Below, one piece after another: positions 1 through 64,000 of a stretch of 64,000 nt of DNA. The DNA is from Candidatus Zixiibacteriota bacterium (GTDB taxonomy: Bacteria; Zixibacteria; MSB-5A5; GN15; FEB-12), in the NCBI GenBank assembly GCA_022571845.1, contig JACZXB010000010.1, positions 1 to 64,000 on the forward strand. Reading direction: 5' to 3'. The position numbers were made by a program, and so were the translations under genes. The notes beneath the pieces were generated by a model. The model was not told the origin of the DNA, did no database searches, and was given only the letters and a program-made list of their open reading frames with translations. Every line of letters starts with the position of its first letter. Within the stretch, counting starts at the first letter, position 1.

Positions 1-49
1 AAAATCCCCCGATGGCAACATCATGTCGGTTCGATTCCGACCTCCGGCA
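1..49 (+). tRNA. tRNA-Leu, 3' part only (cut by window start)
   Basis: The window opens inside the anticodon loop. Seen in order: AAAA of the loop, stem TCCCC, a long variable arm GATG-GCAA-CATC (11-22), a perfect T-arm GTCGG-TTCGATT-CCGAC (25-41), the acceptor strand CTCCGGC (42-48) and discriminator A at 49. The long variable arm makes it class II. A73 and the implied 5' acceptor GCCGGAG fit Leu rather than Ser, and four A after the wobble position fit a UAA or CAA anticodon. CCA is not encoded. Accessory DNA starts directly behind it, a common integration context, although no duplicate of its 3' end was found in the window. Confidence 0.85.
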
Positions 50-226
50 TGTTTTAACCGACATGGTATCTTCGTAAGTCTTTGATACGTTTGGGATTTG
101 GTGAATGAAAAAGGTTGCAGTCTTGCTATTTCTGTCGATTTCTACTCTATCTAAGAAATCACTAATAACGCTCTTAACCCGCCCTGGGTGTTTAGAATGA
201 AGCTTGCTGCATGCACTGTTAGATAA

Positions 227-760
227 GTACAGACTTCTTTTTGGAGCACGGATGGAAAACCTATCTCGTCTGATGAATTTTTACAATCAATGTTTGGTTC
301 TTTGCCCGACTTCTTCAAGAGCGAAGCTGAATTGAGAGCTATTTGGAGCAATCCTGACACTCGTAAAACACTCTTACAAGAATTGAACGAAGCGGGATTT
401 ACCCAAAGCCAGTTACAAGATTTGCAACTCATGATTCATGCGGAAGAAAGTGATTTGTATGACGTGTTATCTTTTGTGGCATTTAGTACAAATCCTCTGA
501 AGCGAAGTCAAAGATCGGAATTCGCAAAATCACACTTTGGGGATTATGAATCTAAACAAAGAGTGTTTTTGGATTTTGTCTTAGAACAGTATGTTGAATC
601 TGGCGTCAAAGAACTTGATATTGCAAAACTTCCAGAATTATTGACTCTAAAATACGCAGCTATTACTGATGCAAAAAGAGAGTTAGGAGATATTAATTCC
701 ATAAGAGAAACGTTTATTGGGTTTCAAAAATATTTATATGAAAAAAGGGAAGCAATTTGA
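227..760 (+). pseudogene. hsdR: 5'-truncated hsdR: C-terminal domain of a type I restriction endonuclease subunit
   Basis: The frame opens after a stop at 224-226 and reads through to 760. It shows the EcoEI-R C-terminal type of domain: a W-S-x-D-G-K-P stretch around 242-262, then SLPDFF, AELRAIWSNPDTR, GFTQSQLQDLQ and a helical tail with VSGVKELDIAKLPELL-like composition. HsdR proteins are usually 800-1100 residues with helicase and nuclease parts; only about 178 codons remain and the motor and nuclease domains are absent. An ATG at 290 could start a 156-residue product, but homology begins upstream of it, so I call a fragment. No hsdM or hsdS is nearby. It is probably debris of a defence locus next to tRNA-Leu. 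Confidence 0.75.
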
Positions 761-765
761 TTCTA

Positions 766-1542
766 TTACCATTTGTCTATAGTGATTCCATCCCATGATG
801 TCCACTGTGCAATTGCGCTGTGGTCCACATTTTCTTTGTATACCCAACGATTAAGGTACTCTGGACTATCTTCGAACGGCACTCCCCATTCTTGATAGAC
901 ACGTAGAGCTTTTTGTTTATCAGAAAAGAAATTAATCATCCATGGAGGATCTGGGATTTTGTTTTTCTTTTTATAGTCAGTTACGATTGAGTACAATTCG
1001 CTCTTCGTCGTTGCTTGAGTCACAATGAACAACTTGTGACCATTCGGAATAACTGCAACTACCTCGTATTTGGGTATCGCATTTTTCTTTGACGATGTAT
1101 TTTCCTGTCTTTGTGGTGAGGTATGTGGTGTTGTCGGAACTATCACTGGATTTAAACCCACTTGGACAACAGGCAACTCACTCTGTTCCTGAAATGAAGC
1201 AAGTCGTGTCCTTGGGACTATCACTTTATCTAAACCCACTTGGATAACAAGCCACTTATTTTGCGCCTGAAGCGCAACATCTGGGATCGGTACGATTTCT
1301 CCGAGGATTACGTTTACTATTCCGTCTTTTGCAGATACCAAACGACCTTCCGCCCAAATCGTGTCTCCACCTATGGAATCATTGAAAATGACGAACGTGA
1401 CAGAGTAATTACCATCAGGCACGTTTTCGCCAACAGAATCAGTAAGACGAAATTGATAGTTCATTTGGGAAGGAACGTCTGAATATGCGATGTTGCAAAG
1501 AGCCAAGAAAAGTGTTACACAAGGAATCACCAGTTTTTTCAT
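766..1542 (-). CDS. secreted protein with an N-terminal beta-rich domain, unknown function
   Basis: I chose the ATG at 1542 because it gives a clean signal peptide (MKKLVIPCVTLFLALCNIAYS); an upstream in-frame start at 1560 would only prefix six residues. The mature N-terminus reads VPSQMNYQFRLTDS...VPDGNYSVTFVIF, followed by a W-x-E strand and VNVILGEIVPIPDVAL. This resembles the exported, repeat-bearing 'MNYQGRLTD' proteins common in FCB-group candidate phyla. A short tandem duplication, V-x-QVGL-(D/N)-(K/P)-VIVP, occurs near residues 103 and 126. The C-terminal ~110 residues have no family I recognise and are rich in W/K. It lies tail-to-tail with the hsdR fragment and is probably exported to the periplasm or surface. 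Confidence 0.6.
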   Translation of the reverse strand: MKKLVIPCVTLFLALCNIAYSDVPSQMNYQFRLTDSVGENVPDGNYSVTFVIFNDSIGGDTIWAEGRLVSAKDGIVNVILGEIVPIPDVALQAQNKWLVIQVGLDKVIVPRTRLASFQEQSELPVVQVGLNPVIVPTTPHTSPQRQENTSSKKNAIPKYEVVAVIPNGHKLFIVTQATTKSELYSIVTDYKKKNKIPDPPWMINFFSDKQKALRVYQEWGVPFEDSPEYLNRWVYKENVDHSAIAQWTSWDGITIDKW

Positions 1543-2149
1543 AATTCCAAAACCAGACAATTTGTTAGTTGAACAGAATCTGATGACCCTGAATCGTCAA
1601 TTAGCCAAGATATTTATGTCAAGACTGCGCATCAGGGCAATCAGAGTGGCCCATAAGGACTCTATCTATATTTCCAAATATATAGTGCGATAAGTCTTTA
1701 TCAAAGCCCTAATTAGTGACATGAAAGTTCAAATTTTTCCGAAAAATTTCTGAGAAAAAAATTCAGATCCAGTTTCCTACCTCGATTCAGACAATATATG
1801 CGCTCACTCTCTCGGGGGGTAGGGAGGGGTGATTCGAGAGTTTACTTATGCCAAAGTCACTTTTGAGTCTTTAAAAACGTCATAACTAATTGAACTGCAA
1901 TAAATAAGGTTCTTTGATGGCGGTATTATTTGGCACAAAAAGGTGTACAAAAAGAGGGCTTTGAGGCATAAAAAGCAGTGAAAGTGATTGGTTTTTATTC
2001 TCCAACACTTAATGGACTTCAATACGGTGAGTTCCTCTACTGGGATTCTTTAGTCTCAAATGTAAGGGAGCAGCGTACAGACAAATTGTTGTACCTATTG
2101 GCTCTCTTCCGCCGTTAGTTGAGTAGGGCGTTAGATGTTTTGCATCAAT
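1543..2149. other. 607 bp without a convincing gene
   Basis: This AT-rich stretch lies between two leftward genes. The only candidate is a 46-codon GTG-started frame at 1978-2118 (+), MKVIGFYSPTLNG...ALFRR, which has no clear ribosome-binding site. A G-rich run (CTCGGGGGGTAGGGAGGGG) lies at about 1818-1836. I see no RNA gene. Confidence 0.4.
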
Positions 2150-2383
2150 TCAAAACTTGTAGTACCAGTAAATGTAGTCTGAATCATGTCGGTTTCGTAG
2201 TAGACCCGACACGGTTAATTCCGGTAACTTCAATTCTGTGAACAAATGTCTGAGCTTTTCTTTCCTTTTAATATTGCTCGTTGAATCCCAATAGACATCT
2301 AAATGATCCAAAATACGCATAATTTTGTCTGTTTCTACATCTGTTTCAAGTAAGATTTTGAAATGCTTTCTGCCATTTGCCAA
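2150..2383 (-). CDS. small hypothetical protein overlapping the end of the preceding gene
   Basis: A frame of 77 codons whose first possible start is TTG (2381-2383), giving a 49 bp overlap with the 380-residue gene upstream. The first ATG (2320) would give 56 residues starting MRILDHLDVYWDS and no overlap; neither start has a strong ribosome-binding site. The product is charged and helical, with an aromatic tail DSDYIYWYYKF. I do not recognise it. Its tight placement suggests co-transcription and possibly coupled translation with the upstream gene. Confidence 0.45.
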   Translation of the reverse strand: MANGRKHFKILLETDVETDKIMRILDHLDVYWDSTSNIKRKEKLRHLFTELKLPELTVSGLLRNRHDSDYIYWYYKF

Positions 2384-3477
2384 AATTGCTCGCTGAAGTT
2401 TTTCTGTTCATCAATGCTTTCATTCCAAACCTGATAAAGAGGCTCGAAATCTTGGCCATTATGAATTCCATAGTCCTGATAGAATTGCTTTAGGTCGAAA
2501 TTCAATCCTACGACCGGAGAATTAGACGAATATTCATATAATCTTGCCTTAATTCCAGACCGATGTCTTAAAGCTATTTCCATTGTCACTTGCTCAACCA
2601 ATAACGCGACATCAGAAAATCCACCAGGTTGAATAGGAAATTGTGTGCCTCCAATTTTTGGCAACTGGTCTCTATAAGCATCAAACATCATATCCTGGTC
2701 CAACAGAAAAACAATTTTTTCTCGACTAAAAATGTCGTTGCCCTGAATTAGACAATCCGATGCCATCTTAATTGCCTCTTCAACTGGCAATCTTTCTTCC
2801 TTGGGCTTCTGAAGGTAGAGTAGCAACCGGCTAAAAACTCGTTCTCGAAACGTCAGAAAGTCATTTCTAAGAGCCGGTGTATCAAGAATTGTTGCCGACT
2901 TGGATTCGAGAAAGTCGAAATAAGCTGCGCTACGGTAATTTGTGGGGCTGCCGACAATCCCAAATTGCCCAAAGATCTTCTTTGTTCGCCAGGGGCCAGT
3001 TTTCAAACCGTAACGGTACTTAGCTGGATAAACACATCCAAAGTGACGATCTAACCATAGTGATACCTTGAACGGTTTTTTGGAATACCCAGTTTCTAAT
3101 AGGAACTTTATGTTTTGCTTTTGGTACTTTATAAACTTCTCTAATGCTTTTTCCCAATCATCCAGACAATAAAAGCAAGAATTTGGATCTGACCACTCGT
3201 GGGCCAGTCCGATTCGCGATGCAAGGTCTTTCGGCGAGTAGCGTTCTAAGAGCAATAATGCCTTTTCTGCTTTGATGTATCGAAAAGGTTCTTCAAAATC
3301 GAATAACGATTTAGTGATTTGAAGCTGCCCATTTGGAATTATTTCGGCCTGAATTATAATTGGCAATGTAGCATTGTAGAATCGATTGGGGTCAACATGC
3401 TTTTGAATTCCTATTTCCTTAAGGACAAACTCCAAATGCTCTTTGACTGTTTTGTTAAAAGATTGCTCAAGAGCCAT
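2335..3477 (-). CDS. hypothetical protein, 380 residues, accessory
   Basis: An intact, well-formed frame starting at ATG 3477 (MALEQSFNKTVKEHLEF). It has no signal peptide or membrane segment, so it is probably cytoplasmic. Visible features are a CFYCLDDWEKAL segment (residues about 101-112), an aromatic/basic middle (WLDRHFGCVYPAKYRYGLKTG), a short charged helix FREKIVF-like region and a glutamine/tryptophan-rich C-terminus. I recognise no catalytic motif. It forms a two-gene unit with the 77-codon frame. Its position beside an hsdR fragment in an island makes a defence or stress role conceivable, but nothing in the sequence proves it. Confidence 0.6.
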   Translation of the reverse strand: MALEQSFNKTVKEHLEFVLKEIGIQKHVDPNRFYNATLPIIIQAEIIPNGQLQITKSLFDFEEPFRYIKAEKALLLLERYSPKDLASRIGLAHEWSDPNSCFYCLDDWEKALEKFIKYQKQNIKFLLETGYSKKPFKVSLWLDRHFGCVYPAKYRYGLKTGPWRTKKIFGQFGIVGSPTNYRSAAYFDFLESKSATILDTPALRNDFLTFRERVFSRLLLYLQKPKEERLPVEEAIKMASDCLIQGNDIFSREKIVFLLDQDMMFDAYRDQLPKIGGTQFPIQPGGFSDVALLVEQVTMEIALRHRSGIKARLYEYSSNSPVVGLNFDLKQFYQDYGIHNGQDFEPLYQVWNESIDEQKNFSEQFWQMAESISKSYLKQM

Positions 3478-4160
3478 ATAATCTCATTTCATATTATGTA
3501 TTTAATTTACAGTATATATAGCATGATTCAAGAACAATAATAGTATTCCCTATGAGATGAGTCTCCCCCAAGCCGAAATAAACACTATACATATGTTTTA
3601 CTCTCAGAAAAAACAATTGTTGGAATCTAAACAATTTAGCAATTTTAACTGAATGTATTTAGCACATAAACTAAGTAGGTATTATGCCTTTATCTGCAAC
3701 AATTCAGTATCCAATCTGACCTTTTCTTCACTGCAAACACTATTCCCGTGAGTCCTGTACCCGCTATCGTCAAAATACTGATTTCGAAATATTCAACTGC
3801 CAAGATATCTGATATCATTTAGATTGTAGATCTGCCTTCTTGACAAATGGCGGCAGGTCTTATTCCTGCCGGAGGAATTGTATATTCAAGCTGTATAACA
3901 GTTAACTTCTTCCCGTCATAATTTCTTGACAAATCACAATACTTTGCGCAAAGTCGTTATCGGGATATAATCTGGTCACTGAAGGGTAGATAAAAGAGGC
4001 CGAAACAGGCAGTTTTTAATGAAATGAGAATTGGTTTTGATTTTCCCCACCTATCTATACTATAATATACTAAATTTTCTTCAAGAAATCAACTTGTAGG
4101 GCTGAGACCTAAATTATATTATTTGAATGAAGTTATTATAGGAAAGCAAGGCTTGAACGG
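3478..4160. other. intergenic region between divergent accessory genes
   Basis: 683 bp, AT-rich, between the leftward 380-residue gene and the rightward replication operon. It holds a perfect 7-bp hairpin CGGCAGG-TCTTATT-CCTGCCG (3851-3871) with no T-run, and the promoter/palindrome listed separately (3941-3971). I see no convincing ORF. Confidence 0.5.
3941..3971 (+). promoter_or_regulatory. candidate promoter with a 14-bp operator-like palindrome for the replication operon
   Basis: ACTTTGCGCAAAGT (3941-3954) is a perfect palindrome. A perfect TATAAT lies at 3966-3971. TTTGCG inside the palindrome (3943-3948) sits 17 bp before that -10, so a bound protein would cover the -35 region. A separate TTGACA occurs at 3926-3931 but is too far from the -10. 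The likely target is the operon starting at 4161. Functional assignment is inference. Confidence 0.45.
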
Positions 4161-4349
4161 ATGGCGGAAATCCACGTTCCCAAAGACGCAAAGATAATTC
4201 TCGATGAAATCATTGAACTCGCTGAACAGGTAGAGGCCAACAATAATTTCTATAGAGAATTAGGTCCGGCTATGGACAGCTTTGAATTAACAAGATTTCA
4301 GCAAGACTTCGACAAACTAAAAAAACGCTATCTACTTACTTGGATTTAA
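4161..4349 (+). CDS. small helical hypothetical protein of the integrated element
   Basis: 62 codons starting ATG 4161 (MAEIHVPKDAKIILDEII). It is almost entirely amphipathic helix, rich in E, L, D and K, without membrane segments. It is the first gene after the candidate promoter at 3941-3971 and ends 10 bp before the next ORF, so the two are probably co-transcribed. I do not recognise a family. In such elements small helical proteins at this position are often regulators or replication accessories, which is only a guess here. Confidence 0.45.
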   Translation: MAEIHVPKDAKIILDEIIELAEQVEANNNFYRELGPAMDSFELTRFQQDFDKLKKRYLLTWI

Positions 4350-4359
4350 GTGGTGTAAT

Positions 4360-4938
4360 ATGGATTCCTTGACCTATTGTTTTATACCTACGGGAGCATC
4401 TGAAGTCCCTAACTATCTCCATTTTGTGCGAGAAAAAGACCATATTGGTTATCCGATTCAGATTGCAGTGCCGAACGAAATAAATGAGATAGCTGAAAAT
4501 TATTTTGACGAAGAGATTCTTGTTACTGCTTACGAGTTCCCGGTCAAGGTAAGACAAGTATTGAGTTTACTAAGAGAGAAGTTAAAGGCCAGAACAAATA
4601 TAGATGTAGATTCTAATAGAGATAACCTTACTGAAATCGATAATAAGCAGCGCATAATAACTCCTAAATTAACTAACGCCGGTAGAACATTAGTATGTAG
4701 CAAGGGTACTTTTGACTTTACTGCACCGCAAGCTATAGTCGTTAAGATAATGTTGGAGAAAGGATTCAACTCTCAAGAGTTCTATTCAGAACAAGCGATA
4801 TTGGATGAGGCTAAAATGAGTAAGACTTCATTTGCCAACGTATTTAAGAGTCGAAGAAAGAAATTTAAGGTAATCTTTGAGCAACATAAAACTATGAAAG
4901 ACTGCTGGAGATTGAACCTCGGCCAAGCAGACGATTAA
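4360..4938 (+). CDS. hypothetical protein upstream of the element's primase, possible DNA-binding C-terminus
   Basis: 192 codons from ATG 4360 (MDSLTYCFIPTGASEVPNY). The N-terminal half is mixed alpha/beta. A middle linker (about residues 80-105) is polar. The C-terminal 80 residues (FDFTAPQAIVVKIMLEKGFNSQEF...KTSFANVFKSRRKKFKV) look like a winged-helix fold with a basic recognition segment SRRKK. No family is recognised. Position directly ahead of the primase-helicase suggests a role in element replication or its control. No key residues can be assigned. Confidence 0.5.
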   Translation: MDSLTYCFIPTGASEVPNYLHFVREKDHIGYPIQIAVPNEINEIAENYFDEEILVTAYEFPVKVRQVLSLLREKLKARTNIDVDSNRDNLTEIDNKQRIITPKLTNAGRTLVCSKGTFDFTAPQAIVVKIMLEKGFNSQEFYSEQAILDEAKMSKTSFANVFKSRRKKFKVIFEQHKTMKDCWRLNLGQADD

Positions 4939-5057
4939 TCTCAAATACAAACCTTCCAGCATTTTTCCACGCAATTTCCAATCTTTTCCCCCTTTATTCC
5001 AACATATTTCCGATGTGTGTCTTAGGACTACAACTAGCAGTACAATAATTTGTCAGT

Positions 5058-7064
5058 ATGATTTTTGCATCAGAGAATTTTTATTTATGTGATCACAAGT
5101 TTGTTGACACCGCATTCGGCTCACCGAAAAACAGAAACCGAGTTATCTCTGTCGAAAAGTTAGAGATACCGGATGATATTGCCGACTGCTTTACCTCAAT
5201 GTATCGATTCAGGAAAGAATACCAGGAACATTGTAAGAAAACCGGTTCTGTAAGTGCATCGAACGACTTTATCTGTTACTCTGACTATCTCTGGTTTGAC
5301 ATTGATAATGATGACTTAAATGTGGCGTTAATTGATGCTCGACAACTTGTAATCAACATTGAACGAATTGACTCAAATTTGTCTGAAAAGGTGTTGATTT
5401 TCTTCTCCGGTGCCAAAGGCTTCCATATCGGTCTTCCTTCTGCCCTATTTGGAATGGAGCCGTCCAAAGACTTGCCGCGAGTCCACAGGCTATTGGCCAA
5501 GCTGATAGCCAAAGATGTGTCGATTGATGCGGCAATCTACGAGCATAACCGCCTGTGGCGAATTCCCAACACCAAGAACAGCAAGTCAGGGTTATACAAG
5601 ATACCTCTAACTTTTGACCAGCTGGCAACTCTATCGATTGCAGATATAAAGGAATTAGCAAAACATCCTCACGGTAAGCCATATCTCTGTTTGGTAAAGC
5701 ATGGTGAATTTTCTCCCCAAGAGAATCTAAGCCAATTATATCAACAGGCTATCTTGGAATTGAGCTCACCTGATCTGGGAATTTCATCCAATGGCGACCC
5801 CGAATCAACTCTCTGGCTCCCTAATTCATTGGCTTCGCTAAAAACTGGCAATAGAAATGAAACATTTACGAGGATTACCGGAAAACTCCATCGTGATGGT
5901 GTTTCTGCAGAAGAAATAGCAGCCCTGCTTCAAGCACACGCTGAAAAGTGTCAATTCCCATTATCAGAGCTAAACGGGCTTATTGAGGGAATTTGCCGTC
6001 GTTATCCAGTCTCTGACCCCGTTTCCAGTTTCCATCCTATATATAGGGAGAAATCGGGAACGGGGTCACAAGAACTTCAGATTAAGCCCCTGAACGAATT
6101 CCTAAATGAAGAGCAGCCAGATTTGACCTGGGCGGTTGAAAATCTATTTCCTATAGAATCAATAAACTTTATCGCCGGTCCTGCAGGACACGGCAAGTCC
6201 TGGATGCTGCATGACCTGGCTATCGCTACTGCAACTGGAGACAAGTGGTTAGGCCATTTCGGCACCTCGCAAGGCTCAGTTTTGTACATCGACGAAGAAA
6301 GTTCCAGGACGCTACTACGCAATCGCTTTCATGCCCTGATAAAGGCGAGGAGCGAAGAACTGGACCTGTCTAATGTACATCTTTGTGTGGGCCAAGGAAT
6401 AAACTTTTCTGATGCCAATTCATTCAAGAGACTTCTGCACGCTATTAATGCCTACAGGCCCGCGGTTATCATTATCGACTGCCTCATTCGCGTACATAGT
6501 GCTGAAGAAAACTCTGCCTCGGAGATGTCCAGAGTTTTCAAAAGAGTAAAGTCAATTGTCAGTCAGTTTGGGTGTACTATTGTCATTGCTGACCACCATA
6601 GAAAACCCGGCAAGAACTCCACGAGTCAGGACTATTCGCTTCGCGGAAGCTCAGATAAAATGGCCATCGCCGATTCGGTTCTTTCGATTCGATCGAAAGA
6701 CAACAGAATAACCGTTGAACACACAAAATCCCGCCACAGCCAAGCAATCAAAGCCTTCATTGTAGAGATTAAGGATTTAGATGAAGACAGCACGACTATT
6801 CGGTATGTGGGTGAAGCGGAGAGAACTGATAAAACTGCAAAGCTGGGTAAAGCCCAACAATTTATTGAACAGGAACTGGACTGTGGGCAGTGGACTGCCA
6901 GAAAAGTCTTGACTGAATCTGCTAAAGATGAAGGGATTCCGCCCAAAGTTTTGGGCAATGCGCTGAAACAACTCTTAGCTGACGGAAAAATAGAAAGAGA
7001 GGACCGCCCACCGAAAAATGGCAAGGGCGGCAAGTCAGCATTCTATCGCAGGAAGAAGGATTAA
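5058..7064 (+). CDS. fused archaeo-eukaryotic-type primase and RecA-like helicase (element replication protein)
   Basis: 668 residues. Residues 70-185 carry the three archaeo-eukaryotic primase motifs: YLWFDID (catalytic D81 and D83), FFSGAKGFHIGLP (117-127 region, with H123) and RLWRIPNTKNSKSG (about 165-178). A linker and small helical domain follow. From about 360 there is a RecA/RepA-type (AAA_25) ATPase: Walker A GPAGHGKS (374-381), a DEES acidic motif (412-415), Walker B AVIIIDC (about 469-475), and ADHHRKPG followed by SLRGSSDKMAIAD. The C-terminus (about 585-668) looks like a winged helix ending in a basic tail. Such fusions prime and unwind DNA of plasmids, satellites and integrative elements. 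The start ATG 5058 has only a weak ribosome-binding site. Replication role is well supported; host range and origin are not visible. Confidence 0.85.
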   Translation: MIFASENFYLCDHKFVDTAFGSPKNRNRVISVEKLEIPDDIADCFTSMYRFRKEYQEHCKKTGSVSASNDFICYSDYLWFDIDNDDLNVALIDARQLVINIERIDSNLSEKVLIFFSGAKGFHIGLPSALFGMEPSKDLPRVHRLLAKLIAKDVSIDAAIYEHNRLWRIPNTKNSKSGLYKIPLTFDQLATLSIADIKELAKHPHGKPYLCLVKHGEFSPQENLSQLYQQAILELSSPDLGISSNGDPESTLWLPNSLASLKTGNRNETFTRITGKLHRDGVSAEEIAALLQAHAEKCQFPLSELNGLIEGICRRYPVSDPVSSFHPIYREKSGTGSQELQIKPLNEFLNEEQPDLTWAVENLFPIESINFIAGPAGHGKSWMLHDLAIATATGDKWLGHFGTSQGSVLYIDEESSRTLLRNRFHALIKARSEELDLSNVHLCVGQGINFSDANSFKRLLHAINAYRPAVIIIDCLIRVHSAEENSASEMSRVFKRVKSIVSQFGCTIVIADHHRKPGKNSTSQDYSLRGSSDKMAIADSVLSIRSKDNRITVEHTKSRHSQAIKAFIVEIKDLDEDSTTIRYVGEAERTDKTAKLGKAQQFIEQELDCGQWTARKVLTESAKDEGIPPKVLGNALKQLLADGKIEREDRPPKNGKGGKSAFYRRKKD

Positions 7065-7065
7065 C

Positions 7066-7359
7066 TTGAAAAATGAGATCTGGAAGTGGTTTGGCAAGGA
7101 ATTCAAGGTCCACTGCGAAAAGTGGGAGGATTATAAAATTATTGTTAGCTGGGAAAAGTGTCGAGAGGGAGGCTCATATCTGTTCCCTGATAGACACAAA
7201 GAGTACGATGTGATCATTCCAGCTATGCTTTATAACAGAGTTGCAGAACTGTTGAATCTGCCCATACGACCAATTTGTGAAAAAAGAAGAATTCACGGAC
7301 AGAAAATGGCTGAGATAAACAAAGAGCACCGGTTTTTACGCAAGACAATTTCAATATAA
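7066..7359 (+). CDS. hypothetical protein coupled to the primase gene
   Basis: The frame is open from 7018, but the likely start is TTG 7066, two bases after the primase stop, behind the purine-rich AGGAAGAAGGA. This gives a 97-residue basic protein (LKNEIWKWFGKEFKVHCEKWEDYKI in the N-terminus; rich in W, K and E). The track of codons after 7066 has no homologue I can name. Tight coupling to the primase suggests it is part of the replication module. The alternative ATG at 7018 would overlap the primase C-terminus by 47 bp. Confidence 0.5.
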   Translation: MKNEIWKWFGKEFKVHCEKWEDYKIIVSWEKCREGGSYLFPDRHKEYDVIIPAMLYNRVAELLNLPIRPICEKRRIHGQKMAEINKEHRFLRKTISI

Positions 7360-7505
7360 GGGCACTGGAGAGTTAAAATAGTGTACAGTAGTGAAGCAGG
7401 ATATAAATACTCAAATTCAGCCCTCAGAGGCAATATTCTTACATTTATGGGTTTTATCAGTCGCATCATAAAGCAACTAATCCCGGGGAGAATTAGTTTG
7501 AGACT

Positions 7506-7555
7506 AAGGTTCCATATAATGGAAGTAGGTGGGATTTTCTTCCCCTTGGGGGCTA
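7506..7555 (+). repeat. island motif (AAGGTTCC ... TTTTCTTCCCC..GGGGG), copy ahead of the excisionase gene
   Basis: AAGGTTCCATATAATGG is followed after a short spacer by ATTTTCTTCCCCTTGGGGGC, ending four bases before the excisionase ATG. The same two blocks in the same order occur in R1 copies at 17115-17163, 19032-19076 and 24316-24363, and in weaker form at 8753-8793. The CCCC/GGGG pair can form a short hairpin. It may be a regulatory or recombinase/excisionase binding region; that is inference from recurrence only. Confidence 0.5.
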
Positions 7556-7559
7556 GGCG

Positions 7560-7772
7560 ATGCAGAAACTCCTGACGCTACAAGAAGTATCTGATTTACT
7601 GGAGGTCAAACCCTCCACTATCTATCAGTGGACACATCAGGGATTTATTCCGCACGTGAAGTTAGGAAGGTTACTCAGGTTCAAGGAAGCAGATATTGTT
7701 AACTGGATTGAAAAACGGTCTGCAGCCGGAAGAGCCACCAGAAAACTCCCCACAGCAGAATTAGGTCTATGA
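7560..7772 (+). CDS. excisionase-family HTH DNA-binding protein (MerR-like helix-turn-helix)
   Basis: 70 residues: LTLQEVSDLLEVKPSTIYQWTHQGFIPHVKLGRLLRFKEADIVNWI is the classic HTH_17/excisionase pattern (helix-turn-helix at about 6-25, wing with GRLLRF, then a W-containing helix). The basic tail RAAGRATRKLP may add DNA contact. These proteins direct excision with a tyrosine recombinase or act as element regulators. A decayed copy lies at 17890-18066. No recombinase gene adjoins this copy; the only intact one is at 24375-25472. The start ATG follows the CCCCTTGGGGG motif. Confidence 0.8.
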   Translation: MQKLLTLQEVSDLLEVKPSTIYQWTHQGFIPHVKLGRLLRFKEADIVNWIEKRSAAGRATRKLPTAELGL

Positions 7773-7815
7773 CCCTCAGCATACATATATATAGTCCGCT
7801 TCTCTGGTCTATTAT

Positions 7816-7832
7816 GTTGTGCGCTGCACAAC
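7816..7832. promoter_or_regulatory. 17-bp inverted repeat, operator-like
   Basis: GTTGTGC-GCT-GCACAAC is a perfect 7-bp inverted repeat with a 3-bp spacer, located between the excisionase gene and the TTG-started HTH gene at 7886. Its size and symmetry fit a dimeric repressor site. No T-run follows, so it is not a terminator. The binding protein is unknown. Confidence 0.4.
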
Positions 7833-7885
7833 TACTGCAAGAACTCGCTGCCTCGTAGAGCTTTACAACCAAACAGGATACTGAC

Positions 7886-8632
7886 TTGAAAAATCAAAAG
7901 GGAGCATCAGTGAGACAGACAATCAGCTACCTGCGAGAGTCGTCATTCTGGGACTTTGTCAAGTTCACTGCCACCCAGCGATGGCCAATCCTTGATACGC
8001 GTTTACGATATCACAACCTGTGGGGTAGCTGGTCGCATATAGCCGCAATGGATATTTTCCTGTTGGTCTGTTCCGGATACACTCGTGGTCAGATTGCTCG
8101 CTGGCTCAGAGTTTCCCTGGATACTATTAACGGAATGACGCGTAAACTGAAACAGGCTGGCGTTCCTATCAGGCGTGTCAGCCGGCCAGAGAAGAATACC
8201 TCTATGATTCCCGAAAGACTTTCCGCGCAGGAGCTTAGAGAAACACAGCGAGTTGAAGAGATTATGGCAAACGTGAGGTGTCTCATAGATCGATATGAGA
8301 TGACTACTCAAGAAGGAATCAAAGAATGGCTACGCCTGGAAATCGACTATGAGCTATCGCGCCTTCATCAACACCGGGACCTGACGTTTGAACGCCGGAC
8401 GGCAGCACAAAGATACCGTCCGATGACTGAGGAGACTCTTGACGCTCTTATTCTGGCAAAGAAGAAGCGCGAATGTGGTGGCAAGGTGGGCACAGGACCG
8501 CAGTCAGCAAATGAAGATGAAACTCCTCCTTTCAATCTTACGTTCAGTAGAACTTCATCACGAGGCGGTAGGCCATCAGGAGCGCTGAAGAATGATTACG
8601 GTCTTCTGATGCGGTACCGGTCCGGCAAGTAG
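7886..8632 (+). CDS. element-encoded HTH protein, unknown function
   Basis: 248 codons beginning at TTG 7886 (TTGAAAAATCAAAAGG). Residues about 55-95 (AAMDIFLLVCSGYTRGQIARWLRVSLDTINGMTRKL) form a sigma-region-4/LuxR-like helix-turn-helix, followed by a GVPIRR wing. The C-terminal half is basic and low in hydrophobics (SFSRTSSRGGRPSGAL-like), probably disordered. No enzyme motif is seen. It follows the excisionase gene in the same direction with a palindrome between them. It could be a transcriptional regulator of the element or a terminase-small-subunit-like protein; the evidence does not separate these. Confidence 0.6.
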   Translation: MKNQKGASVRQTISYLRESSFWDFVKFTATQRWPILDTRLRYHNLWGSWSHIAAMDIFLLVCSGYTRGQIARWLRVSLDTINGMTRKLKQAGVPIRRVSRPEKNTSMIPERLSAQELRETQRVEEIMANVRCLIDRYEMTTQEGIKEWLRLEIDYELSRLHQHRDLTFERRTAAQRYRPMTEETLDALILAKKKRECGGKVGTGPQSANEDETPPFNLTFSRTSSRGGRPSGALKNDYGLLMRYRSGK

Positions 8633-8752
8633 TCTTACAAGGCATACCGATGCGGTCGGAACGATACTTACCCGCATATTAGCAGTCAACCCGCCTGACC
8701 TACTTCAGTCTCCCGGTATATGCCAGAGCTTAAAATTCTGACAGTCTAAGGT

Positions 8753-8949
8753 TCCCTTTTACGAGACAACTGGGCCGTTTCTCTCCCGTGGATTGTACGC
8801 TTTGCGAACCTTGCGGTTTGAAGTTCGGAGGCGTGGTCTCCAAGCACCCCCGGCAGGACGATCTTAGAACTTTTCGGCCTGTAGTGGAGTACCTTCGCAG
8901 AGCCAGCTAAATATACTAACTCTGAGACTGGACCGATACTTGGGGGCAG
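8753..8949 (+). repeat. R2 repeat, copy 1 (downstream of the element's HTH genes)
   Basis: The block 8865-8949 (TAGAACTTTTCGGCC ... GGGGGCAG) matches 18143-18229 with point differences. Both contain the same + strand reading frame ending R-T-F-x-P-V-V-x-Y-L-R-R-A-S then TAA. In this copy the frame is open back to a TAA near 8735 (about 58 codons, with CTLCEPCG cysteines) but has no ATG. Upstream, AAGGTTCCC (8751-8759) and TTTCTCTCCCGTGG (about 8777-8790) repeat the island motif. It is probably a conserved end or 3' gene remnant of the element. No gene is called in 8633-8987 otherwise. Confidence 0.6.
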
Positions 8950-8987
8950 AACAGATTTGTCGAGTGCGGAGAATAGGTTGTCATTCA

Positions 8988-10382
8988 TCACTTTAATCGA
9001 CTCTTTCTTACAATGTACAGGTAAACAAGTATTCCGACGACAATGGTGACCAGTCCAAACAATGATGCCACTGGCCGACTTTGAACTGACACGAAGATAA
9101 TCCATAGGTTGCCAACAATGAAAAACAGCGGTGCTATTGGATAGCCCCAGGTTCGGTACGGGCGGTGTAGTGCCGGGTATTTGATCCGCAGAACAACCAT
9201 GCCTATCACTGTGAGACTGGCGAACAGGGACAGTGTAAAACCGATATAGATGAGCAGGTTATCAAAGGTCGCAGTCAGCACCATGATAATGGCCAGGAAT
9301 GCTTGCAGGAAGATCGACCAGCCGGGAGTGTTTGAGCCTGGACTCAGACGAGCAAAGCTGCGAAAAAACAACCCGTCTCTGGCCATGGCGTAGTAGACTC
9401 GCGGGCCGGTGAGAATCATCGCACTGATCGCAGAGAGAATGCAAACAGCAATACCTGCCGAGACTATTCTCCCCGAGGTCTCGCCAAATAGAGCCTTGGC
9501 CGCCATAACGCCAACATTAATAGTGCCTGCCATTAAGTCTGCAGGCACAGCATACAAATACAAATAGTTTACCAGCAGGTAGATTATGACCACTAGGACA
9601 GTTCCGCCAATCAGAGCCCGTGGCAGGTTGCGGGTCGGTTGTCGTATCTCGGCACCGAGGTAGGTGGCCGCATTCCAACCGCTGTAAGCAAATGAGATGA
9701 AAATCAGTGACACTGCAAAAGCATGCGAAAAGATTCCCTGTACGTGGATACTCCCGTGCAGATGTACAACATCTCCCCGTCCCAGTGCCAAGCCAGCCCC
9801 GCACATTCCGACCAACAAAAGTACTTTGAACGCAGTGAGCCAGTTCTGGACTCTTGTGCCAACTTTAAGGCCTCGGTGGTGCAACAGGGATAACAGCAGG
9901 ATTATTCCCACGCCCAGAATAGTCGTGTGCGATATTGGATTAAGACCTATAACGGGAGACAAAAGGGTGGCGTTCGCACTAGTACTGGGGCCGAAAATAC
10001 TGAGTGTGTAAGTGGCAAAAGCTATCGCCGACGCGGCAATCGGAGCTGAAAAGCCAACGATTAAGGATATCCAGCCACTGAGGAAGGCGGCAAGCCGCCC
10101 TAGACTCTCGCGCAGATAAACATACTCACCACCCGCCTGCGGAAACATTGCCCCCAGTTCAGCATAGCAAAGAGCACCGCTCAGCGCAAACAGGCCCCCC
10201 ACTACCCAACACAACATCACAGTTGCCGGGCTGGGCAGCTCGGCGAGAATCAAGCCCGTAGTTGTAAAAATGCCGGTCCCGATCATGCTGGCAACAACCA
10301 CCGCCGTCGCAGTGACCAGGCCCAGTTCGCGAGGCAACTCGTGCTGCGGGGACTCAGGAATGGTGTTATCGGTCGATATCAT
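8988..10382 (-). CDS. APC-family amino acid permease
   Basis: 464 residues with about 12 hydrophobic membrane segments. The N-terminal signature LVTATAVVVASMIGTGIFTTTG (TM1 unwound GTG motif) is typical of the amino acid/polyamine/organocation superfamily, as are SGALCYAELGAMFPQAGGEYVYLRE (TM2-3) and FAYSGWNAATYLGAEIRQPTRNLPRAL (TM6 region). The length is normal for LAT/YjeH-like members. Substrate cannot be deduced. The gene is visibly richer in GC than the flanking accessory genes and is divergent from pcm, whose base composition is similar, so the two may have arrived together. It is in the inner membrane. Confidence 0.9.
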   Translation of the reverse strand: MISTDNTIPESPQHELPRELGLVTATAVVVASMIGTGIFTTTGLILAELPSPATVMLCWVVGGLFALSGALCYAELGAMFPQAGGEYVYLRESLGRLAAFLSGWISLIVGFSAPIAASAIAFATYTLSIFGPSTSANATLLSPVIGLNPISHTTILGVGIILLLSLLHHRGLKVGTRVQNWLTAFKVLLLVGMCGAGLALGRGDVVHLHGSIHVQGIFSHAFAVSLIFISFAYSGWNAATYLGAEIRQPTRNLPRALIGGTVLVVIIYLLVNYLYLYAVPADLMAGTINVGVMAAKALFGETSGRIVSAGIAVCILSAISAMILTGPRVYYAMARDGLFFRSFARLSPGSNTPGWSIFLQAFLAIIMVLTATFDNLLIYIGFTLSLFASLTVIGMVVLRIKYPALHRPYRTWGYPIAPLFFIVGNLWIIFVSVQSRPVASLFGLVTIVVGILVYLYIVRKSRLK

Positions 10383-10490
10383 ACTATCGCTGCATATAAT
10401 ACGCTTGCCTGCTGTGCGAGAAAAGTAGTTTTATCGTATCTAGCCGTATAACTTCTTGACAGCGGTTCTATCTCGAACTTCTATATCTAT

Positions 10491-11210
10491 ATGAGAATCA
10501 GAGTGGTGATTGCCATATACCTGAGTGTGACAATAATCGGCGGTACCTGCAGTTGCTTCGGCGCTAAGGAAACCGGCGATGACCTGGCTCAAGCGCGAGC
10601 TCAGATGGTTGAATACCAACTTACCGCCCGAGGAATTCGTGATGGACGGGTACTGCAGGCCTTTCGGCAGGTCGAACGCCACCGGTTTGTGCCGCCAGAG
10701 TATCTGAGCTTGGCCTATGGCGACCACCCACTACCGATCGGCCATGACCAAACAATCTCTCAGCCCTACATCGTAGCCCTTATGACCGAGCTGGTGGCCA
10801 TCGATAGCACCGACAAGGTGCTCGAAGTTGGAACCGGTTCTGGTTATCAAGCGGCGATACTGTCTCTTCTCGCTTCACGGGTCTACACAATCGAAATACT
10901 GAAGCCCTTGGCCGAAAGCGCTCGCACCAGGCTGGAGAAGCTTGGTTACAGCAATGTTACGGTGCGAGCTGGGGATGGCTACCGAGGCTGGAAGGAAGAG
11001 GCTCCCTTCGATGGCATCATCGTGACCGCTGCCCCTACTGAAATTCCGCCGCCGCTGATTGAGCAGCTTGCCGATGGTGGTCGGCTGGTCATCCCGGTTG
11101 GAGATCATTGGCAGGAGTTGATCCTCCTGACCAGAGATGGTGACAACATCGAACGTACTTCAATCACTCCGGTTAGATTTGTGCCAATGACTGGCGAAGC
11201 CAGCGAGTAA
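10491..11210 (+). CDS. pcm: protein-L-isoaspartate O-methyltransferase with an export signal
   Basis: 239 residues. PIMT hallmarks are present: MVEYQLTARGIRDGRVL, RHRFVPPEYLSLAYGDHPLPIGHDQTISQPYIVALM, SAM motif VLEVGTGSGYQAAIL (110-124), then DGIIVTAAPTEIPPPLIEQLADGGRLVIPVG. The enzyme methylates isoaspartyl residues for repair of aged proteins. Unusually the protein starts with a hydrophobic export-like segment (residues 1-20, MRIRVVIAIYLSVTIIGG) followed by CSC, suggesting a periplasmic or membrane-anchored form. If translation began at an internal residue near MVEYQ (M39) it would be cytosolic, but no ribosome-binding site favours that. GC-rich like the divergent permease. Confidence 0.9.
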   Translation: MRIRVVIAIYLSVTIIGGTCSCFGAKETGDDLAQARAQMVEYQLTARGIRDGRVLQAFRQVERHRFVPPEYLSLAYGDHPLPIGHDQTISQPYIVALMTELVAIDSTDKVLEVGTGSGYQAAILSLLASRVYTIEILKPLAESARTRLEKLGYSNVTVRAGDGYRGWKEEAPFDGIIVTAAPTEIPPPLIEQLADGGRLVIPVGDHWQELILLTRDGDNIERTSITPVRFVPMTGEASE

Positions 11211-11354
11211 CGGTAATATTCTGTCAGCCGCTACTGCGCCTGTCCTTGCTTGTGTCAAGTTGGTTGCAGGTTCGAAAGTCTCTGGTACGGGACATCGGTA
11301 GCCAAGTGAACTGTTTGGCCATGAGTGAAGGCTCTTTTGCTTAATTTTTTTGAT

Positions 11355-12035
11355 TCAACTTTGGGCATTTGATTTTGCTCGGATCGACCTGCGAATCGAA
11401 ACTAGGAATCCTATCCAGTACGAAGAAATTCCAAGTGCTAAGAGCCAGTAAGGATAAGGTTTGGGTATCTCGTGATGCAATATTGCTCCAGTATCGCTCA
11501 TGAAAGAATATAGAATTAACGCAGTACCAAATAAGCCTAGAGACCAGCCGATTGCACCCGGTCGATATTTATGCCCTGAAGTTGTTATGTGGATCATCCA
11601 ATAACCAATAACAGACATGCTCAGTGCAATCATAACTGGTGCTATTACAGGCGAAATCCATGGTAAGGGGACAAGAAATAGAACATCCCAGTCTAGTATA
11701 CTCGATGGCCAATTGACTAAAACCTTTAACCAGAAATAGTAAAATATGTCCCAAATTCCAAACACAAAAAGAAACCATCCGAATCTTTCCCAGCGGCATT
11801 TAGCCATTATCCATGCGATGCTCAACAGCATCACGAGGGTGGCAACCTCCCGACCAATTTCTATAAAAATAATGTGCTCCGGGATTAGCTTAAGAGGAAA
11901 TGAGAATCCGTCTGGGTAGTACAATTTGCGCAAATATACAACGACAGCTGCCTCCAGATAGGCCATTGCGACCGCAAATGCTACTATTAGTGAAGTTCGA
12001 AAAACCAATTGATTTAGTCGGCTTTGCATTTTCAT
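11355..12035 (-). CDS. six-TM integral membrane protein of unknown function
   Basis: 226 residues starting MKMQSRLNQLVF. Hydrophobic segments lie at about 12-34, 56-78, 85-110, 120-145, 155-175 and 190-212. Conserved-looking polar positions are EAAVVVYLRKLYYPDGFSFPL after TM1 and an E-x-GREVATL pair entering TM2; this EA-x-VVYLR pattern occurs in an uncharacterised membrane family I have no function for. There is no signal for secretion beyond TM1. It stands alone, convergent with pcm and divergent from the cyclase-like lipoprotein gene. Confidence 0.65.
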   Translation of the reverse strand: MKMQSRLNQLVFRTSLIVAFAVAMAYLEAAVVVYLRKLYYPDGFSFPLKLIPEHIIFIEIGREVATLVMLLSIAWIMAKCRWERFGWFLFVFGIWDIFYYFWLKVLVNWPSSILDWDVLFLVPLPWISPVIAPVMIALSMSVIGYWMIHITTSGHKYRPGAIGWSLGLFGTALILYSFMSDTGAILHHEIPKPYPYWLLALGISSYWIGFLVSIRRSIRAKSNAQS

Positions 12036-12299
12036 CTAATCATGAGAAATTTTTTAAAAATTCGCACCTAAAAATAACAGATAATTACTCTATTAAAACT
12101 TTCCTATGCGGTCATCCAGGACGAAAAAGAGGATTTAACTAGAGAAGATTAAAAAAGGTGCCTGTTGAGCGAAGTAGTACAAAATCTTCAAATACTATTT
12201 GCAATCTATACGAGCGTTTCTTAGCTTGCCGTGTCAACTTCTACACTTGGTTAGACTATATACACTTAGCACATTAGTTTTATAAAATAGGAGGGATAC

Positions 12300-13097
12300 A
12301 TGAAAACAAAACTGTTCTTTGTAGGGATGGTGTTACTGGCGTTTTTTGTGCTGGGTTGCTATAAACAAGTTTCATTTCCCACTGGTAAGTGGGTTGACCT
12401 TTCATACAATTATTCTCCTGAGACAATCTTCTGGCCTACTGCTGAGAGATTTAAACTGGAAGTAGTTGCTGCTGGCATAACCGACAAAGGATACTACTAT
12501 GCTGCCAATAGATACTCAGCATCTGAGCACGGCGGTACACATATCGATGCACCAATTCACTTTGCACAGGGAGGCAGAACAGTCGAACAGATTCCACTGG
12601 AACAGTTAATCGGTCCGGCTGTCGTTATTGATGTATCAGAAAAGGCACTTGCCAACAGAGACTATTTGATAAGTGTTGATGATATCATCACTTGGGAGGT
12701 GGAACACGGCTTAATTGCTAAAGATGTAATCGTGTTGTTCCATACCGGATACGGGCGGTACTGGCCAGATCCTATTCGATATATGGGAACTGACCAACGG
12801 GGCTTGGAGGCAATTGCTGAACTGCATTTTCCGGGCTTAAGCCCTGAGGCTGCCCGCTGGTTGGTGGATAATCGTTCTCCCAGAGCTCTTGGTATTGATA
12901 CTCCGAGCATTGATTACGGTCAGTCCCAGATGTTTGAAAGTCATCAAATATTGATGGGTGAAAATATTCCAGCCTTTGAAAATATTGCAAATATGAACCA
13001 ACTACCGGAAACAGGAACTCTGATTATTGCTCTTCCGATGAAGATTAAAGGAGGGAGTGGTGGGCCGTTAAGAATTATTGCGCTTGTTCCAGAATAG
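12300..13097 (+). CDS. cyclase-family lipoprotein (kynurenine formamidase-like fold)
   Basis: 265 residues with ribosome-binding site AGGAGGG eight bases before ATG. A lipobox VLGC puts the lipidated cysteine at residue 20, so the enzyme is anchored outside the cytoplasm. The cyclase/KynB metal signature HGGTHIDAP is at 77-85 (H77, H81, D83). WVDLSYNYSPETIFWP and the later ALGIDTPSIDYGQS...H and a GG-x-GGP-x-R motif complete the family pattern. Family members hydrolyse N-formylkynurenine, isatin or similar amides and bind divalent metal; the substrate is unknown here. Membrane anchoring is uncommon for the family. Confidence 0.85.
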   Translation: MKTKLFFVGMVLLAFFVLGCYKQVSFPTGKWVDLSYNYSPETIFWPTAERFKLEVVAAGITDKGYYYAANRYSASEHGGTHIDAPIHFAQGGRTVEQIPLEQLIGPAVVIDVSEKALANRDYLISVDDIITWEVEHGLIAKDVIVLFHTGYGRYWPDPIRYMGTDQRGLEAIAELHFPGLSPEAARWLVDNRSPRALGIDTPSIDYGQSQMFESHQILMGENIPAFENIANMNQLPETGTLIIALPMKIKGGSGGPLRIIALVPE

Positions 13098-13171
13098 TCC
13101 GCATTGTTCTGTCATTAAGATATTAGTGGGTATGAACGGGGTCTACGAGACGACTTTCGCAACTGGGTGAT

Positions 13172-13453
13172 TCATAACGCTGCTTGAATAGTCACTTCAT
13201 CAACTGACAAACTGACCACTAAAAGATATTCTTTAAAACTCTTGCATTCTATGCGAACTCTCTTTGGGACATAAGTCAGAGTGAAAAAGGCAAAATCAGG
13301 CAAGCCTGTTTTTGGGCAAATACATGTAAACTCCGGCACAGACATTACAATTTCAAATTCCTTGTCTGAATAGATATTCTCAAAGGTATCAATGGGAGGT
13401 GTTTTCCAGTCTTTTATTTCTCTCTGGAGCCCCTTATATGTTTTTTTTGCCAT
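13172..13453 (-). pseudogene. queF: C-terminally truncated queF (7-cyano-7-deazaguanine reductase)
   Basis: 93 codons. The N-terminal two thirds of a short (unimodular) QueF are clear: EFTCICPKTGLPDFAFFTL holds the catalytic Cys46 and Asp53, then VPKRVRIECKSFKEYLL. At exactly the point where family members continue with an F-R-N-x-G-x-F-H-E segment, this frame diverges to VVSLSVDEVTIQAAL and stops. The missing part carries the substrate-binding Glu/His and the rest of the T-fold, so the product should be inactive in queuosine synthesis. None of the three frames of the following 80 bp restores the family sequence. The break faces the cyclase gene. Confidence 0.8.
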
Positions 13454-13502
13454 CTGGTTGTGTTATCCTTCTGAAGCAGCATTATATAAAAAGAATGAGC
13501 GG

Positions 13503-13919
13503 ATGAAAACCTATAAAGTAATGCCCCATACTGCTGATGTTCGGCTGTGGGTCGCAGGCGGCAGTCTTGAAGAGTTGTTCGCAGTTGCACTTGAAGGGAT
13601 GGCTGTCTTGATAAAGGAATCAGATGAAGGAGTCGCTCCGGACAACATAATAACGGAAAAGGTTGAAATTGAGTCTGCTGACCAAACTGCCCTGCTGATT
13701 GATTTTCTCTCCACAGTCCTGACTTTGTCTCACCAAAACAAGGCCGTGTTCAGGCATATAATGTTTGAAAAACTGAACGAAACTAATTGTATTGCAGAGG
13801 TAAGAGGTTATCCTGCGGACGGTTTCGATGACGATATAAAGGCAGTGACCTATCATGAAGCAAATGTGGTTAATGATAAAAGCGGCAACTTTTCGACAAT
13901 GATAGTATTTGATATCTGA
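13503..13919 (+). CDS. archease, activator of RtcB RNA ligase
   Basis: 138 residues from ATG 13503, preceded by GAGCGG. The longer upstream-open frame (from 13392) overlaps the queF fragment and lacks homology. Diagnostic features: MPHTADVRLWV with the metal-binding His-x3-Asp, then SLEELFAVALEGMAVLI, LIDFLSTVLTL, and a C-terminal EVRGYPADGFDDDIKAVTYHEANV. Archease promotes guanylylation and turnover of RtcB. The stop is four bases from the rtcB start, consistent with one operon and co-function in RNA repair or tRNA ligation. Confidence 0.9.
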   Translation: MKTYKVMPHTADVRLWVAGGSLEELFAVALEGMAVLIKESDEGVAPDNIITEKVEIESADQTALLIDFLSTVLTLSHQNKAVFRHIMFEKLNETNCIAEVRGYPADGFDDDIKAVTYHEANVVNDKSGNFSTMIVFDI

Positions 13920-13922
13920 GTC

Positions 13923-15380
13923 ATGAGCGCTGTAAAACACAGAGATATTCCACTTAATAAAATATCTGACTGGCAGTGGGAAATTCCAATTTCATATCGC
14001 AAAGATATGAGGGTCCCTGCCCGGATATACGCCTCTGAAAAAATGCTGGAATCAATCTTTCGGGATCGCTCGCTGCAGCAGTTGGTCAATGTCACTACGC
14101 TGCCGGGTATTCTAAAAGCTGCGCTGCTTATGCCTGACGCCCATGAAGGCTACGGCTTTCCTATCGGGGGAGTGGCAGCTACTGAACATCCCGATGGTCT
14201 CATCTCACCCGGGGGAATTGGTTATGATATTAACTGTGGCGTGCGACTGTTGACTTCGCAGACTACAATCGATGAAGTAAAACCGTATATGGAAAAGCTG
14301 GCACAAAAGGTTTTTGAAAATGTTCCCTCGGGAGTGGGTAAAGCGGGTCACCACAGGCTCAGCATCAATGAACTGGATGAAGTTCTGCAGCATGGAGTAA
14401 AATGGGCTGTACAGGAAGGACTCGCTACCGAACAGGACCGGCAACATATCGAATCGGGTGGCTGTCTTCATGAAGCCGACCCACGTTCGGTTTCGCGCCA
14501 TGCCAAAGAAAGAGGCAAAGACCAACTGGGAACGATGGGTGCGGGCAATCATTTCGTTGAAATAGACCGTATTGACGAAATTTATGATAAAGATATTGCC
14601 GCGCAGCTTGGCTTGTACATAAATCAGACTGTCTTTTTAATTCACACCGGTTCGCGCGGACTGGGACATCAAGTCGCTACCGATGCTTTGCGCGAGATGA
14701 TGACAGCTATGCCGAAGTATGGCGTCAAACTTCCCGACAGAGAATTAGCGGGAGTACCGTTTTCTTCAAGAGAAGGACAGGAGTACTTCCAGGGAATGTG
14801 CGCCGCCGCCAATTTTGCCTGGACCAACCGGCAGCTGATAACGCACCAGCTTCGTCAGGCCTGGCAGTCTGTTATGGGGAATGGAAACGGCACGCTTGAG
14901 GTTTTATACGATGTGGCTCACAATATTGCCAAAATCGAAGACTATGAAATCAACGGCAAGATGACAAAGGTAATCGTCCATCGTAAAGGTGCCACGCGCG
15001 CCTTTCCTGCCGGACATCCCGATATTTCTGAACTGTTTCAGAAAACCGGCCAGCCAGTATTGATACCCGGCAGTATGGGAACGGCTTCGTACGTATTAGT
15101 TGGCGCCGAAGGCGCAATGAAGGAAACGTTTGGTTCATCGTGTCATGGGGCGGGGCGAAGTATGTCCAGAACGAAGGCTCGCAAGGAAATGCAAGGGGAC
15201 GTGCTGCTTCGGGAATTATCCGAACAAGGGGTATTAGTTCAGACTAAGGCTGTCAGGACGTTGACCGAAGAAGCTCCTTATGCTTACAAAGATGTTCACA
15301 GCGTGGTTGATGTCGTGCATAATGCGGGTATCGCCATAAAGATTGCCAGGCTCCGTCCTGTGGCCGTAGTGAAAGGATAA
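13923..15380 (+). CDS. rtcB: RtcB 3'-phosphate RNA ligase
   Basis: 485 residues, the usual length. Metal and GTP site motifs are all seen: PDAHEGYGFPIGG (71-83), GYDINCGVRLL with D102 and C105, GAGNHFVEI (206-214), HTGSRGLGHQ (241-250), HRKGATRAFPAGH (353-365) and SSCHGAGRSMSR (405-416), where H408 is the guanylylated histidine. It joins 2',3'-cyclic-phosphate or 3'-phosphate ends to 5'-OH RNA in a GTP- and Mn-dependent reaction. In bacteria it repairs damaged tRNA or rRNA. It is directly behind the archease gene and followed after 77 bp by the DinB-like gene. Confidence 0.97.
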   Translation: MSAVKHRDIPLNKISDWQWEIPISYRKDMRVPARIYASEKMLESIFRDRSLQQLVNVTTLPGILKAALLMPDAHEGYGFPIGGVAATEHPDGLISPGGIGYDINCGVRLLTSQTTIDEVKPYMEKLAQKVFENVPSGVGKAGHHRLSINELDEVLQHGVKWAVQEGLATEQDRQHIESGGCLHEADPRSVSRHAKERGKDQLGTMGAGNHFVEIDRIDEIYDKDIAAQLGLYINQTVFLIHTGSRGLGHQVATDALREMMTAMPKYGVKLPDRELAGVPFSSREGQEYFQGMCAAANFAWTNRQLITHQLRQAWQSVMGNGNGTLEVLYDVAHNIAKIEDYEINGKMTKVIVHRKGATRAFPAGHPDISELFQKTGQPVLIPGSMGTASYVLVGAEGAMKETFGSSCHGAGRSMSRTKARKEMQGDVLLRELSEQGVLVQTKAVRTLTEEAPYAYKDVHSVVDVVHNAGIAIKIARLRPVAVVKG

Positions 15381-15457
15381 GAAAGAAAAATGACATATAA
15401 AGATTTGCTCGATAACTCGCCTCCGGTAGACAGAATATTTTGGAGGTCTTGTAAACT

Positions 15458-15958
15458 ATGGATGAAAGTTTAATTCGTGAGCATTTGGTGAAACTACTCG
15501 GCGGAGCGGATGCCCATCTAGATTTTGACGATATTATCTCTCATTTTCCAGTCAAGCTTCGTACCGTCAAACCTCGTGGTGCCGTTCACTCTGCATGGCA
15601 ACTGCTTGAACATCTACGTATTACTCAATGGGACATACTGGAGTTCAGTCGCAACCCCAACCACGTTTCACCAGCATTCCCTGATGGGTATTGGCCTAAG
15701 AATGATACCGCCCCCGATGAAAAAGCTTGGGGAAAAAGCGTAAGAGCTTTCCGATCTGACCGTAAAGCATTACAGGATTTAGTAGCCGATCAATCAACCG
15801 ACCTATTAGCTCCGATACCACACGGCACAGGACAAACAATATTTCGTGAATGTTTTGTGGTAGCAAAACACAATTCATATCATCTGGGGCAATTGGTTCT
15901 TCTCGGAAGACTTCTTGGCATATGGAAAGAAGGCTCAAACCGGAAGATTGAGATCTGA
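15458..15958 (+). CDS. DinB-superfamily four-helix protein
   Basis: 166 residues, with TTTTGGAGG eleven bases before the [20 protein letters not shown] and a C-terminal [17 protein letters not shown] give the histidine triad-like placement of DinB/YfiT metal-binding four-helix bundles (H52 region plus the HxxxH pair). Members include thiol transferases and damage-inducible proteins; the specific reaction is not deducible. It follows rtcB in the same direction and may be part of the same transcript. It is cytoplasmic with no signal peptide. Confidence 0.8.
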
Positions 15959-16141
15959 GTTATCTCATCGTCAACCATGTTCTCGTTCCCGACAATTGTC
16001 TCAAGAGCCCAAGTGGAAGCAGCCGATTCATTTTCAGCGAACTCTTTTCGTTTCTCGTTCACAGCTAAAGTGCAAACAGATATGAGAAAAATAGGGGCGT
16101 ACTGGGCCGCCCCTCGGATTCTGACAGCAGCTCTCCCGAGT

Positions 16142-16456
16142 TTAGCCTTGGCGCTTAAAGGCGTGCGGAGTCGAGTTGGTTATTTCACCGGTCCTGACTT
16201 CGGGCGTGCCTTGGATTACATCGGCCAGCGCTGTAATGACTTTCTTGTAAGTCGTGCGTTCATAGGCCTCGGCATCTTCCCTGGTGTCCCATATGCTGAT
16301 ACCTGTAGCTTCGGTGCCGTTTCGGTTTACGAAAGAGATTTCGTCCTGAAATCCCTTCTGGCTTCGGAGCAAGGGTATAACCTTGTTCTCAAGCGTCTCT
16401 GTGTACTGCTTGACACAGTTTGGCTTTAGATGCATAATTACATTCCGGGTAAACAT
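16142..16456 (-). CDS. ABM-domain protein (antibiotic biosynthesis monooxygenase/YgiN-like)
   Basis: 104 residues. The start is ATG 16456 because a perfect AAGGAGG lies seven bases upstream; the longer in-frame extension to 16549 is not needed. The sequence RNVIMHLKPNCVKQYTETLENKVIPLLRSQKGFQDEISFV ... ISIWDTREDAEAYERTTYKKVITAL is the dimeric ferredoxin-like ABM fold, with the usual W-D/E-S-like 'IWDTREDAEAY' helix entry. Members are small heme-degrading or quinone/monooxygenase proteins; no cofactor residue is diagnostic here. It is a single gene, convergent with the DinB gene. Confidence 0.8.
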   Translation of the reverse strand: MFTRNVIMHLKPNCVKQYTETLENKVIPLLRSQKGFQDEISFVNRNGTEATGISIWDTREDAEAYERTTYKKVITALADVIQGTPEVRTGEITNSTPHAFKRQG

Positions 16457-16986
16457 GACTACCTCCTTGAGCAATGTTGATGGTTTTTTCTGAAGTATGC
16501 CGCACCGCATTCTGACCCAGTTCAAAATATTCACACAGGCGGGGCACACAAGCGACTAGGCGAATATAGGATAACTGTAACCCAATTGTCAACGAAAACG
16601 GTAGTGGCTCAGTTTGAATTTACCGTGGAATAATATAATAAAAGAGCCAAGCCACCAAAAGCGACCTGGCTGGACATACTATCCACTGCTCCTTAAAAGA
16701 AGCGGTCAAATGAAATTCTCCTTATAATATCAGTATATAATATGGGGCAGTCAAGGATTATTTTTGTTCCAAAGTAGATATTTATACTGAAAAATAACAG
16801 AAAGTTGAAAGTTAGTGGCCTTCAACCTTCTTCCTCCGTAAGCTTAAAAATCCCCGCAAAGCCTCGAAACATTGAGGGGAGGTGCTTTGCGCTTGAAAAT
16901 ATATGGCATAGTTAAAGCCTCATGTCAAGTCATTTGTTGGTTGAAACGCCACTGGTGCTTGTGGTTGATAGCCCAGTGAGTTATAC
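16457..16986. other. 530 bp intergenic stretch with a stem-loop, left flank of repeat R1-A
   Basis: There is no convincing ORF. A bulged stem-loop pairs GCAAAGCCTC (16856-16865) with GAGGTGCTTTGC (16879-16890). It is followed by no T-run, so it is not an obvious terminator. The right end leads into R1-A at 16987. Confidence 0.4.
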
Positions 16987-17166
16987 GCGGGGAACATAGG
17001 ATTTGAACCTCAAATTATTCATTCAAGTGTTGGAAAATCTGTTACCTACACATTCTAATGAGAAACTTGTTATCAGAGATCTAGGAGGTTGAATACTTCG
17101 AAATGTGAGAAGGCAAGGTTCCATAATCAGTCATTGGGCTCAGTTTTCCTCCCCGTGGGGGGTACT
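16987..17166. repeat. R1 repeat, copy A
   Basis: About 180 bp aligning with R1-B (18909-19080) and R1-C (24188-24363) in the same orientation. It begins GCGGGGAACATAGGATTTGAAC, the degenerate form of a tRNA 3' end read in reverse. The central block GGAGGTTGAATACTTC ... AATGTGAGAAGGCAAGG (about 17083-17120) is nearly invariant, and the copy ends with TTTTCCTCCCCGTGGGGGG (17145-17162). As in copy C, the 3' end of a tyrosine recombinase gene (here a fragment) follows directly. Confidence 0.8.
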
Positions 17167-17167
17167 T

Positions 17168-17330
17168 TCAAAACGACAGCTTATCCGCGGCATCAGCCAA
17201 ATGATCAGGTGCTAAATGAGCATATATCATTGTGGTTTGGATATCAGAGTTGCCCATTAACTGTGCAACCATTGGCAGATCGACGCCTTGCATTACTAAA
17301 TGGCTCGCGAAAGCATTCCTTAAGAAAAAC
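17168..17330 (-). pseudogene. C-terminal remnant of a tyrosine recombinase
   Basis: The minus strand reads LRNAFASHLVMQGVDLPMV, AQLMGNSDIQTTMIYAHLA and PDHLADAADKLSF followed by TGA. It matches residues 315-365 of the intact integrase at 24375-25472 almost position by position, including the nucleophilic Tyr. The catalytic R-H pair appears as R-N and the conserved G-H-S as G-N-S, so two active-site histidines are lost. Everything N-terminal is gone. This shows an older related element integrated here and collapsed. Confidence 0.85.
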
Positions 17331-17401
17331 AACCTGCTGGACAAATATCATCTTATGACATATTATAAATTACAGTATGAAAGATTTTAAGGGGTTTCTA
17401 C

Positions 17402-17869
17402 ATGCCAGAAAAAAAGTTGAAAGAATTCCTGGACAGCAACAACATAAAATATGTGGCAATTAGTCACTCGCCTGCCTACACTGCTCAAGAAATCGCAGCT
17501 TTAGCACACATTCCGGGACAAACAATGGCCAAGACAGTGGTGCTCAAGGTGGATGACAAGATGGCCTTAGCAGTTCTGCCATCAGCCTATAAAGTGGACT
17601 TCAAACTGTTAAAGGCTGCAATAGGGGCTGATAAGTTGGAACTTGCAAATGAACAGGAATTCGCTGGTCTCTTTCCACAATGTGAAGTGGGTGCTATGCC
17701 ACCATTTGGAAATCTTTATGGAATAGATGTTTTTGTAGCAGAAAGTTTGTCGGAAAATGATGAAATTGCATTCAACGCCGGTTCGCACACTGAACTAATT
17801 AAAATGTCATTCAAGGACTTTGAATCTCTTGTAAAGCCTCAGAAGGTGAAGTTTTCCACTATTACGTAA
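17402..17869 (+). CDS. YbaK/EbsC-domain aminoacyl-tRNA deacylase
   Basis: 155 residues with AAGGGG ten bases before ATG. The free-standing editing domain is recognisable: [47 protein letters not shown] (conserved Lys44), [33 protein letters not shown], then [23 protein letters not shown] and [17 protein letters not shown] (G-x-H with the catalytic-site Gly/His). Members hydrolyse mischarged tRNAs such as Cys- or Ala-tRNA(Pro). The gene is intact although it sits between a decayed recombinase and a decayed excisionase, so it may be cargo. Confidence 0.88.
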
Positions 17870-17889
17870 GGATGCTTTCGAATCTCCAC

Positions 17890-18066
17890 AGACAGAATGT
17901 TAAACAGTTCACTACCTACTAGTGGACGCATCAAGGGTGCATTCCGCATATAAAAATGGGCAAACTGGTACGGTTCAACACTGACGACATTTTGAAGTGG
18001 TTGTCTAAAATGAAGACAGGAGGACGAAAGAACAGGAACTATGAAGTTGGAGACTTGGGGCTTTGA
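17890..18066 (+). pseudogene. decayed copy of the excisionase-like HTH gene
   Basis: Translation gives WTHQGCIPHIKMGKLVRF then NTDDILKWLSKMKTGGRKN and an end VGDLGL-stop. This parallels residues 24-70 of the protein at 7560-7772, including the WTHQG turn and the G-L terminus. The CAG preceding WTH is TAG here, an in-frame stop, and no N-terminal HTH start is recoverable. It is therefore a nonsense-inactivated and 5'-degraded homologue. It is followed by R2 copy 2, the same order as at 7.5-8.9 kb. Confidence 0.8.
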
Positions 18067-18117
18067 ATCTTTCATGGTTTCGGAAAATAGGGCTTCATGA
18101 ATCGATATTCTGGCCAA

Positions 18118-18229
18118 TTTCTCTCCCCCTATTGGACTATTATAGAACTTTCGGACCGGTAGTGCAGTACCTTCGCAGAGCCAGTTAAATATACTTTCTT
18201 TCCAGCTGGACCGAATTATCGAGGGCAGG
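18118..18229 (+). repeat. R2 repeat, copy 2
   Basis: 18143-18229 (TAGAACTTTCGGACC ... GAGGGCAG) aligns with 8865-8949. The frame Y-R-T-F-G-P-V-V-Q-Y-L-R-R-A-S then TAA is preserved relative to copy 1, including the stop. TTTCTCTCCCC at 18118-18128 matches the block upstream of copy 1, but about 80 bp between the two blocks are missing here. It lies behind the excisionase pseudogene. Confidence 0.7.
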
Positions 18230-18307
18230 CCATACACTAATAGATATAACAACTTCAAATTGTCAAAAAAAATTGCTCAAAAAGGAAGTTTTGCCTATTA
18301 TTAAGAT

Positions 18308-18592
18308 ATGAAGGGATTTGGATTTATACTCTGTTTGCTGGCTTTGCTGGCCTGCTCAGATAAACAAGGAACCCCGACAGGTACTACCTCGCCAAACAAT
18401 GGTATTACACGAAGTTTCGAGATTGCCCTGAAACCTGGTGACTGCCCTAATAGCCCGTGTTTGAATAGCACTACTGCGGATACTTATTGTGTGTCGGTTG
18501 GATTCGAATACTCTACTGACAGCAGGTGTTTTGAGCGAACTCAGAACTACCAGACACAATTATATTGTCGGGTTACATGCTACAAACAATGA
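18308..18592 (+). CDS. small cysteine-rich lipoprotein
   Basis: 94 residues: a short basic N-terminus, hydrophobic core and lipobox LLAC with the lipidated cysteine at residue 16, giving an envelope-anchored protein. The mature part is Thr/Ser-rich, then carries six further cysteines in the pattern C-x4-C-x8-9-C...C-x-C-like (GDCPNSPCLN, DTYCVSV, SRCFERT, LYCRVTCYK), suggesting disulfides. There is no family I know. It stands inside the R1-A/R1-B interval, so it is probably island cargo. The ribosome-binding site is weak. Confidence 0.6.
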   Translation: MKGFGFILCLLALLACSDKQGTPTGTTSPNNGITRSFEIALKPGDCPNSPCLNSTTADTYCVSVGFEYSTDSRCFERTQNYQTQLYCRVTCYKQ

Positions 18593-18731
18593 TCACCGAC
18601 CTACTTCTCGGTGCTTTTGCTCTCTTGATATGTTGCATGTGCTATCAAGCTATCAGGAAAATGTGAATAGCCGAACTGAGACAGTGCGGTTTGGGTAAAC
18701 TGCATTAACCTTTTAATGAGGAGACATCACT

Positions 18732-18896
18732 ATGTCAAACGAATTAAATCTAACGGCTAATCGGGTTCAGCCCACAAAGAACTTCGAGAAGCTGGAAATA
18801 GACAAAAGCAAATCGGATGGTGTCTTTGGAACTATCTACATTCCGGCGGGTACTGAGATTCCCGAAAAGATAGTTATCAGCGTCAACCATAAGTAG
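18732..18896 (+). CDS. 54-residue hypothetical protein with a strong ribosome-binding site
   Basis: ATG 18732 follows GAGGAGACATCACT, a near-ideal Shine-Dalgarno and spacing. The product MSNELNLTANRVQPTKNFEK continues to IYIPAGTEIPEKIVISVNHK. It is polar and probably all-beta at the C-terminus, with no cysteines and no signal. The quality of the ribosome-binding site and the balanced composition support a real gene. Function is unknown. It ends 13 bp before R1-B. Confidence 0.55.
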   Translation: MSNELNLTANRVQPTKNFEKLEIDKSKSDGVFGTIYIPAGTEIPEKIVISVNHK

Positions 18897-18908
18897 GAAG
18901 TGCAAACA

Positions 18909-19080
18909 CAGCATGGGATTCGAACTACAAATTATTTATTCAACTGTTGGGAAACGTGTTATCTGCGTCTTCCAATAAGACGTATGATATCAGAGATTTA
19001 GGAGGTTGAATACTTCCAAATGTGAGAAGGCAAGGTTCCATGTTACACATTTTGTTCGAATTTTCTTCCCCCGGTGGAGT
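18909..19080. repeat. R1 repeat, copy B
   Basis: Aligned with copies A and C from CAGCATGGGATTCGAAC to TTTTCTTCCCCCGG. Unlike A and C it is not followed by recombinase sequence. On the minus strand it can form a 6-bp hairpin CGTCTT-ATTGG-AAGACG (18966-18982) whose end base pairs differ from those of copy C while pairing and loop are kept. A minus-strand frame from ATG 19203 (87 codons) runs through the copy; I do not call it a gene because most of it is repeat. Confidence 0.8.
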
Positions 19081-19241
19081 GGTTGGGGTAAAGTTTGAGG
19101 TCATTCTTTGAAGCTCGTGTGCTTGAAACGGGGTGAGCATGCTGGGTTTGATGTGGCAGCCAAGTCCAACGCCGATAGGATGCTCTGGCATTTGTATATG
19201 CATTAGCTTTCTTCCTGTTCCTTGGTCAGTTTCTACTACTA

Positions 19242-19919
19242 TCAGTTAGATCGTTTCCCGACTTTCTTTTTGATGTCAACACGGATTCGCCGAGCTGCAT
19301 CCAGGCCAATTGCCAGAGACTGTCGTTCCACTTTTAGAATAATCGGGCCGCCGAAAGGCGCGCGCTCTTTAACCTGCACTTCACTGCCAATCTTCAGTTT
19401 CATACCAGTCAGATACCGCAGGAATTCCGGATCATGGTCGGATACTTCAACCACGCGTCCCGTTTCGCCTTCACTCACTTTGTCGAGTGGTACGCCCCGG
19501 CTTAATGGCAAGTTACCGTCCTTGCCCGGTATAGTATGACCGTGAGGGTCGAATTTCGGCCTTCCCAGAAAATTGAATATGCGTTCAATCAGCTTGTTAC
19601 TTATAACGTGCTCAAGGACCTCGGCGTCCTCGTGTATTTCGTCCCAGGGAATACCCAAAGTCTTGTTTAGAAACAGCTCGATCAGCCTGTGGCGACGAAG
19701 CAAATCTACGGCTATCCTCTGGCCTCGCTTAGTTAGCAGTACACCCTTATAAGGTTTGTGAGATAAATACCCTTCAGCGGCAAGATGTTTCACCATACCG
19801 CTAACCGAAGGCATTTTAACGCCCATACTCCTGGCAATATCCTTGGTAAACACCCGTTGATTCTCGCCCTGGAGCTCATACACCGTCTTTATATAATCCT
19901 CAATGGATCTGCTTAGCAT
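19242..19919 (-). CDS. DtxR/MntR-family metal-dependent repressor
   Basis: 225 residues from ATG 19919, with AAGGAGG eleven bases upstream. Three parts are seen: an N-terminal winged helix (SIEDYIKTVYELQGENQRVFTKDIARSMGVKMPSVSGMVKHLAAEGYL), a dimerisation/metal-binding domain (RHRLIELFLNKTLGIPWDEIHEDAEVLEHVISNKLIERI, with the usual E/H ligands), and a C-terminal FeoA/SH3-like domain (about 150-220). It senses Fe(II) or Mn(II). It is divergent from the multicopper oxidase operon across a 299 bp spacer, which argues that it controls that operon and itself. Confidence 0.92.
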   Translation of the reverse strand: MLSRSIEDYIKTVYELQGENQRVFTKDIARSMGVKMPSVSGMVKHLAAEGYLSHKPYKGVLLTKRGQRIAVDLLRRHRLIELFLNKTLGIPWDEIHEDAEVLEHVISNKLIERIFNFLGRPKFDPHGHTIPGKDGNLPLSRGVPLDKVSEGETGRVVEVSDHDPEFLRYLTGMKLKIGSEVQVKERAPFGGPIILKVERQSLAIGLDAARRIRVDIKKKVGKRSN

Positions 19920-20115
19920 CTAAAATCTCGCCTCCTTAGTCGCCTTATTCTATTAGCATTATACAACGAGTATGCAGGCAGAAAAACGATTTTTTTGGAT
20001 TTGATAATTTAGAATTTATCACCAAATCATGTAGTAAGTCATTTCAGTTATTAGTGTTAGGAGTTTTTTAATAATGATGAAGTCGTGTTACTGGATTTTG
20101 AGAACCAAATAAGTC

Positions 20116-20144
20116 TTGACTATTGCTCAAGATTCGTTTAAGCT
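20116..20144 (+). promoter_or_regulatory. candidate promoter of the metal-oxidase operon
   Basis: TTGACT (20116-20121), a 17-bp spacer and TAAGCT (20139-20144) lie 75 bp before the operon's first ATG. The -35 is good and the -10 poor, which fits a regulated promoter. GAACCTAAC at about 20160-20168, just downstream, contains a CCTAA half-site like those of iron-dependent DtxR boxes, but I see no full palindrome. The rest of 19920-20218 shows no gene. Confidence 0.4.
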
Positions 20145-20218
20145 TCTCTTAAAGTTTGCCGAACCTAACTATTTAAAAAGGAAATCAGAACTTTTTTAAG
20201 GATATTGCGTGCAATTGA

Positions 20219-21397
20219 ATGAAAGCATTCCTCAAGTCAAATTCGCAGATAGTCCCTGCTAAACCTTGCTCAGATGGAAATTCTCGCCGTCGTTTTATGC
20301 GGATTTTTGGAAGCAGCTTAGTCCTGGGAGTCAGTGGATTAGCTTTTTCAAATGTCCATGCGGACCATGGAGCGGCATCGAATAATTCGATACCTAAAAA
20401 GTTGATGGGAGCGGTAGGGCACGTCAAGGGTGACTACCCGGAAAACTTTCTTCGTAGCTTTTATAATGGTCAGCCTGTTCCGGCAGATGCCTTGCGTAAA
20501 GCCCAGTCAGAAAGTTGGCCCAAGCCAGACGTGTTTTACGAAATTCACGCTCTTGATCGCGATATTGAGATCGCTCCCGGAGTAACTTTTCCAGGCTGGA
20601 CATTCGGATTAAAACGAGACGGCGACAGAGAGCTTCCTCTACAGGGTAATATTCCCGGACCGACTCTGCGTTGCCGCGAGGGGCAAGAAATACTCATCAA
20701 GTTTGTAAACCAGGGTTCCCATCCCCATACAATCCACTTCCACGGCATCCACGAATACGAATTTGATGGGGCGATGCCCGAACAGTTTGTCTTCCCGGGA
20801 CAAGAGTTTTGGTATCGCTTTAAGGCTGAACCGTACGGTCTTCACCTATACCATTGTCATTCGAGCCCTCTTAAGCATCACATTCACAAGGGACTCTATG
20901 GAGTCTTCATAGTCGATCCCGATCCCAGATGGGGCACGCGCACCCCGGCTGGCAAAGATTCCAAGGGCAGAATCCAGGAATACGTGATGATGATGAACGG
21001 TTTTGATACTAACTTCGACGGAGAAAATGAAGTTTATAGTGTCAACACGGCTGCTTTCTATTACACCGGAGATCGGGCAATTCCGGTCAGGAAAAACGAA
21101 CTTGTGCGAATCTATCTGGTTAACATAACCGAGTTCGATCCCATTAATTCGTTCCATGTCCATGCAAACTTTTTCTATGCGATCCGCACCGGTACCCGGA
21201 TTATGACCTGGGGGGACGAAGCGCATATGGAAAAAAATAAGCACCAATTCGAATTCACTGACACGGTTATGCTGTGCCAGGGTGAACGTACTATCATTGA
21301 AATGAAGTTTCCTCATGAAGGCATGTATATGTTTCACGCCCACCAGAGTGAGTTTGCCGAATTGGGCTGGATGGCATTTTTCATGGTCGAGGCTTAA
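20219..21397 (+). CDS. two-domain multicopper oxidase, Tat-exported
   Basis: 392 residues. SRRRFMRIFGSSLVLGVSGLAF (22-43) is a twin-arginine signal. Domain 1 has HTIHFHG (H173, H175) and YHCHSSPLKHHIHKGLYG, giving H212, C213, H214 and the downstream His of a type 1 copper site. Domain 2 has NSFHVHANFF (H313, H315) and MFHAHQSEFAELGW (H373, H375), lacking a cysteine. So trinuclear-site ligands come from both domains and the blue copper only from domain 1, as in short, trimer-forming two-domain oxidases. Likely a periplasmic ferroxidase or metal oxidase; an NirK-type nitrite reductase is less likely because the HCH motif replaces the nitrite reductase HCA pattern. First gene of the operon. Confidence 0.88.
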   Translation: MKAFLKSNSQIVPAKPCSDGNSRRRFMRIFGSSLVLGVSGLAFSNVHADHGAASNNSIPKKLMGAVGHVKGDYPENFLRSFYNGQPVPADALRKAQSESWPKPDVFYEIHALDRDIEIAPGVTFPGWTFGLKRDGDRELPLQGNIPGPTLRCREGQEILIKFVNQGSHPHTIHFHGIHEYEFDGAMPEQFVFPGQEFWYRFKAEPYGLHLYHCHSSPLKHHIHKGLYGVFIVDPDPRWGTRTPAGKDSKGRIQEYVMMMNGFDTNFDGENEVYSVNTAAFYYTGDRAIPVRKNELVRIYLVNITEFDPINSFHVHANFFYAIRTGTRIMTWGDEAHMEKNKHQFEFTDTVMLCQGERTIIEMKFPHEGMYMFHAHQSEFAELGWMAFFMVEA

Positions 21398-21399
21398 AA

Positions 21400-22680
21400 A
21401 TGAACAATAGTTCTGAAAACAAACGTGCCAAGGAAAAGGACGATATGGAAAAGGGGGGACCGATGAAAAAGTTCGGACTTTCTACTCTTGTCCTGGCAGT
21501 AATCCCATTCATTCTCCTTGGGGCCTTTGTGGCCTTCCTCCTCCTTCAAGATCCGCGAAACGTGGCAGGTACTAAGTTCCCACCGGTAGAGGAAATCATC
21601 TTCGAGAGGATTGTCATACAAACAGAATCCGAGACACACCCCCACCTTTTTTTGGTCGATATTCGAAACGACGGTCCTGATCCAGTCACAATCGCCCAGG
21701 TGCTGGTCGATGAGGCTTATTGGTATTTTACGATGACACCCGAGGATAAGGTGCTTGGTCGTCTGCAGTCGGGTACTATAGAAATCCCTTACCACTGGAC
21801 TGAAGGAGATGCCTACAATATAACTCTCCTTACTGCAAGTGGAGTTACATTTAGTCACGAGATTTCTGTAGCTGTCGAAAGCCCTCCAATGTCAGTCCGG
21901 TACTTCAGCTTTTTTGCCCTGATAGGTTTCTATGTTGGAATCATTCCGATCATGATTGGCCTGGCCTGGTATCCATCATTACGGCGTCTTACAGTTAACT
22001 CCTGGAACTTTATTCTCTTTCTCACAGTCGGACTGCTTGTTTTCCTGGGCGTCGAAACTGTTGTTGAGGGTCTTGAGATGTCCGGCGGTAACATGGTAGC
22101 CGAAACGTTTCACCCGGCTGTTTTGTTTTTTATCATGCTGATATCAACTTTTCTTCTTCTTCAGGTTTTTACTGAGCGTGGCCGGATCAGTTCCGGGGCA
22201 CAGAGTGAGTCGCGTGGTGGGCTCACGCTCGCCTATATGGTTGCACTCGGGATTGGACTGCACAACTTAGGCGAGGGACTCGCCATCGGCACAGCCTACA
22301 ATACGGGCGAAATTACTCTCGGCGCTACCTTAGTAATAGGTTTCGCGCTTCATAACACAACCGAGGGACTTGCCATCATTTCACCCCTGGCGAGACAGTC
22401 TTTCAATTTTAAACAACTAATTAAACATCTAATCCTTCTTGGCGTTGTAGCTGGTGCCCCAACTATTGTCGGAGCCTGGCTTGGTGGTTTTGCCCCATCT
22501 TTACTTTGGGGGATTATATTCATGGCCATAGGTGCTGGAGCAATCTTCCAAGTTGTCTATTCAATAACTGCACAGATTTTTTCCCGCACGGAGCATCCAA
22601 TTAACCTTTTCAACTTCACCAACTTCGCAGGCTTGATGCTTGGCTTCGGCGTCATGTTCGGCACAGCGCTGATGGTATAG
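21400..22680 (+). CDS. ZIP-family divalent metal transporter with an N-terminal extracytoplasmic domain
   Basis: 426 residues. Residues 1-22 are a charged leader, a TM lies at about 25-49, then residues 50-165 form a beta-rich soluble domain (FERIVIQTESETHPHLFLVDIRNDGPDPVTIAQVLVD). Eight TM-like segments follow from about 168, with the ZIP metal-site signatures HNLGEGLAIG (H288, E292) and HNTTEGLAI (H318, E322). Typical ZIPs are 200-300 residues; the extra domain would face the periplasm next to the multicopper oxidase encoded two bases upstream. It may receive oxidised or reduced metal from the oxidase; direction of transport is inward in known ZIPs. An internal start M22 is possible. Confidence 0.87.
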   Translation: MNNSSENKRAKEKDDMEKGGPMKKFGLSTLVLAVIPFILLGAFVAFLLLQDPRNVAGTKFPPVEEIIFERIVIQTESETHPHLFLVDIRNDGPDPVTIAQVLVDEAYWYFTMTPEDKVLGRLQSGTIEIPYHWTEGDAYNITLLTASGVTFSHEISVAVESPPMSVRYFSFFALIGFYVGIIPIMIGLAWYPSLRRLTVNSWNFILFLTVGLLVFLGVETVVEGLEMSGGNMVAETFHPAVLFFIMLISTFLLLQVFTERGRISSGAQSESRGGLTLAYMVALGIGLHNLGEGLAIGTAYNTGEITLGATLVIGFALHNTTEGLAIISPLARQSFNFKQLIKHLILLGVVAGAPTIVGAWLGGFAPSLLWGIIFMAIGAGAIFQVVYSITAQIFSRTEHPINLFNFTNFAGLMLGFGVMFGTALMV

Positions 22681-22688
22681 AGGTAAAA

Positions 22689-23105
22689 ATGAGTCAAATC
22701 CAAATCAAAAGTCTGCGGTATCTCATTTTAACCGTGTTAATTGCGCTGCCTCTATTCCTTGGAAACATTTTCGCTCAGCGTGGCAGTCTGGAATTTGATA
22801 CCGACGTGCGTACAATCATCATAACTGCAAAAGACATGAAGTTCAACCAAACTAATCCGACTTTCGAAGTGGCCTATGGAGAGAGGGTACGGATCGTATT
22901 CCGAAACGAGGATGCCGGAATGAAGCACGATCTTGTGATTGAAGATCTCGGCCTTCGTACATCCATACTCCAACCAGGGCAGGAAGCGATCATCGAATTT
23001 ATAGCTCAAACAGAGGGTACGTTTGAATACTTTTGTTCTATACACCCCATCTCAATGCGCGGTACTTTGCTAGTGATTAGTTCACCAATGATTGCTGGAA
23101 ATTAG
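22689..23105 (+). CDS. exported cupredoxin (plastocyanin-like)
   Basis: 138 residues with a signal peptide or N-terminal anchor at about 8-30. The mature domain has the blue-copper ligand set H80 (GMKHDLVI), C116, H119 and M123 (YFCSIHPISMRGTLLV). Fold context ITAKDMKFN...FEVAYGERVRIVFRNED is typical. It probably transfers electrons to or from the multicopper oxidase in the periplasm. It starts eight bases after the ZIP stop in the same operon. Confidence 0.9.
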   Translation: MSQIQIKSLRYLILTVLIALPLFLGNIFAQRGSLEFDTDVRTIIITAKDMKFNQTNPTFEVAYGERVRIVFRNEDAGMKHDLVIEDLGLRTSILQPGQEAIIEFIAQTEGTFEYFCSIHPISMRGTLLVISSPMIAGN

Positions 23106-23214
23106 GCTTCCCTTTTCATTTTCGAGGGTAGGTTGCGCGAAACTCTCATCTTTGGCTGGGCAAGAGACAACAATTAGCGATTGTTCACATATTTAAACGG
23201 GGAGAAAACCAACA

Positions 23215-24060
23215 ATGTCCACAATTCCTGTCTTTCGAAACGACAAACTTTTTCGAGTTTCATTCCAAGTAATTACTTTTGTGGTAATTCTCACAGTCGG
23301 TTTATTAAGTTCTCAAGCCGCCGAGGGCAATGAAATAGTTACTGATCGTCCCGATCAAACTGAATCGAGTTCAAGTGTGAAGCCAGGGGTAGTTCAACTC
23401 GAAGTTGGATGGGGCTACACATTCGACAAATCCACAACTGGTTTTGTTCGTACAAACGAATTTCCGCAGACGCTTGTTAGAATCGGGGCGGTTGATGGAT
23501 TCGAGATTCGCTTGATTTGGAATGGCCAGATTTGGGAGAATCCGAGCAGGTCAAAAGACGATAGTTTTAATGGTATAGGTGACGCCGCTGTCGGTGGAAA
23601 ACTTGAATTGTGGCCGGAGAAAGGATCGAGACCTGAAGCTGCGCTACTCTTTGGATTCAGCTTGCCGGTAGGGGACAATCAGTTCACCAGTGGCAAAATA
23701 AATCCGTCTGCGCGGATGAGTTTCGCCAATAAATTAACAGATATTTTATCGCTGGGCTACAATTTCGGGTTCACTTCTGTGTCGATGGAGACACTCCCCG
23801 GGCAATCACAGACCGATTATTACGGACAATATACAATAGCCTTGGGAGCCAGTCTGAGCGATAAGATAGGAGCGTTCGTGGAACTGTTTGGTGACATTCG
23901 AATTGATGATAGCGATTTACCACAACATTCCGCTGATGGCGGATTGACGTTCTTGGTAAAAGAAAATATTCAATTTGATCTTGCTGGCGGCTTTGGAATT
24001 TCTAGCTCATCGTCCGATTGGATTCTTCTGAGTGGAATTTCTATAAGGTTCCCTGATTAG
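23215..24060 (+). CDS. putative outer-membrane channel (phenol/MetA-degradation family type)
   Basis: 281 residues: a long signal peptide (to about residue 38, SSQAAEG), then EIVTDRPDQTESSSSVKPGVVQLEVGWGYTF, the hallmark opening of the PF13557 outer-membrane beta-barrel family. Repeated amphipathic strands (FEIRLIWNGQ, GIGDAAVGGKLEL, EAALLFGFSLPVG, ADGGLTFLVKENIQFDLAGGFGIS) end with the C-terminal aromatic strand ISIRFPD. It would provide outer-membrane passage for this metal cluster. GGGGAG lies 10 bases upstream of the ATG and the gene is 109 bp after the cupredoxin gene. Confidence 0.8.
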   Translation: MSTIPVFRNDKLFRVSFQVITFVVILTVGLLSSQAAEGNEIVTDRPDQTESSSSVKPGVVQLEVGWGYTFDKSTTGFVRTNEFPQTLVRIGAVDGFEIRLIWNGQIWENPSRSKDDSFNGIGDAAVGGKLELWPEKGSRPEAALLFGFSLPVGDNQFTSGKINPSARMSFANKLTDILSLGYNFGFTSVSMETLPGQSQTDYYGQYTIALGASLSDKIGAFVELFGDIRIDDSDLPQHSADGGLTFLVKENIQFDLAGGFGISSSSSDWILLSGISIRFPD

Positions 24061-24187
24061 CGGGGCGCAGCAAGTCTTTCAGTTTTATCTTCAGGTCGGG
24101 TGGCCCACCTTTCAGATGGTTTCTCATCTGGCTATCCTGTTAAAACAAGATTCAATCGTTACAAAAAAATCTAACCAATTCAATAAA

Positions 24188-24363
24188 GCGGGGAGCATGG
24201 GATTCGAACTGCAAATTATTTATTCAATTATTGAAAACCTATTACCTGTGTCTACCAATTAGACATATGATATCAGAGATTTAGGAGGTTGAATACTTCC
24301 AAATGTGAGAAGGCAAGGTTCCATATTACTGATTTAGTTCGAATTTTCTCCCCCCGGGGGGTG
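24188..24363. repeat. R1 repeat, copy C
   Basis: It starts GCGGGGAGCATGGGATTCGA and ends TTTTCTCCCCCCGGGGGGTG, which contains a perfect 12-bp palindrome CCCCCCGGGGGG (24350-24361). On the minus strand it can fold TGTCTA-ATTGG-TAGACA (24249-24265). The left end resembles the 3' end of the neighbouring tRNA-Ser (shared GGGATTCGAAC). The copy abuts the stop of the intact recombinase gene. No other feature is seen in 24061-24187. Confidence 0.85.
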
Positions 24364-24374
24364 GTCTCCCGCTT

Positions 24375-25472
24375 CTAAAACGACAGCTTATTCACAGCAT
24401 CAGCGAGATGATCGGGTGCCAAATGGGCGTATATCATTGTGGTTTGGATATCAGAGTGACCCATAAGCTTCATAACGGTCGGAAGATCCACCCCACTCAT
24501 TACCAACTGACTGGCAAATGTATGTCTGAGTGTATGTAGTTTAGTCAGCCCCTCTATGTCTGCTTCTCTTGCTATGCGAATTAGTCTCTCTCGGAGTTTA
24601 GTCCTTATCATTCCCCCGGCGCCATCAGGAAAAACAAAATTACTCTTAATCGATTTGTCATTACTTACTTTCAATTCAGTCAGCAGTTTGTGTAACTTAT
24701 CACTAATTGGTATTTCTCTCTCTCCTGTCTTGGGCTGCCAGAACTCTTTGCGGCGTATTTTGATCTTACAACGCTTCATATCTACATCGTCCCATTCAAG
24801 ATTCTCCAATTCTGCTTTGCGCATTCCAGTGTTCAAGAAGGTAAAGTATATAGGATAAAGATCAGGTGAACAGGCATTCAAGAATTTCGATATCTCTTTA
24901 TCTGATAGAAACCTGACCGGTTTTGAATCATTAACTTTTAGCGGTTTCACTTTATTGGTCGGGTTCTCTTTAAGGTAGCCCCACTTGATAGCGAGATTGA
25001 ACATCGTCTTTAGAGCACCTATTTCAAAGTTTATTGTATGTGCCCTGGCACCTTTGCGGGTGTGACGGTTTACGTCATTATCAGATTCAACTGGTTTACC
25101 GTTCGCGTTTACCCAACTGTCCTTGCGGAAGACTTTGTACAGATCAAGAGTTTTAGGAGTTACCTGAGAAAGAAATCCGATGTCATCAACTTTCTTAGCG
25201 AAATGCTTGAAATGGTCAATCACTGCCCGATAGCGATTGCAAGTGGAAGGCTGATGATTGGCTCGAGAGTAATCTAAAAACTGTTCAAAGAACTTATCAA
25301 TGAAGATATCGTTTTGAGCAAACCCAAATTCATTACGTGCTATCTTTACTTCTGCATCCTGTAGTGCTAATTGTGCAATCTTCTTGGCTGGACCAATACG
25401 TTTACGTATTCGCCTGCCGTTAGCCCTGACATCGATATACCAGACTCTGCCTCTTTTGAAAATAGCGCCCAT
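24375..25472 (-). CDS. tyrosine recombinase / integrase
   Basis: 365 residues. An N-terminal AP2-like arm-binding region (GAIFKRGRVWYIDVRANGRRIRKRIG), a SAM-like core-binding domain (about 58-175) and a catalytic domain are present. The active site is complete: R218 (TGMRKAEL), K248 (QPKTGEREIP), H313 and R316 (LHTLRHTF), H339 (MGHS) and Y348 (MIYAHL). The gene starts 107 bp from the 3' end of tRNA-Ser(GCU), the usual location for a tRNA-targeting integrase. It ends at repeat R1-C. It has a C-terminal fragment paralogue at 17168. Likely still functional. Confidence 0.95.
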   Translation of the reverse strand: MGAIFKRGRVWYIDVRANGRRIRKRIGPAKKIAQLALQDAEVKIARNEFGFAQNDIFIDKFFEQFLDYSRANHQPSTCNRYRAVIDHFKHFAKKVDDIGFLSQVTPKTLDLYKVFRKDSWVNANGKPVESDNDVNRHTRKGARAHTINFEIGALKTMFNLAIKWGYLKENPTNKVKPLKVNDSKPVRFLSDKEISKFLNACSPDLYPIYFTFLNTGMRKAELENLEWDDVDMKRCKIKIRRKEFWQPKTGEREIPISDKLHKLLTELKVSNDKSIKSNFVFPDGAGGMIRTKLRERLIRIAREADIEGLTKLHTLRHTFASQLVMSGVDLPTVMKLMGHSDIQTTMIYAHLAPDHLADAVNKLSF

Positions 25473-25579
25473 AACTGTCCTCCTGTGGTCACAATATGGT
25501 CACAGTCAAGTGATAGAAATATACTATATGAGATAAGTTATTGTCAAGTAGAAAGATAAGGATGCATCGAAAAATCAAG

Positions 25580-25669
25580 CGGAGAGGCAGGGATTCGAAC
25601 CCTGGATAGAGATAAACACCCTATAACGGATTAGCAATCCGCCGCCTTCAGCCGCTCGGCCACCTCTCC
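25580..25669 (-). tRNA. tRNA-Ser(GCU)
   Basis: Reverse strand: acceptor GGAGAGG (25669-25663) pairs with CCTCTCC, D-arm with GCCGAGCGGCTGAAGGC, anticodon arm CGGATTGCTAATCCG with anticodon GCT, a long variable arm, T-arm CAGGG-TTCGAAT-CCCTG and discriminator G73. CCA is not encoded. All class II serine features agree. The 3' end points to the integrase gene at 24375-25472, so it is the probable attachment site of the island. The acceptor/T-arm segment resembles the ends of the R1 repeats. Confidence 0.97.
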
Positions 25670-25841
25670 ACTACACATTAAGATTTTCGATATTACAGAA
25701 TAAACAGCTAAAAGATTCTATTCAAGCAGTTTTTCCGCATTAGAGTCATATTATTGAAATAACGGTCAAATGTTCTCAATTATAGGATACAGGAAACTCT
25801 GGGCTGATTTATCGGGATATCTCTAACAATGCCTGCCGGGG

Positions 25842-26291
25842 TTACATTTTGGCCGAAAAAGCTTCGACCAGCTCGGCGATAAAATCATGTAAAACAACCG
25901 GTTTATACATAACCCGGCTGGCGCCGAGAATGCCGGCTTCTTTGACCAGCCTCTCTGTCGAATTGCCTGTAATTACCCAGACAGGTACTTTGGGCGAGGC
26001 TTTTTTTATATCTGCTAATACATCAAGTCCCGACATTTCAGGCATTATCAAATCCAGAGTAATTATGTCATACTGCTTCTGTGCCGCCAGCCTAAGCGCC
26101 TCTTCACCGCTTTCGGCCAACTCAACTTCAATAGCCTTAGTTACTCCGCAAAAATCTTTGAAAACTTCGCGCACCCATTCCTCATCATCGACTATCAATA
26201 CCTTAAATGGCTCTCCTCTGGTTTCAACCATTTTAGTGAGCTTTTCGATACATGATTGAAGAATCTTTTGATCGTTTGCAGAGTTATTCAT
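25842..26291 (-). CDS. CheY-like receiver-domain protein
   Basis: 149 residues. A short N-terminal helix (1-27) precedes a complete receiver domain: acidic pair D35/D36, phospho-acceptor D80 (IITLDLIMPE), T108 switch and K130 (MYKPV). There is no output domain, so it should signal by protein contact, for example to the flagellar motor. It is the last gene of the long flagellar unit. The residue before proline and the position of the switch aromatic suggest it is not a canonical CheY; its kinase is not in the window. Confidence 0.9.
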   Translation of the reverse strand: MNNSANDQKILQSCIEKLTKMVETRGEPFKVLIVDDEEWVREVFKDFCGVTKAIEVELAESGEEALRLAAQKQYDIITLDLIMPEMSGLDVLADIKKASPKVPVWVITGNSTERLVKEAGILGASRVMYKPVVLHDFIAELVEAFSAKM

Positions 26292-26358
26292 TTTTTCTAT
26301 TCCTATCGTTCAATGGTCATCCAGCAATTACTTACTTCAAATTTTCCGGCTGCATCGG

Positions 26359-26721
26359 TTATGGCCAGTCAGCTGGCTGTTCTTCATTTTTTAGTGTATT
26401 CATAATAGCAGCGCATTGCTCCATTATTGAATTCAGCTTTACTTCTACCTGGTCCTTTATACCTTCGCCCGATGGCAGATGATATTGCACCTTTTCATTA
26501 TCCGAAGCAGCTCTAATAACTATTGCTATCTCCTGCACAACTTTTATAGTCGTGTTAACCAGCCTTATGAACTGCGGCTCCATTTTGTTAACTACTTTTG
26601 AGTCCTTCTTGACTTTAGCCAGATACAGAGCCAGGTCGACTGCCATCTGTTTGACATTTTCGTTGAGCTTATCGACAGTTTCGATTAACTTATTGTTATG
26701 TTCTTGTTCCTTAGTATCCAT
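26359..26721 (-). CDS. helical hypothetical protein of the flagellar operon
   Basis: 120 residues, almost fully alpha-helical and acidic: KLIETVDKLNENVKQMAVDLALYL, a basic patch, then FIRLVNTTIKVVQEIAIVIRAASDNEKV. There is no signal peptide, transmembrane segment or motif. Size and character recall flagellar chaperones or structural adaptors, but no homology is claimed. It lies between the receiver gene (67 bp downstream) and a secreted-protein gene (9 bp upstream), in the same direction. Confidence 0.6.
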   Translation of the reverse strand: MDTKEQEHNNKLIETVDKLNENVKQMAVDLALYLAKVKKDSKVVNKMEPQFIRLVNTTIKVVQEIAIVIRAASDNEKVQYHLPSGEGIKDQVEVKLNSIMEQCAAIMNTLKNEEQPADWP

Positions 26722-26730
26722 AGTTGATTT

Positions 26731-27351
26731 TTATCTCAGGCTGGTAGCTTCTCTGATTCTGTCCGCCAGCATGACAGCCAGTTCTCGTTCTAATTCACTG
26801 AAAAATATAATCTTTTCCGGAGCGCTGATGTGAAGGTCGGCATCATTTTTGTCATCATCTATAGATGCCTGGATAATTCGTTTCCCCTCTTTTTCAATCT
26901 TGAAATGTTCTGATACGATGCTGCGCTTTCTGATTATGTCAATTATCCGTAATTCTCCGGAAATAACGCCTATATTTTCATACTTATGAAAAATGAGCGG
27001 TAGACTGAATGTTTTCTTTCGCTCGAGTCCTTCAAACTCCACAGACACTAAAACCAGATATTTTTTGCCAGCTTGAGCAGCCCAATCTATGAGAAGATCT
27101 GTTTCATACCGACCCACGGGAAATTCCGACATCTCTGTTAATACGTCGGCATTGACCACAGCGCTGTTCCCATTTCTTGACAACTCAATCAAAAGTTTTT
27201 CTGTCAGACGAGAGTCTGTCCAGCCAAATTCTGAATGTATTACTTTTATGAGCGCCGAGCTGTTATTACGGTTGCGCTGGTTGTTTTGCGCCAGCCCGAC
27301 AGACCCGAACATAAAAACAAAGAAAATGATAAAAAGGTATAGTTTTTTCAT
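26731..27351 (-). CDS. exported hypothetical protein of the flagellar operon
   Basis: 206 residues with a clear signal peptide (MKKLYLFIIFFVFMFGSVGLAQ). The mature part has alternating strands and helices: SALIKVIHSEFGWTDSRLTEKLLIELSRNG, YLVLVSVEFEGLERKKTFSLPLIF, then an acidic loop and C-terminal helix SELERELAVMLADRI. It resembles FlgT/TolB-N or GNA1162-like fold proteins that mix an a/b lipoprotein core with 'EFGWTDSRL' openings, but I cannot assign it firmly. Probably periplasmic and flagellum-related by context. Confidence 0.55.
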   Translation of the reverse strand: MKKLYLFIIFFVFMFGSVGLAQNNQRNRNNSSALIKVIHSEFGWTDSRLTEKLLIELSRNGNSAVVNADVLTEMSEFPVGRYETDLLIDWAAQAGKKYLVLVSVEFEGLERKKTFSLPLIFHKYENIGVISGELRIIDIIRKRSIVSEHFKIEKEGKRIIQASIDDDKNDADLHISAPEKIIFFSELERELAVMLADRIREATSLR

Positions 27352-27363
27352 AGCAGTTCAGCT

Positions 27364-27867
27364 TTACTTTTCTGTTACGTATTTTCGTAGTGTTTTCTTA
27401 ACACTAATGTCAAACCCACTAAATTCCAGGGGGAGAATATTAAGTTCTGCTTCTGACAGGATGTCTTCCAGTTTGTTTCTATCAACAAACTCAATACCTG
27501 TAAGATATTTCCCCTCTGACTCATCTGATCTCTTTACCAGCCCCAGAACATTTTCGACAATAACTTCACCCTGCAAATTAAAGCGGAGAGCCACAATATC
27601 TCCCGGTGAGAAGGGATCGTCGAGATCAATCAGAACACCACCAAGCGATAAGTTGACTATTGATGCTTCAACAGGCTGCCCCTGACCATCGGGCCAAAAG
27701 TCCCCTTCCACAGATTTTATCCGCTGAATAAATAGCGGCGATACAATCTCTATCCGAATAAACTGACGCCTGTTCTGCTCACTTAACTGAAAGGGCGGCT
27801 TTACATTTTTGCCTGAATCCTGAACCTCGTGCTCAGTAATGAACTTGGTTTGTTTTTCGTTTTTCAT
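27364..27867 (-). CDS. PilZ-domain c-di-GMP receptor
   Basis: 167 residues. The PilZ binding motifs are complete: RQFIR (R34-x3-R38) and N-L-S-L-G-G (N72, S74, G77), spaced within a beta-barrel (FIRIEIVSPLFIQRI ... VNLSLGGVLIDLDDPFSPGDIVALRF). A linker of 34 residues precedes it and a mixed C-terminal extension follows. It binds cyclic di-GMP and, by context, likely adjusts flagellar output or the motile-sessile switch. It is located in the tail of the flagellar transcription unit. Confidence 0.88.
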   Translation of the reverse strand: MKNEKQTKFITEHEVQDSGKNVKPPFQLSEQNRRQFIRIEIVSPLFIQRIKSVEGDFWPDGQGQPVEASIVNLSLGGVLIDLDDPFSPGDIVALRFNLQGEVIVENVLGLVKRSDESEGKYLTGIEFVDRNKLEDILSEAELNILPLEFSGFDISVKKTLRKYVTEK

Positions 27868-27940
27868 GACTATTCCTGTTAACGGTGTTGGCTCATGCCG
27901 TGATTATCTGGTTTAACATTTAAATAATCTCATTTATTTT

Positions 27941-29122
27941 CTAGGCCTTAGCTTCTTCTTTCAGAATTTTGTTTTGCTCTATTGCCAGTTCTAAAATTTT
28001 TCTGGCCAATGCAGTCTGCGATTTGTCATTTCGGTTACGATATATTAGTTCCTGACCGTGTTTAATTGTGCTCGCAAAATATTCTTTGGCCTGGTCATGC
28101 TGGCCTGTCCTGCGAGAAAGTTCGGCGATCAAATAAAGTGCCTGAACCTGCTGGTTTCCCTGAGAAATATGGTGCCCGTCAATGAAAGCCTGTTTATAGT
28201 AATGAGCTGCTTTTGTCAGAGCCTGACGTTCATTGATAACACATCCATCCCAGTTTTCTGAAATATCACTTAGGAAATCAGTAAACGCCGGAAAACCGCC
28301 AAAACTCCCCAAATTATCACCATCATTTGCGCCTACAGTCATGGTCTGATACTCTTCAAGCAGGTTCTCTAATGAGTTTAGCTGTTGCTGGTTTGACTCC
28401 GTTGATTTCTCAAATTCTTCCAATTTAGCAATAAACTGATCTTTGAACGGCATCATCAATGACTTCATCTCTGCGGAAATTTTATCAGTTTCAAAATGCG
28501 CATTTAAGTGACGCTTAAAGACGCTGCTTATTTCTTTGGTATTATTTACTGAAGCAAGAAGTTGATTGTACTGGCTCTTAATTTCAGCCAGCAACCCCTT
28601 TAAAAATCCCTTGTTTGGATTTTCTCCCTTGCCCAGGTCTCTGAAAACCCAGCCTAAACGTAAGTACCAACGGCCGAGATCCAGAAAATTGGGGCGTTCT
28701 GATAATTCTTCGTCAAGGATAGCCAGGTGCAATTTGATAATTGCTGACTCGTTAGGATAATGGGATACATCTAATCCGCGGCCGAATTTTTTGATTACCG
28801 AATCACTATCTCCCAGCTGCGCCAAATGACTAGCTCTAACAGTCTTGAGCCGGTAAGTTTTGAAATGACTGTCTAACTGCCAGTCCTTAAAACTACTATT
28901 AAATTCACGGCTATAGCAGCAATTCGAACAGGTCGCGATGAAAAAAACCAGCGGGTTATACGACTCATACTTCTCATAACGCCACTTAATACCGGTTGGA
29001 CAAAAATCAGTATCTCGCTCGCCCTCTATGTATGCACCGACCTTAATGGATTCGTATTCATTCATGGTCTTGCAGACCGGGCACTCAATACGTGAATTGA
29101 AAAAGGGAGAATCGTTACTCAT
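27941..29122 (-). CDS. DUF2225 protein (zinc-ribbon/TPR type)
   Basis: 393 residues. The N-terminus has two cysteine pairs (IECPVCKTMNEYESIKV and IATCSNCCYSREF), followed by long helical repeats with TPR-like helices near KAAHYYKQAFIDGHHISQGNQQVQALYLIAELSRRTGQHDQAKEYF in the C-terminal third (listed here in parts of the repeat). The pattern identifies DUF2225, a family often found near motility or surface genes but with no proven function. It is cytoplasmic. Its start abuts the stop of the 144-residue gene. Confidence 0.8.
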   Translation of the reverse strand: MSNDSPFFNSRIECPVCKTMNEYESIKVGAYIEGERDTDFCPTGIKWRYEKYESYNPLVFFIATCSNCCYSREFNSSFKDWQLDSHFKTYRLKTVRASHLAQLGDSDSVIKKFGRGLDVSHYPNESAIIKLHLAILDEELSERPNFLDLGRWYLRLGWVFRDLGKGENPNKGFLKGLLAEIKSQYNQLLASVNNTKEISSVFKRHLNAHFETDKISAEMKSLMMPFKDQFIAKLEEFEKSTESNQQQLNSLENLLEEYQTMTVGANDGDNLGSFGGFPAFTDFLSDISENWDGCVINERQALTKAAHYYKQAFIDGHHISQGNQQVQALYLIAELSRRTGQHDQAKEYFASTIKHGQELIYRNRNDKSQTALARKILELAIEQNKILKEEAKA

Positions 29123-29557
29123 TTAATTTTCCTGCCTTGCTTGTGGCATAAAAGTTCGCCTCATAAATTCCAACTCCGCCGCTGAAAGTGGTAGAATTTT
29201 TCTAATCTCTGCTGCCGCCCTCCCGGAACTCATCATTTTTTTCGCTTGCTGAATAATTTCAAGTCTATTTCTTTGCAGCCTGCGGCTCTTTAAGTAATCA
29301 GTTTTTTCCGGTAGCGGCTCTCTGGCAGGCTCCCTTTTACTCTGGTCAAATCTCACAAATTCAAACTGATTTTTGGGATTTGAACCTTCAACCTTCTTCT
29401 CTATTATCTCTCCTTCTTCTGGCAAAAAGTTCACTAACTGTACCTCACGGTGCCGCTTGGTAGCTACAGAATAAATCAGCACCGAAAACGCACCCGCAAA
29501 AATATATCCAGCGGCTATTATGGCTGTATCTATCAAAAGTTGATTACTGAAATCCAT
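29123..29557 (-). CDS. single-TM flagellar-operon protein (DUF2802/DUF6115-like)
   Basis: 144 residues: a TM at about 9-31 (TAIIAAGYIFAGAFSVLIYSV), a polar middle, then a basic helical C-terminus ending with a small HTH-like module (LEIIQQAKKMMSSGRAAAEIRKILPLSAAELEFM). The TM plus C-terminal 'G-x-x-x-x-E-I-A' helix-turn-helix arrangement is typical of small membrane proteins beside fliA/flhF genes. Topology is probably N-out with a cytosolic tail. No enzymatic motif is present. Confidence 0.65.
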   Translation of the reverse strand: MDFSNQLLIDTAIIAAGYIFAGAFSVLIYSVATKRHREVQLVNFLPEEGEIIEKKVEGSNPKNQFEFVRFDQSKREPAREPLPEKTDYLKSRRLQRNRLEIIQQAKKMMSSGRAAAEIRKILPLSAAELEFMRRTFMPQARQEN

Positions 29558-29588
29558 TACTCACTCCTATGAAAAATAGCATCCTGCC

Positions 29589-29897
29589 TTAGGCTTTAAT
29601 GTCCACATGCTTTGAATCATTCTCTTCATCTTCAGTTGCCTCTTGGGGCTGAAGAAGATTCTTCTTCTCTTGCTCTTCTTTGTCTTTATCATTGTGCAAT
29701 TCAGCATTGTCAATATTTTCTTTTGAGCTGCTCAATATTAGCTGGTCTTCAATGGCCTGCTTATTTTCTTTATTCTCTTTCTCATCTTGCTTTTTATCAC
29801 TATTCTTTTCCCGGTTTTTATTGGCATCGCTTCTGAGAACTTTAGTCACCCTTTCAGATGCCTGAGAGTTTACGATTCTGCTTGAAAAATCATCCAT
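29589..29897 (-). CDS. highly charged hypothetical protein of the flagellar operon
   Basis: 102 residues, dominated by K, E, D, N and Q, predicted disordered or coiled (KNREKNSDKKQDEKENKENK). No hydrophobic core is visible. It follows fliA by 33 bp and precedes the single-TM gene. Low-complexity proteins at this position are seen in some flagellar loci, but no homologue is identifiable. Coding potential rests on an uninterrupted frame within the gene order. Confidence 0.5.
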   Translation of the reverse strand: MDDFSSRIVNSQASERVTKVLRSDANKNREKNSDKKQDEKENKENKQAIEDQLILSSSKENIDNAELHNDKDKEEQEKKNLLQPQEATEDEENDSKHVDIKA

Positions 29898-29930
29898 CAG
29901 GTTGTCCTCTAAAAGCCAATGACAAGTTTC

Positions 29931-30812
29931 TTAACCTGTCAAAGCAAATTTCTCCTGTACCATAGTTCGAAGTTTAGATACCGCGCGTGTATGTATCTGC
30001 GATACACGTGATTCAGATATTGACATCACTTCACCAATTTCCTTAAGCGTCAACTCCTCGTAATAATAAAGCGCTATTACCAGTTTCTCCTGAGCCGTCA
30101 ATTTTTCCATGGCAATCGACAAAAATGCCCTGAGTTCATCTTTCTCCAATTCACCCAGGATGTTTATTTTGGATGAATCAACGATAGTCTCGATTCTGGA
30201 TACCTGGCGATTGTCATCTTCACGGAAAATGATATCATCAAGCGACAAAATATTTGTGCCGGAGACATCGTCCAGAGATAGATGTAACTCTTCGATCGTA
30301 ACCTTCATATGCTTGGCCAGCTCTGTCTTTTCAGGCGGACGGCCGTACTTGTTCTCAAGTATGTTATATGATCTTTCAATCTCCCTGGATTTTGCACGGG
30401 TTGAACGCGGCACCCAGTCAAGTGCGCGCAGTTCATCAAGTATAGCGCCACGTATTCTTGGTACGGCATAGGTTTCAAATTTCACACCGCGGCCCGGATC
30501 AAAATTACGGAAGGCTTCTATCAATCCGATCACACCGGTATTTATCAAATCCGGCAGTTCAACAGATCTGGGAAAGCCCATAGCCATGCGTGATGCAACA
30601 TTGCGCACCAGCGGCAAAAATTTGTTTAAAAGCATTTGTCGCATCTCTTCTGTTTCAGACTTCCGGTAGCGCCGCCATTCCCGCTCTGTGACTGTAGCTC
30701 TCCGTTTGCGCTTCGCATTCTCGACAGACGGCGCATAAGTCAGATTTTCGGTTGCCTTCGAGGCGGCCTTGCGGCCACCTTTTTTTGACGGTGCTGATAT
30801 CGTATTAACCAT
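29931..30812 (-). CDS. fliA: flagellar sigma factor (sigma-28, FliA/WhiG type)
   Basis: 293 residues. After a basic N-terminal extension (about 60 residues), region 2 (LVRNVASRMAMGFPRSVELPDLINTGVIGLIEAFRNFDPGRGVKFETYAVPRIRGAILDELRALDWVPRSTRAK) is the FliA/WhiG signature, region 3 follows, and region 4 ends with EELTLKEIGEVMSISESRVSQIHTRAVSKL. It directs late flagellar gene transcription. Ribosome-binding site AAAGGA lies nine bases before ATG. No anti-sigma FlgM is seen nearby. Confidence 0.95.
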   Translation of the reverse strand: MVNTISAPSKKGGRKAASKATENLTYAPSVENAKRKRRATVTEREWRRYRKSETEEMRQMLLNKFLPLVRNVASRMAMGFPRSVELPDLINTGVIGLIEAFRNFDPGRGVKFETYAVPRIRGAILDELRALDWVPRSTRAKSREIERSYNILENKYGRPPEKTELAKHMKVTIEELHLSLDDVSGTNILSLDDIIFREDDNRQVSRIETIVDSSKINILGELEKDELRAFLSIAMEKLTAQEKLVIALYYYEELTLKEIGEVMSISESRVSQIHTRAVSKLRTMVQEKFALTG

Positions 30813-30827
30813 AAGAGTACTATCCTT

Positions 30828-30983
30828 TTATATATCGGCCGCAGCCGAATTCCATTTATCGTTAATGGTTGAAGCCGGATTCTGTGCCGGCGCAGCTGGT
30901 TCCTGATTGTGAATTGCTCGATTCAAAACCAATTCAAGCGGACCAAAGTTCACAGCATGTAGAAAACTGTTCAAACTTTGCAC
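30828..30983 (-). CDS. 51-residue ORF overlapping the flhF stop, in the usual flhG position
   Basis: GTG 30983 lies inside the final codons of flhF (overlap 13 bp), suggesting translational coupling. The product begins VQSLNSFLHAVNFGPLELVL and ends INDKWNSAAADI. It has an amphipathic N-terminal helix and a polar Pro/Ala/Gln tail. It ends 15 bp before the fliA ATG. In many bacteria the MinD-like flhG is encoded here; this peptide has no Walker motif and is not a relic of it that I can recognise. It could be a small flagellar-operon peptide or a non-coding spacer. Confidence 0.4.
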   Translation of the reverse strand: MQSLNSFLHAVNFGPLELVLNRAIHNQEPAAPAQNPASTINDKWNSAAADI

Positions 30984-32179
30984 AGTTCCTCCTCGACCTC
31001 TAATGTCGTGCGTGCCATTGCGTTAGGGTCCGGCACCTGGATGTCTCCAATTCCACCCGGAGCATCGCTGGTCCAGAGCATCTTGCAATTGAGGATTTCT
31101 GCCAATTTGATTACTCCGCCATACTTGGAGCTGAGATCCATCATCGTCATTGCAAAATGCGTAGGAGTTGCTGAACGTCCCCATTTGGCCATGGTGTATA
31201 AGTCCGATGGTCTTGTCAGAGCCGAAAAAACAAAAACGCAGTGAGTGGGATTGAGCTCGTTGATTCTGCTAAACAGCTTCTCTCTATCACTTTCATCCGC
31301 AGTCAAACCTGGCGAATCAATCAGGATTATTCCTGAGCTCTCCGCCTTCAAAGTGCTCATCACTTCAAAGCTTGAAAACGATTGAAGTCCCAAAAGGTCG
31401 GCGTAACTGTTAAGTTCTTCGGTTCCGCCAATCTTGAAATCATCGATACTTGCAAGCTTAACTTTAACTTTCTTTTGCCCAATCAAATACGCGGCAAGTT
31501 TGCCCATCATCGAAGACTTCCCTGAGCCTGACGGACCAATAAACAGAACCCTGTCTCCTTCTTTGAGCTCAATACTGGGCTGCATAACCGCGGCAAACCT
31601 GCGCACTAAGCCGGACCTGATTGACTGAGCCAGATCAGAGTCAGCTTCCGCGGCTGTTTCTAAAAGTGAGTCATGAATTAGTGACTCGATAAATTCATTT
31701 GAGAAATCCGATTCTCTCAGCCGTTCACGAAGCGACATCAGCTCATCCGCGTCTTCATTCTGTACAGGATTGACCAGGTAGCGTGTAAGTATTCTCTCCA
31801 GTCTTTCCAGCCTGTTATCCAGCTTCTGATTTATTGTGGGTGAAACGGGCTCTTCTATTTTCGGAACAAAGTCATTAGCAACCGTCACAATCGCCTTTTT
31901 TATCGGAGCTGGTTTTGATGCTGCAATCGAAGCTGCTTTCGGAGTTGCCATCGGAGTAACTTTCGGAGCAGCCTTTGCAGTTTTAGTGGCAACTGCCTGG
32001 TCGATTGAGGCAGTTGTCGGCTGCTCGTCGTTGATACAGGCGATAATTTCTACCTGTGCTTTTCCTTTCGGACTAACAGCTTTGCGCGTCTTCAGGACTA
32101 TGGCGTTTTTACCCATGTCCGCTTTGATGAGCCGCAGCGCTTCGGCCACTGTGTCAGCGGTGAACGATTTAACTTTCAT
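30971..32179 (-). CDS. flhF: FlhF, SRP-type GTPase for flagellar placement, divergent
   Basis: 402 residues. The N-terminal B domain (MKVKSFTADTVAEALRLIKADMGKNAIVLKTRK) is typical. A Pro/Ala/Lys-rich linker (about 50-110) and helical N domain follow. The G domain has G1 GPSGSGKSS (215-223), but G3 reads DSPGL (288-292) where family members have DTAGR, and G4 reads TMMD (345-348) instead of TKLD. GTP specificity or hydrolysis may therefore be altered. The end LWTSDAPGGIGDIQVPDPNAMA is conserved in FlhF. It overlaps flhA by 11 bp and a tiny ORF at its 3' end. No flhG partner is present. Confidence 0.9.
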   Translation of the reverse strand: MKVKSFTADTVAEALRLIKADMGKNAIVLKTRKAVSPKGKAQVEIIACINDEQPTTASIDQAVATKTAKAAPKVTPMATPKAASIAASKPAPIKKAIVTVANDFVPKIEEPVSPTINQKLDNRLERLERILTRYLVNPVQNEDADELMSLRERLRESDFSNEFIESLIHDSLLETAAEADSDLAQSIRSGLVRRFAAVMQPSIELKEGDRVLFIGPSGSGKSSMMGKLAAYLIGQKKVKVKLASIDDFKIGGTEELNSYADLLGLQSFSSFEVMSTLKAESSGIILIDSPGLTADESDREKLFSRINELNPTHCVFVFSALTRPSDLYTMAKWGRSATPTHFAMTMMDLSSKYGGVIKLAEILNCKMLWTSDAPGGIGDIQVPDPNAMARTTLEVEEELCKV

Positions 32180-34250
32180 TTTCTATCCTCACTATTCCTA
32201 TTGAAATCAATTCTGTGTCGGGCAGGATTTCGTTGTAGGAGACAACGTTTAGTGCCGGGTATTTTGATTCGGCCAGTTTTTTTAGAACCAGCCTGATATT
32301 AGGCGAGCAGATACAAAGTTGTATCTGTCCGCTATTTGACATTTTCTCAATGAGCTTACCGATTCCAGCCAGAAGCTTTTCAGATAGTGATGGTTCCAAT
32401 CCCAGCACCAGTCCCTGCTTGGAACTTTGGATTGATTCAGCCATCTGCTGTTCAATGGCAGGGTCGACTGTAAAAACATGAATCTTGCCGGATTTGTCCT
32501 TGTACAAGTCTGTAATCTGCCGCTTAAGAGATATCCTTACATACTCTGCCAATACTTCCGGTTCTTTGGTAGCGCCGATATAGTCGGAAGTCGTTTCGAT
32601 GATTGTAGCCAGATCACGGACCGGTATACGCTCCGAAAGAAGCGACTGCAGAATCTTCTGCAGTGTCCCCAGCGGAACAACTTCAGGAATGACACCATCA
32701 ACCAGCGCCGGATAATCCTCTTTGAGAGTTTCTGTCAGATGCTGCACGTCCTGCCTGCTCAAAATTTCCGGAGCGGAGCTGCGCACTACTTCGGTCAGAT
32801 GCGTAGCGATAACAGCCGAAGGTTCTACTATTGTAAAGCCCTTTAGCTCGGCCGTTTCTTTTAAACCGGGAATAATCCAGGTAGCTTTCAGACCAAAGGC
32901 CGGATCGACTGTTTCAAAACCGTCCAACTTGTCTTCGACATAGCCCGGATTAATCGCCAGCAGATGGTCAGGCATCAGCTCATAGCTGGCTGTCTTGATT
33001 CCTTTAACTTTTAATGAATACTGGTTCGGCCCCAGCTGAACGTTGTCGCGTATCCGAACCGGCGGAACGATTATGCCAAGCTCCGTTGCCAGTTGTTTAC
33101 GAATCATTCCAATTCTGCTCAAAAGGTCGCCGCCCTGATTGGCATCAACCAGAGGAATCAGACCGTAGCCGATTTCCAGACCGAGTATATCAACTTTCAA
33201 CAGATCTTCTGTGCGCTCTTCGGTAACCTGAGCACTTGCCTTTTCCTGCTGTTTAAGCTGGTCGGCTTCTATTGCTTTGCTTTTTATTGCTGCGCGGGCA
33301 GCAAAGCCAATTCCGCCGGTCATTAACCCCAAAATGACAAAAGTAGCGGTGGGCATGCCCGGCATCATTCCGAATAAGATTAGTACTATTGCTGTCACCA
33401 GAATTGCGCGCGGCTGTTTAGTCAATTGAGTCGCTAAATCGCTGCCCATATTTGTAGTTGCAGCAGCGCGTGTAACGATAATACCAGAGGCTGTTGAGAC
33501 TAATAGTGCCGGAATTTGCGTTACTAAACCGTCACCGATAGAAAGCAGCGAATAAGTACGCATGGATTCAGCCAGACTCATATCCTTCATGGCGATTCCG
33601 ATTACAAAGCCGCCGATAATATTGATTAAGGTTATGAGAATACTGGCGATGGCATCACCGCGTACAAATTTTGAAGCACCGTCCATGGCCCCGTAGAAAT
33701 CAGCTTCCTGGGAGATTGCTTTACGGCGGTCGCGGGCGTCCTGGTCGCTTATTATGCCAGCATTAAGATCGGCGTCGATAGCCATCTGCTTGCCCGGCAT
33801 AGCGTCCAGAGTAAACCTGGCGGCAACTTCAGAAATTCGCCCGGCACCTTTGGTAATCACCACAAACTGGATTATTACCAGAATGATGAAGACGATGAAG
33901 CCTACGACGTAATCACCCTGTACCACAAAGTTTCCGAACGAGTTGATAACTTCACCGGCGTAAGCCTGACCCAGAATGAGCCTTGTTGAAGCAACATTTA
34001 AGGACAGTCTCATTAACGTTACTACCAGCAGCATTCCCGGGAAGACAGACAGTTCCAGAGGTTTTGTCACATAAAGGGTGGTCAGCAGAACGACTAAAGA
34101 AAAAGTAATGTTAAATGCCAGAGCAAAATCCAGAAGTTCTGTCGGAATAGGAATAACTAAAATAGCAATAATGCCGATAACGCCGAGCGCCAGTACAATA
34201 TCGGAGCGTGACCTGATAATTTCAATCAGTCCCTGCTGTTTAGTTTTCAT
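32169..34250 (-). CDS. flhA: FlhA, flagellar export gate protein
   Basis: 693 residues, the usual length. Eight N-terminal membrane segments (to about residue 320) include the signature loop GAGRISEVAARFTLDAMPGKQMAIDADLNAG...IISDQDARDRR (split here), followed by the cytosolic ring domain with IGYGLIPLVD, RIGMIRKQLATELGI and VPPVRIRDN. It forms the nonameric export gate and binds substrate-chaperone complexes. It overlaps flhF by 11 bp and lies one base from flhB, so translation is probably coupled. Confidence 0.97.
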   Translation of the reverse strand: MKTKQQGLIEIIRSRSDIVLALGVIGIIAILVIPIPTELLDFALAFNITFSLVVLLTTLYVTKPLELSVFPGMLLVVTLMRLSLNVASTRLILGQAYAGEVINSFGNFVVQGDYVVGFIVFIILVIIQFVVITKGAGRISEVAARFTLDAMPGKQMAIDADLNAGIISDQDARDRRKAISQEADFYGAMDGASKFVRGDAIASILITLINIIGGFVIGIAMKDMSLAESMRTYSLLSIGDGLVTQIPALLVSTASGIIVTRAAATTNMGSDLATQLTKQPRAILVTAIVLILFGMMPGMPTATFVILGLMTGGIGFAARAAIKSKAIEADQLKQQEKASAQVTEERTEDLLKVDILGLEIGYGLIPLVDANQGGDLLSRIGMIRKQLATELGIIVPPVRIRDNVQLGPNQYSLKVKGIKTASYELMPDHLLAINPGYVEDKLDGFETVDPAFGLKATWIIPGLKETAELKGFTIVEPSAVIATHLTEVVRSSAPEILSRQDVQHLTETLKEDYPALVDGVIPEVVPLGTLQKILQSLLSERIPVRDLATIIETTSDYIGATKEPEVLAEYVRISLKRQITDLYKDKSGKIHVFTVDPAIEQQMAESIQSSKQGLVLGLEPSLSEKLLAGIGKLIEKMSNSGQIQLCICSPNIRLVLKKLAESKYPALNVVSYNEILPDTELISIGIVRIENES

Positions 34251-34251
34251 A

Positions 34252-35322
34252 TTAATTTATTACTTTCCCCTTAAGGCGGTAGATATATGCCAGCAGTTCG
34301 GCCACAGCGCGATAAAGCTGGTCCGGGATGAACTCACCGACATCGCACATCTTAAAGAGAGAGCGCGCCAGCGGTTTATCTTCGATTATCGGAACATCGT
34401 GCTCAGTTGCAATCTCACGTATCCTTTCAGCAATTAGCCTTTCACCCTTGGCAATAACCTGAGGCGCGCCATGCTCTTCACGATTATATTTCAGGGCAAC
34501 AGCTATCTCAGTCGGGTTGGTAACAACCACGTCTGCCAGCGGAACGGCTGCCATCATTCGTTTCTTGGTCATCTCACGCTGAATTTGCCTGATACGTGCC
34601 TTTATCTGCGGAGAGCCGTCGGTATCTTTCATCTCATCTTTAATTTCCTGTTTGGACATGCGGATAGACTTTTCATATTCGTATTTTTGATAGAGGTAAT
34701 CGATAATGGCCAGTACAAAAATAGATGCCCCGATCTTGAGTGCGATCGAAAGCGTCAGTGAACCCAATGACGTTGCCAGTTGGCTTACCGTCATATCCGG
34801 GTAGAGAAAGAACCCATCAAACTCTGAGTCGATAACTTTGTAGGCCACAAATCCGACTACGGCCAGCTTGATACTGTCCCGGACGGCGTGTACCAATGAA
34901 CGCACCGAAAATAATCTTTTGAGACCTTTGAGCGGATTAATTTTATCAAACTTCGGGCCGAGCGCTTTGCTGCTGACTCCAGCGCCAACCTGCACCAGAT
35001 TTATTCCCGCCGCGATAATAACCATCACTGCAAAAACAGGCAGCATTATCATCAGGAAATTTTGTCCAACCTGGGTGAACAGAGTCAGGAATGATTCATC
35101 CGATGTCGCGATAAACGGAGCATTGGCCATTACGTATGACATCAGGCTGTAAACCTGTCTTACCAGAGGCGGACCCAGCACGTAAAACGAAGCAAAGCCG
35201 AGACAGATGATTGCTGCGGCATTAAGCTCCATCGATTTGGCAACCTGCCCCTCTTTGCGCGCCTCCCGGCGCCGTCTGGGGGTTGCCCGTTCTGTTCTTT
35301 CTTGAAAATCCTGTTCCGGCAT
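34252..35322 (-). CDS. flhB: FlhB, export switch protein, with an NPTE cleavage motif
   Basis: 356 residues: a basic N-terminus (ERTERATPRRRREARKEGQVAKS), four membrane segments, and a cytosolic domain with the autocleavage loop VVVTNPTEIAVALKYN (N269, P270, T271, E272). Most flagellar FlhB have NPTH; Asn-Pro, required for cyclisation, is kept, while His is replaced by Glu. FlhB switches export from rod/hook to filament substrates after cleavage. It follows fliR by six bases. Confidence 0.96.
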   Translation of the reverse strand: MPEQDFQERTERATPRRRREARKEGQVAKSMELNAAAIICLGFASFYVLGPPLVRQVYSLMSYVMANAPFIATSDESFLTLFTQVGQNFLMIMLPVFAVMVIIAAGINLVQVGAGVSSKALGPKFDKINPLKGLKRLFSVRSLVHAVRDSIKLAVVGFVAYKVIDSEFDGFFLYPDMTVSQLATSLGSLTLSIALKIGASIFVLAIIDYLYQKYEYEKSIRMSKQEIKDEMKDTDGSPQIKARIRQIQREMTKKRMMAAVPLADVVVTNPTEIAVALKYNREEHGAPQVIAKGERLIAERIREIATEHDVPIIEDKPLARSLFKMCDVGEFIPDQLYRAVAELLAYIYRLKGKVIN

Positions 35323-35328
35323 TTCTTT

Positions 35329-36117
35329 TTAGACTCCGCCGATCGCGAAATACATTTGCTGCAGTTCTTTGTTAACGAAGTTCATTCCCTTTTCAAGAAC
35401 ATAGGCTGCTATCGGCAGCGACATAGCCAGTACTACCAGACCGGCTCCAATTTTTATGGGAAAACCGACAAAAAAGACGTTCATGGTCGGCATCATTTTG
35501 GCGACAGTACCAAGTGCCACATCGGTCAAAAACAAAGTCATCAATACCGGCGCGGCAATTTTTAGTGCCAGCACAAAAACATAAGCACTTGCTTTGACAA
35601 CTACTGTGGCAATACTTTGGCCGTATACGACCTGGCCTATCGGTAAGACCGTGTAACTGTCTACAAGAGCTTCTATCATAATGTGGTGTCCGTCTATCGC
35701 CAGAAAAATCAACGTTGCGAACAAAAACCAGAACTGTCCGATTATTGAAACCCGCTGTGAACTGTTTGGGTCAAACATCGCCACCATGGCAAAACCAATC
35801 TGATAACTGACCAGCGCGCCGGCAGAATGAATGGCAATGAAAATAAGCTGAAAGAAAAATCCGATAAGCAGCCCGACTATAATTTCGCGCATGGCCAGAC
35901 CAAGCAAATGCCATTCGCTTTCAATCACGGGCAGGACACTGGCGTCAAGAGTACTGCTGAGAAGCAGAGACATCAGAAGTGCAAATGCGATCTTGATTGA
36001 AGCCGGCACCGTGCGATAGCCCAGTATCGGGGCAATTATGAATAGTCCCGAAGTTCTTAAGATTATCAACAGTAAAAACTGGAGCTTATCGGCGCCGTAT
36101 GTTACGAAATCAAACAC
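35329..36117 (-). CDS. fliR: FliR, flagellar export gate membrane protein
   Basis: 262 residues with six hydrophobic segments; FVTYGADKLQFLLLIILRTSGLFIIAPILGYRTVP at the start and SAGALVSYQIGFAMVAMFDPNSS in the middle are characteristic FliR segments. It forms the export gate with FliP and FliQ. A 205 bp spacer separates it from fliQ; I see no ORF, promoter or terminator in that spacer. Confidence 0.96.
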   Translation of the reverse strand: MFDFVTYGADKLQFLLLIILRTSGLFIIAPILGYRTVPASIKIAFALLMSLLLSSTLDASVLPVIESEWHLLGLAMREIIVGLLIGFFFQLIFIAIHSAGALVSYQIGFAMVAMFDPNSSQRVSIIGQFWFLFATLIFLAIDGHHIMIEALVDSYTVLPIGQVVYGQSIATVVVKASAYVFVLALKIAAPVLMTLFLTDVALGTVAKMMPTMNVFFVGFPIKIGAGLVVLAMSLPIAAYVLEKGMNFVNKELQQMYFAIGGV

Positions 36118-36322
36118 TCAAAAATCCTCACACTTTTAGCTTATCGTAACTATGTAAATCAAACGATATGCCGGTTTGAAACAGTTCGGCCGTAAGGTTT
36201 AACTTGTTGTGATATTGAGACTTACGCCTGCAGTGAGGCGGCTCGGAGGGGTGGCTGCTAAAAAATCTGGAAAAATTGACCGAAAGTCAGGGAAATTGAT
36301 TCCAACTACTGTTGGGGCTAAA

Positions 36323-36592
36323 TCAGCCGGCTAAAGCGGGGATCATCTCAATCATGTGGCGGGTGAAATCAGTTAACTTATTGATCATCCAGGGCAGAAA
36401 GATCAGCAGCGCCAAAGCAATTCCTATTATCTTAGGTACAAAAGTCAGAGTCATTTCCTGAATCTGAGTTACTGCCTGAAAAATAGAAACTACTAATCCG
36501 ATAATCAGGCCGATCGCCAGCATCGGTCCTGCAATCAGGAGAGTCAACATCAGCGCCTCGCGCGCTATACTTACAACCATTTGCGGTGTCAT
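36323..36592 (-). CDS. fliQ: FliQ, flagellar export gate membrane protein
   Basis: 89 residues with two transmembrane helices. MTPQMVVSIAREALMLTLLI and VSIFQAVTQIQEMTLTFVPK are the family signature positions. Usual length. It assembles with FliP and FliR. It begins 27 bp after fliP. Confidence 0.96.
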   Translation of the reverse strand: MTPQMVVSIAREALMLTLLIAGPMLAIGLIIGLVVSIFQAVTQIQEMTLTFVPKIIGIALALLIFLPWMINKLTDFTRHMIEMIPALAG

Positions 36593-36619
36593 ATTATCTC
36601 TTTCGTACTTTACTTCATC

Positions 36620-37372
36620 CTACATATGAAAGGATTCAACCAGCGATTTTACTAACAGATACCAGCCATCGACCAGCACAAACAAAAGTATTTTAAACGG
36701 CAATGACACAATTATAGGCGGCAGCATCATCATACCCATAGACATCAACACCGAGGCCACTACCATATCAATCACCAAAAATGGTATAAACAGAACGAAT
36801 GCAATTTGAAATGCCAGGCGAAGTTCCGATATTACGAAGCCGGGGATCATAACATGCAGCGGGATATCTGCCGGACTATCCGGCTTGTCCAATTTTGCGA
36901 TATTCACAAAAAGCGCCAGATCTTTTTCTCTTGTTTGCGAGAGCATAAATTCCCGTACAGGTGCCGTTGCCATTTCAAAGGCTTCTTCTTGTGTTATCTT
37001 TTCTTCCATGTAAGGCTTTATGCCTTCGGTGTAGGCTTTATCAATCACCGGCGACATTACAAAAAATGTTAAGAGAAGCGACAGAGCCAGTATCAATTGA
37101 TTCGGCGGCAGCTGCTGCACTCCTAAGGCATGACGTAAAAAAGATAGTACAACTACGAATCGTATGAATGACGTCATCATAATCACAATCGATGGCGCCA
37201 GCGCCAAAATTGTAATTAACAGAATTATCTGAAGAGTAGATGACAACTCAGACGGCTCGGTAGTCTGGCCGATATCTATAGAAATTTTTGGCAGCGCCTG
37301 GGCGACGCTGTTGCTGGCTGTCAGCAGGACTCCGCCTGCGAAACAGACTAATAACTTAATTAGTCTTTTCAT
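36620..37372 (-). CDS. fliP: FliP, flagellar export gate membrane protein
   Basis: 250 residues with a cleavable signal-like N-terminus (MKRLIKLLVCFAGGVLLTASNSVAQA), periplasmic part, and the conserved ILALAPSIVIMMTSFIRFVVVLSFLRHALGVQQLPPNQLI segment (given across its known core), followed by IPGFVISELRLAFQIAFVLFIPFLVIDMVVASVLMSMGM. It forms the pentameric core of the export gate. It lies 70 bp after fliO. Confidence 0.97.
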   Translation of the reverse strand: MKRLIKLLVCFAGGVLLTASNSVAQALPKISIDIGQTTEPSELSSTLQIILLITILALAPSIVIMMTSFIRFVVVLSFLRHALGVQQLPPNQLILALSLLLTFFVMSPVIDKAYTEGIKPYMEEKITQEEAFEMATAPVREFMLSQTREKDLALFVNIAKLDKPDSPADIPLHVMIPGFVISELRLAFQIAFVLFIPFLVIDMVVASVLMSMGMMMLPPIIVSLPFKILLFVLVDGWYLLVKSLVESFHM

Positions 37373-37442
37373 ATCCTATATGTTTTTGCTTTCACAACAT
37401 CCTGTCGCGAAAGGCGTTTATCAGCCGCTATTTCCTATGCAG

Positions 37443-38024
37443 CTAACTTAGTTTACTAAAAACTGCTGCCTTCTTACTCTTTAGTGCCACTTCCTTAACT
37501 CTGGCAACTGCTGCACTCAGCATTTCGCCAAAACCAATAGCTGCAGCTTCTGGTTCTGTCTCTACCAGCAGTTTGCCTGTCTCTATTTCATTCTGTTCAC
37601 ACAAAAGCGACATACTGCCTTCCGTCGTGCCTACCAGGATAGACTTCTCCCCGACTCTTATTAGAGTTACAGACTTGCGAGGAGCTATATGAATAGTCTC
37701 AATAATTTCAAGATTTCCGTTTACGGTACTTCGGCCGTGGCGTTTGCTCATAAGTTTCTTCAGTAGAAAAATACCGACATAGATACAGACAACCACAATG
37801 ACCAAGGCGCTTATGATTCTAACAAGCGAAGGCAGCACACTCAGACCGCTTGCTGATTCACCGCTAAGAGGAGAATAGACGTTATCCATCGACTGTGAAG
37901 CTTGCAAACTGACTCTGTCTGCTGAGACGTAATCAGTTTTTACAAAAATTAAGCCAATAAGCGCAACTATTACTATAAGCGTCGTACCTATTACCGATCT
38001 GTTTTTGAGTATCTTATTCATCAC
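37443..38024 (-). CDS. fliO: FliO, flagellar export assembly protein
   Basis: 193 residues. A signal/anchor helix (about 11-29), a short extracytoplasmic stretch, a TM (about 66-88) and then the FliO/YscJ-like cytosolic domain RHGRSTVNGNLEIIETIHIAPRKSVTLIRVGEKSILVGTTEGSMSLL are visible. It helps assemble FliP. It overlaps fliN by 11 bp. Confidence 0.85.
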   Translation of the reverse strand: MMNKILKNRSVIGTTLIVIVALIGLIFVKTDYVSADRVSLQASQSMDNVYSPLSGESASGLSVLPSLVRIISALVIVVVCIYVGIFLLKKLMSKRHGRSTVNGNLEIIETIHIAPRKSVTLIRVGEKSILVGTTEGSMSLLCEQNEIETGKLLVETEPEAAAIGFGEMLSAAVARVKEVALKSKKAAVFSKLS

Positions 38025-38670
38025 CGAGAATTCTCACCCTTTCTTCCGGAGTAATCAGCTGCGTAATACGCACGCCAAAATTTTCATCTACTACCACAAC
38101 CTCGCCCCTGGCGACAAGCTTATGATTGACCATTACATCAACCGGTTCTCCGGCCAATCTTGCCAGCTCTACTACCGAACCTGGACCAAGTGCCAGAATA
38201 TCAGAAATTGACATTTTGGTACGGCCGAGTTCTATCGAAACAGGCAAGTTGACGTCCATCAATAAATCAATGTTCGATGGTTCTGAACTGCCCGATGGCT
38301 GCGAGAGCTGCTGGAACTCTGCCTTTGAAGCTGAACTGCTTTCAAAGCTGATGTCGTCAGCGCTTGATTCTTCCTGAGGAAGATCGTCAAGCATTTTCAA
38401 CATCGCATCTTCCAACTCCTTTTCTTCTTCGTCACTCTGTCCGCCAGGTCCTTCAGCCTTCGCCTCTGGAGTTTCCGCTGCAGCGGCTTCCGGCTCCTGC
38501 GGAGTTTCCGGCTCTGCGGATTCTGACTCCTGCGCAGCTTCCGACTCCTGCGGAGTTTCCGACTCTGCGGATTCTGATTCCAGCGGCGCTTCTGCTTCCT
38601 GTTCAATAGAACCGTCTACAGGTGGCGTAGAATCGTCTGGGGTTGGATTTACATTTATTTCGTCAGCCAT
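38014..38670 (-). CDS. fliN: FliN, C-ring switch protein with a long acidic repeat region
   Basis: 218 residues; typical FliN is near 110-140. The C-terminal SpoA domain (NIDLLMDVNLPVSIELGRTKMSISDILALGPGSVVELARLAGEPVDVMVNHKLVARGEVVVVDENFGVRI, key parts) is canonical. The first ~100 residues are an acidic Pro/Ser/Glu/Ala repeat built on an E-S-A-E-(S/P)-E-T-P-Q-E unit, mirrored by tandem near-repeats in the DNA (about 38460-38590). It forms the C-ring with FliM; the extension may modulate interactions. Confidence 0.93.
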   Translation of the reverse strand: MADEINVNPTPDDSTPPVDGSIEQEAEAPLESESAESETPQESEAAQESESAEPETPQEPEAAAAETPEAKAEGPGGQSDEEEKELEDAMLKMLDDLPQEESSADDISFESSSASKAEFQQLSQPSGSSEPSNIDLLMDVNLPVSIELGRTKMSISDILALGPGSVVELARLAGEPVDVMVNHKLVARGEVVVVDENFGVRITQLITPEERVRILGDE

Positions 38671-38680
38671 ATCGCTACTC

Positions 38681-39664
38681 CTATTCGCTATCTCTGGTAA
38701 CTTCCACTACTTGGAATGCTTTTTTTCTGCCCGACAATCCCGGTTTGGCAAAGAATTTCCTGCGATTGTTAACTATTATGGAAACCGGTTGGCTAATTTT
38801 CTTTTCAGACCTGATAATGTCTCCTTTTCGGAGTTTCAAAAACTCACCGAGCTTAAGATTAGTATTTAATAGCTCCGCGGTTATGTCTGCTTCTATTATT
38901 CCGATATTGCTCATATTAACTTTTCGTTCAACTTCGAAACTTTTTTTCTTGAGCGAGTCTATCCAGTTTTGAGCCGAGAGTTTCATTATTATCGGCTCCA
39001 GAGAAATATATGGGTAGCAGATTGTTAACAGCCCCGTCGATTGAAACAGTTTGAGCTGAAACGAAACAACTACAACCGTTTCAGTAGGCGGTACAATCTG
39101 AATAAACTGAGGATTTGTTTCAAAACTATGCTGCTCTATATTTACTTCAACAATATGTTCCCAGGATTTCTCCAGGTCTTCGTATAATTTTTTTGATAAA
39201 CGACCCATTACGGAACGCTCAATGCCTGTCAGCTCCCGCTCAGTCTCTAAGATTTTTCCGTTGCCGCCAAACATTCTGTCAATAAATGAAAAGGTAAGAG
39301 TCGGGTTAAAATCTATCAGACAGACACCTTCAAGCGGAGGCACTTTGATAGTGTAAGTGCACGAGGGGGCCACCAGTGACATTATAAATTCAGAATATGT
39401 AATCTGGTCAACCGAAACCAGATCAACGTCTACTATAGTGCGCATCACGGCAGAAAGGGTCGAGCCGTAATGACCGGCAAAGTTATCATGCATATTCTCA
39501 AGCGTGCGAACCTGATCTTTGGAGACACGATTGGGATGTTTGAAATCATAGACTACTAACGACTTCCTGCTGCTTATGGCCGGGTCGTCAACCGCTTCTT
39601 GATCGCCGGTCGAAACGGTCGTCAACAGCTCATCAATTTCTGCTTGTGATAATATCTTTGCCAA
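38681..39664 (-). CDS. fliM: FliM, C-ring switch protein
   Basis: 327 residues. The N-terminus LSQAEIDELLTTVS is a variant of the CheY-binding LSQ-x-EIDALL motif. The middle CheC-like domain has GSTLSAVMRTIVDVDLVSVDQITYSEF, and a C-terminal SpoA domain (ADITAELLNTNLKLGEFLKLRKGDIIRSEK) follows. It binds phospho-CheY and sets rotation direction. It precedes fliN by 10 bp. Confidence 0.96.
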   Translation of the reverse strand: MAKILSQAEIDELLTTVSTGDQEAVDDPAISSRKSLVVYDFKHPNRVSKDQVRTLENMHDNFAGHYGSTLSAVMRTIVDVDLVSVDQITYSEFIMSLVAPSCTYTIKVPPLEGVCLIDFNPTLTFSFIDRMFGGNGKILETERELTGIERSVMGRLSKKLYEDLEKSWEHIVEVNIEQHSFETNPQFIQIVPPTETVVVVSFQLKLFQSTGLLTICYPYISLEPIIMKLSAQNWIDSLKKKSFEVERKVNMSNIGIIEADITAELLNTNLKLGEFLKLRKGDIIRSEKKISQPVSIIVNNRRKFFAKPGLSGRKKAFQVVEVTRDSE

Positions 39665-39679
39665 TTCTCTTTATTCCTT

Positions 39680-40267
39680 CTATTGCAAAACAAAGTCAGT
39701 AAAGTACACTGCCATCAGTTCTTCTGATTCCATCAATTCCGAGATTCTCCTTTTGATCTGATAGCGGATTATTTCCTTTTGTTTCGGATCAGTTAGCTGC
39801 GCTACTGTCTTGGCTGACAATATCGTTATCAGTACATCCCTTACTATAGTCTCTTTTCTTTTCAGCGAAGCTGCCATTTCCGGCGAATCCACTTGGAACG
39901 CAAACGATACTGACAAGAAGCGTGTACCACCTGTGCCGGCCGGATTTACTACTATATCTTTGACTGCATAAAAAGTTGGTTCCTGATGACTGCCGCCTGC
40001 TTTCCTTTTGGTGACGGCTGGTTTCTTATCTTCTGCTGCTTCCCCGTCGGGGTTGTCTGACAGCATCGGCTTCAGCACAAAAATTGCCAGAACCACTCCC
40101 ATGACAATCGCACCAACTCCAACCAGTCCAAACATTATCATTTTCCTGGACACGGCGAAGTTCTCTGCTCCTGCTTTGCCTTCAGCTTCCCCGTCAGCTT
40201 TTTCTTCAGCCTTGCCTTCGACTTGATCTTCAGACTGAACTACTGTTTTATCTTCAGCATCTGCCAT
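39680..40267 (-). CDS. fliL: FliL, flagellar basal-body-associated protein
   Basis: 195 residues. An acidic cytosolic N-terminus (about 1-40, repeating E-G-K-A-E-E-K-A-D), one TM (IMFGLVGVGAIVMGVVLAIFV), then the stomatin-like periplasmic domain with FYAVKDIVVNPAGTGGTRFLSVSFAFQVDSPEM and a C-terminal ELMESEELMAVYFTDFVLQ. It supports stator function. It is separated from flbD by 14 bp. Confidence 0.93.
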   Translation of the reverse strand: MADAEDKTVVQSEDQVEGKAEEKADGEAEGKAGAENFAVSRKMIMFGLVGVGAIVMGVVLAIFVLKPMLSDNPDGEAAEDKKPAVTKRKAGGSHQEPTFYAVKDIVVNPAGTGGTRFLSVSFAFQVDSPEMAASLKRKETIVRDVLITILSAKTVAQLTDPKQKEIIRYQIKRRISELMESEELMAVYFTDFVLQ

Positions 40268-40281
40268 GCTACATATCCATC

Positions 40282-40494
40282 CTAATTAGGCGGGGCTCCC
40301 GGTTTATAAACCGGATTCCCCGCTTTGCTTTTGAACTCAGCCACCCGGTTGATGATTTCATCGACATCTTCGGATATAATGATCTTTTTTCCTGTAATCA
40401 GGGAAATCATTGTCTCCGGAATTGCTTCCACGAATTCAATCATGTCACAATTGATGACAAGCTCACTACTATTTAACCGGGTAACTTTTATCAT
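40282..40494 (-). CDS. flbD: FlbD-family small flagellar protein
   Basis: 70 residues: MIKVTRLNSSELVINCDMIEFVEAIPETMISLITGKKIIISEDVDEI matches the short FlbD family (60-80 residues) found next to flgE and motA in spirochaetes and FCB-type flagellar operons. Function is unresolved; it is not the Caulobacter regulator of the same name. It starts 9 bp after flgE. Confidence 0.88.
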   Translation of the reverse strand: MIKVTRLNSSELVINCDMIEFVEAIPETMISLITGKKIIISEDVDEIINRVAEFKSKAGNPVYKPGAPPN

Positions 40495-40503
40495 TACTGA
40501 TTA

Positions 40504-42453
40504 TTATCTCTTAATATTCACCAGTTCATCCAACATACTGTCAGAAGTTGTAATTATTCTGGCGTTAGCCTGAAATCCTCTCTGAGCGGTGATCATCTGC
40601 GTAAATTCCTGCGCGATATCCACCGCCGAAGATTCCAGGGCGCCTGATGTAATCTCACCTGAGATTGTAGCACCCGCTATACCCTCTACCGCCAGACCTG
40701 AGTTTGCCGACGGCTGGTACATTGACCGGCCAACTTTCAAAAGACCTGCCTGGTTACTGAAATCTGCCAGAATAATCTGAGCCAGAACTCGGTTTACTCC
40801 GTTGGAAAATATTCCGGAAATGTTTCCTGACTGATCAATGGTTATCTTCTGCAGGATACCCAGGCCATAGCCGTTCTGAGAAACTATGGTAGCAGTGTGT
40901 CTGCCGGATGCAAATCCGGTCAGTCCGTCATATCCATTGATAGTACCGGCGTCAACTGAGACGTTTATATTTCCGGCACCATTTTGCGGATTAATTATAA
41001 TTGCGTTGGAGCCACCATTATAGTCAAATGTGTTTAGTGAACCATCGTTGTTAAATAAAACATAGCCCGTTGAACCAGATGTAATTATTTCATTGCCTAA
41101 AGCCGAAGCAGTCCACTCCCAGCGATTGTTAAGAATTGACTTGAAAAATTCGATCGAAATAGTGTGCTTTCCGCCAAGTGAATCATAGACCTGAATTGAG
41201 GTGGCATGCGTGGTCGCTTCAGTATCAATTACGAGTTCGCTTCCGGCGGCTGTGGGAGCCAGCCCTCCGGTTCCGGTAGTGACATCTATACCGCCACCGC
41301 CAATACCGGTCAAGCCGACGGCCAAACCGCTGGTAGCGTCAAAAACCAATCCTAAAGGTGTAATAACAGGTCCTGCTGCAGGACCCGTGCCCTTGTCGGG
41401 GTCAAAGTTATCAACTGCCGTTAAAGTTGAGGCAGCACCTCCGGCAGATACAAAAGTGTTTCCTGCGCCGGCCGGGATGCCAAATACTAAGTTTATAATG
41501 TTTCCGGCAACTGAATCAGAGGACTCAAAGCTATAAGTGACCGGATCACCAGCCCTCGTTCTGATAATTTCTACTTCGCCTGAACCTGTTAACTGTGCCG
41601 TTAATCCATTTATTTGATTAATTGTATTTATCAGATCCTCGATAGTAGAAGTGGCATTGAGACCGGCAACAGCTTCGGTTCGGACACCGTCAATAGTTAA
41701 GGTGAAGTCATCAAAGATGGTCACTCCCAGACTTCCCAGACTTGTGGATAGTCCTAAAGCTCCCACTCCGCCGGTAAACGAAGCATTCTGAGCTTGAATA
41801 CCGCTAATCGTAATAGTATGTGTGCCGCCAACGCCATCAGCGGCTTTGCCGGATACTGACAGTACGTTAGAAATACCTGCTGAAGTCAGCTTGGCATTAG
41901 AATCCGTTGCCGCAGCATTCAGATTATTGGTCAATGTTATTGATGTAGTTTCGTTGGCCGGATCCTGCTGACCAAAAGGCAGCACCAATTTATCAATTGC
42001 CGACAATGACGAGATATTCCCGGTACTGTCCGCCATACGTCCAAGTACAAATAGACCTGTGGCCGGATCTACCAGCCGCGAGGCTGAGTCGAAACCGAAA
42101 GCACCAGCTCTGGTGTAAAATCTGTTGCCATTATCATCGCCCAGGACAAAGAAACCCTGACCCTGAATGGCCAGATCGGTGATTTGTCCGGTCGTTTCCA
42201 GGCCGCCCTGCTGGAACAGATTATCAATCGTAGAAACCTGCATACCCAATCCAAGCTGCACCGGGTTAGTACCGCCGGAAATTGCCGATGGTCTGCCGGC
42301 TCCTTTAAACGTCTGCACCAAAGCTTCCTGAAAATTAACTCGACCCGGTTTGAAACCAATCGTGTTAATATTGGCAATGTTATTACCTATTACGTTCATC
42401 TTGACCTGATGGTTCTTCAAGCCGGAAACACCGGCAAATAGTGATGCCATCAT
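40504..42453 (-). CDS. flgE: FlgE, flagellar hook protein
   Basis: 649 residues, longer than enteric FlgE (about 400) because of an enlarged variable middle. The N-terminal rod/hook signature MASLFAGVSGLKNHQVKMNVIGNNIANINTIGFKPGRVNF (key part) and the C-terminal SSAVDIAQEFTQMITAQRGFQANARIITTSDSMLDELVNI are diagnostic. The middle (about 150-480) is Gly/Ser/Thr/Asn-rich beta sequence. A GGAGG lies 10 bases before the tandem ATG-ATG; either codon may start translation. Exported through the flagellar apparatus. Confidence 0.97.
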   Translation of the reverse strand: MMASLFAGVSGLKNHQVKMNVIGNNIANINTIGFKPGRVNFQEALVQTFKGAGRPSAISGGTNPVQLGLGMQVSTIDNLFQQGGLETTGQITDLAIQGQGFFVLGDDNGNRFYTRAGAFGFDSASRLVDPATGLFVLGRMADSTGNISSLSAIDKLVLPFGQQDPANETTSITLTNNLNAAATDSNAKLTSAGISNVLSVSGKAADGVGGTHTITISGIQAQNASFTGGVGALGLSTSLGSLGVTIFDDFTLTIDGVRTEAVAGLNATSTIEDLINTINQINGLTAQLTGSGEVEIIRTRAGDPVTYSFESSDSVAGNIINLVFGIPAGAGNTFVSAGGAASTLTAVDNFDPDKGTGPAAGPVITPLGLVFDATSGLAVGLTGIGGGGIDVTTGTGGLAPTAAGSELVIDTEATTHATSIQVYDSLGGKHTISIEFFKSILNNRWEWTASALGNEIITSGSTGYVLFNNDGSLNTFDYNGGSNAIIINPQNGAGNINVSVDAGTINGYDGLTGFASGRHTATIVSQNGYGLGILQKITIDQSGNISGIFSNGVNRVLAQIILADFSNQAGLLKVGRSMYQPSANSGLAVEGIAGATISGEITSGALESSAVDIAQEFTQMITAQRGFQANARIITTSDSMLDELVNIKR

Positions 42454-42488
42454 AGTGTTACATCCTCCATTTCTGTGGCTTTGGGCCT

Positions 42489-42504
42489 CTCCATCAGAAT
42501 GGAG
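42489..42504. promoter_or_regulatory. small stem-loop ahead of flgE
   Basis: CTCCAT-CAGA-ATGGAG is a perfect 6-bp hairpin in the 95 bp spacer between the TIGR02530-type gene and flgE. There is no T-run, so attenuation or mRNA processing is more plausible than termination. This is inference. Confidence 0.3.
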
Positions 42505-42548
42505 TCCAACCCTCTACATTGTTTATTATTTATTCTCACTTTTTTATC

Positions 42549-42953
42549 CTACATTATTACAGCCGAATCAATGGCTGTTACTACGCCTTGGCGCAGACTA
42601 TCTTTGTCAAATACGGTTATGACAGTTTTGTTTTTGACCGAAACTACATAGGCCGAGTCTTTATCCAGTATCAGTGTTTCCTTAGAGCCCTTTTCTTCAG
42701 CCTTTTCTATGGCTTTAACCAGACGGCCCACAGTTTCTGCATCCATTTTAATTCCGCGTGAATATATCCGCGCTTCGGCATGCTTGGAAAACTGAATCGA
42801 ATCGCCGCCATTAAGCTCTGCTTTGAAAACTTCATTAAAAGATTCTCTATTGCTTTTACTTTGCGGCTTTAACCCGCCGGTCCGGTTGGCAATCTCTAAG
42901 AGATTTACCGGACGAGATTGATTGCTTATTGGTATTCCCTGTTCAGCTGACAT
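42549..42953 (-). CDS. TIGR02530-type flagellar operon protein
   Basis: 134 residues. A variable N-terminus (about 1-50) is followed by the conserved core SIQFSKHAEARIYSRGIKMDAETVGRLVKAIEKAEEKGSKETLILDKDSAYVVSVKNKTVITVFD (key part), which marks the 'flg_new' family located between flgD and flgE in many Gram-positive and FCB flagellar operons. Probably cytosolic; its job is unknown, with a hook-assembly role inferred from position. Confidence 0.88.
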   Translation of the reverse strand: MSAEQGIPISNQSRPVNLLEIANRTGGLKPQSKSNRESFNEVFKAELNGGDSIQFSKHAEARIYSRGIKMDAETVGRLVKAIEKAEEKGSKETLILDKDSAYVVSVKNKTVITVFDKDSLRQGVVTAIDSAVIM

Positions 42954-42989
42954 ATCTTTTTCCTTTAGGAAACTTTTTCATGTTCTTTA

Positions 42990-43688
42990 TTATTCATCAT
43001 CGTTACCTAATGACCCCGGCTCACCGATTGCCGAAATGTCTCCCAGGGCTATATCTGAGCCGTTAACACGTAAGTAGGCGCCACCGTCGCGATAGGTAAT
43101 TGCTTCAACTATACCTACCATTGACATGCTTGGAGAAAACTCCTGACCGCCGCCATCTGTTGCAACGATTTCAACCGCGTAAAAACCTTCGGGCTGGCGA
43201 TTGCCACGCGTGTCGCGGCCGTCCCAATCTACGGTGTGAGAGCCCGGTCCCAGAGAATCTCTGGTGAAATTAGCAACTGTTTCACCAGCGTCATTGGTGA
43301 TGATAAACCTGACCTGTTCGGCATATTCATCCACAGAAAAATTGATGGTAACGTCACCATCGGACTGCAGATACAATCCTCTGTAATCAGCTTTCACTTC
43401 TTTTCCAATCAGGTTGGCCGCCATCATATTGTTAATTGACTGCATCTGCAGAAAGTCCCACTTAGCCGAAGATTCGATTCCTGAAGAAATTTTCTCCATC
43501 TGCTCCAGAGTCGCAAACTGCGCTAACTGTGCTATAAAATCTTCATCTGAAGCCGGATCGAGCGGATCCTGATAGCGAAGTTTTGTTACCAATAGCTGCA
43601 AAAAATCGTTACGACCAAGTTCCTGCTGTGAGCCGGTCTTTATCGGGTTACCCCGTGTGTCTGTTGGTATCGGTGATATAAAACCCAT
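42990..43688 (-). CDS. flgD: FlgD, hook cap / hook assembly protein
   Basis: 232 residues. The N-terminal motif LGRNDFLQLLVTKLRYQDPLDPASDEDFIAQLAQFATLEQMEKI (core) is diagnostic. The centre has a FlgD-Ig/Tudor-like region with DSLGPGSHTVDWDGRDTRGNRQPEGFYAVEIVATD. It scaffolds hook subunit addition and is exported. It follows fliK by 11 bp. Confidence 0.95.
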   Translation of the reverse strand: MGFISPIPTDTRGNPIKTGSQQELGRNDFLQLLVTKLRYQDPLDPASDEDFIAQLAQFATLEQMEKISSGIESSAKWDFLQMQSINNMMAANLIGKEVKADYRGLYLQSDGDVTINFSVDEYAEQVRFIITNDAGETVANFTRDSLGPGSHTVDWDGRDTRGNRQPEGFYAVEIVATDGGGQEFSPSMSMVGIVEAITYRDGGAYLRVNGSDIALGDISAIGEPGSLGNDDE

Positions 43689-43699
43689 ATCGTTCTCCT

Positions 43700-45172
43700 T
43701 TAGGCTAAGAGATTAACTCCGCCTGCTCCGGCATACTGCGGCCTTAAATATATCGGCGCATCCATAGCCGCCGGTTCATTACTTACTAAACTTTCATCCA
43801 GCCGGTTAAACTGCCTGAGTGCCTTTTGGTTTTGCCAATGCGCTTGCTGTTTGTCAGACATGTGACTGTTATGCGATTCGCTACGCACGTTTATTTCCAA
43901 ATTTTCAACTTTGATATTAGCTGAAGCCAGTCTCTCTTTTAACTGCGAAATTGAACCTTCCAGAATATTTTTGGCCTCTACTGTTTCAACTATCAGTTTT
44001 GCTGATAGAGAATCGTCTGTCATTTTCAGTTCGAGCCGTGCCGGTCCCAGATGGTCCGGTTCAATTCTTATCATTATGGTTTGAGTCCTTTGATTCGTGT
44101 TCAGCTTAATATTTTCAGGAAGTACAATTTTTACCGTTTCTGTAATATGCCCGTCTGAACTTGTTCTTAGCTGAGTTAACGGCTGCAGAGTTGATAGATT
44201 GGTTTTGACCGAATTTCCGGCTTCAATGCTATCGACGCTGCCGGTTTTAAACAGTGAATTAAATTTTGTCGACTCTGATTTCTGCTCCAGGCCCTTTTGA
44301 GCCTTCGCCTCTTTTTCAATTACAAACTCGTTTTGCTTTTTCATCATATCACCGCTGGTCAAATTCTCTTCAGCAACTGGCAATACTATCTCTCTGGATA
44401 CTTTGTCGCTTTCTTTAACAATTGATACCGTCCCCCGATTTTCAACACTCGCTCTTTTAATATTTGAGCGTTCAAATCTTTTCATCTGATCACGCTCTAA
44501 AAGCGGGACGACTGACTCAGTTCCTGTTTTCTCAGGCTGCTGCTTATCGTTTATCAGTACTTCTTTGGCGTTGAGATTCTTTAGGTAGGTGGTAAGCTGC
44601 CTGTGTGGATCTTTCTGAAAATCAACATCAGACAGACCCGACAGAAGCTCTGACCGGGTTTGGCTGAAAGCCGTTTTAGGAAAGGACAGCTTAACGCTAT
44701 CATCGGCATTTATAGTAATGGCCTGTTTCTTATCTGCGGACTTTGATGGCAGTAGATTTTCAACTATTTCTAAATTTTCTTCCTGATTAAAATTGACCAG
44801 AGGCATCTCTTTATTTTTAGTCGCAAAGGGCAGTAACTCGGTATTTGCTGTCAATTGTACTAATTTATTCGAACGCACATTACCGGCAGGGAAATTATTA
44901 TTCTCCATTCCTGCAATAATTTGTTCATTCTTTCCAGCGAAAACTTTAAACGCATTGTCAACATCGTCAGCACCATCTACGAAGAAATTTATATTCTCCA
45001 GATTCGGAAGTGCTTGAATGAGCCCTGTTTCCTGAACATGCATTGATTGTCCCATCAAAAACGCAAACTCAAGATTTCCGGGCTCAATCGAAAGCGAAGC
45101 CCCCTTCAAAGATGCAGTCCCATTAGTTGCTGGTATCAGGCTGTCAAATATATTCATCGCTTTCGATTCCAT
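43700..45172 (-). CDS. fliK: FliK, hook-length control protein
   Basis: 490 residues. A long low-conservation N-terminal ruler region precedes a conserved C-terminal domain: KIVLPENIKLNTNQRTQTIMIRIEPDHLGPARLELKMTDDSLSAKLIVETVEAKNILEGSISQLKERLASANIKVENLEI (core, L-x-P-x-x-L-G-x-x-x-L family pattern). Identification by C-terminal domain and position between the motE-like gene and flgD. The alternative start six bases in (MNIFDSLIP) is also possible. The C-ring/FlhB-switch domain is intact. Confidence 0.9.
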   Translation of the reverse strand: MESKAMNIFDSLIPATNGTASLKGASLSIEPGNLEFAFLMGQSMHVQETGLIQALPNLENINFFVDGADDVDNAFKVFAGKNEQIIAGMENNNFPAGNVRSNKLVQLTANTELLPFATKNKEMPLVNFNQEENLEIVENLLPSKSADKKQAITINADDSVKLSFPKTAFSQTRSELLSGLSDVDFQKDPHRQLTTYLKNLNAKEVLINDKQQPEKTGTESVVPLLERDQMKRFERSNIKRASVENRGTVSIVKESDKVSREIVLPVAEENLTSGDMMKKQNEFVIEKEAKAQKGLEQKSESTKFNSLFKTGSVDSIEAGNSVKTNLSTLQPLTQLRTSSDGHITETVKIVLPENIKLNTNQRTQTIMIRIEPDHLGPARLELKMTDDSLSAKLIVETVEAKNILEGSISQLKERLASANIKVENLEINVRSESHNSHMSDKQQAHWQNQKALRQFNRLDESLVSNEPAAMDAPIYLRPQYAGAGGVNLLA

Positions 45173-45173
45173 T

Positions 45174-45827
45174 CTAATTCTCCGCCAATGTTATCATCTG
45201 TTTAGACAGATTCGCGGCTCGTTTGGGAGGTAAAAGCGACAAGACTATTGCTGCATTTTTGCTTTTCATGCGGGGTAAAAGTTCGACAACTATTTCATCT
45301 TCCAGATTGCGCATCAGTTGTGCAACAGCCTGGGGGTCCATACTATCGTAGAGCTTCGCCAGTTGATTTATTCTGGACGACTCTGCTTGTTCTATTCTGA
45401 GAAGTTTCTGAGAAACTTTGCGGTCCACTTTTTCTAATTCTCTTTGTTTCAATTCCAGAGATCTTTCACGCTTTACCAGCTTATATTTTTCTTTCTCGAG
45501 CCAGTTGGCACCTTCGGTGGAATCCTGAATAGACATTGACCCGTCCTGGGTCATCATTTCATCCGGTCCCGGCACATAATCAAGTACTGCCAAGTTTTCC
45601 ATCATTTTTGACAGCAAAGATTCGTCTTCTTCCTCATTTGTTGCTGTCTGGCCAGCTTTCATTTTCGGCTTATTTTCTTTCTTCGCATCTTTCTCGACTT
45701 TTGCCGACTCATGGGTTGTTTCAGTTTCACTAACTGACTCATTATCGCCGCCAATCATCATGAGCGTGCCAAAAGCGACCAAAGTCATTACGACTACGAA
45801 GCCTACTCCTAAAATCAACCACTTCAT
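45174..45827 (-). CDS. MotE-like membrane-anchored protein, first gene of the flagellar unit
   Basis: I place the start at ATG 45827 (MKWLILGVGFVVVMTLVAFG) because the sigma-54 promoter at 45923-45940 would start transcription close to the alternative ATG at 45917; the frame is open to 45917. The protein has an N-terminal TM, an acidic linker, a coiled coil (about residues 115-165, KLVKRERSLELKQRELEKVD) and a C-terminal MgtE-N-like domain (AKLYDSMDPQAVAQLMRNLEDEIVVELLPRMKSKNAAIVLSLL). MotE chaperones the MotC stator in rhizobia; similarity here is in architecture, so the role is inferred. Confidence 0.8.
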   Translation of the reverse strand: MKWLILGVGFVVVMTLVAFGTLMMIGGDNESVSETETTHESAKVEKDAKKENKPKMKAGQTATNEEEDESLLSKMMENLAVLDYVPGPDEMMTQDGSMSIQDSTEGANWLEKEKYKLVKRERSLELKQRELEKVDRKVSQKLLRIEQAESSRINQLAKLYDSMDPQAVAQLMRNLEDEIVVELLPRMKSKNAAIVLSLLPPKRAANLSKQMITLAEN

Positions 45828-45922
45828 TTCGGCTGCACCCTTGGCTTCATCAATTTCGTTTGTTTTCGCTTTCCGTTTTCTGACATAAATAGTCCTTGGC
45901 GATAGTTCGCCGAGCATAAATA

Positions 45923-45940
45923 TAGCAGCGGCCGTGCCAA
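45923..45940 (-). promoter_or_regulatory. sigma-54 promoter of the flagellar transcription unit
   Basis: On the minus strand TTGGCACGGCCGCTGCTA gives the -24 GG and -12 GC elements with exactly 10 bases between them (consensus TGGCAC-N5-TTGC, here CTGC at -12). It precedes the first flagellar gene and points into it. A sigma-54 activator is encoded at 62040-63467. RpoN itself is not in the window. The expected transcript start lies near 45911. Confidence 0.7.
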
Positions 45941-46095
45941 TCAGCTCTCATGCGAGTTAAGTTATTGATAATTCAAAAGTTAGGCGGACAAGCGACAGCC
46001 CTGGATTTATATTAGGGATGCCATTAAAAGAAATGTTTTCCTGAAAATATAGAAAAAAGTGAGCTCTCGTCAAAAATTTCAGGTGTTTGCCAGAA

Positions 46096-47412
46096 TCAGT
46101 TGTGGCTCAAGATTGTCCCCTCAAGATACTCACTAGTTGAAGAGATAACTTTGAGATTCAGTATCGATTTATTCCTGCTGGTATCAGCCGGAAGTTTTGT
46201 TTTTAGAAAGTTGTCAGTAATGCCCCAGAGTCTGCCATTTCCGTTTGATTTATGCTGCGGGATTACTTCAAGAACTTGTCCTATCTGCCTTTTAAGTGAA
46301 TTATGCTTGATACGTTTTGAGATTTCAGTCAGCTCTATATTACGATTTCGGATAACTTTGGTCTCGACTTTCTCCTTGATAGCAGTAGCTTTGGTGCCGG
46401 CTCTATCCGAGTAGCTAAAGACATGCAAATAGTCTAAAAGTCCCGATTCTGCCAGTTTTCTGGTCTGACTATAGTCATCATCGGTTTCGCCCGGAAAACC
46501 GACAATCACATCCGCCCCTATAATAGTATTCGGCTGCACTGCTTTGATTTGCTCTGCTCTTTGAATGTAGGCTTCTCTATTATAAGGTCTCTGCATGAGT
46601 TTTAAGATTCGCGACGACCCTGACTGCAGCGGCAGATGCCAGTGCCTGCAGATTCTGCCGCCGTATTCTCGATAGAGCTCAACTAAATCCGGACCCAGTG
46701 TCTGGGACTCAATAGATGACAGCCTTAGCCGGTGCAGCTTGGTCTGCTTGAGTATATGTCTACAGAGAGCAGCCAGATTCCTGGCGGCAAATCTTCTCTC
46801 TTCATCTTTATAATACCCGATATTAACACCAGTCAGAACTACTTCTTTGTAACCGCTATCCACCAAATTGTTAATTTCTTCTATAATATCTCTGACCGGC
46901 TTATGCTTTAGTCTTCCCCTGACAGTTGGAATAATACAAAACGAACACCATTGATTGCAGCCGTCGGATATTTTAAGCCAGGCCCGGTTACGTTCAAAAA
47001 AATCTGAAATCAAAGTCGAACAATTTTTGTCCGGCTCCACCTCAAATAACTCGGGTAGTTTGGCTCTAAGAATGTCACTAAGTGACTCTTTTTCTGAATT
47101 GCGAATGACAACATCGACGCCTTCTATCGCTTTAACTGTTTCAGGGTCATAGTCTACAAAGCAGCCTGCAACAACAATGCGAGCTTTTGGATTTTGACGG
47201 ACAATTCTTCTTATATAGCTGCGGCAGTCTCTGTCAGCCCGATGGGTTACAGTACAAGTGTTGACTAAGAACAGGTCAGCGGCTTCGTTATCCGAAGTTC
47301 TGGTGAAACCGAAAGGACGCAGCTCCGCGGCCATCTTTTCTGTTTCGTATTGATTCAAACGGCAGCCGAAAGTATGACAGGCTACTTTTTTTTCAGAGAC
47401 TGTAGTTTTCAT
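46096..47412 (-). CDS. mtaB: MtaB, tRNA t6A37 methylthiotransferase
   Basis: 438 residues. The N-terminal methylthiotransferase domain has the three cluster cysteines C17 (GCRLN), C53 (NTCTVT) and C84 (AGCFV). The radical-SAM motif CNQWCSFC supplies C152, C156 and C159 (ISDGCNQWCSFCIIPTVRGR). The C-terminal TRAM domain follows (about 375-435). It converts t6A37 to ms2t6A37 in tRNAs reading ANN codons. It starts 127 bp after the rpsA end and terminator, and ends 179 bp from the flagellar unit; it is probably transcribed alone. Confidence 0.95.
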   Translation of the reverse strand: MKTTVSEKKVACHTFGCRLNQYETEKMAAELRPFGFTRTSDNEAADLFLVNTCTVTHRADRDCRSYIRRIVRQNPKARIVVAGCFVDYDPETVKAIEGVDVVIRNSEKESLSDILRAKLPELFEVEPDKNCSTLISDFFERNRAWLKISDGCNQWCSFCIIPTVRGRLKHKPVRDIIEEINNLVDSGYKEVVLTGVNIGYYKDEERRFAARNLAALCRHILKQTKLHRLRLSSIESQTLGPDLVELYREYGGRICRHWHLPLQSGSSRILKLMQRPYNREAYIQRAEQIKAVQPNTIIGADVIVGFPGETDDDYSQTRKLAESGLLDYLHVFSYSDRAGTKATAIKEKVETKVIRNRNIELTEISKRIKHNSLKRQIGQVLEVIPQHKSNGNGRLWGITDNFLKTKLPADTSRNKSILNLKVISSTSEYLEGTILSHN

Positions 47413-47471
47413 ATTCTTTCAAATTATGATCTCGCTTAGAAAAGTCCAGCAAAGATCCGGCTATTTTTGAT

Positions 47472-47504
47472 AAAAAAAACGGCAGGTCAAAAATCAACCT
47501 GCCG
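47472..47504 (-). terminator. rho-independent terminator of rpsA
   Basis: Reading leftward, CGGCAGGT (47504-47497), loop, ACCTGCCG (47487-47480) forms a perfect 8-bp stem followed by eight T. It lies 36 bp beyond the rpsA stop and upstream of mtaB. Confidence 0.95.
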
Positions 47505-47539
47505 CTATGCTGTCCATCTATTATAAATATAAGATAATT

Positions 47540-49696
47540 CTATAATTGCTCTTCTGATTCTGAATCATCAGCCTCGCTATCACCTTTGGTTTCTGTTTCA
47601 GGCTCAACCTCAGTCTCTGCTGTCGCTTCAGTCTCGGTCTCTGCTACAGCTTCAGCCGGAACCCCTTCACTATCGGCTTGAGTCTCAGCTTCAGAGACTA
47701 CCGCTTGGCTTGATTCTTTCTGAGTTTTAAGCTCCTTAGGCATTGCATCTCCAATAGACTGAGTCGACAATGCAGGATGCTTGGTCAGGAATTCATCAAA
47801 CTCTGCCTGTTCGCGCTTTTTGAAATAGGCGGTCACCGACAGCACTATCTTGCGCTGGTTAGGATCAATCTCAATAACCTGCAAGGGAATCTCATCTCCC
47901 TGATTAAAAGCCGATGATGGGTCTTTTACTTCCTGAAGAGAGAGCTGGGCCGATGGTATAAACCCCTCGACCTCGTCATCCAGGCTGACCACCACACCCC
48001 TGTCCAGAACTTTGATTACCTTACCCAAACACTCAGAACCTACAGAATGCTCTTGAGCTATAACAGGCCAGGGATCTTCGATAAGCTGCTTATAGCCAAG
48101 CGAGATGCGGCGATTGTCATGGTCAACTTTGAGAATCCTAATGTCAACATCGTCGCCTTTTTTCATTATTTCCGAAGGATGCTGTATTCGTCTTGTCCAG
48201 GACATATCTGAAATATGCACCAGGCCGTCTATTCCCTCTTCCAATTCGACAAATGCTCCAAAGGCGGTCAGATTACGGACGTTGCCTCTGACATCTTTGC
48301 CGACAGGATATTTCTCTTCAATTGTCTGCCAGGGATCCGGCTCCATCTGCTTAATACCCAGAGAAATCTTTTCATTCTCTTTATCAACAGAGAGCACTAC
48401 CGCTTCAACCTGGTCATTGGCCGACATTATTTTCGAGGGATGCTTGATATGTTGTGTCCAGGACATCTCGGAAATATGAATGAGTCCTTCGATTCCTTTT
48501 TCCAGCTCTACGAAAGCACCGTAATCGGTAATTGAAACAACTCTGCCTTTGACTTTGTCGCCGACAGGGAATTTCTCTTCGACATTCTCCCAGGGGTAAG
48601 GCGTCATCTGCTTTAGCCCTAAAGAAATACGGCCGGTTTTCTCATCAATATCAAGAATCTTGACATCGATTGTTTCACCCAGCGATACCATTTCGGATGG
48701 ATGACGGATGCGTCCCCACGACATATCTGTAATGTGAAGAAGTCCGTCGACTCCGCCCAGATCAACAAACACACCAAAATCGGTGATATTTTTGACTATA
48801 CCGGGTCGAACCTGTTCGACTTCAATCTCATCAAGAAGTTTGCCGCGCATCTCTTCACGCTCTTCTTCTAAAACAACGCGCCTTGAAACAACGATATTTC
48901 GGCGGTTCTTGTTAATCTTGATAATTTTTACATCAAGTCCTTTGCTAATAAGGGCGTCAAAATCCGGTACCTGTCTGAGCGCTACTTGCGAGCCGGGCAA
49001 AAATGCATCGACTCCAAGCACATCAACTACCAGTCCGCCTTTAATACGACGGACTACGCGTCCCTCGACAGTCTGACCGGAGTCATATATGTCGCGAATT
49101 TTGTCCCAAACGCGCATGAAATCGGCTTTTTGCTTTGATAAAATTAACTGCCCATTGGCATCTTCAATCTGCTCTAAATAGACATCAATTTCGTCGCCGA
49201 CACTAATGTTCACCGGTTTAGGGAACTCATCAATTGGTATAATTCCCTCTGACTTAAATCCAACATCAACAATGACATCGTCGCGGGTAACATCTAAAAT
49301 TGTACCCAGCACTATTTCACCCTCTTTGATTGACTTCAAAGTACCTTCGTACATTTCAATCATCTGCTGGTATTCCGCTTCATCATAAACAACACCGGCG
49401 ACATCGGTAACTTTTACAGCCAGAATTTCAGCCGGCTCTTCGGAAATCGCTGATGCGGCCGATACCACAGTAGTAGTTTTTACTTCTGCTCTTTCCAGTA
49501 CTCGGCGCTGACGCGATGTGACAACTTTTTCAGCTATCTTAGTCGTCTTCTGCGCTGTTGTAGAAATCGATTTAGCTGTTGTGGATTTTTTGGTGACCTT
49601 TTTGGTCTTGGTCTTCGTCGTCTTCTTAGCCGTGGTGGCTTTTCGTTTCGACGGTTTAGTTGTTATAGACTTTCTCTTCTTTTCGGCTACTGCCAT
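47540..49696 (-). CDS. rpsA: 30S ribosomal protein S1 with a lysine/threonine-rich N-terminal extension
   Basis: 718 residues, against roughly 550-600 usually. Six S1 domains are recognisable, opening with EIVLGTILDVTRDDVIVDVGF, TVEGRVVRRIKGGLVVDVLG, RPGIVKNITDFGVFVDLGG, KVKGRVVSITDYGAFVELEKG, VRGNVRNLTAFGAFVELEEG and CLGKVIKVLDRGVVVSL. Residues 1-60 are a histone-H1-like tail (KRKATTAKKTTKTKTKKVTKK), and the C-terminal 60 residues are Glu/Ala/Thr-rich. S1 binds mRNA and assists initiation. It is behind cmk-plsC as in many bacteria, with its own promoter and leader hairpins. Confidence 0.96.
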   Translation of the reverse strand: MAVAEKKRKSITTKPSKRKATTAKKTTKTKTKKVTKKSTTAKSISTTAQKTTKIAEKVVTSRQRRVLERAEVKTTTVVSAASAISEEPAEILAVKVTDVAGVVYDEAEYQQMIEMYEGTLKSIKEGEIVLGTILDVTRDDVIVDVGFKSEGIIPIDEFPKPVNISVGDEIDVYLEQIEDANGQLILSKQKADFMRVWDKIRDIYDSGQTVEGRVVRRIKGGLVVDVLGVDAFLPGSQVALRQVPDFDALISKGLDVKIIKINKNRRNIVVSRRVVLEEEREEMRGKLLDEIEVEQVRPGIVKNITDFGVFVDLGGVDGLLHITDMSWGRIRHPSEMVSLGETIDVKILDIDEKTGRISLGLKQMTPYPWENVEEKFPVGDKVKGRVVSITDYGAFVELEKGIEGLIHISEMSWTQHIKHPSKIMSANDQVEAVVLSVDKENEKISLGIKQMEPDPWQTIEEKYPVGKDVRGNVRNLTAFGAFVELEEGIDGLVHISDMSWTRRIQHPSEIMKKGDDVDIRILKVDHDNRRISLGYKQLIEDPWPVIAQEHSVGSECLGKVIKVLDRGVVVSLDDEVEGFIPSAQLSLQEVKDPSSAFNQGDEIPLQVIEIDPNQRKIVLSVTAYFKKREQAEFDEFLTKHPALSTQSIGDAMPKELKTQKESSQAVVSEAETQADSEGVPAEAVAETETEATAETEVEPETETKGDSEADDSESEEQL

Positions 49697-49740
49697 TTAC
49701 TAAAGAAAACCTCCTTAACTACTGCCCTGATTAGTTTGGA

Positions 49741-49844
49741 ATTTCCCCGAAACCGGGGTTCTAACAGGTATCACAGTAAAGCTGCCGCCGAGCTATCCCG
49801 GCAGCGGCTCTCATATTAATACATTTTCGTACTTTACCAAGCAA
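49741..49844 (-). promoter_or_regulatory. rpsA promoter and structured 5' leader
   Basis: On the minus strand TTGCTT (49844-49839), a 17-bp spacer and TATTAA (49821-49816) form a plausible promoter inside the plsC-rpsA gap. Downstream come hairpin GCTGCCG...CGGCAGC (49805-49781) and hairpin CCCCG-GTTT-CGGGG (about 49757-49745) before the ATG at 49696. Neither is followed by a run of T. Such leaders often serve S1 autoregulation; that function is inferred. Confidence 0.5.
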
Positions 49845-49885
49845 TTTTTAGCATAATTTGGCTTTTTTTCGCAAATTTTCAGACT

Positions 49886-50503
49886 CTAAAATGACGACAA
49901 TGTTTTCTCTTTTAAGGCTTTTATTCGCCTCATAATCTCTTCTGATAATGCTATGTAGTTCCTTTTCTCCGCTTCAAGAGAGACTACATAATCTCTCAAG
50001 AGGGGTTCGCCATATCTGATCCGAAGTTTAGCCGTCCCAAAAAAGCACTTCCATAAGGCATTGGAGCCGTGGATGTATACTGGCACGATAGCTACTTTGG
50101 CCTGGCAGGCAATCATGCCGATTCCGGGTTTGGCTGAAAGAAAATCATCAGTGAGTGAGCGGGTACCCTCTGGAAAAATTACCAATCCCTCGCCTTTTTC
50201 AAGAAGTTGGATGGCGGTCTCAAGACCTCCTCTATCAAAGACTCCTCTTCGCACTGGCCGGGCATTTACTTTACGTATCAGGGCGCCAAAAAATCTGTTC
50301 TTGAAAAGTTCTTTTTTCGCGAAAAAGAACATTTCACGGCCGGTAAAAGCAGCCACCAGTGGTGGGTCGAAGTACGAAATATGGTTAGATGCTAAGATGA
50401 AAGGACCAGATTCGGGCGGATACTCGCGCCCGCTTACTTTGCCCCTGAAAAAATAGAACATTGATTGGAAAAATAAACAGCTTATCCAATAGGTCCAGTT
50501 CAT
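49886..50503 (-). CDS. plsC: PlsC, 1-acyl-sn-glycerol-3-phosphate acyltransferase
   Basis: 205 residues. The acyltransferase HX4D motif NHISYFDPP (H41, D46), the substrate block FFAKKELFKNRFFG, and FPEGTRS (about 113-119) with the later IVPVYIHGSNAL are all present. One N-terminal hydrophobic segment anchors it to the inner membrane. It makes phosphatidic acid in phospholipid synthesis. It begins two bases after the cmk stop, so the two are coupled. Confidence 0.95.
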   Translation of the reverse strand: MNWTYWISCLFFQSMFYFFRGKVSGREYPPESGPFILASNHISYFDPPLVAAFTGREMFFFAKKELFKNRFFGALIRKVNARPVRRGVFDRGGLETAIQLLEKGEGLVIFPEGTRSLTDDFLSAKPGIGMIACQAKVAIVPVYIHGSNALWKCFFGTAKLRIRYGEPLLRDYVVSLEAEKRNYIALSEEIMRRIKALKEKTLSSF

Positions 50504-50505
50504 TT

Positions 50506-51204
50506 CTACCTGGAGGCCTGAAAGAGTTCAACTATCCGGTCAACCTGCTCTTCAATAGTGAGATTGGTTGTGTCAATTACCACGGCATCTTCGGCTTTGG
50601 TCAAAGGAGAATGCTGCCGCCCCGAATCATATTCATCTCGTCTGTTAATATCCTGCTCCTGCTCACTTAAGTTCGACTCTATGCCCATATTTGATAAGTC
50701 CAACAGCCTTCGCCGGGCGCGCTCTTTTACCGAAGCATCCATATATATTTTAAGGTCTGCATCAGGAAATACTACGGTAGTCGTATCGCGCCCTTCGGCT
50801 ACAATCGACCCGTCCTTTGCGAACTCCTTTTGCTTGGCAACCATTGCTTGGCGAACTAAAAGATGCGCCGAAACTTCGGAAACATTTTTTGTGACCTCAG
50901 GTGTTCGTATCTCCGAACTGATATCCTGGCCATTTATATAGATAAAATCCCCCCCGTCATTGCGGCGAAATTCCAGCGGCAGCTGCTCGGCTATCTCGGC
51001 CAGTTTTTTTTCATCAGCTGGATTAATCTTATTTTCGAGCGCATAGTAGGTCAAAGCCCGGTACATCGCCCCGGTATCCAGATAAGTAAATCCCAGCCGC
51101 TCGGCCACTATTTTGGCAGTAGTAGATTTACCTGACCCGGCCGGTCCGTCTATAGCAATGACCTTTCCTCTCGGAACAGAGTTATTGTGGCTCAGATTAT
51201 TCAC
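50506..51204 (-). CDS. cmk: cytidylate kinase
   Basis: 232 residues. VIAIDGPAGSGKSTTAKIVAERLGFTYLDTGAMYRALT is the CMP-kinase P-loop and substrate block. The CMP-binding insert (DISSEIRTPEVTKNVSEVSAHLLVRQAMV), GRDTTTVVFPDADLKIYMDASVKERARRR and the C-terminal DTTNLTIEEQVDRIVELF agree. It phosphorylates CMP/dCMP. It heads the cmk-plsC-rpsA cluster. The DNA-level ribosome-binding site is weak (TTCAGGTGAATA). Confidence 0.96.
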   Translation of the reverse strand: MNNLSHNNSVPRGKVIAIDGPAGSGKSTTAKIVAERLGFTYLDTGAMYRALTYYALENKINPADEKKLAEIAEQLPLEFRRNDGGDFIYINGQDISSEIRTPEVTKNVSEVSAHLLVRQAMVAKQKEFAKDGSIVAEGRDTTTVVFPDADLKIYMDASVKERARRRLLDLSNMGIESNLSEQEQDINRRDEYDSGRQHSPLTKAEDAVVIDTTNLTIEEQVDRIVELFQASR

Positions 51205-51243
51205 CTGAAAATGTTAGCACAACTTTTGCATAAAGGCAAAGAA

Positions 51244-51273
51244 AAATGCCGCTCGGTAAAAAAAGCGGCATTT
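51244..51273 (-). terminator. rho-independent terminator of the holA-sigma-LiaF unit
   Basis: Leftward AAATGCCGCT (51273-51264), loop, AGCGGCATTT (51253-51244) makes a 10-bp stem, followed by TTCTTTG. It lies 26-55 bp after the LiaF-like stop and before cmk. Confidence 0.85.
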
Positions 51274-51298
51274 ACTTGTTAAGCATTTTGACTGTTAG

Positions 51299-52195
51299 CT
51301 AAAAATAATCTATGGAAAATGAACGAAGATCAGCCTCAAGGTCTATTTCAACTTTGATATCAACTGTATCAAATCCGTCCGAAATATACCAGCCATTTTT
51401 GCGTGTCATGCCGACTTTTTTAAAATATGATTCATATCCTTCGGCGTTGATCTTTATACCGACATGTTCAGGAACCCGAAGTTTCAGCTTTGTATCAACT
51501 CCGTTAATTTTGACAGAAAGATTTGGCACCAGATCACCAAGTTTCAGATATATATCCGATTCATCCAAATCCAAAATCAAGTTGTACAGAGGTGTAGTCG
51601 CCATATTTAAATGCACATCTGAATCTCTCCCGCGACAATACAATTCCAGCGGAATTTCTTCAGAAAAACTGAGATCCCAGCCTTGTGACTCATCGAACTC
51701 CAGTTTGATGAAGCCGCCCAATATGCCATATCTACTGATGAAACTTACTTCGGCGGTATTGTCTATTACCTCATAGTCAATTTCCGGTTTGCGGGTAAAA
51801 CGGTCAAATGAAGCATAGACTATTTCACCGCCGGAATCACGAATTGTCAGATCAGTTCCATCGACTTCCAAATTGGCCGAGATTCGCCTGACCGAATCAT
51901 CATGCTTCCTTTCAAAATAAGATTCTGAAGAGAAATCTCCTCTGGGATCGTTATAGCTGCCCACAAAGGCGATGCCCAACCCGCTAAAGAGAATCAGAAA
52001 TGAACTGGCATAAGACAAAAACTGAAGCTTAGTGCGGGTAAATATCTTTTCAATACCGATCGCTATCAACGTGATTGAGAAGAATATAACCAAATCATCC
52101 CAGTAGTAATCAGAAATAAAATTCAAATTCTGCAGCAAAAGCAGCAGACCAAACAGAATAAGAATTATGCCCCATCTGAATCTTGCCGGAGTCAT
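51299..52195 (-). CDS. LiaF-like membrane protein (LiaI/LiaF TM region plus beta-helical domain)
   Basis: 298 residues. Four hydrophobic segments (about 8-26, 33-50, 58-80, with the last near residue 76) match the LiaI/LiaF-type TM region (GIILILFGLLLLLQNL). The rest is beta-rich, ending with repeated short strands DSDVHLNMATTPLYNLILDLDESDIYLKLG and PNLSVKINGVDTKLKLRVP, the DUF2154/'toast-rack' style. LiaF homologues damp cell-envelope stress signalling. Start ATG overlaps the PspC gene by four bases. Confidence 0.75.
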   Translation of the reverse strand: MTPARFRWGIILILFGLLLLLQNLNFISDYYWDDLVIFFSITLIAIGIEKIFTRTKLQFLSYASSFLILFSGLGIAFVGSYNDPRGDFSSESYFERKHDDSVRRISANLEVDGTDLTIRDSGGEIVYASFDRFTRKPEIDYEVIDNTAEVSFISRYGILGGFIKLEFDESQGWDLSFSEEIPLELYCRGRDSDVHLNMATTPLYNLILDLDESDIYLKLGDLVPNLSVKINGVDTKLKLRVPEHVGIKINAEGYESYFKKVGMTRKNGWYISDGFDTVDIKVEIDLEADLRSFSIDYF

Positions 52196-52677
52196 GATAC
52201 CGTACTTTCATTATGGGTGTCATTATTGCTCGTTTCAACCTTTGACTCGGCATTGTGAGCTGAGTGAACAGATTTGGATCTCCAAAATATCAAAGCCAGA
52301 CCTATGCCAATTAACATCACCGGCCAGACTTCATGAAAATCAATCCAGAACCAGTGTTCGCGTACTAATATTAGTGCCCCAAAAAATATCAGCGCCAGAC
52401 CGGGGAAATATCTGGTCCAGGTGGCTGAAGTGTGGGAGGCCTTGGGTTGATTATTGGGCTCAGACGATTTCTTCGCTTTGACTTCTCCCGGAAGTTCTTC
52501 AGGGATTATAATCCAGCCAATAATGTAGGCTATGACGGCCCAGCCAGCCGAAGCCAGCCCGAGAATAACGGCAATAACTCTGACTACTGTCGGGTCTACA
52601 TCAAAATATTCGCCCATGCCCCCGCAGACACCTCCCAGCATCCTGCTTGAATAAGAACGATATAATCTTTTAGGCAT
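52192..52677 (-). CDS. PspC-domain membrane protein
   Basis: 161 residues. RLYRSYSSRMLGGVCGGMGEYFDVDPTVVRVIAVIL is a classic PspC N-terminus with its first TM; a second (YIIGWIIIPEELPG) and two more hydrophobic segments (about 92-108, 120-133) follow, the last two LiaI-like. PspC proteins respond to phage-shock and envelope stress. It is paired with the LiaF-like gene by a 4-bp overlap, and follows the anti-sigma gene by 75 bp. Confidence 0.88.
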   Translation of the reverse strand: MPKRLYRSYSSRMLGGVCGGMGEYFDVDPTVVRVIAVILGLASAGWAVIAYIIGWIIIPEELPGEVKAKKSSEPNNQPKASHTSATWTRYFPGLALIFFGALILVREHWFWIDFHEVWPVMLIGIGLALIFWRSKSVHSAHNAESKVETSNNDTHNESTVS

Positions 52678-52752
52678 TACCTTCCCTCCTGTTTACTATT
52701 ATTCAAGTTACAGGATTCTATACGATAAAATAAAGCCCAAGTTGCCATAATT

Positions 52753-53820
52753 CTAATCTTTGAGTTTTTCGAGATATTTTCTTATCAGAGCAGAATCAGC
52801 CCTCTTATTCTCAATATGACCCTCCAAAAACTCTATTGCCTCTTTTTTCTCTGTCGAATCCGAAGTTAGAAGGCCGATTTTGTACCAGGCCAAAGCTAAA
52901 ACCGAATCTTTAGAGTTGTAACCAGACTTAACTGAATCAGATAGAACGGCAGATTTGAGCATTTTTACCCTAACAGCTTGGTAAACTTCATCTTCTACTA
53001 CCAGAATTGAGTCCCTCTTGGTCCGCCAGTACTGAACCGACTCAACAATAACTTCTTCTCTTTCTGTTTGAGCAGCAAGTCTTGTGACTGGAAGATTTAC
53101 TATTTGAAAATCTGCGACAATTTCTTCGGCAATATCCCCAAGAGATTCATTTTCCTTTTCTTGCTCCTGTTTCAAATCGGGAACAGCCTTAATTATCGAC
53201 TGGCTCGAAGTTTCAAACTTTGTCATTCCCTTTAGTTCTTCTGGTTTGACAATCATTCTTGGTTCCCTCATAGTTTTGCTCTCAACCACAGCTGCCGGCC
53301 TGTCTTTTTCAATTTCCTTTACTTGAGAAGTAACAGCATTATCATTTGCTTTTTCTTCCGGTGCTTTCTCTAGCACTGATTCAGACTGCACCTCAGAGCC
53401 TCCAAGAACCCTGATGGGTTGAGCAGGTTTGGTAGGCAGTTCTAAAATTTCATCAAGAATACTCTCATGGTCTTGCCACTGGTAGTAGGTTACCGTGGCA
53501 ATCAACATAAACGAAGCTGCTAGTGCGCCAATTTTCCAGCCAGACCCAAACCGCCGGAATTCTTTACGGGGAAGCTCGACTACTTTCTTACCTGAGTCTG
53601 CGATTTTTCCGTCAATTTTTGCAGCTAAGCTGTCGAAATATTCATTTTCATCCAGCCCGCTCAGCTCTTTTATCTTCTTACTTAAAGATGACAGCTTTTC
53701 AAGTAACTCTCTGCACTCGGCGCAGCTTTCCAGATGCCGGCGCAATAGCTCCATCTCCTGAACTTCCAGTTCGCTGTCAAAATATGCCGAGAGCTTGTCT
53801 TTGTAATACGAATGTTCCAC
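52753..53820 (-). CDS. zinc-finger anti-sigma factor
   Basis: 355 residues. The ZAS motif H-x3-C-x2-C is seen at H29, C33 and C36 (RRHLESCAECREL), after YKDKLSAYFDSELEVQEMELL. One TM lies at about 95-116 (IGALAASFMLIATVTYYQW). A long periplasmic part, rich in E/K/V, ends in a helical SEL1-like segment. Directly behind an ECF sigma gene (21 bp), which it should bind and hold inactive until an envelope signal. Confidence 0.88.
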   Translation of the reverse strand: MEHSYYKDKLSAYFDSELEVQEMELLRRHLESCAECRELLEKLSSLSKKIKELSGLDENEYFDSLAAKIDGKIADSGKKVVELPRKEFRRFGSGWKIGALAASFMLIATVTYYQWQDHESILDEILELPTKPAQPIRVLGGSEVQSESVLEKAPEEKANDNAVTSQVKEIEKDRPAAVVESKTMREPRMIVKPEELKGMTKFETSSQSIIKAVPDLKQEQEKENESLGDIAEEIVADFQIVNLPVTRLAAQTEREEVIVESVQYWRTKRDSILVVEDEVYQAVRVKMLKSAVLSDSVKSGYNSKDSVLALAWYKIGLLTSDSTEKKEAIEFLEGHIENKRADSALIRKYLEKLKD

Positions 53821-53841
53821 TACTTACTATACACCTATCAC

Positions 53842-54447
53842 TTATTCTAATAAATCCTCGAGCGATTCCATCAAAAGTTTTCTGGCCCGATGCAGCCGGG
53901 AGTCGACCGTACCGGGAGGAATTTTCAAGTAACTGGCAATCTGGTCATAACTCATCTCTTCAAACTGCCGGAGTACAAATACTGTCCTGTACTCAAAAGG
54001 CAGCGCCATCACCGCTTTGTAAAGTCTTTTCGAGCTTTCGTCCGACAGCAGTTTTTCGAATGGTCCCAACTCTGTCGACTCCGGATCAAAACCTGATTCT
54101 CTTAACTTATCAAGCGACTCTTTCTTTTCTTCTCTTCTAATCCAGTTATAGGCCAAATTTCTGGCAATGGTCGCCAGCCAGGGATAAAAATCATGACCCG
54201 GCCGAAATGTCTTAATCGCCTGCCAGGCCTTAACAAAACTTTCCTGAACAATATCCTCAGCAGAGTCGAAATTCCGTAAAATTGAATACACGAACCGAAA
54301 CAACCTCTTCTGATGGTTTCGCACCAGTATGCCAAAAGCTTCCTGGCTGCCATTCTGAGCAGCCTGGAGTAACTTTCTTTCGTTTGGCCACTTACTACTT
54401 TTATCTACAATTTTGGGCTGGTTTTCTTCCCGGGCAAGCCAGAGCAT
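53842..54447 (-). CDS. ECF-type sigma factor
   Basis: 201 residues. Region 2 (AFGILVRNHQKRLFRFVYSILRNFDSAEDIVQESFVKAWQAIKTF, core) and region 4 (LPFEYRTVFVLRQFEEMSYDQIASYLKIPPGTVDSRLHRARKLL) are clear; region 3 is absent, as in group 4 sigmas. The start ATG 54447 lies five bases after the holA stop. Paired with a membrane anti-sigma, it is likely an envelope-stress regulator; its promoter set is unknown. Confidence 0.93.
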   Translation of the reverse strand: MLWLAREENQPKIVDKSSKWPNERKLLQAAQNGSQEAFGILVRNHQKRLFRFVYSILRNFDSAEDIVQESFVKAWQAIKTFRPGHDFYPWLATIARNLAYNWIRREEKKESLDKLRESGFDPESTELGPFEKLLSDESSKRLYKAVMALPFEYRTVFVLRQFEEMSYDQIASYLKIPPGTVDSRLHRARKLLMESLEDLLE

Positions 54448-54452
54448 TAAGA

Positions 54453-55436
54453 TTAGCTTTTGACGGACAGACTCAGGGCCAGAGTTTCCAGAATCAGTCG
54501 ATTGGGCAGCTCTTGCTGACGAAGCTCGGCGTTTCCTTCGGCAAGTGTTACTATGATGCTCTCCAATTGAGCATTACCGAAATAACCTGCCTGAACGCGG
54601 AATTTATTAATCAGGAAAGGGAAATTCCGCTTTCCTACCGGATTTTTGCCATTTTTTACCAGATACAATGAAATAAAATGCTGAATCAGAAGTATTGACA
54701 GCATATCGATACTGACTCCGCTTCCCAGAAGCCTGTTTATCACTTTGAGAGTTTTCCGGGGACTCCCCTGAACCAGGACATCACCTACCTCAAACATGTT
54801 AAAAACTTCGTAGCCGCTGCAAACCTGCTTGATATCCTCGACTGTAATTGTGTCGCCGGAATCTTTGTAGTCTATCAGCTTTTTTAGCTCACCTTCCAGG
54901 CCGCCCCGGTCGCCATCGACCAGACCTGCCAGTCGGTTTAAAGCCTCGCTGTCGATGCCAAGGCTGTTTGCAGTCAGAGTCTTATTGATATGTCTGCGAG
55001 TCTCATGCTGATCCAGTTTATGGAATTCTACCGTCATGGCAGCTTCGGAAATTTTCTTAAAAAACGCTGACTTTTTTTGCGGGGTCTTTTTCGAGGGAGT
55101 GCTGAGAATAATAATACGGTTGGGGTCGGGAGCTTTAAGAAGATTAAAAATTTGCTCCTGCTCATCTGGCTTAAACGACTCAATACCTGTTACGATATAG
55201 ACTTCCTTTTCGCCTAAAATAGGATAGTTCGAAAGCCGGGCTATCAGCTCCCGAGCCGAAATATTTCGGGCATCAAGGCGATGATAATTAGTGGAGCGTT
55301 GGAGATCAGGAAGAAAACGGCTGCCTATGTATTTTTCCGCCTCGGTTCTCCGGTAATCTTCGGGGCCAAAGAAATAATAAAGGGATTTGAATTTCCCAGC
55401 CTTTATTTCCTTGAAAAGTTGTGCCGGACCTGCCAT
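54453..55436 (-). CDS. holA: HolA, DNA polymerase III delta subunit
   Basis: 327 residues. AGPAQLFKEIKAGKFKSLYYFFGPEDYRRTEAEKYI begins domain I; LSNYPILGEKEVYIVTGIESFKPDEQEQIFNLLKAPDPNRIIILSTPSKK and the C-terminal collar (LVQGSPRKTLKVINRLLGSG, PFLINKFRVQAGYF) agree with the bacterial delta subunit. It opens the sliding clamp in the clamp loader. The gene is intact with usual length. Confidence 0.92.
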   Translation of the reverse strand: MAGPAQLFKEIKAGKFKSLYYFFGPEDYRRTEAEKYIGSRFLPDLQRSTNYHRLDARNISARELIARLSNYPILGEKEVYIVTGIESFKPDEQEQIFNLLKAPDPNRIIILSTPSKKTPQKKSAFFKKISEAAMTVEFHKLDQHETRRHINKTLTANSLGIDSEALNRLAGLVDGDRGGLEGELKKLIDYKDSGDTITVEDIKQVCSGYEVFNMFEVGDVLVQGSPRKTLKVINRLLGSGVSIDMLSILLIQHFISLYLVKNGKNPVGKRNFPFLINKFRVQAGYFGNAQLESIIVTLAEGNAELRQQELPNRLILETLALSLSVKS

Positions 55437-55466
55437 AACTCAATTAAAAACGGCAAGCAGCTGAGG

Positions 55467-55955
55467 TCAATCATAAAGGTTATCTAAGGCAGAATTCTTG
55501 TCCGGTTTAACCCAATTTAGAGAGAAGCGATATTTTTCTTTGTATCCCCGCGCTTTTTGATATAAGCCCATAAATTTGTCCGGAAGTGGCTCAATATTAT
55601 TGAGCTGGTTTACCAGTGTCTTGTTATTACAGAAAATCTGATAAGCCGGCCTTTTCATAAACTTCTGATTCGAATCGATAAATTCCAAAAGTGCCAAAAG
55701 AGCAGCGAAATCTGTATGATATTCATCTATTCCGTCAAATGGTGCCTTGAATCTGATACCCAGCTCCGGAATATGAAAAACCACTAATCCTGATTTGCTG
55801 AAATCGTTATCTTCGGGAAGATTGTATGAGCCAAAGAAACAGTCCATATCAGCCCTAATGGCAATATACGTGCCTCTGGCATACCTGGCGCCTAATAAGC
55901 TGAAATGCAACAACTTAAGCCTTGCATCAGTTGCGAATAAGTTCCCTGATTGCAA
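55467..55955 (-). CDS. hypothetical protein with an RNase H-like fold pattern
   Basis: 162 residues. The segment TDFAALLALLEFIDSN...AYQIFCNNKTLVNQLNN and the ending RFSLNWVKPDKNSALDNLYD resemble the helix-strand-strand order of RNase H-like proteins (the 'E-x-x-A-L-x-x-L' helix and the final N-x-A-x-x-L/D). The catalytic acid of strand 1 is seen only as D37 in ADMDCFFGSY and others are doubtful, so activity is uncertain. Cytoplasmic. It precedes holA by 30 bp in the same direction. Confidence 0.55.
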   Translation of the reverse strand: MQSGNLFATDARLKLLHFSLLGARYARGTYIAIRADMDCFFGSYNLPEDNDFSKSGLVVFHIPELGIRFKAPFDGIDEYHTDFAALLALLEFIDSNQKFMKRPAYQIFCNNKTLVNQLNNIEPLPDKFMGLYQKARGYKEKYRFSLNWVKPDKNSALDNLYD

Positions 55956-56008
55956 GCTAATTCACTTTTTCGGCTACATAACTACTATATATTAAAGAAT
56001 TGAACATC

Positions 56009-56028
56009 CGCAGCATTGGCTGCGTTTT
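56009..56028 (+). other. small hairpin in the divergent 55956-56101 spacer
   Basis: CGCAGC-ATTG-GCTGCG followed by TTTT (56025-56028). It looks like a weak terminator on the + strand, but no + strand gene ends here. It may belong to the leader of either divergent gene. Confidence 0.3.
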
Positions 56029-56101
56029 CAATATAGAGTCTAATTGATTTTCCTTATGTGGAGAAAATTGATTATATTAGTGTAGTTATAAAGAAACTGA
56101 C

Positions 56102-56764
56102 ATGAAAAAACAGATATCAAAATTAATTGTAATTTTACTGAGCCCTTTTCTGGCTTTGTCCTGTGAAAAAGAAGTGCCATTAGCGCCGGCCAAACCGGTA
56201 ACAATAGAGACGTTTCCCGACAGACTCGGCAGCCAGTGGACATACCATTTGGTTGACAATTTAAAACCGATTGATTCAATAAAACCCGAAGATTCTATTG
56301 TAACCGTAGCCGTCTCAATTAGTGAAAGATTAGTGGATCCTACAACTGGCGAAGAAGCAACCATCTGGCGCTATAACATCAATAATAGCCCCTCTATTAT
56401 CCGGCCTGTATTCTTTAGCAAAGATACAGTCTACATCTACTGGAATTGGCCTAACCGCGACAGAATAGGTCTGGTCTTTCCTTTCGAAGAAAAAGACAAA
56501 TGGCGTACCGGCGGGATTTTATCCGGAGATGAAACCACCGTTACAGATGTCATAACAGCCACAATTCCGGGCAGCCTGTTTGAAAATGTATATGTACTTG
56601 AGAATAAAACACGTACTACGGTTTCCACCGACTCAAGGACGATAACACTTTGGTACGTCCCCAATCTGGGATTTTTTAAAATTCATCTGCACGAAGAGCA
56701 CTCTCAGTCTGTCGGCGACACAACCTGGACATTAGTAGACCACAACTTCCCGGGCTTTGACTAA
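56102..56764 (+). CDS. lipoprotein of unknown function
   Basis: 220 residues. Signal peptide with lipobox ALSC gives a lipidated cysteine at residue 21. The mature protein is all-beta: FPDRLGSQWTYHLVDNLKPIDSIKPEDSIVTVAVSISERLVDPTTGEEATIWRY and a C-terminal WYVPNLGFFKIHLHEEHSQSVGDTTWTLVDH (listed in parts of the frame). This 'G-x-x-W-x-Y ... vP-x-vG-x-v-k' layout occurs in many small envelope lipoproteins of FCB bacteria, none with known function. It converges on dgt with only 12 bp between stops. Confidence 0.75.
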   Translation: MKKQISKLIVILLSPFLALSCEKEVPLAPAKPVTIETFPDRLGSQWTYHLVDNLKPIDSIKPEDSIVTVAVSISERLVDPTTGEEATIWRYNINNSPSIIRPVFFSKDTVYIYWNWPNRDRIGLVFPFEEKDKWRTGGILSGDETTVTDVITATIPGSLFENVYVLENKTRTTVSTDSRTITLWYVPNLGFFKIHLHEEHSQSVGDTTWTLVDHNFPGFD

Positions 56765-56776
56765 AAATAGCCGTCT

Positions 56777-57913
56777 TTACTTACCGATTTTATCATAACT
56801 GATTTCTGCAAACCTGTCAGTCATGCCAGCAACGTAATCAGCCACTACAATTTCTTTTTTCTCTTCAGCCAGCATTTCTCTGAATCCCTCCGGAAGATTC
56901 TCCGGCGCCTGCAAGTAGTAGCTGAAAATCTTATTTACTATCTGAGCGGCTCGCGCCGAATGCTCCAGGAGCTGGGGGTGCCTGTAGAGTCTAGTAAACA
57001 AAAATTCTTTAACTTTTTTGACACTCTCTTTCATATCGCCCGAGTAATCACACAGTTTGCTTTTACAATTTCTGACTGATTTCAAATCGCTGATATTCTG
57101 CCTGGCTATTCTCTTGCTGGTTTCGGCTAAGACATCTAATACTGTCTTGTTTATTAAATTACGGACTATGGCGTAGCGGTTTTTATCAAAGTCTGTTCCG
57201 TCCCCAGGACTTGTTGCTCCTATAATTTGGTCTGCACCGATAGACATAACTTCATCAAAACTAATCAGTCCGGAACTCAGACCGTCGTCTAAATCGTGGG
57301 CGTTATAGGCTAATTCATCAGCTATGTCTACTAAGGCTGCTTCCAGCGTTGGCTGTTCATGGCTGTTAAACTCCGGCAGTTCAATTTTAACTTTGGTTTC
57401 ATGTTTTACAATTCCTTCGCGGACTTCGTAGGTAAGATTTAAACCGGGATGTTCAAAATATCTCCGTTCAAGTATGTCTACTACTCTTAGCGACTGCCGG
57501 TTGTGATTAAACCCGCCATGTTCTTTTAGAAGTTTATCCAGAGCGTCTTCGCCGGCATGACCAAAAGGAGTATGCCCCAGATCATGAACCAGCGCGACAG
57601 CTTCGGCCAGATCTTCGTTAAGTCTCAGATTCCGTGCCATAGAGCGGCTTATCTGGGCAACCTCGGCAGTATGAGTAAGTCTGGTCCTGAAGTGGTCGCG
57701 CTCGTGGGGAATAAATACCTGGGTCTTGTATTCCATTCGTCTAAAGGCAGCCGAATGAATTATCCGGTCGCGGTCTCTTTGGTAAGCAGTCCTTAGCTCA
57801 TGCTCCTCCTGCGGAAATACTCTGCCGCGAGACTCCGCTGACAGAGCGGCATAAGGCGCCAATGTCTGCCTTTCTCTATCTTCTATCTCTTTTCTATTAG
57901 CCAGACTATTCAA
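56777..57913 (-). CDS. dgt: dGTPase-like HD-domain triphosphohydrolase
   Basis: The frame is open to 57943 but has no ATG. I prefer TTG 57913, nine bases after AGGA and overlapping the previous stop (378 residues); TTG 57943 is an alternative. The catalytic HD set is seen as HTAEVAQISRSM (His), LVHDLGHTPFGHAGE (His-Asp) and the later Asp in VDIADELAYNAHDLDDG. RRMEYKTQVFIPHERDHFRTRLTH is the family's nucleotide-binding block. It hydrolyses dNTPs to deoxynucleosides and tripolyphosphate. It is the last gene of the rnr-containing leftward unit. Confidence 0.93.
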   Translation of the reverse strand: MNSLANRKEIEDRERQTLAPYAALSAESRGRVFPQEEHELRTAYQRDRDRIIHSAAFRRMEYKTQVFIPHERDHFRTRLTHTAEVAQISRSMARNLRLNEDLAEAVALVHDLGHTPFGHAGEDALDKLLKEHGGFNHNRQSLRVVDILERRYFEHPGLNLTYEVREGIVKHETKVKIELPEFNSHEQPTLEAALVDIADELAYNAHDLDDGLSSGLISFDEVMSIGADQIIGATSPGDGTDFDKNRYAIVRNLINKTVLDVLAETSKRIARQNISDLKSVRNCKSKLCDYSGDMKESVKKVKEFLFTRLYRHPQLLEHSARAAQIVNKIFSYYLQAPENLPEGFREMLAEEKKEIVVADYVAGMTDRFAEISYDKIGK

Positions 57914-58760
57914 AGCCGTCTTTTCCTTTCGCTTTGGAGCCAAGTCTATATATCAGACTGATGTTGTGAGAATAGCCTAAAGCCGGATGAAATGAACCGG
58001 CGTATGATATCATGCCTCGTTCGACAAATTTCAGTTCCATGCCACCGCCAATTTTAAATGGCGCGCTCGAAATCCCCCAATAGAAATTGCCCTTGTCAGA
58101 AACAACTATTTTCTGTGCAACAGCAAGCGTAGTTTCTTCGTTTTTCTGTGAAGTTATTCGAGCCATAATAGAGTACGCCCTTTTACCTTTCAGTTCTCCG
58201 TAGAATGAATAATCAGGTTTCAGCTCAGAAGAACCCTCAAGCAATGTCGGTGAGTTCAAATTGTCAAACGAAGCGGCCAGATATAGGCGCTGCATTCTAA
58301 AAGAAAAGCCAGCGCCAACGGCTGCCGCCCGAAGTGAACCATAGAACCCGCCAAAATCGTATTCGACTCCCGAGATATTTAATGACAGACCAAAATGCTT
58401 GCGCAAATAGCCGAGACTTGTCCGCAAAGTCTTTTCTGCATAAAAGTCTCTCTGGCCCAGCTGTGCTATTCCTGCAGCTAATATAAAATGACCTACTCTG
58501 GTCGCTGCCACCAGATAGGCCCGGTCAAGTTCTTTGATTTCAAATTCCCTTAAGGCCCCGGCCTCAAATATCCATTCGTTTTGGGCGATTCCTGAAGTCG
58601 GCAGCTGAAGCAACGTTGAAGCTGACGGTTCAGATAATAGCAGCGTCCCTCCCATTCCCAGACCTCGGCTGGTAACAAACTCAAAAGCCTGTGAGCTGCC
58701 GGCCGAAAACAGCAGCGCAAAAATAAGAAAGCAAAAGTTTTGGACCGGCCGGTTCCTCAT
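57906..58760 (-). CDS. PorV/UPF0164-like outer-membrane beta-barrel protein
   Basis: 284 residues with a signal peptide (to about residue 25, SSQAFEF). RGLGMGGTLLLSEPSASTLLQLP resembles the opening of PorV/FadL-like barrels that read 'GMGG-A-x-x-A', and repeated amphipathic strands (HFILAAGIAQLGQRDFY, FYGSLRAAAVGAGFSFR) end with an aromatic strand. It overlaps the lamin-tail gene by four bases, indicating coupled translation and a shared envelope role. A function as a type IX secretion partner is possible but no other T9SS gene is in view. Confidence 0.65.
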   Translation of the reverse strand: MRNRPVQNFCFLIFALLFSAGSSQAFEFVTSRGLGMGGTLLLSEPSASTLLQLPTSGIAQNEWIFEAGALREFEIKELDRAYLVAATRVGHFILAAGIAQLGQRDFYAEKTLRTSLGYLRKHFGLSLNISGVEYDFGGFYGSLRAAAVGAGFSFRMQRLYLAASFDNLNSPTLLEGSSELKPDYSFYGELKGKRAYSIMARITSQKNEETTLAVAQKIVVSDKGNFYWGISSAPFKIGGGMELKFVERGMISYAGSFHPALGYSHNISLIYRLGSKAKGKDGFE

Positions 58761-60412
58761 CGCGCTACCACCACCGGTTTTTTTACTGAGCGTTCCCCGC
58801 GGGCTTCAAACAGGACTATATAAATTCCAACAGGTGCCCGGCGGCCGTCATCGAATTTTCCGTCCCAGCCATATGATGATGCCATAAACAGTTCGTCATC
58901 TAAAATAGAACGTATCTGGCGTCCATACCTGTCAAAAATCTTGAGGCTGTATGATTCGGCTTGAGGCGATTCTATAAAAATTATAACTGTGTCCTGATAA
59001 CCGTCCCCGTCAGGTGAAAAGTGGCTCGGCTCAATTCTGAGACTGACCGATTCTCCGCTCGATGAAAATACGACCCGGTTTAATTCTCCCGGACTCCCCC
59101 CGCTATTCTCCGAACGCCCCCAGATTCCTTCATCGACGCCGCTTTCGACCCGCGACCAGCTAAAATTATCACCGTAACCTGAAGCGTAATCAAAACTGTC
59201 AGCCAAAATATTAAAAGAATCCAATAATTTCACTACATCGCCGGAATTATTCAACACCGACCAGCCTGCAGGCTGAATGAGCCTGCCAAAATAAAATGGA
59301 TAAAAACTTGTAAACTCTGAACTGTCCTGAGCTAAAACGACATATTCTCCCGGAGAAACCCAGATTTGATTTGAAGTTATTAATTTGACAGAGTTAGCAT
59401 CACCAATCTGCCAGCCGTTTAAATCTACGTCAAAATTTGATATGTTTTTCAGCTCAACCCATTCAGTCGCCAGCGGCGCTTTTGGGTCTGGCAAAAATTC
59501 ATTGATAATAAGAGGAGGAAATTCACTGCCGGGCGCTACAAACGAGATTTGGTTATTGTAAAGACGATCGTCATCGGGGAGTTTCACTCTTAAGTTTTCA
59601 TACAGCCCGGTCAAAAAATAAGTTCGCTTGATTAACGTGGTGAACCCCGGCAGTGCCTCGGGTAAGTCAATAATATCGATTGTATCGACAGGCGGTTGGC
59701 TGGTATCGGCGCTTTCTCTGAACAAGTGGAGAGCAGCTCCGCTAATAGTTGTAAAACTCCTGTTTAATATATGAACTGTAATCGAAGTTGCACTATCAAT
59801 TGAAAACACTTCGACTTTTTCTAAAGACAGATCGTTAGCAAGTGGCGACACAGAATTAACCAGCGCGGGACTGCTTCCCGACGGGTCCACCGACTGCTCT
59901 ATCCGGCTTGAGTCCACGAACGTTCTCTCCCAGGAGGTGCCGTCTTTGCCGGAACTGCTCCAGACAAATTCTGAGACAAGGTTAGGAAACGCATCATACA
60001 GCCTGATAGTACCGCCTGAATTCAGTAACGAGAAATCTGCTGGCTGTGGAATCTGAATTGAACTTTCAAACGGAGTATCTCCCCAAAAACCGGAACTGTC
60101 TCCCCATCTGGTCTCGAAACCCGGAGAGAAAGAGTCTCCTATAAGTTTTTTGCAGATAATATAATATTCAAAAGGGGCCAGCCGGAGAGTTGGTGAAAAC
60201 AAAACGGTATCGCTGCCGACAACCAGAGTGTGACTATTTATAAATGCCTGGCTGGCAGAATTATTGTAAAGCTCTATCCATTCCAAACTGGTGCTTGACC
60301 CCGGTTCATTGGACATAACTTCGTTAATTACGATGGCAGAAAAAACAGACGACGCCATATGAAGCATCAATATCACAACTAACAGAGTAAGTATCAGACG
60401 TCCGTTTCTCAT
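58757..60412 (-). CDS. secreted protein with two lamin-tail domains and a FlgD-like C-terminus
   Basis: 551 residues. A signal peptide (to about residue 26, SSVFSAI) precedes a first LTD (IVINEVMSNEPGSSTSLEWIELYNNS...) and a second at about 300-420 (PLIINEFLPDPKAPLATEWVELKNISNFDVDLNGWQIGD). The C-terminal ~90 residues read SLRIEPSHFSPDGDGYQDTVIIF ... SLKIFDRYGRQIRSIL ... YGWDGKFDDGRRAPVGIYIVLFEA, the FlgD-Ig/gliding-type domain of FCB surface proteins. Probably surface-exposed. It overlaps both neighbours by four bases. Confidence 0.85.
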   Translation of the reverse strand: MRNGRLILTLLVVILMLHMASSVFSAIVINEVMSNEPGSSTSLEWIELYNNSASQAFINSHTLVVGSDTVLFSPTLRLAPFEYYIICKKLIGDSFSPGFETRWGDSSGFWGDTPFESSIQIPQPADFSLLNSGGTIRLYDAFPNLVSEFVWSSSGKDGTSWERTFVDSSRIEQSVDPSGSSPALVNSVSPLANDLSLEKVEVFSIDSATSITVHILNRSFTTISGAALHLFRESADTSQPPVDTIDIIDLPEALPGFTTLIKRTYFLTGLYENLRVKLPDDDRLYNNQISFVAPGSEFPPLIINEFLPDPKAPLATEWVELKNISNFDVDLNGWQIGDANSVKLITSNQIWVSPGEYVVLAQDSSEFTSFYPFYFGRLIQPAGWSVLNNSGDVVKLLDSFNILADSFDYASGYGDNFSWSRVESGVDEGIWGRSENSGGSPGELNRVVFSSSGESVSLRIEPSHFSPDGDGYQDTVIIFIESPQAESYSLKIFDRYGRQIRSILDDELFMASSYGWDGKFDDGRRAPVGIYIVLFEARGERSVKKPVVVAR

Positions 60413-62037
60413 ATTTGTCCCTTTATTCCTACCGAAAAAGTTGACAGGTGCGGTTCTTTATTTTCACGCCGGTAACTGTGGCTGAATTTGGTTGAGACGG
60501 ACAGATTTTCGAACAGATCGTTTTGATTTTCAATATAGGCGTACCAGTAGTCTATCTGATTTGTGTTATGGTTATACTCTCTCAAGTTTCCCCAAACATT
60601 CATCCGCCCTAACTCTTTACTCTCAAATCTGAGATTTGCAAACAGCGACATATAATCATCTTCGGCCGTTTTTGTATTATAGGCCAAATAAGTCCTTATG
60701 CTAATTTGTGCGGATTGAAACTTCAGTTCCGCTCTTGTCCGCCTGGTTATGATTTCATTTTCGATTCTGCTTCTGCTTCTGCTCAAAAAATCGAAGCGCA
60801 GCCGCAGACTGCTGCTAAGAGAGCTAGTTAAAGCCGTAAGAAATTCAAAATTATATTCTTCGTTTTTGCTTTTTGCAAAAACAATCGAATTAACCAAAAA
60901 TATGTTCTCTGCTGGCTGCACAATCGTCTTTAACAATACTCCGCCTTGTCCGCTGCGCTTGTTCGTATATCTAAAGCCAACCCTTTCGATTTCTTCAGTC
61001 GCTGACAGATTTCCGCGCTTGGAGCCGCTGCTTAAGTCTATAAAGTCATCGCCGTAAATCCAGGTCGCGTATTTTATCTCGGCTGTGCCAAAAAAGTGCC
61101 GTCCTTCGGTCACTGCCGCAGCAAACGAAGTGCTCGTTTCTGTTTGCATTATAATTTCTGATCTGTTGTAGCCGTTATCATATTCGTAACGGTTGCCAAC
61201 TCCGTACTTGTAAAACATTACAGACTTGTCGGTATTCCTATTATGCAACTCAGAGGCATTAAACAATAGCATTGGCCTGAAATCGTTATTAAGATATTCA
61301 ACAGTTCCGGCCAGCACTGTCAAACTGTGTGTAGAATCTCTGTGATGAGAAAAAACAACTTTTGAACCAAAAGATTTTGACTTAAATCGCATACTAAATC
61401 CGTTGTGTCCGCCGTAATCAGGATATAGCAGCGACTCGCTATCAATATCTTTTGAATAACTAAACAGTTTACCCCGGTAACCGAAGAGAGTTCCCAAACC
61501 CAGCCGGTCTGAATAATTGCCTGCAATAAGGCTTCTGAGCAGACCTGAGTGCGGTTTGTATCTGACAGATCTATATACTATTCTTTCTCTCCCGGAAAAC
61601 TCACGATGCAAACGCAACAGAGTTGTTATAGAATTATTGAGATGCAATTTTATTGATGTCCGATAGCGGCTCTGTTGGCTATCGGTCAGCCTTTTTGAAA
61701 AAGAGTGAGAAACTATTACAGAAACCTGTTTCGATTGTACCGCTCTTTTAATAAAGGCATTCTTTTGATTTTCTTTTAACTCCGGCTGTGCCAGTGTTTT
61801 TGATTTTAAAAAATGCGAAAGATTAGGGATTTCATCGAAAAGATACAGGCTGCTTGAGTCAATGCCAAAGCGAATCAACTCCTGCAAAGTTATCAGCTGG
61901 ACAAAATCTATTTCACCATTTCTGAAAGCCTCCTCCAGATCTTCCTCTGAAGTATATACATAGGTAGACAATTCCTGCTGTGCCGACAGACCGGCACTGC
62001 AGAAAATCAGATATATTACAAGCCCTGCCAGCCGCAC
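60409..62037 (-). CDS. outer-membrane barrel protein with an N-terminal helical (HHH-like) region
   Basis: 542 residues with a signal peptide (to about residue 20, SAGLSAQQ). Residues 30-70 (SEEDLEEAFRNGEIDFVQLITLQELIRFGIDSSSLYLFDEIPNL) look like a degenerate helix-hairpin-helix; the rest is a large barrel with motif SLIAGNYSDRLGLGTLFGYRG, as in Bacteroidota-type HHH/barrel proteins. Many Arg/Ser/Tyr-rich strands follow. It neighbours the lamin-tail and PorV-like genes, suggesting a joint surface complex. Function is unknown. Confidence 0.65.
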   Translation of the reverse strand: MRLAGLVIYLIFCSAGLSAQQELSTYVYTSEEDLEEAFRNGEIDFVQLITLQELIRFGIDSSSLYLFDEIPNLSHFLKSKTLAQPELKENQKNAFIKRAVQSKQVSVIVSHSFSKRLTDSQQSRYRTSIKLHLNNSITTLLRLHREFSGRERIVYRSVRYKPHSGLLRSLIAGNYSDRLGLGTLFGYRGKLFSYSKDIDSESLLYPDYGGHNGFSMRFKSKSFGSKVVFSHHRDSTHSLTVLAGTVEYLNNDFRPMLLFNASELHNRNTDKSVMFYKYGVGNRYEYDNGYNRSEIIMQTETSTSFAAAVTEGRHFFGTAEIKYATWIYGDDFIDLSSGSKRGNLSATEEIERVGFRYTNKRSGQGGVLLKTIVQPAENIFLVNSIVFAKSKNEEYNFEFLTALTSSLSSSLRLRFDFLSRSRSRIENEIITRRTRAELKFQSAQISIRTYLAYNTKTAEDDYMSLFANLRFESKELGRMNVWGNLREYNHNTNQIDYWYAYIENQNDLFENLSVSTKFSHSYRRENKEPHLSTFSVGIKGQI

Positions 62038-62039
62038 TT

Positions 62040-63467
62040 TTAAGTCAGCCCATATTTTTTGAGTTTCCTGTAAAGAGTCCGCTCGCCGATGCCCAGTCTC
62101 CTGGCTGTTGCTTTTCTATTGCCGGCTGTTTTATCCAGAGTCTGCTCAATAAGCAGCCGCTCCATATCTTCGACTGTCCTGTCATAGCTGTATTTCCCCT
62201 GAATTCCGGACAATTCACTTTCATCTGCTTCGCCCGGCAGGTTTGAGGTAATCAAGTCGCGCAGCAGACGCACCTCGCTCCCTAGAGAAATAATGGCGCG
62301 GTAGATAAGTTCCTGCCCGGCCTCTTCGGTAGATTTGCCGGTCGAAACCGGCAGATGTTTGGCGGTGGAGTGCTGCTCAGTCAGAAATTTTTCTACGTCT
62401 TTATTATCTACTATGCCGCCCGGCTTAAACGCGCTCATTCGATCGGCAAAATTTTTGAGCTGCCGGACGTTCCCCGGCCAGTCAAATTTATTTAAGAGTT
62501 CCAGGGCCGAATCGGTATATGACATCCCTCTTTTGTTTTGCCAAAAATGATGCAGCAGCGGCTGGATGTCGCATTTGTGCTCTAGTAGCGAGGGCACGAT
62601 AATCTTAACAGCGCTTATCCTGAAATATAGATCTTCCCGGAATAGCTTTTCGTTTATTGCTTCCGTCAGATCTCGATTGGTCGCCGCTACAATGCGAACA
62701 TCGGCCTTTCTGACAGTCGATGAACCTACCGGATAGTAAGTGCCGTCTTCGAGTACCCGCAGAAGTTTAACCTGCATCTCCGGAGTTGTTTCACTTATTT
62801 CGTCCAAGAAAAGCGTACCGCCTTCTGCCTTGGAAAAGAGCCCTTCTCGTTTACCGACTGAGCCGGTGAAGGCGCCTTTTTCATGACCAAAAAGTTCTGA
62901 CTCCAGAAGTCCTGCGGCCAGCGCCCCGCAGTTAATGGCTACAAACGGTTTGTCGCTTCTGTTGGAATCTTTGTGGAGCGCCGAGGCTACCAGTTCTTTT
63001 CCCGAGCCGGACGGACCAACAATCAAAACAGCTACATCTGTCGCTGCAATACTTCTAATTGTCTCGGCAACTGCTTTCATCTTTGATGAACGCGCTACAA
63101 TGCCGTAGCTGTCCAGTAAATCTTTGGTAGAAAGAATTTGGTTTATTTTGTCAGACATCGCTTTGTGTCCGACATCGCCCGAAATCAGGCCGTCTAAGTA
63201 ATCAGCTGGCTCTATGCCATTTGGTTCACTTTGGGTAAGCTTCCAGATTTCAGTAAGACCGTTACCCCGCCTTATCCTTGAGGCGACCGCTGGTCTTATC
63301 TTAAAACTATCACTATCAACTATGACCAATGAAATATCGCGCTCTTTAATAAGCTGATAAAGCTGCGGCAGTTCTTCTACAATTATCCCGATTTCGCTCC
63401 AGTTAACAGAACTGCCTGACAAATTGTCACGACTTATCAAAATTGCCGTTCTTTTATCCTGCTTCAT
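62040..63467 (-). CDS. sigma-54-dependent transcriptional activator with a degenerate receiver
   Basis: 475 residues. The N-terminal ~100 residues resemble a receiver fold but lack the acidic pocket. The AAA+ core has Walker A GPSGSGKE (151-158), the sigma-54 contact loop as GAFTGS (198-203, usually GAFTGA), Walker B GGTLFLDEI (217-225) and the R-finger region AATNRDL. The C-terminal Fis-type HTH is NRKATARRLGIGERTLYRKL. It activates RpoN promoters by an unknown signal, possibly the flagellar one at 45923. It ends two bases from the barrel gene. Confidence 0.93.
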   Translation of the reverse strand: MKQDKRTAILISRDNLSGSSVNWSEIGIIVEELPQLYQLIKERDISLVIVDSDSFKIRPAVASRIRRGNGLTEIWKLTQSEPNGIEPADYLDGLISGDVGHKAMSDKINQILSTKDLLDSYGIVARSSKMKAVAETIRSIAATDVAVLIVGPSGSGKELVASALHKDSNRSDKPFVAINCGALAAGLLESELFGHEKGAFTGSVGKREGLFSKAEGGTLFLDEISETTPEMQVKLLRVLEDGTYYPVGSSTVRKADVRIVAATNRDLTEAINEKLFREDLYFRISAVKIIVPSLLEHKCDIQPLLHHFWQNKRGMSYTDSALELLNKFDWPGNVRQLKNFADRMSAFKPGGIVDNKDVEKFLTEQHSTAKHLPVSTGKSTEEAGQELIYRAIISLGSEVRLLRDLITSNLPGEADESELSGIQGKYSYDRTVEDMERLLIEQTLDKTAGNRKATARRLGIGERTLYRKLKKYGLT

Positions 63468-63469
63468 AA

Positions 63470-64000
63470 CTACTGCTGCCTCCTCCTTCTGCCTTGTCTG
63501 GCCTTCGGTGCCTTACGGCTTTTCGGCGAACGAAGTCCTTTGGCTTTTTTGGTTTGACTGATAGTCATTGTTTTTTTCTGCACTTCTTTGTCGACCAGAT
63601 TCAGCTCTATCTCGCTGGTTGTTTGATTGACAGCAACAATGCCAACATTGACCCGGTCTCCCATTCTAAAGACCCGGCGCTTTCTGCGACCAATGAGCCG
63701 GTACTGCTTTTCATCAAAATGATAATAGTCGTCATCAATCGAAGAAATCCTGACTAAGCCTTCTGCTCCCAGATTATCAAGGCGGACCCAAAATCCCCAG
63801 CGTGCGACACCTGAAACGACGCCGCCAAACTCGTCCCCAACGTGCCTGGCCATAAACTGAACCTGCTTTACCTTTATGGCTGCACGCTCGGCCGACTCGG
63901 CCACTCTTTCGGTCTCTGAACAGCGAATGGCAACCCGGTCGATTAACGAGACCACCTGAGAAGCGAATTTCTTTTTGTAGCCCTCGTTCCCTAGTGCGCG
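63470..64000 (-). CDS. rnr: ribonuclease R, C-terminal part (cut by window end)
   Basis: The frame is open to the window edge, reading R-A-L-G-N-E-G-Y-K-K-K-F-A-S-Q before an internal GTG at 63955. The segment AIRCSETERVAESAERAAIKVKQVQFMARHVG ... FGGVVSGVARWGFWVRLDNLGAEGLVRISSIDDDYYHFDEKQYRLIGRRKRRVFRMGDRV is the RNase II/R end of the RNB domain plus the S1 domain. A basic tail (KSRKAPKARQGRRRRQQ) follows, as in RNase R. It degrades structured RNA 3' to 5'. Gene start lies outside the window. Confidence 0.93.
   Translation of the reverse strand, partial: RALGNEGYKKKFASQVVSLIDRVAIRCSETERVAESAERAAIKVKQVQFMARHVGDEFGGVVSGVARWGFWVRLDNLGAEGLVRISSIDDDYYHFDEKQYRLIGRRKRRVFRMGDRVNVGIVAVNQTTSEIELNLVDKEVQKKTMTISQTKKAKGLRSPKSRKAPKARQGRRRRQQ

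Follow-up and report, generated by a model that had tools for sequence, protein, structure and literature searches.

Positions 19242 to 24060 of the window, by which we mean the whole 64 000-nucleotide stretch of Candidatus Zixiibacteriota DNA analysed here, hold a mobile module of five metal-handling genes that include a copper-containing oxidase and, as its partner, a metal importer. As described in an earlier reading of the letters alone (the sequence-only reading), a DtxR-type regulator diverges from genes for a multicopper oxidase (MCO), a ZIP transporter, a cupredoxin and an outer-membrane protein, and the ORFs and their Pfam families agree on this. The module and its surroundings comprise the following features, where G033 is a same-genus genome and L069 and L074 are Acidobacteriota loci.

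18910..19083, plus strand: R1 copy b, left flank; 89 % identity to R1 copy c
19126..24203: block moving as one unit, 5.08 kb; 94.1 % identity over 5078 bp with G033:C5
19242..19919, minus strand: MntR/DtxR-superfamily regulator with FeoA domain (Pfam, closest PDB relatives, ligand alignment)
19920..20218: divergent promoter region; 87.7 % identity with G033, below that of the genes
20137..20153: candidate operator TTTAAGCTTCTCTTAAA, the only 6 bp inverted repeat shared exactly with G033
20219..21397, plus strand: two-domain MCO, type C, with type 1 (T1) copper in domain 1 and a Tat signal
21463..22680, plus strand: ZIP transporter with N-terminal anchor and Ig-like extracytoplasmic domain; the ORF opens at 21400
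22689..23105, plus strand: cupredoxin with signal peptide and type-1 motif CSIHPISM (Pfam Cupredoxin_1)
23215..24060, plus strand: Phenol_MetA_deg-family outer-membrane beta-barrel (Pfam); same gene in the same place in L069 and L074
24194..24365, plus strand: R1 copy c, right flank, beside the integrase 3' end; conserved in G033 and G032 without the module
24375..25472, minus strand: tyrosine integrase (by sequence), between R1 copy c and tRNA-Ser
25579..25669, minus strand: tRNA-Ser (gct)

The ORF coordinates behind the tight gene order originally proposed were correct, except that the gap between MCO and ZIP is probably 65 bp and not 2. The true ZIP start is likely to be the ATG at 21463, because the frame is broken upstream of MKKFG in G033 and a strong ribosome-binding site (AAAGGGGGGA, 21450–21459) precedes this codon. 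The proposal that the module spans the envelope was supported, whilst the outer-membrane 'channel' stood only in part: the protein belongs to a beta-barrel family (PF13557), a membership that by itself gives no channel role. Its single-sequence structure prediction had a pLDDT of 32. The other flanking genes returned mixed Pfam families with no common theme.

Mobility of the block and its genomic setting

G033 carries the block elsewhere in its genome, and similarity between the two genomes drops sharply at both ends of the block, 19126 and 24203, against two of the R1 copies; for comparison, a 12 kb core stretch of the two genomes displayed 87 % identity. The R1/tRNA-Ser locus is itself conserved in G033, where it lacks the block. 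Since the block is 94 % identical at a different G033 locus and the syntenic R1/tRNA-Ser site is empty, sequence comparison indicates that the 5.08 kb block moves as a unit and that R1 belongs to the integrase locus and is not cargo. The genes form one module, and the R1 copies previously reported are real (16987, 18910 and 24194). The idea of an R1-flanked transferable module is accordingly retained as to transferability and the position of R1 at the boundaries, but R1 does not travel with the block. We rejected the R1 copies as its mobile ends, as the G033 copy has no flanking R1 and R1 stays at the tRNA-Ser locus. We also rejected tRNA-Ser as the parent of R1, the match being a mere 11 bp in the T-loop (GGGATTCGAAC), which is insufficient. 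A candidate short core, CGGGG..GAGCATG, may be shared by both block ends.

Among 132 genomes of the phylum, a close oxidase was present in only the window genome and G033, the two proteins being 95 % identical to each other, and other matches did not exceed 45 % identity. FeoB is present in both genomes. The module's regulator is the sole DtxR-family gene in G033, and a search of that genome found neither NRAMP nor MntA/ZnuA. The window genome additionally has an MntR–MntABC operon, on C4.

An oxidase and a ZIP transporter that occur as a pair

The MCO comprises Cu-oxidase_3 and Cu-oxidase_2 domains. The T1 copper residues (C213, H221 and axial L226) all fall in domain 1, whilst in domain 2 Ala374, between H373 and H375, occupies the place of the T1 cysteine, bearing out the view that blue copper is confined to domain 1. 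Among 92 homologues the eight histidines of the trinuclear site, arranged in four HxH motifs, were invariant, and the twin arginines at positions 23 and 24, kept in 89/92 and 90/92 of these, mark a predicted Tat signal. By these residues we classify the protein as a type C two-domain multicopper oxidase with complete T1 and trinuclear copper sites. In a tree the window MCO fell, on a long branch, within a supported set of 24 rows that includes the cupredoxin-linked bacterial members described below.

A solved structure, 3GDC, the type C MCO of Arthrobacter sp. FB24, matched the window MCO with 255 bits. The MCO on plasmid 1 of FB24 contains the aligned 3GDC stretch without a mismatch; the same extended ZIP comes next, and a divergent metal-dependent regulator lies ahead of the MCO. 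This identifies 3GDC, at the level of sequence, as the oxidase of an MCO–ZIP pair. Unlike in the window, the host is Gram-positive and neither a cupredoxin nor a barrel adjoins the pair.

The window permease is assigned to the ZIP transporters by domain, fold and metal site. The Zip domain (PF02535) scored 36.4 bits against a cut-off of 35.1 and covers the C-terminal half only, and the best structural match was BbZIP (E 1e-6), with an eight-helix fold. The His, Asn and Glu residues of the metal site in TM4 and TM5 are retained; H288, E292, H318, N319 and E322 were invariant in 41 sequences and N289 nearly so. Ahead of the eight-helix core lie an N-terminal anchor helix and a seven-stranded Ig-like domain (residues 67–155), which homologues also carry, and the description of this ZIP as domain-extended is therefore apt. 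BbZIP and ZupT share the core with the window ZIP but lack the Ig-like domain, and have HNLPEG where its TM4 reads HNLGEG.

The sequence-only reading had proposed a neighbourhood search for MCO–ZIP pairs, allowing that no other genome might pair these genes. We scanned one genome per species across 84 980 species with an MCO alignment seeded largely from ZIP-linked loci, and kept the best 80 of 582 relatives. The extended ZIP was the next gene after the MCO in 79/79 uncut loci, a figure that holds for the nearest relatives and not for all type C MCOs, given the ZIP-linked seeding and the retention of the best 80 of 582; the 80th locus ends at a contig end. MCO and ZIP appear, from their sequences, to be a true pair evolving together, with a Mantel r of 0.80 between their distance matrices and a null maximum of 0.10.

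At least a dozen lineages of bacteria and archaea have the pair, and its neighbour is often a regulator of manganese and not iron type. The best 80 loci belonged to Acidobacteriota, Planctomycetota, Armatimonadota, Gemmatimonadota, Chloroflexota, Actinomycetota, Bacillota, Pseudomonadota, Methylomirabilota, Poribacteria, Fraserbacteria and one Aenigmatarchaeota MAG (possible misbinning). Searches with ZIP and MCO by tblastn located the pair on bacterial plasmids (Deinococcus, Rubrobacter, Stanieria, Gloeocapsa, Cytobacillus, Shinella, Sinorhizobium, Ensifer, Sulfitobacter, Rhodococcus and Arthrobacter) and archaeal ones (Halomontanus and Haloprofundus); 50 697 phage records yielded no ZIP match. 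The window's order, with the regulator divergent from MCO, ZIP, cupredoxin and barrel, is kept in L069 and L074, the Haloprofundus order is regulator, MCO, ZIP and plastocyanin, and a cupredoxin orthologue with 45 % identity occupies the same place in Planctomycetota.

The idea of an oxidase–ZIP pair is not new. Most genomes of ammonia-oxidizing archaea (AOA) are described as carrying a two-domain MCO1 next to a gene for a ZIP-family permease (NVIE_000600/NVIE_000590); the roles proposed for this pair are uptake of copper or oxidation of hydroxylamine (PMC7785015, PMC5767755). As described there, this precedent resembles the window in its two-domain MCO adjoining a ZIP, but differs in that the available text of these accounts describes no MntR, cupredoxin or barrel beside it (PMC7785015, PMC5767755). 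Our search of the open-licence literature found no relevant paper on a bacterial MCO–ZIP–MntR operon and no experimental test of the pair's role in bacteria.

Regulator, metal identity and possible function

The window regulator contains Fe_dep_repress, Fe_dep_repr_C and FeoA domains, and its closest solved relatives (5zr4, 8pvt, SloR and ScaR) are of MntR, SloR and ScaR types. Its metal-site residues are D8, K11, H77, H96, E100, E103 and H104. Of the residues typical of MntR, D8 and E100 (the Glu99 equivalent) are present, whereas Glu11, which belongs to the strictly Mn-selective MntR of Bacillus subtilis and E. coli, is replaced by Lys11. An iron regulator of DtxR/IdeR type was rejected, the window protein having Asp and Glu at the Met10 and Cys102 positions. 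Aligning the 45 regulators found near MCO–ZIP pairs gave the same picture: all 45 have Asp or Asn at position 8 and Glu or Asp at the DtxR Cys102 position, Glu105 and His106 (DtxR numbers) are invariant, and the Met10/Cys102 pair occurs in 0/45. Seven loci have a short MntR with D8/E11 and 38 have the Lys11 type, to which the window regulator belongs with its added FeoA domain. This subtype resembles DR2539 of Deinococcus radiodurans, in which MntR position 11 is Lys and DtxR position 98 is His, and which represses a manganese importer, MntH, in response to Mn(II) and Fe(II) (PMC3327659); that importer is an NRAMP protein without an oxidase, in contrast to the ZIP and MCO of the window (PMC3327659). 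On residue identity manganese is favoured as the regulator's metal, with Fe(II) also possible since a DR2539-type regulator answers to both (PMC3327659).

An MntR-type gene adjoins MCO–ZIP in 37 of the best 80 of 582 loci. In seven loci (L045, L046, L085, L097, L126, L131 and L145) the operon or its vicinity includes MntH (NRAMP), directly behind ZIP in L097 and L131, and in Deinococcus D7000 MntH and its MntR are divergent from MCO–ZIP. Within 38 kb of promoter sequence there were 13 sites of TTTTGA-N4-TCAAAA and 5 of ATAGC-N4-GCTAT, two palindromes absent from 1.13 Mb elsewhere, although the sites are not independent events because the loci sharing each motif are related. The second corresponds to the E. 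coli MntR box core. The window promoter has neither palindrome and no known MntR box. A slightly longer form of the TTTAAGCTTCTCTTAAA pattern occurs three times per genome and is weak alone; TTTAAG-N5-CTTAAA was rejected as a regulon motif for the same reason.

The sequence-only reading had likened the module to the eukaryotic ferroxidase–permease system, in which the MCO would oxidize Fe(II) and the permease, here ZIP, would take up iron. The oxidase-plus-permease layout is indeed that of Fet3–Ftr1, the regulator bears a FeoA domain, and Fe(II) is usable by DR2539-type regulators (PMC3327659). Membership of that system was nevertheless rejected, as the window has a ZIP and no Ftr1, a two-domain MCO and a regulator of manganese and not iron type. 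The iron analogy is further weakened by the manganese-type metal site and its solved relatives, the absence of the DtxR/IdeR-type site from all 45 regulators, the MntH neighbours, the E. coli-type MntR boxes at some loci, and FeoB, which serves iron in both the window genome and G033. ZIPs generally carry divalent metal, and prior oxidation of iron would therefore be of no obvious help. We consider iron uptake of this kind distinctly unlikely.

Copper handling, in which the MCO would oxidize Cu(I) to Cu(II) for detoxification or to supply Cu(II) to ZIP, as proposed for AOA, is an unlikely alternative to which plasmid neighbours including CopZ, PCuAC, SCO and P-type ATPases lend some weight, as does the rise of AOA MCO1 and its adjacent permease under copper limitation (PMC7785015). 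Chaperones near an MCO may, however, serve just its maturation, and about half of the loci have manganese-type regulators and not copper sensors, with MntH in or near some operons. The same type of regulator would suit oxidation of Mn(II) to Mn(III/IV) by the MCO, for detoxification or storage, with ZIP setting cytoplasmic Mn, and bacterial Mn oxidases do include MCOs. Those known to oxidize Mn are larger, multi-domain enzymes, and we regard this role as very unlikely.

We instead favour, at about even odds (roughly 0.5), a mobile metal-acquisition module that is mainly manganese-responsive and whose oxidase tunes the substrate or selectivity of ZIP. This manganese uptake reading draws on the 79/79 pairing, the Mantel r of 0.80, the MntR-type regulators, the operators and the MntH neighbours, and on G033, in which the module's regulator is the only DtxR-family member and NRAMP and MntA/ZnuA were not found. 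Low cytoplasmic Mn(II) would cause the regulator to release the promoter; a divalent metal, Mn(II) or perhaps Fe(II), would cross the outer membrane, perhaps with the help of the barrel, and be imported by ZIP. The periplasmic oxidase, with the cupredoxin as its putative electron partner, would have as its target the metal itself, a competing metal or a ligand of the metal; in the simplest case it may oxidize Fe(II) or Cu(I), leaving ZIP to import Mn(II) selectively. The type of regulator, the pairing, the export signals and the metal sites can be read directly from sequence, whilst we infer which metal is transported, what the oxidase acts on and what the barrel does. Several observations run against manganese: DR2539, which shares the K11 and DtxR-98 His of this regulator subtype, senses Fe(II) as well as Mn(II) (PMC3327659), MntR is not adjacent in about half of the loci, copper or mercury islands house many of the plasmid copies, the window genome has its MntR–MntABC operon as well, and the window promoter contains no recognized MntR box. 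A bolder version, which we hold only tentatively and think rather unlikely, is a manganese-acquisition system widely transferred among bacteria and archaea. Its Tat-exported copper oxidase would remove Fe(II) or Cu(I) and so serve as the selectivity gate of a ZIP importer that has a docking domain of its own, making the two an oxidase–permease pair for manganese.

The pair is kept in all 79 uncut nearest relatives and extends across many bacterial phyla, archaea and conjugative plasmids. The MntR link makes its role testable and gives the protein of a solved crystal structure, 3GDC, a probable partner in the cell. For the MCO1–ZIP pair of AOA, whose role is debated, manganese would be an independent prediction.

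Manganese-type systems

The genome of the window carries a second manganese-type system, on contig C4:

L162 (genome G000, contig C4), locus positions 1953-8010: second manganese-type system

This locus encodes MntR, a protein of outer-membrane type bearing a CxxCH motif, MntA, an ATPase and two permeases, the first of which is fused to a DtxR-family domain. Among the loci seen, the tightest link to manganese is at L131, on a contig binned as Aenigmatarchaeota (a binning that may be wrong), where the multicopper oxidase, ZIP and NRAMP genes follow one another in that order and a short MntR diverges from them.

Variant components

A Rieske (2Fe-2S) protein follows ZIP at the position of the cupredoxin on Rhodococcus and Gloeocapsa plasmids (L051 and L052); in Rubrobacter (L046) such a protein is encoded two genes farther along. 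A planctomycetotal oxidase (L073, 2223-3911) has a C-terminal AhpC/TSA redoxin domain fused to it. Two MntR-type regulators (L103, 5435-6910; L113, 2370-3848) display a C-terminal surplus of approximately 250 residues matching no Pfam family, which could reflect over-long called ORFs.

The R1/tRNA-Ser locus

Three copies of the repeat R1 are present in the window, one of which carries a decayed integrase end:

16987-17193: R1 copy
18910-19083: R1 copy
24194-24365: R1 copy
24375-25669: tyrosine integrase and tRNA-Ser, adjoining R1

Two genomes of the same genus share the conserved tRNA-Ser/R1 locus with different cargo, and it therefore looks like an integration hotspot.
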